Origin: Lutibacter flavus
GTDB taxonomy: Bacteria > Bacteroidota > Bacteroidia > Flavobacteriales > Flavobacteriaceae
Assembly (NCBI GenBank): GCA_945903795.1
Contig: CAMDPE010000008.1
Coordinates: forward strand, 1-33,523
Direction: 5' to 3'
Length of the DNA: 33,523 bases
Shown: in pieces, positions 1-33,523 of the stretch
Layout: each line of letters begins with the position of its first letter
How positions within the stretch are numbered: the stretch's first letter is position 1
Made by a program: the position numbers and the translations under genes
The notes under the pieces: model-generated
The model's input: the letters and a program-made list of their open reading frames with translations, nothing else
What the model was told of the DNA's origin: nothing
Databases searched by the model: none

Positions 1-185
1 CTAATGAACTTTTTCCCAACCCTTAAATCTCTAATCTCTTTCCGATCATCAATCGCTAGCGGGGTGCAAATGTAGAAACTTTTATTTAATAAACTAATTA
101 AATTTAATCTTTTTTTTAACGCTTTCTTTACACTAACCTAATGAACTTATACCAATACCTTTCCTTATTAGCGGTGGCAAATGTA
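1..185 (-). promoter_or_regulatory. Tandem leftward promoters with repeated leader, probably of an rRNA operon beyond the left edge
   Basis: Read on the minus strand, two perfect Bacteroidota -7 boxes TACATTTG lie at 185-178 and 74-67. Each is followed by a similar start region (GCCACCGCTA and GCACCCCGCTA) and then by the same 11-mer AAGTTCATTAG, at 148-138 and 11-1. The right-hand promoter has a TTG about 21 bases upstream of its -7 box, a fitting -33 element; the left one has no clear -33 element. Two tandem strong promoters and a leader reading AAAAAGTTCATT resemble, from memory, the region upstream of 16S rRNA in flavobacteria, which would place an rRNA operon to the left on the minus strand. 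The promoters are seen directly; the rRNA assignment is inference. Bases 186-356 hold no gene that I can support. Confidence 0.45.
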
Positions 186-356
186 ATCCCTTTTATCTTT
201 CCTAAACAACTTTTTTTGCCCTTTTTTTGAAGAAAAAAACAAGTGTTTGAAACCAAGCTGTTTACATCGTGAAAAATAAAATATAAATTTGCTTTTTTAT
301 AAATGCGGGATACTAAAGTAAGAGAATTATTTCAATTGTGCAAGAATAAAATTTAA

Positions 357-1052
357 TTATTTGCCCTTTTTCTTTGTAGGTCTTGGTGCAATAATCCAAC
401 TTGTGCCCAATTCATAATAGTCAAATTCGACTTTTGATGCTTGACGCTGCAAAATTCCATCAGTAAAAGCACGCTGTAAAACATCTTCAATTATAAAATC
501 GTTCTTGTTATGCAAGGGGTCATATTTATCTTTTAATGACAATTTAAACATATTTGCTGTGGCGTTATACCAAAATGCTTTCCAGCCACTGCGGTAATCT
601 TTAACCAAATCATAGGCAGTATGGCCAGTTTGCCTGTGCATTAATTTTATTAAGATCTCTCCTTCTGTTCTTGTTAATTTTTTTAACTGGTCGGTAAATT
701 CACCTTCCATATAATTTTGAATTACTTTTATATATTCCTTTTTCTTCCTTTTAGATTTTATTTTATCTAACCTTTCATTCAAAGTTTCAAGCCTGTCAGC
801 AGCCAATTTGGCATACGGATAGGCTTTCAAAGTTTTTTTTCGATACCATAAATAATAGCGACGGTCATAGTCTGTTTTAAATTTTAATGTTTTTAATAAG
901 AAAATTTCATCCAACTCTATTAATAATGTATCACCTTCAAAAATAGTGTAGCGCTCGAGTAAAGGAATAGAATCCTTTTCTTCTTGCGCAAAAAGAATTA
1001 AACCTAATAATAGGATAGGCAAAAACAAAAACTTTTTAACTTTATTTTTCAT
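357..1052 (-). CDS. DUF4294 domain protein, probably exported
   Basis: A 231-residue protein that I match to the Bacteroidota family DUF4294, whose function is unknown. Residues 1-22 form a signal peptide: a lysine-rich start, a leucine/isoleucine-rich core, then Phe-Ala before Gln-Glu-Glu, so it is likely exported to the periplasm or outer membrane. The mature part is charged and helical, with the family-like stretches YPYAKLAADRLE and LIKLMHRQTGHTAYDLVKDY. The reading frame could begin at a TTG one codon upstream, but the ATG at 1052 is the better start. A TAATTTTG -7 box about 30 bases upstream on the minus strand would fit as its promoter. It is divergent from the M42 peptidase gene and shows no operon partner. 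The family call is fairly sure; the role is unknown. Confidence 0.8.
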   Translation of the reverse strand: MKNKVKKFLFLPILLLGLILFAQEEKDSIPLLERYTIFEGDTLLIELDEIFLLKTLKFKTDYDRRYYLWYRKKTLKAYPYAKLAADRLETLNERLDKIKSKRKKKEYIKVIQNYMEGEFTDQLKKLTRTEGEILIKLMHRQTGHTAYDLVKDYRSGWKAFWYNATANMFKLSLKDKYDPLHNKNDFIIEDVLQRAFTDGILQRQASKVEFDYYELGTSWIIAPRPTKKKGK

Positions 1053-1080
1053 CAATTAATATGCTTATCAAAAAGAGTTC

Positions 1081-1088
1081 CAAAATTA
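1081..1088 (-). promoter_or_regulatory. -7 box for the DUF4294 gene
   Basis: TAATTTTG on the minus strand matches the Bacteroidota consensus TAnnTTTG and lies about 30 bases before the ATG at 1052. I see no convincing -33 element. Confidence 0.35.
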
Positions 1089-1154
1089 CAACATTCAAAA
1101 AAATATTTCATAGGTCTCTTGCTGTTTTTTTAAAAGTAATATGAGATATAAATT

Positions 1155-1184
1155 GTAGCCATAAATAACATTTTACTATCTTGC
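1155..1184 (+). promoter_or_regulatory. Probable promoter of the M42 peptidase gene
   Basis: A TTG ending at 1155 and a near-consensus -7 box TATCTTGC at 1177-1184 are 21 bases apart, which suits the -33/-7 spacing of Bacteroidota promoters. Transcription would begin near 1190. That makes the TTG at 1181 an unlikely start codon and favours the ATG at 1208. Confidence 0.35.
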
Positions 1185-1207
1185 GTTTGCAAAAAATGTA
1201 TATAATT

Positions 1208-2293
1208 ATGAGCAAAACTATATTAAATAAGAAATCAATCGACTTTTTAGAAAGGTATTTGAACAACGCCTCACCTACCGGTTATGAAAGTGAAGGCCAA
1301 AAAATTTGGATGGATTATTTAAAGCCTTATGTTGATACCTTTATTACTGACAGTTATGGTACGGCTGTGGGTGTCATAAATCCAGAGGCGAAATTTAAAG
1401 TGGTAATTGAAGGCCACGCCGATGAAATTTCCTGGTATGTAAACTATATTACTCCAGAAGGATTAATTTATGTGATTAGAAATGGCGGAAGCGACCACCA
1501 AATTGCACCTTCAAAGATTGTAAATATTCACACAAAAAAAGGCATCGTAAAAGGCGTATTCGGCTGGCCAGCTATTCACACCCGAGATAAAGGTAAAGAA
1601 GAAGCGCCGCAACTGGACAATATTTTTATTGATACTGGTTGTAAAAAGAAAGAAGAAGTTGAAGCTTTGGGTGTTCATGTAGGTTGTGTAATTACTTATC
1701 CCGACACCTTCTTTATATTAAATAAAAACAATTTTGTTTGCAGGGCGCTTGATAACAGAATGGGTGGCTTTATGATTGCCCAAGTAGCTCGATTGCTAAA
1801 AGAAAATAAAAAAACACTTCCTTTTGGGTTATATATCACAAACTCGGTTCAGGAAGAAATTGGGCTGCGAGGTGCAGAAATGATTACGCAAACCATCAAA
1901 CCTGATATTGCAATTATTACCGATGTATGTCACGATACCTCAACGCCAATGATTGACAAAAAGAAAGAAGGCGAAACACTTTCTGGTGCAGGGCCTGTGA
2001 TTAGCTATGCGCCTGCTGTTCAGCATAATTTACGTGAATTGATTGTGAACACGGCCATAGCGCAAAATATTCCTTTTCAAAGAATGGCTTCTTCAAGAGC
2101 TACAGGCACAGACACCGATGCATTTGCCTACAGCAATGGCGGCGTTCCTTCAGCCTTAATTTCTTTGGCTTTGCGTTATATGCACACCACCGTAGAAATG
2201 GTTCATAAAGATGATGTTGAAAACGTTATTAAATTGATTTATGAAACCTTGCTTTCTATTGAAGAAGGCGAAACATTCAGCTATTTTAAATAG
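1208..2293 (+). CDS. M42 family metallopeptidase (glutamyl aminopeptidase/endoglucanase-like)
   Basis: A 361-residue cytosolic aminopeptidase of family M42, which forms large tetrahedral complexes that trim peptides using two metal ions. The metal-site motifs are present in order: GHADEISW (His and Asp), the bridging-Asp motif ALDNRMGG, the catalytic Glu pair in QEEIGLRG, TDVCHDT, and a C-terminal His in MHTTVEMVHKDD. Length is normal for the family. The frame opens at a TTG at 1181, but that codon overlaps the probable -7 box, and the ATG at 1208 gives the usual N-terminus. The stop is directly followed by the ATG of the acyltransferase gene, so the two are co-transcribed. Some members are annotated as cellulases, but aminopeptidase activity is more likely. 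Confidence 0.9.
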   Translation: MSKTILNKKSIDFLERYLNNASPTGYESEGQKIWMDYLKPYVDTFITDSYGTAVGVINPEAKFKVVIEGHADEISWYVNYITPEGLIYVIRNGGSDHQIAPSKIVNIHTKKGIVKGVFGWPAIHTRDKGKEEAPQLDNIFIDTGCKKKEEVEALGVHVGCVITYPDTFFILNKNNFVCRALDNRMGGFMIAQVARLLKENKKTLPFGLYITNSVQEEIGLRGAEMITQTIKPDIAIITDVCHDTSTPMIDKKKEGETLSGAGPVISYAPAVQHNLRELIVNTAIAQNIPFQRMASSRATGTDTDAFAYSNGGVPSALISLALRYMHTTVEMVHKDDVENVIKLIYETLLSIEEGETFSYFK

Positions 2294-3052
2294 ATGATAT
2301 TATTTGGACCATTATTGGCAATTGGCAGGCTGTTTCTATTTATAATGGTTGCTGTATTCTTCTTTTGTTTATTGCTGGTAATTAGTGTGTTTTATAAAAG
2401 CAAAGAAAAAAAATTAGAGCGCGGCATTTTGCTTAGGCGATTTGCCATTAGGATTTTACACCCAATTTTAGGGTCGAAAATAACGGTTTATGGCAAAGAG
2501 CCAATAGATACTGGTTTAATTGTTTCAAACCACAGAAGTTATTTTGATGCGATGGTTATTTTAAAAAACTTACTAGCTTCTCCTGTTGGAAAAAAGGAAG
2601 TCGAATCTTGGCCGTTAATTGGAAGCGTTACAAAAACAACGGGAGTCATCTTTGTAAATAGGGAAGAGAAATCAAGCAGAACACAAACGCTGAAAGAAGT
2701 TCGGGTAGTTTTAGAAAATGGTTTTTCGATATTTATTGCACCGGAAGGCACCACGCATATCAACCCAACTACCATTGATTTTAGACCCGGAACCTTTGTT
2801 TTAGCAGCAGAATTAGGTATCCCTGTGATGCCTGTGGCGATAGATTATAAAAATATGGATGATGCATGGATTGGCAATGATACTTTTATTCCGCATTTTT
2901 TAAAATGTTTCAGTAAATGGCGGACTGAGATTAAGGTAAGTTATTTAGAACCTATATTTTCTGACAATGTGGAGGAATTAATTTCCTTGTCGAAAAACCA
3001 AATCGACCAGGAATTGCTAAGGTTTAGAAAAGACTGGAATTCAATTAATTAG
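2294..3052 (+). CDS. Lysophospholipid acyltransferase family protein (PlsC-like)
   Basis: A 252-residue membrane-associated acyltransferase of the PlsC type, which transfers an acyl group to a lysophospholipid such as 1-acyl-glycerol-3-phosphate. The catalytic HX4D motif is seen as NHRSYFD (His80 and Asp85), followed by the substrate-binding motif FIAPEGTTH and a VPVAIDY-like strand (here MPVAIDY). Residues 5-35 form a hydrophobic N-terminal anchor. The ATG abuts the stop codon of the M42 gene with no gap, and the next gene begins only 27 bases after this one ends, so all may share a transcript. The exact acceptor cannot be told from sequence; an ornithine-lipid or aminolipid acyltransferase is possible. 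Confidence 0.85.
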   Translation: MILFGPLLAIGRLFLFIMVAVFFFCLLLVISVFYKSKEKKLERGILLRRFAIRILHPILGSKITVYGKEPIDTGLIVSNHRSYFDAMVILKNLLASPVGKKEVESWPLIGSVTKTTGVIFVNREEKSSRTQTLKEVRVVLENGFSIFIAPEGTTHINPTTIDFRPGTFVLAAELGIPVMPVAIDYKNMDDAWIGNDTFIPHFLKCFSKWRTEIKVSYLEPIFSDNVEELISLSKNQIDQELLRFRKDWNSIN

Positions 3053-3079
3053 TTTATTTAGCAATATATCTCATCAATA

Positions 3080-4447
3080 ATGAAAAATACTATTTCTGAA
3101 AGAATTTCTGATTTTTTAAAAAATTATCCACCTTTTAACTTAATTTCTACCGCAACTTTGTTGGAAGTTTCACAAAATGTGGAAATTCAGTATTTTGAAA
3201 AAGATCAAATTATTTTCAGTCAGAATGACAATCCGCACGAATATTTTTACATAATTTATCAGGGATCCGTAAGACTTTACCGATTTGTTGAAAACGAAAA
3301 ACATATTCTTGACATTTGTGATGAAGGCGATTTGTTTGGTTTAAGGCCGCTCATTATGAACGAGAATTATGTAATGGGCGCTTCGGCAAATGAAGAAACT
3401 ATTTTATACGGAATTCCTATTGCATTGTTTCATGACATAATTTTAAACTATCCAAAAGTTAGCCAGTTTTTAATTGCAAGTTTTGCCACAAATACCCGTG
3501 AACCATTTTCTGAAAAGCATAAAGGCAAATTATTTGCCAATATTTCCGCCATTCAAAAAATTGAACATGGCTTTTCCGAAATACAATCTGCAAATTATAA
3601 TAAAAACCCAATTACTTGTTCTCCAGACACATCGGTGCAAACTGCTTGTCTCATTATGACAAAAAACATAATTAATTCTATCATCATTACAGACAATAAT
3701 ATGCCAATTGGGATCATAACCGATAAAGACATCAAAACAAAAATAGGTACCGGACTCTATAAAATCAACAATAAAGTGAGTGATATTATGACCAGCCCTG
3801 TTGTCACTTTTCAACAAAACATTTCAGTTGCCGAAGCACAAATAAAGCTATTGAAACATAAAGTTTCCCATTTATGCATTACCAAAGATGGCACTAATAA
3901 GTCTGAAATAGTTGGTGTTTTAACGCAACAAGACTTAATATTAACTCAGGGTAATAGTCCATCATTGCTTATTAAGGAAATTAAAAATGCCAAAGATGCC
4001 GAAACGCTGAAACATATTAGAACAAAAGCATCTGATTTAACCAAAGGCTATCTTGAGCAGGAAATCCCAATTTATTTTGTGACAAAAGTTATCTCTGAAA
4101 TAAATACAGCCATCACAAAAAAAACGATCCGATTGTCTGTTTTGGAAATCGGTAAAGAACCTCCTGTAAAATTTTCGTGGCTTGCTTTGGGAAGCCAAGG
4201 AAGAAAGGAGCAGTTATTAATGACAGACCAAGACAATGCGTTGGTCTTTGAAAATGTTGCTCCCGCAGATTATAACAGGGTAAAAAATTACTTTTTAGAA
4301 TTGGCAGAAAAAGTAACTCAAAAACTAAATATTGTTGGTTTTGATTATTGCCCGGCCAATATTATGGCAAGTAATCAAAAATGGTGCATCTCTTTGGAAG
4401 AATGGGAACAACAATTTGAGGAATGGATAACCGATCCAATCCCGTAA
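3080..4447 (+). CDS. cNMP-binding/CBS/DUF294 nucleotidyltransferase-like protein, copy 1, cut short by an in-frame stop
   Basis: The first 455 codons of a gene whose full-length partner lies at 5729-7648. In order it holds a cyclic-nucleotide-binding domain (about 1-130), two CBS motifs (about 175-290) and a DUF294 nucleotidyltransferase domain related to GlnD, with its motif GSQGRKEQ and the acidic pair in TDQDNA intact. Codon 456, at 4445-4447, is TAA. In the other copy the aligned codon is Asp, with the same spacing on both sides (PIP-stop-KILL against PTEDAIMM). The same frame stays open to 5002, so one base change, for example GAA to TAA, explains the break. The product would lack the C-terminal DUF294_C region of about 180 residues. 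It may be a recent pseudogene, a readthrough gene or a sequence error. Confidence 0.7.
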   Translation: MKNTISERISDFLKNYPPFNLISTATLLEVSQNVEIQYFEKDQIIFSQNDNPHEYFYIIYQGSVRLYRFVENEKHILDICDEGDLFGLRPLIMNENYVMGASANEETILYGIPIALFHDIILNYPKVSQFLIASFATNTREPFSEKHKGKLFANISAIQKIEHGFSEIQSANYNKNPITCSPDTSVQTACLIMTKNIINSIIITDNNMPIGIITDKDIKTKIGTGLYKINNKVSDIMTSPVVTFQQNISVAEAQIKLLKHKVSHLCITKDGTNKSEIVGVLTQQDLILTQGNSPSLLIKEIKNAKDAETLKHIRTKASDLTKGYLEQEIPIYFVTKVISEINTAITKKTIRLSVLEIGKEPPVKFSWLALGSQGRKEQLLMTDQDNALVFENVAPADYNRVKNYFLELAEKVTQKLNIVGFDYCPANIMASNQKWCISLEEWEQQFEEWITDPIP

Positions 4448-5002
4448 AAAATACTGTTAAGCATCATCTTTTTTGATTTTGAGTTGGTTTATGGTGATGA
4501 AACACTTTACACAAGAATGTCTGAAAGCGTTTTTAAAACTATTGAAAAAAACCAGATATTTTTAAGTTTTTTAGGCAAGGTAACTTTAGACAATCCGCCT
4601 CCTTTAGGGTTTTTTAAACAGTTTTTGGTTGAGCAGGATGGCGAAAACAAAGACAGTTTTGATATCAAAAGCAGGGCAATCAGACCTTTAGTGGATGCCG
4701 CCAGAATTTTATCATTACATCATAACTTAAGGGTGAACAACACCATTGCACGTTATGAAAAACTGATGGAAATTGAACCACAAAACAGGGATTTGTTTGA
4801 ATCTTGCGCCAATGCGTTTAAAATTTTATTACAATTTAGAACTTCTCAAGGCTTGGCCAATAATGACAATGGTAAATTTGTTGACATCAACAGCCTAAAT
4901 AAGGCCGACAGATTGAAATTAAAAAGTTGTTTTAAACCGATAAAAAATGTGCAGGAAGCGATAAAATTGCGTTTTAGAACGTCTCAAATTCCACAAATAT
5001 GA
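4448..5002 (+). pseudogene. C-terminal part of copy 1 of the cNMP/CBS/DUF294 gene, after the in-frame stop
   Basis: This stretch continues the frame of the preceding gene with no further stop or shift for 184 codons. It aligns along its length with residues 457-639 of the second copy, for example FFDFELVYG with FFDYDLVYG, NPPPLGFFKQFLVE with NPPPIGFFRQFLVE, and LKSCFKPI with LKGCFKPI. It is the DUF294_C domain. A separate product could only start from weak codons such as the TTG at 4484 or a downstream ATG, inside the conserved domain, so an independent gene is unlikely. Its stop codon overlaps the exonuclease start by four bases (ATGA). This coupling would normally carry ribosomes into the exonuclease gene and may be lost through the upstream nonsense codon. 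Confidence 0.65.
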
Positions 5003-5667
5003 TCAGGTTTTTCAAAAAGAAGCAAACACCGAAATATTGGGATGATCACATTTATAAGGTGCGAAACAGCAAGAAATATGCAAATTTTGAAAACATCCGA
5101 TTTGTGGCGCTAGATACCGAAACTACTGGGTTTGATTATGAAAATGACAGAATTCTTTGCATTGGGGCAGTCGCCATCAAAAATAATAAAATATTAGTTT
5201 CAGATTCCATAGAAATCTACGTAAAACAAGATGTTTTCAATAAAGAAACTGTAAAAATTCACGGCATCAGAAAAGATGGAAATGAGACTAAATTCAGTGA
5301 AGAAGAGGCCATCATTAAATTTATTGACTATTTGGACGATGCTGTTATTGTGGCGCATCATACAGCTTTCGACATAAATATGATCAATATGGCATTAAAA
5401 CGTTTAAAAATTGGCCCAATAGAATCTAAACAACTAGACACCAATTACATCCACAAAAAAATTGCAAAAACAGATACCTATAAAAAAATCTTCAGTCTGG
5501 AAGAATTGTGCGAAATTTATAATGTAAAAATGCACGATCGGCATACTGCTTTGGGTGATGCATTAATTACTGCTTATTTATTTCTTAAACAAACAGCCAA
5601 ATACAAAAAAAACAACGCATTAAACTTGCTCGATTTAATAAATACCAACTACAATCTTATCAAATAA
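4999..5667 (+). CDS. DEDDh 3'-5' exonuclease (DnaQ-like), copy 1
   Basis: A 222-residue exonuclease of the DnaQ/RNase T superfamily. The acidic metal-binding residues are in place: ALDTETTGFD (Exo I), AHHTAFDINM (Exo II) and the Exo III motif HDRHTALGDA with the DEDDh histidine. Residues 1-35 are a basic leader before the fold. There is no polymerase or helicase domain, so it is not a complete Pol III epsilon gene replacement. The ATG overlaps the stop of the previous gene by four bases, a sign of translational coupling to the cNMP/CBS/nucleotidyltransferase protein. The same pairing recurs at 7648. Substrate is unknown: DNA or RNA ends, or a nucleotide-type modification, are all possible. 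Confidence 0.88.
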   Translation: MIRFFKKKQTPKYWDDHIYKVRNSKKYANFENIRFVALDTETTGFDYENDRILCIGAVAIKNNKILVSDSIEIYVKQDVFNKETVKIHGIRKDGNETKFSEEEAIIKFIDYLDDAVIVAHHTAFDINMINMALKRLKIGPIESKQLDTNYIHKKIAKTDTYKKIFSLEELCEIYNVKMHDRHTALGDALITAYLFLKQTAKYKKNNALNLLDLINTNYNLIK

Positions 5668-5696
5668 TAACGCTTTTATAAACCCATAAAATTTTG

Positions 5697-5704
5697 TAAC
5701 TTTA
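5697..5704 (+). promoter_or_regulatory. Possible -7 box ahead of the second nucleotidyltransferase gene
   Basis: TAACTTTA is one base off the TAnnTTTG consensus and lies 25 bases before the ATG at 5729. The 61-base gap is the only sizeable spacer inside the duplicated module, so a separate start for copy 2 is reasonable. Confidence 0.25.
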
Positions 5705-5728
5705 AAGATTAACACTGTTACTGTTTTT

Positions 5729-7648
5729 ATGAAAAATACCATTGCTGAACGAATTTACGATTTCCTTAAAAACTTCCCTCCTTTTGATGTTTTAGAGAAA
5801 GATCAGCTCTTTAAAATTGCCTCAAATGTGAAGGTAACTTATATTGAAAAAGACAATTTTGTTTTTAAACAGGATGAAAATCCGCACGAATATTTTTATG
5901 TGGTAAAAGATGGTGCAATTGGTTTGTACAGAAGCATGGATCATGAACAAATTTTGGTTGATATTTGTGATGAAGGAGATATTTTTGGACTTAGACCATT
6001 GATTCAAAATGATTTGTACCTAATGAGTGCCAAAGCAAATGAAGAATCTATTTTGTATGCTGTTTCGGTAGAAATACTGAAAGAAATTATTGAAACCAAC
6101 GACAAAGTAAAAAAATTTTTAATTGCGAGTTTCTCTTCAAACATTAAAACACCTTATGCAAAAGGAACAAATGGGCAACTCTTTGCAAATATAGAAATGC
6201 TGCAAACTTCGAATACCAGTTTTATGGAGATTCAAAGTGCAGAATTCAGCAAGAAACCGATAACCACCTTAAAAACTTCCACCATAAAAGAAGCGGCTCA
6301 AATAATGAGCGAAAAGCGTGTAGGTTCAATACTAATTGTGGAAAACAGAAATCCAATTGGCATAATAACTGATAAAGACTTGCGCTCAAAAATTGCTACA
6401 GGTTTGGTCTCTATAGACGAAAGCGTCACAGCAATTATGTCCTCACCGGTAAAAACTTTTAAGCAAAAAATTACGGTGGCTGAAGCACAAATTGCCATGA
6501 TAAAAAATAAAATTACGCATTTGTGCATTACCAAAGACGGCACAAATAAAACAGAATTAATTGGGGTCATGTCTGAACATGACATTGTGGTTTTACACGG
6601 AAACAATCCATCATTACTCATAAAAAAAGCATATAGGGCAAAAGATGTAAATGCCCTGAAATTTATACGAGAAAAAGCATCTGATTTACTCCAAGGATAT
6701 ATTGAACAAGATATTCCAATCACATTTATCTCAAAAATTATTTCTGAAATAAATGAAGCCATCACCATAAAAACCATTGAACTTTCTTTAGAAGAAATGG
6801 ACAAAAAGCCACCTGTTAAATTTGGCTGGATTGCTTTGGGAAGCCAAGGAAGAAAAGAACAATTGCTCATGACAGATCAAGACAATGCGCTCGTTTTTGA
6901 GGATGTATCATTAGAAAAATACCAGCCAACAAAACAATATTTTTTGCAACTTTCAAAAAAAATTACCGAAAAACTAAATGTTATAGGTTTTGAATATTGC
7001 CCAGCAGATATGATGGCAAACAACCCAAAATGGTGTTTATCTTTAACTGAATGGAAAAACCAGTTTGATACTTGGATAAAATCACCTACAGAAGATGCCA
7101 TTATGATGTGCACCATATTTTTTGACTATGACTTGGTTTATGGAGAAAAAAAGTTGGTGAATGCAATGTCCGACAGTATTTATGAATCTATAAAATCTTT
7201 TGAAATATTCTTGAATTTTTTGGGAAGAAATGCACTCAGAAATCCTCCGCCCATTGGCTTTTTTAGACAGTTTTTGGTAGAAAATGATGGTGCGCACAAA
7301 GATCAATTCGACTTAAAAAGCAGGGCTTTAATGCCTTTGGTAGATGCCGCCCGGTTGTTAACGCTTTCTCACAATATTAAAGATAAGAACAACACTGTTT
7401 CCAGATATAAAAAATTAATGAAAATTGAACCAAAAAATCAGGATTTATATTTATCATGCATCGATTCCTTTAATATCTTACTGCAATTCAGAACACAACA
7501 AGGTCTGAAAAATAACGATTCAGGAAGATATGTTGACCTTAATAATTTAAATAAATTTGAAAAATTAAAATTAAAAGGATGCTTTAAACCCATTAGAGAT
7601 GTTCAGGAGCTATTGAATATTAGGTATAATTTAGCCCAAATGATGTGA
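5729..7648 (+). CDS. cNMP-binding/CBS/DUF294 nucleotidyltransferase-like protein, copy 2 (intact)
   Basis: A 639-residue soluble protein. Residues 1-130 form a cyclic-nucleotide-binding domain (for example DEGDIFGLRPL). Residues 175-290 hold two CBS motifs (GIITDKDLRS, and the second ending GVMSEHDIV). Residues 365-460 form a DUF294 nucleotidyltransferase core with GSQGRKEQ at 371-378 and Asp383/Asp385 in TDQDNA. The rest is DUF294_C. The architecture suggests a GlnD-like nucleotidyltransferase controlled by cyclic or adenine nucleotides; the target is not known. From memory, genes of this type often sit beside acetate symporter genes in other bacteria, and this one converges on such a locus. 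It ends in TGATG, overlapping the exonuclease start. It is a diverged tandem paralogue of the gene at 3080. Confidence 0.88.
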   Translation: MKNTIAERIYDFLKNFPPFDVLEKDQLFKIASNVKVTYIEKDNFVFKQDENPHEYFYVVKDGAIGLYRSMDHEQILVDICDEGDIFGLRPLIQNDLYLMSAKANEESILYAVSVEILKEIIETNDKVKKFLIASFSSNIKTPYAKGTNGQLFANIEMLQTSNTSFMEIQSAEFSKKPITTLKTSTIKEAAQIMSEKRVGSILIVENRNPIGIITDKDLRSKIATGLVSIDESVTAIMSSPVKTFKQKITVAEAQIAMIKNKITHLCITKDGTNKTELIGVMSEHDIVVLHGNNPSLLIKKAYRAKDVNALKFIREKASDLLQGYIEQDIPITFISKIISEINEAITIKTIELSLEEMDKKPPVKFGWIALGSQGRKEQLLMTDQDNALVFEDVSLEKYQPTKQYFLQLSKKITEKLNVIGFEYCPADMMANNPKWCLSLTEWKNQFDTWIKSPTEDAIMMCTIFFDYDLVYGEKKLVNAMSDSIYESIKSFEIFLNFLGRNALRNPPPIGFFRQFLVENDGAHKDQFDLKSRALMPLVDAARLLTLSHNIKDKNNTVSRYKKLMKIEPKNQDLYLSCIDSFNILLQFRTQQGLKNNDSGRYVDLNNLNKFEKLKLKGCFKPIRDVQELLNIRYNLAQMM

Positions 7649-8310
7649 TGATTTCTTGGTTCAAACATAATAATTATCCGGAATTTTGGAAGCAATATTC
7701 AAAAGAATTCAAACAAAAGCAGCCAAAAAATATTGAAAATACACGATTTGTAGTTTTTGATACAGAAACTACTGGTTTGGATATTGCCAATGACAGAATA
7801 TTATCCATTGGCGCCATTGGTATTTATAACAATATTATTGATGTTTATGATGGTTTTGAAATCTATTTAAAACAAGATGCTTTTAAAGCCGAAACGGTAG
7901 AAATTCATGGAATCTTAAAAGAAGGTAAACTAACTAAAATTAGCGAAGCTGAAGCAATGGAAAATTTTATTGCTTATTTGGGAAACTCCGTTTTGGTGGC
8001 GCACCATACTGCTTTTGACATTGAAATGATTAATGCCGCCCTAAAAAGATTAAAACTGCCTAAACTAAAAAACAAAACCATTGATACTGGTATTTTATAT
8101 AAAAAACTGGAAGGTAAAAAAGATGCTCATTTTAATTTAGATGTGTTGTGCAAAGAATTCAACATCCCAAAACACGACAGACATACTGCAGCTGGAGATG
8201 CTTTTATCACCGCTTTGCTTTTTCTTAAAATTATTTCAAAATTGAAGAAAGAGCGCAACCTGCATTATTCTGATTTGTTTAGGGTTTCTGGCAAAGAAGG
8301 ATTAATGTAA
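7648..8310 (+). CDS. DEDDh 3'-5' exonuclease (DnaQ-like), copy 2
   Basis: A 220-residue paralogue of the exonuclease at 4999, with the same three motifs: FDTETTGLD, AHHTAFDIEM and HDRHTAAGDA. I chose the ATG at 7648, which overlaps the preceding stop as TGATG. A GTG one codon earlier is possible, but the first copy starts at the equivalent methionine (MIRFF against MISWF). The catalytic residues are kept in both copies, so both look active. A shared bidirectional terminator follows at once, separating this operon from the convergent acyl-CoA synthetase gene. Function beyond exonuclease chemistry is unknown; the strict pairing with the nucleotidyltransferase suggests they act on the same process. 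Confidence 0.88.
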   Translation: MISWFKHNNYPEFWKQYSKEFKQKQPKNIENTRFVVFDTETTGLDIANDRILSIGAIGIYNNIIDVYDGFEIYLKQDAFKAETVEIHGILKEGKLTKISEAEAMENFIAYLGNSVLVAHHTAFDIEMINAALKRLKLPKLKNKTIDTGILYKKLEGKKDAHFNLDVLCKEFNIPKHDRHTAAGDAFITALLFLKIISKLKKERNLHYSDLFRVSGKEGLM

Positions 8311-8312
8311 AA

Positions 8313-8342
8313 AAAACGCCCTCAATAATTGAGAGCGTTTTT
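8313..8342. terminator. Bidirectional intrinsic terminator between converging operons
   Basis: A hairpin with arms AACGC-C-CTCAA (8315-8325) and TTGAG-A-GCGTT (8329-8339), one C/A mismatch and a TAA loop. It is flanked by an A-run on the left (8309-8316) and a T-run on the right (8338-8342), so it can stop both the exonuclease (+) and synthetase (-) transcripts. Confidence 0.85.
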
Positions 8343-8363
8343 CACTTAAAGGTTTGGTCAATA

Positions 8364-11300
8364 TTATTTAACCAATGATCCTTCCATAATGGCTTCTACA
8401 ACCTCCGGATTTAACAAAGTGGTAATATCACCCATATTTGAGGTTTCATTTTCGGCAATTTTACGTAAAATACGTCTCATAATTTTTCCCGAACGTGTTT
8501 TTGGCAAACCTGGAACGAATTGGATTTTATCCAATTTTGCGATCGGCCCAATGGTACGACCAATTAAATCATTGATTTCTTTTCTTAAAGCATCTGGATT
8601 CTCTGGAATTTCATAAACAATTACATAAGCATACAATGCATTTCCTTTAATATTATGAGGGAATCCAACAATGGCAGACTCAACCACATTATTGTGCTCA
8701 TTAATGATATTTTCAATTGGAGCAGTACCTAAATTATGTCCAGAAACAATGACTACATCATCTACCCTGCCTGTAATTCTATAATTTCCTTCCAAATCCC
8801 TAAAAGCACCATCGCCTGTAAAATATTTCCCAGGGAATGCAGAAAAATAGGTTTCTTTATAGCGTTTGTGATCTCCGTAAATGGTTCTTGCCATGGATGG
8901 CCAAGGATATTTAATGCACAATCTTCCCTCAGATGGATTTGTATTTTGCTCATTTCCTTGTTCATCGACCAAACAAGGTTGCACTCCTGGCATTGGCCGA
9001 GTTGCAAATGTTGGTTTTGCAGGTGTAACGCCTGCCAATGGAGAAATCATAATACTTCCTGTTTCTGTTTGCCACCAAGTGTCAACAATTGGTGATTTTT
9101 GTTTGCCAATTTTTTCATCGTACCAGTGCCAAGCTTCTTCATTAATTGGTTCCCCAACAGTTCCCAAAACTTTTATGGAACTTAAATCATTTCTTTGGGT
9201 CATTTCATTTCCCTGTGCCGCCAATGCCCTAATAGCCGTTGGCGCAGTATAAAATTGGTTGACCTTGTACTTTTCAACAATTTGCCAGAAACGACTATAA
9301 TCTGGATACGAAGGAATTCCTTCAAACATTAAGGTAGTTGCTCCAACAGATAATGGACCATAAACTATATAAGAATGACCGGTGATCCAGCCAACATCAG
9401 CAGTACAGAAATATACATCGCCGTGCTCATATTGGAATACATTTTTGAAACTATGCGCTGTTTGCACCATATAACCCGCACAAGTATGCACCATTCCTTT
9501 TGGTTTTCCTGTTGAGCCGGAAGTGTACAATATAAACAACATATCTTCTGCATCCATAACTTCAGCCGGACAATAGGCCTCAGCTTTCGCTAATTCTTCA
9601 TGCCACCAAACATCACGACCTTCTTTCATGACAACTTTACCATTAACTCTATTTAATACAATTGAGGTTTCAATAGTTGGACAAGTTTCAAGGGCTTCAT
9701 CAACAATCACTTTAAAATCAACTGCCTTATTACCTCTAAAAACACCATCTGAAGTCAATAATAATTTACATTCTGCATCGTTAATTCTAGTTGAAAGTGC
9801 CACTGCTGAAAATCCTGCAAATACTACAGAATGTACAGCGCCAATTCGTGCACAAGCCAATAAGGAAATGGCCAATTCCGGCACCATTGGCATATAAATA
9901 CAAACTTTGTCTCCCTTAACTACACCATTTTTTTTAAGCACATTGGCAAATTTACATACTTCAGCGTGCAATTCATTATAGGTTAAAATTCTATTGTCTT
10001 CATCTGGATTATTAGGTTCCCAAATAATGGCTGTATCTTCCCCTCTTTTTTCCAAATGACGATCCAAACAGTTTTCGGTAATATTTAACTTAGCACCTTT
10101 AAACCATTCAAATGTTGGTGTTTCCCAGTTGTACTCCAACACTTTATCCCATTTTTTACGCCAAGTAAAAGTCTCAGCTATTTGAGCCCAATAACCTTCA
10201 GGATCATTCACACTGTGTTGGTAAGATTTATAATATTTTATAAATGAATCTATACGTAAATCGGCAAGAGTTTGTTTTTCTTCTTCAGTGGCATGTTCAA
10301 ATATTCCAACTTTAAAAAGTTTGAATTCGTGGATAATTTCTTCAATAATTTCAGGATCATCAATGGTTGACGGAATCGTATATTCAACACCATCAGCCAT
10401 ATTTCGTAATAATTTACGAAGGATTTTCCCTGAACGCGTTTTTGGCAAACGCTTCACCACCAATACCCTTTTTAATGAGGCAACAGGTCCAATTATTTTT
10501 CTGACATCTTGCACTATATTGTATTCCAACTCAAAGCTAGACACATAATCACCCGATTTTATCACCACCAATGCTAAAGGAACTTGTCCTTTTAACTGAT
10601 CTTCAATACCCAAAACAGCACATTCAGCAACTGACTTATTTGAAGAAACAATTTCTTCCATTTCCGCAGTTGACAATCGGTGACCTGAAACATTGATTAC
10701 ATCATCTACGCGACCTGTAATAAAAACATAACCATCCTCATCAATATAACCACCATCACCAGTAAAATAATATCCTTCAAATCGCTTTAAATAACCTTCC
10801 CTAAATCGTTCTGTATTTCCCCAAATATTAAGCAAATTTCCTGGAGGTAACGGCAATTTAACAGCGACCAATCCTTCTTCATTTGCTTCAAGCTGCTTAC
10901 CGTCATTACTTAAAATTTGAATATCATAACCACTTACCGGTTTTGTTGAGGATCCTGGTTTTATTGGCAATACTTCAACGCCCATCATATTTGAAACCAT
11001 TGGCCAACCAGATTCTGTTTGCCACCAATGATCAATCACCGGAATTTTTAAGTTTTCTTCCAACCAATGCAAGGTCGCTGCATCACAGCGTTCTCCCGCT
11101 AAAAATTGATATTTTAAACAACTTAAATCGTACATTTTCAGCAACTCACCATCAGGATCTTCTTTTTTAATTGCTCTGATTGCCGTAGGAGCGGTAAACA
11201 TTACCTTTACATTATTTTCACTAATAATTCTCCAAAAAGTACTTGCATCTGGTGTTTTTATCGGTTTTCCTTCAAAAATAATAGTGGTGTTTCTGTTTAT

Positions 11301-12188
11301 AAGTGGCCCGTAAACAATATAACTGTGGCCAACAACCCATCCAACATCAGATGCTGCCCAAAAAGTATCGCCTTCTTCAACTCCATAAATATTTTTCATC
11401 GAATATTTCAACGCTGTTGCATAACCGCCAGTATCTCTTAAAATACCTTTTGGTTTTCCCGTAGTTCCTGAAGTATATAAAATATATAAAGGATCCGTTG
11501 AATCCATCTCAACACAATCTGCTGGTTCAGAAGTTTTTACTAATTTTTTATAACTTACATAGGTTTCCGTTTTAGGATTTATTGCTCCCAAATTACGTTG
11601 GTAAACAATAATCTTTTCAACTTTATGAGTAGCTTTTTCCACTGCTTCATCCACCAAAGGTTTGTAGGCAATCAATCGGTCAACTTCCATTCCTGAAGTT
11701 GCAGTAATTATCACTTTTGGTTTACAGTCATCAATCCTAATCGCCAATTCATGAGGTGCAAAGCCACCAAAAACAACGGAATGAATGGCACCAATTCTAG
11801 CGCAAGCCAACATACTAAATGCTGCATGAGGAATCATTGGCATATAAATAATAACGGTATCGCCTTTTTTTACACCCAAATCACGTAATCCGCCAGCCAA
11901 GCGAGAAACCTGTCTTTTAACATCATTAAAAGAATAGTTTATTCGCTGTTGCGTTACGGGCGAATCATAAACAATGGCGGTTTGCTCTCCAAAGCCAGCT
12001 TCAACGTGTTTATCAACCGCCAAATAGCAAATGTTTAATTTCCCTCCTTCAAACCAACGATCAAAACCATTTTCATCTTTAGATAATATTGTAGTTGGCT
12101 TTTTAAACCACTTTATATTATTGGCTTGTTCTCCCCAAAACGCTTCCGGGTTTTCAATACTGTTTTTGTAATGTTTTTGATAACTCAT
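8364..12188 (-). CDS. acs: Fused propionyl-CoA synthetase-like / acetyl-CoA synthetase (PrpE-AcsA), 1274 aa
   Basis: Two complete AMP-forming acyl-CoA synthetases in one frame; each activates a short-chain fatty acid with ATP and CoA. Residues 1-620 resemble PrpE (ILRDTGGYA, KPGSSTKPVSGYD). Residues 650-1274 resemble AcsA (TVGEPINEEAW, WPSMARTIYGD). Each half has a P-loop (YTSGTTGKPKG at 238-248, YTSGSTGKPKG at 888-898), a WWQTE motif, FTGDG, and the regulatory C-terminal lysine in LPKTRSGK (Lys588 and Lys1235). The acyl-pocket residue before GE is Ala364 in the first half and Val1011 in the second (Val386 in Salmonella Acs), which fits propionate and acetate respectively. No methionine occurs between residues 597 and 766, so the second half has no start codon of its own. 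Single synthetases have about 630-650 residues. It is the last gene of the minus-strand locus, two bases after the 72-aa gene. Confidence 0.92.
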   Translation of the reverse strand: MSYQKHYKNSIENPEAFWGEQANNIKWFKKPTTILSKDENGFDRWFEGGKLNICYLAVDKHVEAGFGEQTAIVYDSPVTQQRINYSFNDVKRQVSRLAGGLRDLGVKKGDTVIIYMPMIPHAAFSMLACARIGAIHSVVFGGFAPHELAIRIDDCKPKVIITATSGMEVDRLIAYKPLVDEAVEKATHKVEKIIVYQRNLGAINPKTETYVSYKKLVKTSEPADCVEMDSTDPLYILYTSGTTGKPKGILRDTGGYATALKYSMKNIYGVEEGDTFWAASDVGWVVGHSYIVYGPLINRNTTIIFEGKPIKTPDASTFWRIISENNVKVMFTAPTAIRAIKKEDPDGELLKMYDLSCLKYQFLAGERCDAATLHWLEENLKIPVIDHWWQTESGWPMVSNMMGVEVLPIKPGSSTKPVSGYDIQILSNDGKQLEANEEGLVAVKLPLPPGNLLNIWGNTERFREGYLKRFEGYYFTGDGGYIDEDGYVFITGRVDDVINVSGHRLSTAEMEEIVSSNKSVAECAVLGIEDQLKGQVPLALVVIKSGDYVSSFELEYNIVQDVRKIIGPVASLKRVLVVKRLPKTRSGKILRKLLRNMADGVEYTIPSTIDDPEIIEEIIHEFKLFKVGIFEHATEEEKQTLADLRIDSFIKYYKSYQHSVNDPEGYWAQIAETFTWRKKWDKVLEYNWETPTFEWFKGAKLNITENCLDRHLEKRGEDTAIIWEPNNPDEDNRILTYNELHAEVCKFANVLKKNGVVKGDKVCIYMPMVPELAISLLACARIGAVHSVVFAGFSAVALSTRINDAECKLLLTSDGVFRGNKAVDFKVIVDEALETCPTIETSIVLNRVNGKVVMKEGRDVWWHEELAKAEAYCPAEVMDAEDMLFILYTSGSTGKPKGMVHTCAGYMVQTAHSFKNVFQYEHGDVYFCTADVGWITGHSYIVYGPLSVGATTLMFEGIPSYPDYSRFWQIVEKYKVNQFYTAPTAIRALAAQGNEMTQRNDLSSIKVLGTVGEPINEEAWHWYDEKIGKQKSPIVDTWWQTETGSIMISPLAGVTPAKPTFATRPMPGVQPCLVDEQGNEQNTNPSEGRLCIKYPWPSMARTIYGDHKRYKETYFSAFPGKYFTGDGAFRDLEGNYRITGRVDDVVIVSGHNLGTAPIENIINEHNNVVESAIVGFPHNIKGNALYAYVIVYEIPENPDALRKEINDLIGRTIGPIAKLDKIQFVPGLPKTRSGKIMRRILRKIAENETSNMGDITTLLNPEVVEAIMEGSLVK

Positions 12189-12190
12189 AA

Positions 12191-12409
12191 TTATTTGTTT
12201 TTATTATTAAATAATCCAAACCAAACTGGATTTAAAAATTTTATTTTTATCAATGCCCATAGCACTAATAAGGTAAACAGTCCCATAAAGAGGGAACTTA
12301 ATGCACTTATTTGAAACAATGATTCTATATATATTCTGCCAAATATGGTAATGATTACATAAATAGTGATCACTATATCCGAAGAGCTATTTCCCAATTT
12401 ATAATTCAT
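12191..12409 (-). CDS. Small membrane protein, 72 aa, unknown function
   Basis: A short protein with two predicted membrane spans (about residues 11-30 and 38-57) and a basic C-terminal tail. I do not recognise a family. It lies 8 bases after the response regulator and 2 bases before the fused synthetase on the same strand, so it is clearly part of the operon. The tight spacing and the plausible membrane pattern favour a real gene over a chance frame. It might help the sensor kinase or the symporter, but nothing in the sequence shows this. Confidence 0.65.
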   Translation of the reverse strand: MNYKLGNSSSDIVITIYVIITIFGRIYIESLFQISALSSLFMGLFTLLVLWALIKIKFLNPVWFGLFNNKNK

Positions 12410-12417
12410 ATTTTATA

Positions 12418-12786
12418 TTATTTTTTATTTAAAAGTTCTTTTACTTCTTTTACCAAATTTTTTATGGCAAAAGGTTTTGAAATGTACTTATCAGCACCTA
12501 ATTGCAGCCCTAATTCTATGTCTGATGCTTTATTTTTTGCTGAAAGAAATATAACTTTAATTTTATTTAAAGTTTCGCTATTTTTTAAATAATTAAGCAC
12601 CTGATAGCCATCAACATTTGGCATCATAATATCCAATAATATAATATCCGGAATTGAATTTTCAACTATTTCAATGGCTTCTGCTCCATCACGGGCTATG
12701 TACACTTGAAAATCTTCTTTCTTAAAAATGTATTCCAGTGACATAACAATGTTAGGCTCATCATCAACTATTAATATCTTTTTCAT
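12418..12786 (-). CDS. Receiver-only response regulator
   Basis: A 122-residue CheY-type receiver domain with no output domain. The acidic pair Asp8-Asp9, the phosphoacceptor Asp52 (in LLDIMMP), Ser82 and Lys104 (in SKPF) are all present. The gene starts one base after the stop of the SSS-type kinase gene, so the two form a cognate pair. Known partners of such kinases (CrbR, CbrB) carry DNA-binding domains; this one does not. It must act through protein contacts or pass its phosphate on. It cannot itself be the transcription activator of the locus in the usual way. Confidence 0.92.
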   Translation of the reverse strand: MKKILIVDDEPNIVMSLEYIFKKEDFQVYIARDGAEAIEIVENSIPDIILLDIMMPNVDGYQVLNYLKNSETLNKIKVIFLSAKNKASDIELGLQLGADKYISKPFAIKNLVKEVKELLNKK

Positions 12787-12787
12787 T

Positions 12788-15418
12788 TTATGGTCTATTT
12801 AATGGTAACGTAAAAGTCAATCTGGCCCCTTGAGAACTTCTGTTTTCTGCCCAAATTTTACCATTGTGGCTTTCAATAATTTGTTTACTGATTGCCAAAC
12901 CAAGTCCGCTCCCAATTGGTTTTAACAAGGTTTGATTTTTAGATTGATAAAATTTATTGAAAATGGCTATTAATTCATCATTTTCAATTCCTTTCCCATT
13001 GTCTTCAACAGATATTTCAACTTTATTCTGATTTACATAGGTTGAAATTTTAACCTCTCCACTTTCTTCATTTGAAAATTTAAAGGCATTCGACAATAAA
13101 TTGACAATTACTTGTTGAATCCTGTCCTCATCATAAACAACCTCCACGTCATTAATTTCATTCAAATTCATTTTAATTCCTTTATTAATGGCCAATTGCC
13201 TAAAAGGATCAATTGATTTTAAAATGGTATTTTTAATCGAATGCTCATTTAAATCCAATTTTTCTTTTCCCGTAGCCAATTTTTCCAAGTCTAAAATGTT
13301 ATTGATTAACCTGCTCACTCTTTCACTTTCACTTACTATACTCGTTAAAAATTTCTTTTTTGTGGGATTGTCAATTTCATCGTCAGCCAATAATATTTCT
13401 GAAAGGGCTCTTATTGAAGTGATTGGCGTTTTTAATTCATGCGCCACTGTGTCGAGAAATTCATCTTTTTGTTTGTCGCGTTCTTTTAATTCGATGTTGG
13501 ATTCTTTTGCTTTTTGGGTTTCATCCAGAATATTCAATACTTCTGCTAAACTTATTTCTTCTTCTTTTACTACGGAAGCGATTAAAATTCTTGCTGAAGC
13601 GCTTCCGATACTTCCGGTTAACAATTTTTCGGAAAAATTTACCAAACGAGCATCTGCAACTTGCGTTTTTTTATCGATATCATACTTCATATAAAACAAA
13701 TTCAACGCTCTTTCAGTTCTGTTTTCGCCCAAAAAACGGGTTAAAACTTTTCTGATATCACGCACATAAGCTTCTCCTTTCCACACATAAGCACCTTCTT
13801 GCAAAGCTGCATATTTGGTGCTGTCTACAAACATTTCGGCAAAATTTCGTTCCCGGTAACTTCCCAATTTATTAACAGAAACCAACGAATAAATAATAGC
13901 ATTAAAGAGCAGGCTCCAAAAAAATGCGTGGGTTACCGGCTCAAATAATTGCAATCCGAACAATTCATAAGGCTTTAAAATACTGATGCCGAACAATCCT
14001 TCATCAACAAAAGTAGTGACAATAGATTGTGAGTCGATAATTAGCGGAATTAATAAGGTATACACCGTAATTAAAAAACCTATGATGATGCCGTATTTTG
14101 CAGCTTTTGAAGATCCTCTCCTCCAAAACAAACCTCCAAAAAAGGACGGAGCCAATTGGGCAATAACCACAAATGAAATCAATCCGATTGAAACCAAAGG
14201 CCTGTCCAACGTAAAGCTTTTATAGAAAAAATAAGCGATGATAATCAACAAAAAAATTGAAATGCGTCGAATATTTTTAATAGATTCCGTGTTTTCTTCC
14301 GATTCTGATTTGCTAAACCGCTTCAAAAATCCGTAAGGAATAATTAAATTATTGCTAAGCATGGTAGCCAATGCCAACGAAGAAATAACCACCATGGAAA
14401 TTGCTGCCGAAAATCCGCCCAAAAACACCAACAGTGCCAAAAACTCATTATTGTTGTTTAACGGCAACAACAATGTAAATAAATCGGCATCAACTTGTTG
14501 ATTTTGAAAGATGATGTTTCCACCCCAAGCAATGAATATCACAAAAACATTAAAAAGCAATAAATACAGTGGAAACAGCCAAATTACTTTCTGCAAATAT
14601 TTTTCCCGTTCATTTTCAATAACGGTCACCTGAAATTGTCTTGGCAATAACATAATGGCTATCATAGATAATAAACTCAGCAAAAACCAATTAAATCCGC
14701 CATTTAAACCATCAATGGTTTGCTGGGTTTTAAAATTGGGCAAAACCGATGCCTGATTGTAAATATCGGTTGGGCCATTAAATAAATAAAAGGTTACATA
14801 AAAACCAATGACAAGAAAAAATACCAGTTTAATAACAGATTCCAGTGCGATTGCAGTGATGATTCCTTTGTGACGCTCGGATGCATCCGTATGCTGGGTA
14901 CCAAAAAAAGCGGCAAAAATTGCCAATAAAATTGCAATGTAAAAGGTGGTATCGTCTAAAATGGAAATGGCAGAAATATGATGATTTGTGATTACGTTAA
15001 AAGTTTCGGAAATTGCTTTTAACTGTAATGATATATAAGGTACAATCGCCAAAACGCAAACCAAGGTCACTAAGGCACCTAAAAAACGATCGTTGCCATA
15101 GCGCAGTGAAATGAAATCGGCCAAAGTTGAAATTTTATTTCCTTTGGAAATTCTGATAATTTTACGCATTAAAATTACCCAGGTTGGTATAATGATAATG
15201 GGACCCAAATAAATGGTTAAAAATTTTAATCCTGATGTTGCTGCCAAACCAACGCTGCCATAGTAAGTCCATGCTGTGCAATAAACCGCCAATGAAAGGG
15301 TATAAATATAAGGGTTATTAACCCACCTGCTTTTTGAATTTTTTTCAGCCCAATAAGCCACATAAAAAATGACGGCCAAATAAACCAATATTACTGCTAT
15401 CACCAAAAAACTACTCAT
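12788..15418 (-). CDS. SSS-STAC sensor histidine kinase (CrbS/CbrA-like)
   Basis: An 876-residue inner-membrane kinase. Residues 1-515 form a sodium:solute-symporter domain of about 13 spans. Residues 540-625 match the STAC linker (YVRDIRKVLTRFLGENRTERA). Then follow a dimerisation domain with His660 in VAHELKTP, the N-box around Asn773 and Asn777, DNGKG at 806-810 and GSGLGLA at 836-842. I see no PAS domain. Kinases of this build, CrbS in Vibrio and CbrA in Pseudomonas, control acetate or carbon-source use; sensing by the transporter-like domain is the general view. The start overlaps the 64-aa gene by eight bases, and the response regulator follows after one base. Its position between an acetate-type symporter and the synthetase supports a role in acetate/propionate sensing. 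Confidence 0.92.
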   Translation of the reverse strand: MSSFLVIAVILVYLAVIFYVAYWAEKNSKSRWVNNPYIYTLSLAVYCTAWTYYGSVGLAATSGLKFLTIYLGPIIIIPTWVILMRKIIRISKGNKISTLADFISLRYGNDRFLGALVTLVCVLAIVPYISLQLKAISETFNVITNHHISAISILDDTTFYIAILLAIFAAFFGTQHTDASERHKGIITAIALESVIKLVFFLVIGFYVTFYLFNGPTDIYNQASVLPNFKTQQTIDGLNGGFNWFLLSLLSMIAIMLLPRQFQVTVIENEREKYLQKVIWLFPLYLLLFNVFVIFIAWGGNIIFQNQQVDADLFTLLLPLNNNNEFLALLVFLGGFSAAISMVVISSLALATMLSNNLIIPYGFLKRFSKSESEENTESIKNIRRISIFLLIIIAYFFYKSFTLDRPLVSIGLISFVVIAQLAPSFFGGLFWRRGSSKAAKYGIIIGFLITVYTLLIPLIIDSQSIVTTFVDEGLFGISILKPYELFGLQLFEPVTHAFFWSLLFNAIIYSLVSVNKLGSYRERNFAEMFVDSTKYAALQEGAYVWKGEAYVRDIRKVLTRFLGENRTERALNLFYMKYDIDKKTQVADARLVNFSEKLLTGSIGSASARILIASVVKEEEISLAEVLNILDETQKAKESNIELKERDKQKDEFLDTVAHELKTPITSIRALSEILLADDEIDNPTKKKFLTSIVSESERVSRLINNILDLEKLATGKEKLDLNEHSIKNTILKSIDPFRQLAINKGIKMNLNEINDVEVVYDEDRIQQVIVNLLSNAFKFSNEESGEVKISTYVNQNKVEISVEDNGKGIENDELIAIFNKFYQSKNQTLLKPIGSGLGLAISKQIIESHNGKIWAENRSSQGARLTFTLPLNRP

Positions 15419-15605
15419 AATACTTTTTTAAGATGATATATGAAACTACAATACTTAAAATCCAAACAAAAAATATGTAAAAATATAAAATGGGAAAACC
15501 AATAAAAGTCGTACTGCTGTTAAAAATCAACAATATCGGAACATTAAGCAAAAACAAAAGCATTAATGACAATACGATTAACTTTTGTTGGTGTCTTTTT
15601 TTCAC
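15411..15605 (-). CDS. Small membrane protein, 64 aa, unknown function
   Basis: A short protein with a basic start (MKKRHQQK) and two hydrophobic spans (about 9-28 and 34-58). It begins at a GTG at 15605, as no better ATG is present upstream. It overlaps the kinase start by eight bases, which points to translational coupling. The size and two-span topology recall DUF4212, the small partner of the true symporter, and it precedes an SSS-domain kinase in the same way. A small subunit for the sensor domain is therefore an attractive but unproven idea. I recognise no family motif. Confidence 0.6.
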   Translation of the reverse strand: MKKRHQQKLIVLSLMLLFLLNVPILLIFNSSTTFIGFPILYFYIFFVWILSIVVSYIILKKYYE

Positions 15606-15620
15606 TATTTGTTAAATATT

Positions 15621-15654
15621 AAAAACAGCACTATAAAAATTTATAGTGCTGTTT
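15621..15654 (-). terminator. Intrinsic terminator after the symporter gene
   Basis: A perfect 14-base-pair stem (15623-15636 with 15641-15654) closes a four-base loop. Read on the minus strand it ends in TTTTT, as expected for a terminator. It lies between the symporter gene and the 64-aa/kinase genes, so the porin-DUF4212-symporter part is at least partly separated from the kinase-synthetase part. Confidence 0.85.
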
Positions 15655-15669
15655 GATTGTTAAATTCTA

Positions 15670-17394
15670 TTAATGTGCACCTTGTGCTGCTTCCACTCCA
15701 GACGGAATTCTAATATGTTCAACAATTTCTTGAACATGTTGTGGCGGCGCTGGCGTTAATCTTGAAACAACTACAGAAACAATAAAGTTTACTGCCATCG
15801 CTACTGTTCCAAAACCTTCAGGAGAGATTCCTCCTTTTCCAAAATTAAACCACCAATCTGGTGCAAGACCAGCCACAGCATCTTTTCCTCCGTCAAAAAT
15901 TCCAAATTTGAATTTTAACATATAGTATAACATTAAACATAAGCCTATAATCATACCTGTAATCGCACCTTCTTTGTTCATACGCTTGTCAAAAATACCA
16001 AGCAAAATTGCCGGGAAGAAAGATGCTGCGGCCAAACCGAAAGCAAGTGCGACAACGGCGGCGACAAATCCAGGAGGATTTATTCCAAAATAACCTGCAA
16101 TAAGAACTGCAACACCAGCACTTAATCGAGCGGCTAAAAGTTCGCCTTTTTCAGAAATATTTGGATTTATGATTTTCTTGATTAAGTCGTGAGAAATTGA
16201 AGAAGCGATTACCAATAACAATCCAGCTGCTGTAGATAAAGCTGCTGCCAATCCACCTGCTCCAACCAATGCAACTACCCAGTTAGGCAAATTCGCAATT
16301 TCAGGGTTGGCAAGTACCATAATATCATTGTCAATTGTTAATTCGTTGATTTCTTTATCGGCAACATATTGAACAATGCCATCAGCATTTTTATCTTCAA
16401 ATTTCAACAATCCTGTTTTTTCCCAATTGCCAAACCATTGTGGCAATTCAGCATATTTTGAATTACTTACAGTTTCAATTAAATTGGTTCGTGCAAAAAC
16501 GGCCACTGCAGGCACTGTTGTATATAAAATAGCGATAAAAAACAAGGCCCAACCTGCTGATGCTCTTGCATCTTTTACTTTTGGCACAGTAAAGAAACGA
16601 ACAATAACGTGAGGTAATCCAGCGGTACCTACCATAAGGGCAAATGTGATTGCAAATACATCAATCATCGATTTGGTACCAGAAGTATATTCGGTGAATC
16701 CGAGCTCTCGCGACAATCCATCCAATTTATCCAATAAATATACCCCATCTTCACCTGCAGCTCCAAATCCCAATTGAGGAATAGGGTTACCTGTCATTTG
16801 AAATGATATATATATTGCAGGCACCATAAAAGCGAATATCAATACACAATATTGCGCCACTTGGGTATAAGTAATTCCCTTCATTCCGCCCAATACAGCA
16901 TAAAATAAAACAATTGCCATACCTATATATACACCTGTGTCAATTTCCACTTCCAAGTATCTTGAAAATACAATTCCTACTCCTCTCATCTGACCTGCCA
17001 CATAAGTAAATGAAACAATCAAGGCACAAACTACGGCTACAATTCGCGCAGTATTGGAATAATACCTGTCCCCAATAAAATCAGGCACCGTAAATTTTCC
17101 AAATTTTCTTAAATAAGGCGCCAACAAAAGTGCCAGAAGCACATAGCCGCCGGTCCAGCCCATAATGTAAACGGAGCCATCATATCCGGTAAAAGACACA
17201 ATCCCCGCCAAAGAGATAAATGATGCTGCTGACATCCAGTCGGCAGCGGTAGCCATACCATTCATAATTGGCGAAACACCTCCGCCAGCTACATAAAATT
17301 CTTTAGAAGTTCCTGCCCTGGCCCAAATTGCAATTCCTATATAAAGCGCAAATGAAAGTCCGACAAGTATCCAAGTCCATGCTAATATTCCCAT
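15670..17394 (-). CDS. Cation/acetate symporter, SSS family (VC_2705 type)
   Basis: A 574-residue inner-membrane sodium:solute symporter with about 13 spans. Family-like stretches include FYVAGGGVSP near the N-terminus, AADWMSAASF in the first core helix, and AGGLAAALSTAAGLLL around residue 385. A loop at about 330-345 contains DKNADGIVQY, an EF-hand-like acidic segment that, from memory, is usual in the VC_2705 subgroup. The partner DUF4212 subunit is encoded 25 bases upstream, the diagnostic arrangement for this subgroup. The likely substrate is acetate or another short-chain acid, supported by the fused acyl-CoA synthetase in the same locus. A strong terminator follows. Confidence 0.92.
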   Translation of the reverse strand: MGILAWTWILVGLSFALYIGIAIWARAGTSKEFYVAGGGVSPIMNGMATAADWMSAASFISLAGIVSFTGYDGSVYIMGWTGGYVLLALLLAPYLRKFGKFTVPDFIGDRYYSNTARIVAVVCALIVSFTYVAGQMRGVGIVFSRYLEVEIDTGVYIGMAIVLFYAVLGGMKGITYTQVAQYCVLIFAFMVPAIYISFQMTGNPIPQLGFGAAGEDGVYLLDKLDGLSRELGFTEYTSGTKSMIDVFAITFALMVGTAGLPHVIVRFFTVPKVKDARASAGWALFFIAILYTTVPAVAVFARTNLIETVSNSKYAELPQWFGNWEKTGLLKFEDKNADGIVQYVADKEINELTIDNDIMVLANPEIANLPNWVVALVGAGGLAAALSTAAGLLLVIASSISHDLIKKIINPNISEKGELLAARLSAGVAVLIAGYFGINPPGFVAAVVALAFGLAAASFFPAILLGIFDKRMNKEGAITGMIIGLCLMLYYMLKFKFGIFDGGKDAVAGLAPDWWFNFGKGGISPEGFGTVAMAVNFIVSVVVSRLTPAPPQHVQEIVEHIRIPSGVEAAQGAH

Positions 17395-17419
17395 GATTAA
17401 TTATTTTTTAAAGTTAGTA

Positions 17420-17674
17420 TTATTCGTGAACACCGTATTTTTTATCCAAAGTATTCATCAATTTTACATAGACGATAATTAGGATAACAAATACATAAAT
17501 TGACCCTTGTTGCGCAAACCAAAAACCGAGTTTGAAACCACCGATTTTGATTGTGTTTAGCTGCTCCACTAAAAAGATTCCGAACACGTAAGAAACCAAA
17601 AACCAGATACTTAGCAAGATTGCCAAATATTTTAGATTTTCTCTCCAATATGCTTTCATGTTTTCTTTTGACAT
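17420..17674 (-). CDS. DUF4212 small membrane subunit of the symporter
   Basis: An 84-residue protein with two membrane spans (about 14-35 and 54-73). It matches DUF4212: a start rich in charged and aromatic residues (AYWRENLKYL), the segment WFLVSYVFGIFL, and GFKLGFWFAQQGSIYVFV. Members are nearly always encoded next to VC_2705-type SSS symporters and are taken to be their small subunit. It lies 11 bases after the porin gene and 25 bases before the symporter, all on one strand. Confidence 0.93.
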   Translation of the reverse strand: MSKENMKAYWRENLKYLAILLSIWFLVSYVFGIFLVEQLNTIKIGGFKLGFWFAQQGSIYVFVILIIVYVKLMNTLDKKYGVHE

Positions 17675-17685
17675 AATAATTGGTT

Positions 17686-18876
17686 TTAAAAGTTATAAAT
17701 TGCTGTTGTTAATAATCTAAAGTTGCTTACCGGATCAACACCGGTTGTTTTCATGCCACCGTCTGTGTCAATAGATCCATATTGTGCACTGGAAAATTCA
17801 CCTTCAATTCCTATTTTCATTTTTCCTGATTTCCACCCAATTCTTGGCGCTATTCTAAAGGCACTTTCAACACTGTTTCCTAAAAATCCGTTGGTATAGG
17901 TAATTGTTTCCCCAAAACCGCCGTTTTTTGAATAACCACCAAATATTCCCCATTCCATGGTTTCAGAAAAATCAGCATTGAATTCAGTCCAGGCAGAAAA
18001 TGTGTCATTATTTATGTAATCCCCATTTGCAGCTGTTCCAAAACCACTAATTTGCAGGATATCAGACATATTTTGTCCGTAAATGGCTTCTGCTTTCCAA
18101 GTCGCTTTTCCTAATTTTGTTCTAAAATATCCAATAAAAGCAGTACTTGTCACATTATCAACGCCTAAAGCCGGTCTGGCCGATTTAAAATTAACACCAA
18201 AACCTCCCAAAGTATTTGCCACGGAACCCAATTGCAATTGTGCATGTAATTGAGGCATTCCTGATTGACTTACGCTTGCACCTCTGGTTGCAAAATCTCT
18301 TTCGGTAAAAAGAACTCCAATAAATTTAACCTTTCCTTTGGTGGTTAAACGCAATTGAGGATTTCTAGAAAATGGCGCAAATGGAACTCCTGTATTAAAG
18401 GAGTAAACATCTGGAAATACAGATGTCACAAACATAGGATGCCAAAACTGTCCCATTAAAATTTCAATTTTATCATTCGATAATTGTACGAATGCATGTC
18501 TTAATCTAAAACCGTTAACATCATCGAGCCCTGTTCCGGAGTTTCCGAAAAAATCAGCCTCAATAGCACCGGAAGTTTTCATTCCAAAAAAGTCGGGACC
18601 AGTAATACCTGCTCTCAAACGAGATTGGATTGATAAAATGTTAAAATTGGTTTGGTCATTCACATCTTCTCCATTTACCAAACTTTCTGGTTTTGGTAAA
18701 ATCATAAAATGTCCTTCTCTGGAATTGGTGGTTTGTCGCGTATCAAACATATAGTCTGTCTTAACAAAACCATTCCATTTAACACCAAAAGCTGGTGTGG
18801 CATCAGTTGCCTGGCCATAACTGTAGTACGTTAATCCCAAGAGAAGGATTAACAAAATTGAAAGTTGTTTTCTCAT
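17686..18876 (-). CDS. Outer-membrane porin-like protein
   Basis: A 396-residue exported protein. Residues 1-21 form a signal peptide (MRKQLS, a leucine/isoleucine core, then SYGQA). The rest alternates polar and hydrophobic residues as beta-barrel strands do, with many Gly, Asn and aromatic residues, and ends in Phe (TTAIYNF), the usual outer-membrane signature. It is first in the transport unit, 11 bases before DUF4212, so it probably lets short-chain organic acids cross the outer membrane. I cannot assign it to a named porin family with certainty. The 118-base leader upstream contains a TA-repeat stretch but no clear consensus promoter. Confidence 0.8.
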   Translation of the reverse strand: MRKQLSILLILLLGLTYYSYGQATDATPAFGVKWNGFVKTDYMFDTRQTTNSREGHFMILPKPESLVNGEDVNDQTNFNILSIQSRLRAGITGPDFFGMKTSGAIEADFFGNSGTGLDDVNGFRLRHAFVQLSNDKIEILMGQFWHPMFVTSVFPDVYSFNTGVPFAPFSRNPQLRLTTKGKVKFIGVLFTERDFATRGASVSQSGMPQLHAQLQLGSVANTLGGFGVNFKSARPALGVDNVTSTAFIGYFRTKLGKATWKAEAIYGQNMSDILQISGFGTAANGDYINNDTFSAWTEFNADFSETMEWGIFGGYSKNGGFGETITYTNGFLGNSVESAFRIAPRIGWKSGKMKIGIEGEFSSAQYGSIDTDGGMKTTGVDPVSNFRLLTTAIYNF

Positions 18877-18994
18877 AAAAATAATTTTGGTTAATTAATT
18901 TAGTTTTGCTAAAGAATTACTTTTTTGCTCTAACAAGGTGTAAAGAAAAAAGGAGTTATTAAAATTTAATATATATATATGTAAATTGATATAG

Positions 18995-19414
18995 CTATCC
19001 TTTAAACCTTTCCCAACGAATTAACATAAATTTATCACCCAACTCAGTGACAATAACACCTGCGCCAATCAAATTTTTGTTGGTTGAGAAGTATTTTGCC
19101 AATTCAACAGCATTTAAAATCTTATAAGTAGAGTGATATTCAAAACTATACGGGCGTTTTACATTGTATTTTTTGACCCAATTTATGATACTAACGTGCG
19201 AAATCCCTAAAATGCGTTCAATTTCCCGATAGCTCAAACCCTCCAAATATAGCTGTAAAGCTTTATTAACATAATAGGAATCAATTTGCTTACCAACTTT
19301 ATTTACAGTGAAATAATAGGCGCATTTTTTGCATTTATAGCGCTGTCTGTCTTTAATCACACCACTTTTAACATATTCATCTGAACTACAATTTGGACAA
19401 CAGGTAATTTTCAT
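18995..19414 (-). CDS. Zinc-ribbon and helix-turn-helix protein related to IS1 InsA
   Basis: A 139-residue protein. Residues 1-35 form a zinc ribbon with Cys6, Cys9, Cys28 and Cys31 (CPNC and CKKC). Residues 50-84 form a helix-turn-helix of the type found in IS1-family InsA proteins (YREIERILGISHVSIINWVKKY). The last 50 residues are not transposase-like: there is no DDE catalytic domain, and no second transposase frame or terminal inverted repeats are visible around it. It lies on the same strand as the acetate/propionate locus, 118 bases upstream of the porin gene. I read it as a possible domesticated DNA-binding regulator of that locus. A remnant of an insertion sequence is the alternative. 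Confidence 0.7.
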   Translation of the reverse strand: MKITCCPNCSSDEYVKSGVIKDRQRYKCKKCAYYFTVNKVGKQIDSYYVNKALQLYLEGLSYREIERILGISHVSIINWVKKYNVKRPYSFEYHSTYKILNAVELAKYFSTNKNLIGAGVIVTELGDKFMLIRWERFKG

Positions 19415-19864
19415 ATATATATTATTTTTGCATAAATATACTTTTTTAGCACATTAAATCAAATTATTTTATGACTTTTTAACATCAACTCGTTAAAACT
19501 CCCTTTATTTTATTGGGAATTATTTAAAATAAGCAACTTTTCACTAAACTTAACACAATTCTAAAAAATATTAATCATTAGAAAGATTTTTTAAAGAAGC
19601 TCCTTTAGCTATGTGCTACAAAATTTATTTTTCTTAATTATTATGAAATATAAATTTGATTAACATAAGAAATCACTAAAGCATTACCTTACATTTTCAC
19701 TACATTTATTACTGAATAATTAATTATTTAACTTAAATTTTAAACATTTAATTATTTTTAATGTTTTATATCTTTTTATAGCGTTATTACAACGTTTTCG
19801 TAATTTTTTTTATACTAAACGCAAGAATTGTCTTATTTTTGTAAAAATACATCAAACAAATTAA
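19415..19864. other. AT-rich intergenic region between the zinc-ribbon gene and gltB
   Basis: This 450-base stretch is very AT-rich and lies between divergent genes. I see no reading frame worth calling, no RNA gene and no long inverted repeat. Its only clear signal is the gltB -7 box near the right end. A weaker TATATTTA on the minus strand close to 19440 could serve the zinc-ribbon gene. The length leaves room for regulator binding sites upstream of gltB. Confidence 0.5.
19834..19841 (+). promoter_or_regulatory. -7 box of the gltBD operon
   Basis: TATTTTTG matches TAnnTTTG exactly and lies 23 bases before the gltB ATG, so the leader would be short. No clear -33 TTTG is seen at the expected distance, which may mean that an activator is needed. 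Confidence 0.45.
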
Positions 19865-22800
19865 ATGGAGAAACAGGGATTATATTTACCAGAATTTGAA
19901 AGAGATAATTGTGGCGCAGGGTTTATTTGCAATTTGAAAGGCGAGAAATCAAACAAAATAATTCACGATGCTTTAGAAATTCTAATAAAGCTTGAACATC
20001 GTGGCGCGGTGAGTTCTGATGGCAAAACGGGTGACGGTGCCGGAATATTGATTGATATTCCCCACGAATTCTTTGTTAAAAACACCACCTTTAGTTTACC
20101 AAAACCAAAAGAATATGCAGTGGGAATGGTTTTTTTGTCCCAAAACGAAAATCAGTTAAATTTCTTTAAAAACTGCCTTGAAACAGAAATAAAAAATCAG
20201 GGATTGGCGGTTTTAGGCTGGCGAAAAGTTCCTGTAAACAAAACACATCTCGGAACTATAGCTGCCAAAAACGAGCCTGCAATTGAGCAAATTTTTATCG
20301 GAAAAAATAGATTGCCATTAACAGAAAATCAGTTCAATGCAAAATTGTTTGCAGCACGTAAAATTGCTGAACATTCAGTTGAAAACTCTAAACTTTCCGA
20401 CAGAAAAAAATTCTATTTACCAAGTTTATCAACCACTACTCTTATATATAAAGGACTTTTAATTCCTGAGGACATCAGAAATTATTATACAGACTTATCA
20501 AATCCAGATTTGGTTACCCGACTGGCATTGGTACATCAACGATTTTCAACAAACACTTTTCCTTCCTGGGATTTGGCGCAGCCATTCAGGTATATGTGCC
20601 ACAACGGTGAAATTAATACACTTCGTGGTAATATAAACAGAATGAAAGCGCGTGAAGAATTAATGAAAAGTCCGATTTTTGGTGATGACATCAAAAAGTT
20701 GTTTCCCATTATTTTGGAAGGTAAATCAGATTCAGCCTGTATGGATATGGTGGTGGAATTATTGTTGATGACCGACAGAACATTGCCCGAAGTTATGATG
20801 ATGATGGTGCCTGAAGCCTGGGAAAAAGACCCATCAATGAGTGACGAAAAAAAGGCGTTTTATGAATACAACTCCTGTATTATGGAACCTTGGGACGGAC
20901 CAGCATCCATACCTTTTACCGATGGAAATTATATTGGCGCTTTGCTGGACAGAAATGGATTGCGACCTTCAAGATATACCGTAACAAAAGATGGAAACGT
21001 AGTGATGTCATCTGAAACCGGCGTTTTAGATATCAAGCCAGAAAATGTTGCACATCACGGAAGATTAGAGCCAGGAAAAATGTTTTTGGTGGATATGAAT
21101 GCCGGAAGAATTATCAATGATGAAGAAATAAAACAAAAAATTGTATCAGAAAAGCCCTATAGAAAATGGCTGAATAAAAATTTATTACCATTATCTGATG
21201 TTCCATATACAGGCAACAAAACGCCAAAAGAAGAAATAAACTTGGTGGCGCGCCAGAAAATTTTCGGCTACACCATTGAAGAAATAAATACTATCATTAC
21301 CCCAATGGCAACTGGTGGAAAAGAAGCTATCGGCTCTATGGGAAATGACACTCCTTTGGCTGTTTTGTCTGATGAACCACAATTATTATTCAATTATTTT
21401 AAACAACTATTTGCGCAAGTTACCAATCCGCCTTTAGACGGTATTAGGGAAGAAATTGTCACCGATTTTAGTTTGGCCATTGGAGGCGACAGAAATATTT
21501 TTGACATTTCCGACCTGCAATGCAAAAAACTGAAAATTCAAAATCCGGTAATCTCAAATGCTGATATTGATAAATTAAAAAGCATTGACCATCCTGATTT
21601 TAAATCTGTTTCAATATCAACACTATACGATATCACAAAAGGATTAAATGGCATTGAAGCTGCGCTTAAAGATATGGTGAAACAGGCATACAAAGCAGTT
21701 TCAGAAGGATGTAATATCGTTATTTTATCCGACAGAAATGTAAATGAACATTTTGCACCAATACCCATTTTATTAAGCTGCTCTTACGTTGGCGGACAAT
21801 TAAGCAAAATGGGGCACCGCTCTAGTTTTGGCATTGTGATAGAATCGGCCGAACCGCGCGAACCGCATCATTTTGCCACTTTATTCGGTTATGGCGCAAG
21901 TGCCGTTAATCCATATATGATTAATGAAATTATCCGTCAGCAAATAAAAGATAAAGAAATTATAGAAATTTCCCCAGAAAAAGCAATTGAAAATTTCAAT
22001 AAAGCCATCGCAACCGGCGTTTTGAAAATCATGAATAAAATTGGAATTTCCACATTGCATTCGTACCGCGCATCGCAAATTTTTGAAATCTTAGGTTTAA
22101 ACAGTGCATTTACTGAAGAATATTTTCCAAATACGCCTTCACGAATTGAAGGAATTGGCTTGTATGAAATTGAAAAAGAAATTTTCTTGCGCCACAGAAG
22201 TGCCTTTCCTCCTATTAAAACAGAAGGAAGCCTTCCGTTAAATATTGGTGGCGATTACCGCTGGAGAAGAAATGCGGAACGCCACATGTTTAATCCGACC
22301 ACCGTTTCAAAATTGCAGCAAGCAGTTAGAACCAATAGTTATGAAAGCTATGAAGTTTACGCCAAAGACATTAATGAGCAAAGCGAAAAATTAATGACGC
22401 TGCGCGGCATGTTTGAATTTAACAATTTAGATCCAATCCCGTTGGAAGAAGTGGAACCTTGGACAGAAATTGTAAAACGTTTTAAAACTGGGGCGATGTC
22501 TTATGGTTCTATCAGCCAGGAAGCCCACGAAAACTTAGCGATTGCGATGAATCGTATTGGCGGAAAAAGCAATTCTGGAGAAGGTGGAGAAAACAAAAAT
22601 CGTTTCAGAAAAGATTTAAATGGCGATAGCCGAAATAGCGCCATTAAACAAGTGGCATCGGGAAGATTTGGTGTTTCCACCAATTATTTAACCAATGCAA
22701 AAGAAATTCAAATAAAAATGGCACAAGGCGCAAAACCTGGAGAAGGTGGCCAGTTGCCAGCCGATAAAGTTTTGCCTTGGATAGCAGAGTGCAGAAGTTC

Positions 22801-24367
22801 AACACCTTATGTTGGACTGATTTCACCGCCCCCGCATCACGATATTTATTCCATTGAAGATTTAGCGCAGCTGATTTTTGATTTAAAAAATGCCAATAGA
22901 GAAGCCAGAATCAATGTGAAACTTGTTTCTAAAGTAGGTGTTGGAACTATCGCGGCAGGTGTTGCAAAAGCAAAAGCCGACGTAATATTAATTTCCGGCT
23001 ATGACGGCGGTACTGGAGCTTATCCATTAACTTCATTAAGACACGCAGGATTGCCTTGGGAACTTGGCATTGCGGAAGCACAACAAACTTTGGTGCTGAA
23101 CAACTTAAGAAACAGGGTAGTTTTGGAATGTGACGGACAATTAAAAACTGGTCGTGATGTTGCAATTGCTTGTTTATTGGGTGCTGAAGAATTTGGATTT
23201 GCCACAGCGCCTTTGGTAGCTTCAGGCTGTATTATGATGCGTAAATGCCATTTAAATACTTGTCCGGTTGGCATTGCAACACAAGATCCGGAATTGCGTA
23301 AAAACTTTAAAGGCACACCGGAACACGTAATAAATTTTATGTATTTCGTCGCCAAAGAATTGCGTAAAATTATGGCATCTTTGGGCTTTAGAACCATCAA
23401 TGAAATGGTTGGCCAAAGTCAAAAAATTAATGTAAACAAAGCCATTGAACACGCCAAAGCAAAGGGAATTGATTTATCGCCTATTTTGCACAAACCAGAA
23501 ACAAACAAACCTTTATACAATACAGAATCCCAAAATCACGAATTGGAAAATGTGCTAGATTTTGACATTCTTAGAATGGGACATCCGGCTATTTACAGAA
23601 AAGAAAAAATGTTTTTGGAGTTTCCCATAAAAAATACGGATAGAACTGTTGGCGCCATTGTAAGCAATGAGTTATCTAAAATATATGGAGAAAATGGTTT
23701 ACCGGAAGATACATTAAATATAAAATTTAAGGGTTCAGCCGGTCAAAGTTTTGGTGCATTTGCAACCAAAGGATTGACCTTACAGGTTGATGGCAATACA
23801 AATGATTATTTAGGTAAAAGTTTGTCTGGGGCAAAATTAATTATTAAAAAGCCTGATGAAGCCACTTTTGCTTCTGATGAGAATATAATTGTAGGAAATG
23901 TTTCGCTGTATGGAGCAACCAGCGGCGAAGCATACATTAACGGGATAGCAGGCGAACGTTTCTGTGTAAGAAATTCAGGTGCTATTGCAATAGTAGAAGG
24001 TGTTGGAGATCACGGTTGTGAATATATGACTGGCGGTAAAGTAGTGGTTTTGGGCAAAACAGGAAGGAATTTTGCCGCAGGAATGAGCGGTGGAATTGCC
24101 TATGTTTTTGATGAAAAACAAAAATTCAGAAATGGATTATGCAACATGGAAATGGTTGCTTTTGAGGAAATTTCATTAGAAGATCAAATTGAATTAAAAC
24201 AATTGATAAAAAATCACTTTAAGTATACCAACAGCGATTTGGCCTACAGAATTTTAGATGATTGGGAAAATAGTTTATCCAATTTTGTAAAAGTGATGCC
24301 TACTGAATACAAAAAAGCATTGATAAGACTTGAAATGGAAAATAATATTAAAACAGCAACTGTTTAG
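19865..24367 (+). CDS. gltB: Glutamate synthase large subunit
   Basis: A 1500-residue protein, normal length for the NADPH-dependent enzyme that makes two glutamates from glutamine and 2-oxoglutarate. A propeptide of 15 residues precedes Cys16 (DNCGAG), the glutaminase nucleophile exposed after cleavage. Residues 16-430 form the class-II glutaminase domain ([16 protein letters not shown]). The central and FMN-binding synthase domains follow ([37 protein letters not shown]). The 3Fe-4S cluster cysteines are in [15 protein letters not shown], and the C-terminal beta-helix is rich in glycine (GGIAYVFD). The gltD gene follows two bases after the stop. It is the main ammonia-assimilation enzyme together with glutamine synthetase, which is not in this window. 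Confidence 0.97.
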
Positions 24368-24369
24368 TT

Positions 24370-25833
24370 ATGGGAAAAGTTACCGGATTTAAAGAGTTTG
24401 AAAGACAGGACGAGACGTATATTTCTGTAAAAGAAAGGGTTCAGCATTATAAAGAATTTACTGTTCCATTAAAAACCAATGAAGTTGAAAAACAAGGTTC
24501 ACGCTGCATGGATTGCGGCATTCCTTTTTGCCATAGCGCTTGTCCGCTGGGAAATTTAATTCCCGATTTTAATGATATGGTTCACGAAAAGAAATGGGAG
24601 AAAGCATTGGAAATTTTACATTCCACCAATAATTTTCCTGAATTTACAGGAAGGTTATGCCCTGCGCCGTGCGAACAAGCCTGTGTATTAGGGATTGTAA
24701 AACCTGCGATAACCATAGAAAATTTGGAAAAGAATATTGTAGAAACAGGATTTAAAAACGGGTGGATTATTGCCCAGCCTCCAACCAGCAGAACTGGCAA
24801 AAAAGTAGCGGTTGTCGGCTCCGGACCTTCAGGTTTGGCAGCCGCCCAACAACTAAACCGTGCCGGTCATTTGGTGACCGTTTTTGAAAGGGATGATGCA
24901 CTGGGAGGATTGCTGCGTTATGGAATTCCGAATTTTAAATTGGAAAAAGAAGTTATCGAAAGGAGAATTGCTATTTTAAAAGAAGAAGGCATTGAATTTA
25001 AAACAAACATAAATGTTGGCGTAAATTATCCTGTTGAAAAATTGGACGATTTTGATGCTGTTGTTTTGTGCGGAGGCGCAACGCTTAGCAGGGAATTGCC
25101 TGCAAAAGGCTCAGAAATTAAAGGTGTGGTTCAAGCCATGACCTTTTTAAAACAACAAAATAAAAGAAATGCAGGAATCACAATAGACGCCGAAGAAATA
25201 TTTGCCACCGATAAAAACGTTATCGTTATTGGCGGAGGCGATACAGGCTCCGACTGTATTGGAACTTCAAACCGTCACGGTGCAAAAAGCGTGACCAACT
25301 TTGAAATTATGCCAAAACCGCCTGAAAAAAGAAGCGAATCAACACCATGGCCATTTTGGCCGTTGAAACTCAAAACTTCAACTTCACACGAAGAAGGCTG
25401 CGACAGAAACTGGCTAATTTCAACCAAAGAATTTATTGCTGATGAAAAAGGTAACCTAAAAGCCTTAAAAACAGTAAATGTTGAATGGGTAATGAAACCT
25501 GGTGAAAGACCAGCTTTAAAGGAAATTGAAGGCACCGAAAAAATTTGGCCTTGCGAATTGGTATTATTGGCAATGGGATTTACGGGTCCGGAAGCAACAT
25601 TAAGCGAACTATTGGGTTTAAAAACCGACTTTAGAAGCAACTATCAAGCATCAGAAACCGAATTTCAAACAAATGTGCCGCATATTTTTACCGCCGGGGA
25701 TATGCGCAGAGGACAATCACTTATAGTTTGGGCGATTTCTGAAGGAAGGGAAGCCGCCAAAAAAGTGGATGAATATTTAATGGGCTATAGCAATTTGCCA
25801 ACCAAAGGCAAAGGAGATTTAGTGGGCGTATAA
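24370..25833 (+). CDS. gltD: Glutamate synthase small subunit
   Basis: A 487-residue flavoprotein that passes electrons from NADPH through FAD and 4Fe-4S clusters to GltB. The N-terminal cluster cysteines lie in CMDCGIPFCHSACPLGN and in CPAPCEQACV. The FAD-binding site is VVGSGPSGLAAAQQL and the NADPH site is VIGGGDTGSDC. GDMRRGQSLIVWAI near the end is the FAD-contacting segment typical of the family. The length is normal. It forms a two-gene operon with gltB, separated by two bases, and is followed by a strong terminator. Confidence 0.97.
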   Translation: MGKVTGFKEFERQDETYISVKERVQHYKEFTVPLKTNEVEKQGSRCMDCGIPFCHSACPLGNLIPDFNDMVHEKKWEKALEILHSTNNFPEFTGRLCPAPCEQACVLGIVKPAITIENLEKNIVETGFKNGWIIAQPPTSRTGKKVAVVGSGPSGLAAAQQLNRAGHLVTVFERDDALGGLLRYGIPNFKLEKEVIERRIAILKEEGIEFKTNINVGVNYPVEKLDDFDAVVLCGGATLSRELPAKGSEIKGVVQAMTFLKQQNKRNAGITIDAEEIFATDKNVIVIGGGDTGSDCIGTSNRHGAKSVTNFEIMPKPPEKRSESTPWPFWPLKLKTSTSHEEGCDRNWLISTKEFIADEKGNLKALKTVNVEWVMKPGERPALKEIEGTEKIWPCELVLLAMGFTGPEATLSELLGLKTDFRSNYQASETEFQTNVPHIFTAGDMRRGQSLIVWAISEGREAAKKVDEYLMGYSNLPTKGKGDLVGV

Positions 25834-25872
25834 ATTTTATTAAAGAAAATACTTTACCTAAATAATCATAAT

Positions 25873-25906
25873 AAAATCACCTATTGCTTCGGCTTAGGTG
25901 ATTTTT
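25873..25906 (+). terminator. Intrinsic terminator of gltBD with a UUCG loop
   Basis: Arms AAAATCACCTA (25873-25883) and TAGGTGATTTT (25895-25905) pair fully, and an inner GC-TTCG-GC segment (25886-25893) gives the very stable C(UUCG)G tetraloop. A T-rich tail follows. Confidence 0.88.
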
Positions 25907-26027
25907 ATTTTGTAAATTACAAGTCGGTTTTAAGATTTAGAATTTTATATTTTGAATAAGAACTCAAACATTTTAACTTTTTATATTCAACTTTTACTTA
26001 TTGAATAAAATAAAAAATAATTACCCA

Positions 26028-27194
26028 ATGAAAAGCAGAAAATTATTGATGATTCCCGGCCCTATTGAATTTGAACCAAAAGTATTACAAGCCTTAGGAG
26101 CTCCAACTACCAGCCACGTAGCGCCAAATTTTATCGAATCCTTCGGAAATTGCATAGAACTGATGCGAAAAGTTTGGTTGACATCAACCGGACAGCCATT
26201 TCTTGTTGCAGGAACCGGAACTTTTGCAATGGATATGGCAGCTGCCAATTTGATTGAACCAAACGATGATGTTTTGGTAATTTCAACCGGTTATTTTGGA
26301 GAACGCTTCGCTGAAATTTCAAAACGTTATGGTGCAAATGTCACTATTTTAGCTTCAGAAGTGGGAAATGTAGTTGCTTTAGCTGATATAGAAAAAGCAC
26401 TTTCTGCCAAAAAATATAAATTAATAACCATCACGCACGTTGACACCTCAACAGGTGTTCTGGTAAATCCGAAACCCATCGCTGAATTGGCCAAAAAATA
26501 CAATGTGCTTTCAATTTTGGACGGCGTATGCTCAGTTGCCGGGGAAGAAATACAGCAAGACGAATGGGGAATTGATGTGGTTTTGACTGCCTCACAAAAA
26601 GCTATTGGCGTACCTCCGGGTTTGGCCTTGTTAGTAGTTTCGCAAAAAGCAATGGAAATATTTAAAAACAGGAAAACACCTGTGGGTAATTATTATGCAG
26701 ATTTCAATAATTGGCTGCCAATTATGCAGGCCTATGAAAACAGACAACCCTCCTATTTTGGAACGCCACCCGTAAATCTAGTTGCAGCTTTAGAAGTGAG
26801 TTTACAACAAATTGTTGCCGAAGGAATGGAAAAAAGATTTTTGCGACACCAAAAAATTGCCTCCGCTTTTCGCGAAGCTATGATTGCACTTGGCTTGATC
26901 CTTTTACCTGTTCATAAAAACTTGTCGGCAAATACGCTTACGGCAGTTTATTTCCCTGATAACATTACAGGAAGCGCCTTTTTGGGCCATATTTCTAAAA
27001 ACGACATTATTTTAGCCGGCGGATTGTTGCCTTCTCACAAAACATTATATTTTAGGGTTGGACATATGGGAAGCGTAAACAATAACGACATTATTGCCGT
27101 AATTGCCGCCATTGAAAGTGCTTTGTATGCAAGTGAATTTCATTTTGAAATGGGAATTGGTTTAAAAACCGCCTTAAAAATATTGAATAATTAG
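26028..27194 (+). CDS. Class V aminotransferase (alanine-glyoxylate / serine-pyruvate type)
   Basis: A 388-residue PLP enzyme. The N-terminal MIPGPIEFEP, the cofactor-contacting AGTGTFAMDMA, the Asp of SILDGVCSVAGEE that binds the PLP nitrogen, and the Schiff-base lysine in TASQKAIGVPPG are all present, followed by the substrate-binding Arg near YFRVGHMG. This matches alanine-glyoxylate or serine-glyoxylate aminotransferases. The frame opens at a TTG at 26001, but the ATG at 26028 (MKSRKLLMIPGP) gives the usual start. It stands alone, about 190 bases after gltD and beyond its terminator. The amino donor and acceptor cannot be told from sequence, and a phosphonate or purine-catabolic aminotransferase is possible. 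Confidence 0.88.
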   Translation: MKSRKLLMIPGPIEFEPKVLQALGAPTTSHVAPNFIESFGNCIELMRKVWLTSTGQPFLVAGTGTFAMDMAAANLIEPNDDVLVISTGYFGERFAEISKRYGANVTILASEVGNVVALADIEKALSAKKYKLITITHVDTSTGVLVNPKPIAELAKKYNVLSILDGVCSVAGEEIQQDEWGIDVVLTASQKAIGVPPGLALLVVSQKAMEIFKNRKTPVGNYYADFNNWLPIMQAYENRQPSYFGTPPVNLVAALEVSLQQIVAEGMEKRFLRHQKIASAFREAMIALGLILLPVHKNLSANTLTAVYFPDNITGSAFLGHISKNDIILAGGLLPSHKTLYFRVGHMGSVNNNDIIAVIAAIESALYASEFHFEMGIGLKTALKILNN

Positions 27195-27397
27195 ACCGTC
27201 TTAGAATAGAGAAAAGAGAATAGCGAAAAAAGACAGTTTTGGATTTTCAACACAAGAAACAAACTTACTAATAAATAGTTTCCTTAAAATTGCCTTAAAA
27301 TAAGCAATAACTGATTTTAATCATCATTTATTTTAGAGATCACACTTAATTTAGATGCTGTATTTTAAATATACGCGATTAATCTAAAAATAAAGTG

Positions 27398-27916
27398 ATG
27401 AAAAAAATTATATTCGTTTTGGTGATGGCACTTGCCGTAATTTCTTGTAAAACTGATGATAAAAAAGTGCAAGACACAGATAAAAATGCCGAAACTGCTG
27501 AAATTCCATTTTTGGCATTGGGAGAATTTGATGCAAAAGCTGGAGAATTTGTAAATAAACAAGTAAAAGTTCAGGGAATTGTTGACCATGTTTGTAAGCA
27601 CAGCGGAAAAAAAGTATTTTTAGTCACTGATAAAGGTGATGTTCATATAAACGGAGAGGAACGATTCGATGAAGCCTTAACCGGCAATGAAATTGTATTT
27701 ACAGGAATTGTTGTTGAAGAAAGAATTGATGAAGCCTATTGCCTAAAAATGGAAGAGGACAACATTAAAAGTCATTCTAAAGGAGCTTCAAATAAGGACC
27801 AATACGAAGCTAAAACGAAAATGATTCAAGCCTACAGAGACCAGATGAAAGCTGAAAATAAGGATCATATCTCAAATTATTCCATAAATTATGTTTCTCA
27901 TTTAGCTGTAAAATAA
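27398..27916 (+). CDS. OB-fold (tRNA_anti-like) lipoprotein
   Basis: A 172-residue lipoprotein. Residues 1-16 form a signal sequence ending in a lipobox (AVIS before Cys17), then a charged linker. Residues 45-115 look like an OB fold of the tRNA_anti-like type (VNKQVKVQGIVDHVCKHSGKKVFLVTD begins it), with a conserved-looking CKHSGKK segment and a second Cys in DEAYCLKM. The tail of about 50 residues is helical and charged. The ATG at 27398 is preferred over a GTG one codon earlier. It is followed 14 bases later by a PepSY-associated membrane protein, a pairing that suggests work together at the cell envelope. The specific function is unknown; metal or haem handling is one guess. Confidence 0.7.
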   Translation: MKKIIFVLVMALAVISCKTDDKKVQDTDKNAETAEIPFLALGEFDAKAGEFVNKQVKVQGIVDHVCKHSGKKVFLVTDKGDVHINGEERFDEALTGNEIVFTGIVVEERIDEAYCLKMEEDNIKSHSKGASNKDQYEAKTKMIQAYRDQMKAENKDHISNYSINYVSHLAVK

Positions 27917-27930
27917 CCACATTTTTGTTT

Positions 27931-28488
27931 ATGAAAAATTTACGAAAATGGAGCAGAATACTTCATAGGGATATTGGGTTCTTTTTTATTGGCACCACCT
28001 TAATTTACGCTATTTCAGGTATCGCTCTAAATCACTTGAGCGACTGGAATCCCAATTATTCAGTTGAAAACAAGAGTTTCACCACTGAAATCAATCTGGA
28101 AAATAACGCTTCAGTTAAGAATAATATTTTGTTATTGCTGGATGAAATTGACAACAAAGAAAACTACAAACAGCACTACTACCCCAATGCCCAAAATCTT
28201 AAAATATTTTTAAAAGGAGGTTCTTCAATTATGGTGGATGTGGAAAGCGGAGCCGGAAGGGCCGAATATTTGAAAAAACGACCGTTGTTCTATGAGGTTA
28301 ATTATTTGCATTACAACCCAAACAAAATTTGGATGTGGTTTTCGGATATTTTTGCCGGCGCGTTGATACTATTCTCCATCACTAGCCTATTTATGCTAAA
28401 AGGAAAAAAAGGCGTGATTGGCCGGGGCGGAATTTATATGGTGCTGGGAATTATTATTCCAATTCTGTTTTTGGTGTATTATCTTTAA
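27931..28488 (+). CDS. PepSY-associated transmembrane protein
   Basis: A 185-residue inner-membrane protein. The first span is residues 14-34, in a start typical of PepSY-associated proteins (KWSRILHRDIGFFFIGTTLIYAISG shows the pattern). A periplasmic domain (about 40-125) follows, then two C-terminal spans (about 135-152 and 165-183). The ATG at 27931 is chosen over a TTG two codons earlier. It is co-directional with, and 14 bases after, the OB-fold lipoprotein gene. Relatives are often linked to iron or siderophore reduction; the histidines LHRD and NYLHYNP could bind haem, but this is inference. Confidence 0.78.
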   Translation: MKNLRKWSRILHRDIGFFFIGTTLIYAISGIALNHLSDWNPNYSVENKSFTTEINLENNASVKNNILLLLDEIDNKENYKQHYYPNAQNLKIFLKGGSSIMVDVESGAGRAEYLKKRPLFYEVNYLHYNPNKIWMWFSDIFAGALILFSITSLFMLKGKKGVIGRGGIYMVLGIIIPILFLVYYL

Positions 28489-28553
28489 GAGAATAGAGAC
28501 AAAATTGATTTTTCTAATTAAAAACTTTACAATAGCATTTCAACATATAACTA

Positions 28554-29621
28554 TTAACCTTTTAACTTTTTATAAGAATTCAGCAACATAAAATCGGTTA
28601 AAACCATTGCGGCCAAAGCTTCAACAATTGGTACGGCGCGCGGCACCACACAAGGATCGTGGCGGCCTTTTCCATGCATCTCTAAAATATTACCGTCTTT
28701 ATCAATGGTTTGTTGTGCTTGCATAATAGTGGCGACAGGTTTAAAAGCCACCCGAAAATAAATATCCATTCCGTTGCTGATGCCACCTTGAATTCCTCCG
28801 GAAAGATTTGTTGTGGTGGTGCCGTCGGCATTAAAAATATCGTTGTGTTCGCTGCCTTTCATTTTTGCGCCGCAAAATCCACTTCCGTATTCGAAGCCTT
28901 TTACTGCATTGATGGAAAGCATCGCTTTTCCAAGTTGGGCATGTAATTTATCAAAAATTGGTTCACCCCAGCCAACAGGCACATTTTGAATAACGCAGGT
29001 TACGGTTCCTCCTATTGTGTCTCCTTGTTTTTTAATTTCATTGATGCGGGCAATCATTTTTTCGGCAGTTGCGGTATCCGGACAACGAACATCGTTGCTT
29101 TCAATATTACTAAAATCGACATCCTGATACGGTTTTTCCATAAAAATTTCCCCTACGGAAGACGTGAAAGCGTTTATTTTTATGTTGGAAATCACCTGTT
29201 TTGCAACAGCACCGCCAACAACCCAATTCGCAGTTTCACGGGCAGAAGTGCGACCACCACCGCGATAATCGCGAACACCATATTTTTTATCGTAGGTATA
29301 ATCAGCGTGAGAAGGTCGGTAAGCATCTTTGATATGCTCATAATCATTGGAACGCTGATTGGCATTTTTAATGATAAAACCAATGGAAGCGCCTGTGGTT
29401 TTTCCTTCAAAAATTCCGGATAAAAATTGCACTTCATCAGGCTCTTTACGTTGGGTCACAATTTTGGATTGTCCAGGTTTTCTTCTGTTCATTTCATATT
29501 GCACAGTTTCCAGATTCAATGTAATTCCGGCCGGACAGCCGTCTATGATTCCGCCAATTGCTTCGCCGTGAGATTCCCCGAAAGTTGTAAGTGTAAATAT
29601 TTTTCCAAATGTATTTGCCAT
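28554..29621 (-). CDS. aroC: Chorismate synthase
   Basis: A 355-residue enzyme that converts EPSP to chorismate using reduced FMN, the last step of the shikimate pathway. Family signatures are clear: [18 protein letters not shown] at the N-terminus, [37 protein letters not shown] around the FMN and substrate site (residues 103-132), and [19 protein letters not shown] near the C-terminus. The length is normal for the family. It is transcribed alone from a consensus promoter just upstream. No other aromatic-pathway gene is nearby. Confidence 0.97.
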
Positions 29622-29638
29622 CGTGCTATTTTAAGTAA

Positions 29639-29646
29639 CAAATGTA
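29639..29646 (-). promoter_or_regulatory. -7 box of aroC
   Basis: On the minus strand TACATTTG matches the Bacteroidota consensus exactly and lies 17 bases before the aroC ATG at 29621. No clear -33 element is seen. Confidence 0.5.
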
Positions 29647-29806
29647 AAAAAAAGAATTTTAAGATGGATTTATATATCCGTTGAAATAAGCAGCAAAGGC
29701 TAAAATTCACAACATTTGTTAATTTGAAAAAAAAAGAATTTTATTTTGATTATCTGGCGTTAGGTGAATGGCAATATTTAGAAATCGTAGTTCAATTTGC
29801 GTTAGG

Positions 29807-29904
29807 GATTGAAGTGGAAATCCCGGCTTTGCGAGCTTATTAGGAAATACGTTCAACAGATTGCCACGCTCCGCTCGCAATGACTGATTGCAGCGAAAAG
29901 CCCG
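29807..29904. repeat. Short non-coding repeat element with direct and inverted repeats
   Basis: Two imperfect 19-base direct repeats (29807-29825 and 29886-29904; 15 of 19 bases match, core GATTGnAG) flank a segment holding a perfect 8-base inverted repeat, TTGCGAGC (29829-29836) and GCTCGCAA (29873-29880). The stretch is much richer in G and C than its surroundings. Similar phrases such as CGCTCGCAATGAC occur, from memory, as dispersed intergenic repeats in flavobacterial genomes. It fills most of the 308-base gap between aroC and the permease gene. Frames crossing it are chance frames. Only one copy is visible in this window. Confidence 0.55.
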
Positions 29905-29929
29905 ACCCGCAGGGGAACGCCCAACCAAT

Positions 29930-30682
29930 TTAAAAAAACCAGAGTTTTATTGCCATAATGACCACCATCACAATCATAAATATTTTAACCACACCATCAC
30001 CTTTTTTTACGGACCAACGGCTGGCAAGCCAACCTCCTGCTGCACTTCCTACGGCAAGAAGCAAGCCGTATTTCCAGTTAATTTTGTCGTTGGCCAAAAA
30101 AATCGCAAGGGAAGCAACCGTAAAAACCAAGGTCACAGTGACCTTTATGGCATTGCTTTTTACCAAGGAAATATTGTTTACGGATGACAGCACCAACAGC
30201 ATCATAAAACCAACGCCAGCTTGTATAAATCCGCCATAAATGCCCACAAAAAAGAAGAGCAAAACACTGATCCATAAATGCTTGCCGGTAGTGCGTTCCA
30301 ATAAATTAAATTGTTTGTATTTATGGTTTAAAACCATATAAACCACCAGCAAAACCATCACAATAGCCAAAATTCTATTAAAAGTTTCGCCTTTGATGTC
30401 GACGGCAATTTGAGCGCCAATTAATGCGCCAATTAATGCTGAAATACTGACGTAGATGCTAAACGGAAACGTGAGAATCCCTTTGCTTTTGAAGCCGGCC
30501 GTGGTGGAAATGCTTTGAAACAAAATGCCGATGCGGTTTGTGCCATTCGCCACATTTGGCGGCAATCCTAAAAAAATAAGAATTGGCAAGGTTAATAAGG
30601 AGCCGCCGCCCGCAATGGTATTTATAACACCTGCAACAAAACCTATCACAATTAGCAGGACTATTTCTAAAATTGGATTCAT
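29930..30682 (-). CDS. TSUP (TauE/SafE) family membrane permease
   Basis: A 250-residue inner-membrane protein with about eight spans. The family signature GFVAGVINTIAGGGSLLTLP lies in the first hairpin (residues 14-33) and is echoed in the second half by IYGGFIQAGVGFMMLL, giving the two-fold repeat of the TSUP family. Members export sulfite or sulfoacetate, or move other organic anions; the substrate here cannot be told. It ends beside the repeat element and is transcribed alone from its own consensus promoter. Confidence 0.88.
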   Translation of the reverse strand: MNPILEIVLLIVIGFVAGVINTIAGGGSLLTLPILIFLGLPPNVANGTNRIGILFQSISTTAGFKSKGILTFPFSIYVSISALIGALIGAQIAVDIKGETFNRILAIVMVLLVVYMVLNHKYKQFNLLERTTGKHLWISVLLFFFVGIYGGFIQAGVGFMMLLVLSSVNNISLVKSNAIKVTVTLVFTVASLAIFLANDKINWKYGLLLAVGSAAGGWLASRWSVKKGDGVVKIFMIVMVVIMAIKLWFF

Positions 30683-30699
30683 CTGATTATTTAAGTACT

Positions 30700-30707
30700 C
30701 AAATGTA
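30700..30707 (-). promoter_or_regulatory. -7 box of the TSUP permease gene
   Basis: TACATTTG on the minus strand is a perfect match to TAnnTTTG and lies 17 bases upstream of the ATG at 30682, the same layout as for aroC. Confidence 0.5.
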
Positions 30708-30751
30708 CTGAAATTATAACTGAAAAATATCCTAAAAAAAACACTAAAAAG

Positions 30752-30783
30752 TTTCAGAAAAACAAAAAAGGGTTCTATATTTG
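30752..30783 (+). promoter_or_regulatory. Promoter of the tRNA-Ser gene
   Basis: TATATTTG at 30776-30783 matches the -7 consensus exactly, and TTTC at 30752-30755 lies 20 bases upstream as a near -33 element. Transcription would start a few bases before the tRNA at 30795. Confidence 0.6.
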
Positions 30784-30794
30784 CCCTCGCTAAA

Positions 30795-30879
30795 GGAGAA
30801 ATGGCAGAGTGGTCGATTGCGGCAGTCTTGAAAACTGTTGAGGGTCACACCTCCGGGGGTTCGAATCCCTCTTTCTCCG
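30795..30879 (+). tRNA. tRNA-Ser (anticodon TGA)
   Basis: An 85-base class II tRNA. The acceptor arms GGAGAAA (30795-30801) and TTTCTCC (30872-30878) pair fully, with G30879 as discriminator. The anticodon stem GCAGT/ACTGT encloses the loop CTTGAAA, with anticodon TGA at 30829-30831, reading serine UCA codons. A long variable arm (GTTGAGGGTCACACCTC region) and a T-arm with GGTTCGAATCC are present. The 3' CCA is not encoded. Confidence 0.97.
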
Positions 30880-30882
30880 CTG

Positions 30883-30920
30883 AAAACCCTGTAAATCATT
30901 GATTTACAGGGTTTTATTTT
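30883..30920 (+). terminator. Intrinsic terminator after tRNA-Ser
   Basis: A perfect inverted repeat with 16-base arms, 30883-30898 and 30900-30915, around a single central base, followed by a T-rich tail (TTTTATTTTTT). It starts four bases after the tRNA ends. Confidence 0.92.
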
Positions 30921-31061
30921 TTAAGGTGCTATATTGGGTGTTGTTTTATAGATTTTTATAGGGATCGCTAGCACCATTTGAAAAGTCATTTAATATCAAT
31001 TAGTTGCTAAATTACATTAACTTTAAAGAATCGTTTTATGCGTTTTGGATAAATAACTTAC

Positions 31062-33523
31062 TTAAGGTTGATATGCTTTGAATAGTTTAATTTTTTCAAT
31101 CATCTTATTTTCTTTATCCTTTAATCCAAGATACTTATATAGGTTTTGTGAAATTTCATACATAGAAAACAAGTAACTGCTATTTTGTAAACTCATATTT
31201 TCCATAATTTCGATACCTGTTTCTTGATTTTCTACAGCCTCTTCAATCTTCTCTATTAAAAGATATAAATTGGACAACTCATTATAATAGCCTGCTAGAT
31301 AAAAATCATTTCTATTCTTTTGATCAAGAGACTTATGTAACTCAATACCTGACTTCAATAGTTTAATTGCTTGTTCGTAAGAACCTGCAATAGCAAAAGA
31401 TTTCGAAAGTATTCTATACTCAATGCTTAGTTGTTGATCATTGTATAAAGAGTGTTTTCTTCTTATTAATTGGACTTTATTAAAGTTCTTTACAACACTC
31501 ATTAAGTCCTTCTCCAATAAATAGATATTAGATAAATTATTTAATGATGTAATGATTAAATTCAATGAATTTATATCATTTTCAGAATATGATTTTAAGG
31601 CTTTTTTGAAGTAAGAAATAGCTAATTCATTTTTATAATTCTCTGCATAGCAAAGACCTAAATTATTATAAATGACTCCTAAACTATTTTTATTCAACAG
31701 AGTATAATTTTCAGCTCTTTTAGCTAAATAAATTAAACCTGCTAAATTACTTTTAGCCCCTAAATAGAATCGTTTCGCATATAAAAATTCATTTTCTAAT
31801 AATAATAGCGGTTGATATAGACAACTTCTATATTGTTCTTTTATAGAATTAAGAATTGATTCTGCATATTTCAAATATCTAAATGAATTCTTTGGGGCAT
31901 TATACCCTTCTTCAATTCTTTTCGTTAACCAAGTAATGAATAATAAGTTTGTTATAAATGGATTCAACTCTTCACGTTGCCTATATAAAATTATTTCCCT
32001 CGTTATTTTATGAATATCTATTCTCTTTCTATCATTACTTACTACTATTAACCCTTTTTTATCTAGCGAATTGATAATATTAGAAATTGCAATCTTATTT
32101 TCAGAATAATGACTTAATCCATTTATTAGAATTAAATCCTCAATAATTATGTTGCTTGTAGGCAATAAGGCTAAAAAATTTAAATAATTTTTTTCGTGAG
32201 ATTCAAGAGATGGAATACTAAATCTTTCGATTAAATAATTGAAAATTCTAATTGGACTTAATGTGTCATTTATATCTATATCAATCATAAAGTCTGTATC
32301 ATCAAGTCTTTGTTCTTTAAGGGAGATAATAAAAGAATCCAAAGTTAAATCAAAACTATTTTGAATTGTCTTTGCGATTAATTCTATGACTAGGGGATTG
32401 TAATCAATTGTATTAAATAAATTTTCAAATAACTGATCCTTAATTTGTTCTCTATTATTATGGGATAGGTATATTTCTTTAGCATCTTCAAAACCTAATC
32501 GTAGTAATTTTAAATTAGGAATAGTCTTTAGATGACTTCTTGTTAATATCAGCTTATGCCAATTAGGTGTTAACGTTAGAGATTCTATCTCTAATAATTC
32601 ATCTTCAGATTGTTGAATGTCAATTATCAACAAATTTTCACCTTCTATTTTATTTAATTCATTGATTATATATTTGAATATTAGTTGAGTGTTATTGTTG
32701 CCCTTTGTAAAATCCAATTGTAAATTTTCCCTAATTATATCATCTAAGAGCAAAGTGGATTGTATTGAATTTTCTAAATTTAACCAAATAATATGGTCAT
32801 ATGTATCAAAGGTTTTCAAGTACTTTTTGCCAAATGAGGTTTTGCCCATTCCTCCTTCCGAATAGATTGAAAGTACTTTTTTCTCTGATAAAATAGAATA
32901 GGTATTATTTAAAAGATCATCCCATCCAAAGAAATCACGAGAAGAAAAATCTGGAATAAGGTTTAAATATTTAGGAATTTTAGTTTTAGGATTATGGATC
33001 TCCCTTTTTAATAAATCTATTTCTGTAGAGTGAACTTCCTGTGTACATCTAATCTCCTCAACATTCAATTTTAAAGTCTCAATTTCAATCCTAAATAATT
33101 TAGTTAGCTTACCATCAATTAAATGTAATAAATCATTATCAGTTTGCTTAATAATGCTACTAAGAGTCTCATTACCTAGTGCTCTATCAAGTTTATTTTC
33201 TTTTTGTGAACTTCTATAAATTTCTGAAAGAAAAACACTAAATAATAATGAAACAGGTTTACTTTCAAACTTGGAATGCTTTAGTAAACTATGGATCTCT
33301 TTTGTCGTAAATTCAATTGCTTCTTCCGGAGAATTGCCACTAAACTCCCAAATAATTTTTTTTACAAAAAACTCCATGTTACTTTCTTTGATTTCTCCAA
33401 TAAAACCGTTGTAAACATCCTTTATTTCTTGCTTAGAAATTTCTGATGCACTTCTTTCTAAAAACTTATTTTTTCTAATCTTAATTTCTTTATTAAGAAT
33501 TTCTTGTACTTTTTTTATACATA
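31062..33523 (-). CDS. NB-ARC/TPR STAND-type ATPase, probably partial at the right edge
   Basis: From the ATG at 33377 the protein has 771 residues, but the frame stays open through 48 more codons to the window end with no stop, so the true start probably lies outside. Counting from that ATG: an N-terminal helical region of no known family (1-145), a linker FFGWDD (149-154), Walker A GGMGKTS (175-181), Walker B LLIID (249-253), LTR at 278-280 as in NB-ARC proteins, YNPLVIELIA (GLPLA-like) at 326-335, a winged-helix-like stretch (about 380-470), then several TPR helices (about 560-745). STAND ATPases are signalling switches, many of them antiphage sensors. No nuclease or other effector domain is visible here. 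The gene looks more AT-rich than its neighbours and lies beside a tRNA. Confidence 0.82.
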   Translation of the reverse strand, partial: CIKKVQEILNKEIKIRKNKFLERSASEISKQEIKDVYNGFIGEIKESNMEFFVKKIIWEFSGNSPEEAIEFTTKEIHSLLKHSKFESKPVSLLFSVFLSEIYRSSQKENKLDRALGNETLSSIIKQTDNDLLHLIDGKLTKLFRIEIETLKLNVEEIRCTQEVHSTEIDLLKREIHNPKTKIPKYLNLIPDFSSRDFFGWDDLLNNTYSILSEKKVLSIYSEGGMGKTSFGKKYLKTFDTYDHIIWLNLENSIQSTLLLDDIIRENLQLDFTKGNNNTQLIFKYIINELNKIEGENLLIIDIQQSEDELLEIESLTLTPNWHKLILTRSHLKTIPNLKLLRLGFEDAKEIYLSHNNREQIKDQLFENLFNTIDYNPLVIELIAKTIQNSFDLTLDSFIISLKEQRLDDTDFMIDIDINDTLSPIRIFNYLIERFSIPSLESHEKNYLNFLALLPTSNIIIEDLILINGLSHYSENKIAISNIINSLDKKGLIVVSNDRKRIDIHKITREIILYRQREELNPFITNLLFITWLTKRIEEGYNAPKNSFRYLKYAESILNSIKEQYRSCLYQPLLLLENEFLYAKRFYLGAKSNLAGLIYLAKRAENYTLLNKNSLGVIYNNLGLCYAENYKNELAISYFKKALKSYSENDINSLNLIITSLNNLSNIYLLEKDLMSVVKNFNKVQLIRRKHSLYNDQQLSIEYRILSKSFAIAGSYEQAIKLLKSGIELHKSLDQKNRNDFYLAGYYNELSNLYLLIEKIEEAVENQETGIEIMENMSLQNSSYLFSMYEISQNLYKYLGLKDKENKMIEKIKLFKAYQP

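Follow-up and report, generated by a model that had tools for sequence, protein, structure and literature searches.

Propionate- and acetate-activating enzymes are normally made separately by bacteria, and Acs and PrpE serve as models in domain-alternation enzymology. In Pcs, an Acs domain is joined to a hydratase and a reductase domain that belong to the same pathway, and NRPS chains have carrier and condensation domains. According to the available text of the cited papers, Acs and PrpE also serve as model targets for control by lysine acylation (PMC8556138), AcsA of B. subtilis elutes as a dimer (PMC11255334), and acs genes in Vibrio and Pseudomonas are under CrbS/CrbR control (PMC5436829, PMC5715377). 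A PrpE-AcsA fusion was described in none of the entries returned by literature searches, at the level of search results, which agrees with the initial annotation that knew of no enzyme with this layout. The architecture is new, and the component enzymes are known.

The window, the whole stretch of 33,523 nucleotides analysed from Lutibacter flavus, carries such a fusion (Table 1). The ORF lies on the minus strand, which the initial annotation leaves unnamed, and runs from an ATG at position 12188 down to 8364 with zero internal stops, with the PrpE-type synthetase N-terminal and the AcsA-type synthetase C-terminal. In the NCBIfam search, the propionate--CoA ligase profile NF007815 aligned by its positions 2-624 of 629 to the first half and the acetate--CoA ligase profile TIGR02188 by positions 5-628 of 629 to the second, the bit scores of both being sums over the two halves. 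The Pfam domains ACAS_N, AMP-binding, and AMP-binding_C each matched twice along the chain. Motif inspection and a motif survey (34 fused rows representing 33 genes, one of which appears as both L075 and L158) found the P-loop, W-TE, TGD, GR-DD, and SGK all present in the PrpE half and the catalytic motifs all present in the AcsA half. Two full-length halves with complete motif sets had been claimed in the initial annotation, as had Lys588, Lys1235, Ala364, and Val1011, and the profiles, the survey, and the residues at these positions bear this out.

Table 1. Features of the fused gene and its neighbourhood in the window
Feature	Coordinates	Strand	Evidence
Fused PrpE-AcsA gene, 1274 aa	8364..12188	(-)	ORF, profile matches, orthologues
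PrpE-type half, residues 1-619	10332..12188	(-)	NF007815/TIGR02316 match 1-619; motifs intact
Linker joining the halves, ~residues 620-649	10242..10331	(-)	Indel-free in 17 Lutibacter-type genes
AcsA-type half, residues 650-1269	8382..10241	(-)	TIGR02188 match 650-1269; motifs intact
Small hydrophobic ORF, 72 aa, between receiver gene and fusion	12191..12409	(-)	
Response regulator receiver	12418..12786	(-)	Pfam Response_reg 106.5 bits
Sensor histidine kinase, possibly CrbS-like, whose N-terminal part resembles a solute symporter	12788..15418	(-)	HisKA, HATPase_c
SSS-family symporter, ActP-like	15670..17394	(-)	Pfam SSF 185.4 bits
Outer-membrane-type protein, porin by appearance, adjoining the symporter	17686..18876	(-)	
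DUF294 nucleotidyltransferase (CBS, cNMP-binding) and DnaQ-like exonuclease	5729..8310	(+)	Pfam

All 42 separate PrpE had alanine before the GE motif and all 102 separate AcsA had valine there, so this residue is a family-wide mark of the two enzymes and not special to the fused protein. The alanine of the N half is no more than suggestive of propionyl-CoA formation, and motifs and family together would assign propionyl-CoA formation to the N half and acetyl-CoA formation to the C half. In the window assembly (94.6% complete), the fused gene was the sole AcsA/PrpE-type enzyme found; PF00501 matched in five other places, two of which were compared and showed 24-25% identity. Naming the entire chain by one activity would hide the second.

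The linker showed zero indels across the 17 Lutibacter-type genes compared, in which pooled dN/dS ranged over 0.06-0.11, with 0.112 for residues 601-625 and 0.088 for residues 622-645. While the genome is a draft of 306 contigs, a sequencing or assembly error that erased a stop between prpE and acsA is next to impossible, as 28 of the 38 genus genomes, counting that of the window, share the uninterrupted frame, and Lutibacter oricola DSM 24956 carries the fused gene in this form as well. The artefact reading was rejected on these orthologues; the head-to-tail fusion with two complete motif sets is real, and its frame is unbroken over the junction. The initial annotation had further held that the AcsA half is unable to start alone. 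Its observation that no ATG occurs between residues 597 and 766 stands, but initiation at GTG (660, 683, and 750) or TTG (684, 708, 712, and 740), all in frame, is formally possible. Such codons beyond residue 650 would fit a division of the chain in the cell, whether through proteolysis or through a second translation start at GTG660 or TTG684; this is nevertheless very unlikely given the missing ATG, the indel-free linker, and the position of residue 660 already within the conserved AcsA N-terminus.

The initial annotation had named as a refuting case that this genome alone is fused, and the genus survey contradicts that case, with the fused gene in 30 of 38 genomes (complete in 28, truncated at a contig end in two). 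A fusion together with a second match at E <= 1e-200 occurred in none of the 38. Six of them carried a solo AcsA without the fusion, and the four of these six included in the AcsA tree grouped with other Flavobacteriaceae and not with the fusions. Across the samples the fusion was rare, occurring in 2 to 8 genomes of each sample of 296-395. Within the genus, the propionate-pathway domain PF01642 matched all 38 genomes and therefore separates no genome group, and isocitrate lyase (PF00463) matched 17 of 38, that is, 16 of 30 fused, one of six solo-AcsA, and none of the two other genomes.

Upstream of the fused gene, the 72-aa ORF was also found in L012, L014, L015, and L016 and in a divergent version in L021, and no similar ORF was found in L032, L086, L087, L088, L089, L020, L073, L169, L090, L033, and L084; L009 is unreadable at this site (Ns). 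The receiver gene, for which Pfam matched no output domain, adjoins fused or tandem genes in many fetched relatives. The kinase matched HisKA and HATPase_c, and its SSF score of 21.9 bits fell just short of the 22.8-bit cut-off. We infer the substrate of the symporter from its gene context. The adjoining porin-like protein had zero Pfam matches, and a protein 72% identical to it adjoins acsA in L028. The DUF294/DnaQ-like pair is convergent with the fused gene, and a related pair adjoins separate prpE-acsA in L022, L080, and L082.

In relatives, prpE and acsA occur as adjoining separate genes next to a symporter-like sensor kinase gene. Separate prpE and acsA shared one locus in 53 listed places (G084 counted twice), of which 52 were same-strand pairs, every one in the order prpE-acsA. 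The two genes were in the same reading frame in 44 of these 52, with gaps of 3-243 bp, a count biased by in-frame pairing having been the way many pairs were found. Judging from these relatives, an ancestral prpE-acsA operon for acetate/propionate uptake would have stood under a CrbS-like kinase, and the stop between the two genes would have been lost.

For the comparisons behind the trees, separate rows were kept at >=50% identity and >=450 residues and identical or contained rows were dropped, reducing PrpE from 80 to 67 and AcsA from 145 to 131. The trees omit the near-identical Lutibacter-type rows L010-L014 and L016-L018 and the cut copies L001 and L005; the first PrpE tree also omits L067 (G410), and the first AcsA tree omits rows of <=560 residues. 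Later AcsA and PrpE trees further omit L008, L009, L019, L046, L047, and L075 as duplicates or near-copies, with the window row standing in for L008, and use hand-picked subsets of 30 AcsA and 22 PrpE separate rows. The type I N halves described below are omitted from the later PrpE trees, including the AU test with fuller sampling.

By these trees the fusion appears recurrent, with three lineages given by the AcsA halves and only two required by the PrpE halves. A single origin for every fusion was rejected by the AcsA halves, for which AU tests gave p 9e-7 for lineages A and B as one clade and p 6e-7 for A, B, and C, and also by the PrpE halves (p 1.8e-42, all 16 fused rows of the first PrpE tree). 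In the PrpE tree, A and B as one clade had p 0.031 when A lacked g107 and B lacked g307, and p 0.357 once sampling was fuller, so their separateness rests on the AcsA half. The Lutibacter type and g107 as one clade were starred in the AcsA tree (95/93) and absent from the PrpE tree, which did not reject them (p 0.624). The PrpE tree rejected a clade of the Lutibacter type, g107, and g307 (p 0.00016) and one of g107 and g307 (p 0.0018). Linkers vary from one fusion lineage to another. Fission of an older fusion may have taken place instead of repeated fusion, two courses that counting changes is unable to tell apart; if fusion was repeated, the gene is a case of recurring operon-to-fusion evolution. 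Two further candidates were dropped: the reading of G410 as a fusion whose N half is foreign, after the AcsA tree and a genus search, and long open frames in genus g61, which turned out to be separate genes.

The strongest result comes not from the window but from the related genus g107, where the fused gene is duplicated into types I and II. The PrpE half of type I (4 genes) is without the A10 lysine, the motif III Asp, and the A8 Arg, and in the AcsA half of type II (3 genes) the P-loop TSGSTG is changed to SSESSG and VSGH to VSDH; all copies of both types keep the degenerate half at full length. No comparable loss of catalytic residues was found among the 42 separate PrpE and 102 separate AcsA of the motif survey, a control set fetched by similarity. 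Among 171 distinct separate ORFs taken without an identity cut, one fell below 50% (L002, a distant acyl-CoA synthetase) and six more were flagged by crude motif patterns: L030 and L148, which run past the locus end, two in L120 and one in L133 with long upstream extensions that may shift the P-loop beyond the fixed search window, and L137. The degenerate halves of the pairs L159/L160, L158/L160, and L163/L164 had dN/dS of 0.069, 0.079, and 0.056, and the matching intact halves 0.026, 0.051, and 0.053, respectively, values that come from three of seven pairs, the remaining pairs being saturated at synonymous sites. Purifying selection thus acts on the degenerate halves (dN/dS ~0.06-0.08); in the pooled data they evolve faster than the intact halves in both types, a point against mutual support.

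Retention of the degenerate halves at full length suggests a mutual dependence of the two halves. A different account, that these halves bind a new substrate or only a ligand, would be silent on structural dependence and is less likely. It fits the strong purifying selection and the type II AcsA halves, which retain the A10 lysine, motif III Asp, and A8 Arg and whose Trp-to-Phe change is shared by two of the 102 separate AcsA; they may therefore be altered, not dead. The type I PrpE halves, however, miss lysine, Asp, and Arg together, and Methanothermobacter Acs1 lost its activity when its motif III Asp was replaced, according to the available text of PMC3438747.

The g107 evidence argues for a physical dependence between the halves, which was not among the proposals of the initial annotation. 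As an overall explanation we lean, with modest confidence, towards a bifunctional enzyme in which one polypeptide would form two complete AMP-forming short-chain acyl-CoA synthetases that support one another. The fusion would persist because its two halves work together, probably as a pseudo-dimer within one chain whose halves stabilise or control one another; this mutual support is read from g107, where degenerate halves stay full length under strong purifying selection. Both halves of the window-type protein are intact, and the dependence is therefore carried over from another genus. Contact between the halves is likewise inferred: AlphaFold2 (residues 75-1274, 22 rows) gave a pTM of 0.56 and a mean pLDDT of 80.5 with no confident half arrangement, and therefore no interface is demonstrated. 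Also against this reading, six genus genomes manage without the fused gene. A plain operon fusion by stop loss, with equal enzyme amounts as the sole benefit and independent halves, is close to the fixed ratio of activities raised in the initial annotation, which had also raised a possible joint control by acetylation. This account is less likely but a live rival; it agrees with the shared frame of the same-strand pairs (a biased set), the unlike linkers, and the missing confident interface, but leaves the full-length degenerate halves of g107 and their low dN/dS unexplained. A stronger form of mutual support is put forward tentatively, namely an obligate enzyme of two lobes, neither of which could dispense with the other for its folding, stability, or control. 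After duplication in g107, each copy would then have come to combine one working with one degenerate half, the latter retained at opposite places in the two types as a pseudo-synthetase with a regulatory or structural role. A natural fusion whose duplicates have reciprocally lost catalytic residues offers a direct test of influence between neighbouring synthetase subunits.

Compared with known systems, the fused chain shares with NRPS more than one AMP-binding domain per chain and differs in that Pfam detected no carrier or condensation domain. Like the trifunctional propionyl-CoA synthase Pcs (PDB 6eqo, 1850 aa), it is a giant protein with an Acs-type domain; unlike Pcs, it shows two synthetases only, as Pfam gave Acs-type domains and no enoyl-CoA hydratase or reductase domains. 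As with CrbS/CrbR-controlled acs, a histidine kinase with a putative symporter-like part and a receiver lie near the gene, whereas the receiver of the window has no output domain detected by Pfam and the adjoining target is the fusion. The N half has the full length and every motif of PrpE (TIGR02316/NF007815), and the separate prpE of relatives share 63-70% identity with it, but it has no stop of its own and AcsA follows in frame. The C half likewise has the full length and every motif of AcsA (TIGR02188; S. enterica Acs 2P20, 1PG4), but it lacks its own ATG start and PrpE precedes it in frame. In the fold search, each modelled part matched Acs-type structures, with S. enterica Acs as the best match, PrpE 5gxd at rank 37, and the C half 50-51% identical to the S. 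enterica Acs chains.

Nearly the whole profile of propionate--CoA ligase models matched residues 1-619 of the fused protein in the profile search, and nearly the whole profile of acetate--CoA ligase models matched residues 650-1269. Three Acs domains were each found twice by Pfam, and the P-loop, W-TE, TGD, GR-DD, and SGK motifs occurred in both halves. The head-to-tail fusion of a PrpE-type and an AcsA-type synthetase with two complete motif sets, as proposed in the initial annotation, is borne out by these profile, Pfam, and motif matches, and motif inspection placed Lys588, Lys1235, Ala364, and Val1011 where they had been given. Ala occupied the 364-equivalent place in 42 of 42 separate PrpE and Val the 1011-equivalent place in 102 of 102 separate AcsA. 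Since they are common to all separate enzymes surveyed, these residues, from which propionate and acetate preference had been read, are family marks at the sequence level and no proof of substrates.

Positions and strands of features in the window
Feature	Positions	Strand	Remarks
Fused PrpE-AcsA ORF	8364-12188	minus	1274 residues, no stop
Hydrophobic ORF, 72 aa	12191-12409	minus	Between receiver and fusion; shared by some genomes of the genus and by genome G048
Two adjacent copies of a DUF294 + DnaQ-like exonuclease module	3080-8310	plus	Pfam
First DUF294 gene	3080-5002	plus	Split into ORFs of 455 and 172 aa by an in-frame TAA at 4445-4447, either a genuine stop or a sequencing error
Protein of 139 aa	18995-19414	minus	Cysteine pairs and HTH-like part; Pfam Terminase_5/HTH matches
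ORF of 771 aa	31062-33377	minus	P-loop-like stretch GGMGKTSFGK and repeat-like C-terminal part, by eye

Among 38 genomes of the Lutibacter-like genus, the window's own included, 30 carried the fusion, counting one copy cut by a contig end (G016) and one spread over two contigs (G003). The whole protein was uninterrupted in 28 of the 38 and in the named Lutibacter oricola DSM 24956, so that the fusion is real and not an artefact of one genome. Two uncultured Lutibacter assemblies were the other named carriers, and the genus is called Lutibacter-like after them. In the scan yielding them, a fused ORF occurred in 5 of at least 56 loci among the matches listed, i.e., three from Lutibacter, one from a MAG labelled Bacteroidales, and one from Pontibacter litorisediminis. 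The linker was free of indels across 17 Lutibacter-type genes, in which pooled dN/dS amounted to 0.071, 0.112, 0.088, and 0.056 for residues 10-600, 601-625, 622-645, and 646-1260, respectively. Uninterrupted full-length fusions were found in 6, 2, and 3 of 395 genomes in the order, class, and phylum samples, respectively, each including the window's own genome, and in 8 of 296 genomes of the family sampled (f5); these samples overlap and lie within one phylum, and distant fusions would escape the thresholds used (E <= 1e-200 for the order, 1e-300 for the others). The fusion of two known enzymes is confirmed, conserved, and rare, and none of the papers listed in searches of open-access literature describes it by title or abstract start.

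The upstream neighbours of the fusion encode a receiver, a histidine kinase with an SSF-like part, an SSS symporter, and an outer-membrane-type protein without a Pfam match, with convergent DUF294 and DnaQ-like genes downstream (other families by Pfam). A relative of the split DUF294 gene is a single 638-aa ORF in loci L087 and L089. Some or all of the fusion's neighbours also occur beside separate prpE and acsA, e.g., in genomes G049, G424, G402, G348, and G147. Separate prpE and acsA shared a locus in 53 places (G084 counted twice), on the same strand in 52, all 52 in the order prpE-acsA, with gaps of -4 to 243 bp and the same frame in 44; as in-frame pairs were joined by the search itself, this set is biased. 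Loss of the stop between the two genes of such an operon would be the simplest way to arrive at the fusion.

Three fused lineages appeared in the tree of AcsA halves (54 rows): A, with the Lutibacter type, genomes G052 and G048, and genus g107 (support 95/93); B, with genera g23 and g307 (100/96); and C, consisting of P. litorisediminis, which is placed next to Pontibacter whose two genes are separate. For these halves, a single clade was rejected both for A and B (p 9e-7) and for all three lineages (p 6e-7). Among PrpE halves, C was clearly apart, and one clade of A and B was not rejected with fuller sampling (p 0.357; 0.031 in an earlier tree). The five lineage B genes have a common linker of their own. 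Fission, by which the fused gene would have been split again in some lineages, may stand in place of repeated fusion; the trees of both halves and the linker of lineage B point to at least two and probably three fusion events, and fusion was thus probably recurrent. In another AcsA tree, the MAG labelled 'Bacteroidales' (L088) is placed among the fusions of Lutibacter type, and the AcsA of L130, labelled 'Streptomyces griseus', falls among Bacteroidota; both labels look doubtful from these placements.

Six genus genomes, G012, G007, G017, G018, G004, and G431 (loci L026-L030 and L083), lack the fusion and had only a solo AcsA. Four of these copies were placed in the latter AcsA tree, outside the fusions in another clade, a position that would fit replacement of the fused gene. 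The copy of L083 (G431) is broken into two ORFs. In the genus search of 38 genomes, G014 had no close match and G020 only fragments; its locus L031 holds at 6110-9436, in this order, shortened pieces of the symporter, the kinase, the PrpE half, and the AcsA half, as would be left over if internal stretches of the operon had been deleted.

Genus g107, related to that of the window, offers an unexpected natural experiment on the fusion. Fused genes occurred in 5 of 9 genomes, and all seven are full length (1261-1285 aa). In type I (G410, G812, G814, G815; L158-L161), the AcsA half is intact. The PrpE half of this type has Glu, Ser, or Asn for the A10 lysine, Gly or Ala for the motif III Asp, and Ser or Asn for the A8 Arg, and its P-loop is altered. 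Type II (G814, G815, G816; L162-L164) has an intact PrpE half, while its AcsA half carries SSESSG for TSGSTG, VSDH for VSGH, NGK for SGK, and Phe or Tyr for the second Trp of WW. The Trp-to-Phe change also occurs in 2 of 102 separate AcsA and is by itself not telling; this aside, no comparable residue loss turned up when the motifs of the 42 PrpE and 102 AcsA encoded by separate genes were surveyed; these vary only at Trp, the first residue of motif III, and one A8 position. Both types, present together in G814 and G815, form sister branches in the 54-row tree of AcsA halves (100/99), and the fused gene was therefore duplicated. Pooled pN/pS was higher in the degenerate than in the intact half, with 0.215 against 0.117 in type I and 0.150 against 0.122 in type II. 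The dN/dS of degenerate and intact halves was 0.069 and 0.026 for L159/L160, 0.079 and 0.051 for L158/L160, and 0.056 and 0.053 for L163/L164, with synonymous sites partly saturated and four of seven pairs yielding no value. According to PMC3438747, a studied Acs lost its activity when the motif III Asp was exchanged, which makes it very probable that the PrpE halves of type I are dead. The AcsA halves of type II still have Asp, Arg, and Lys, and alteration instead of death may apply to them. The window's neighbour genes were not found around g107 fused genes where the fetched stretch was long enough.

Elsewhere in the window, the 139-aa protein resembles the first protein of IS1-like elements. 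Thirteen of the other loci examined carry relatives of 57-88% identity close to the symporter, kinase, or synthetase genes, and the protein is possibly a domesticated regulator.

No second close AcsA or PrpE match was found in the window's assembly (94.6% complete). The N-terminal half would activate propionate and the C-terminal half acetate, and the halves may support each other. The structure model of residues 75-1274 (mean pLDDT 80.5) has Acs structures as its top fold matches; its pTM of 0.56 leaves the arrangement of the halves unsettled. According to PMC11255334, most bacterial Acs are described as monomers or dimers, and the AcsA of B. subtilis is a dimer, which makes an intramolecular pair of halves no more than plausible.
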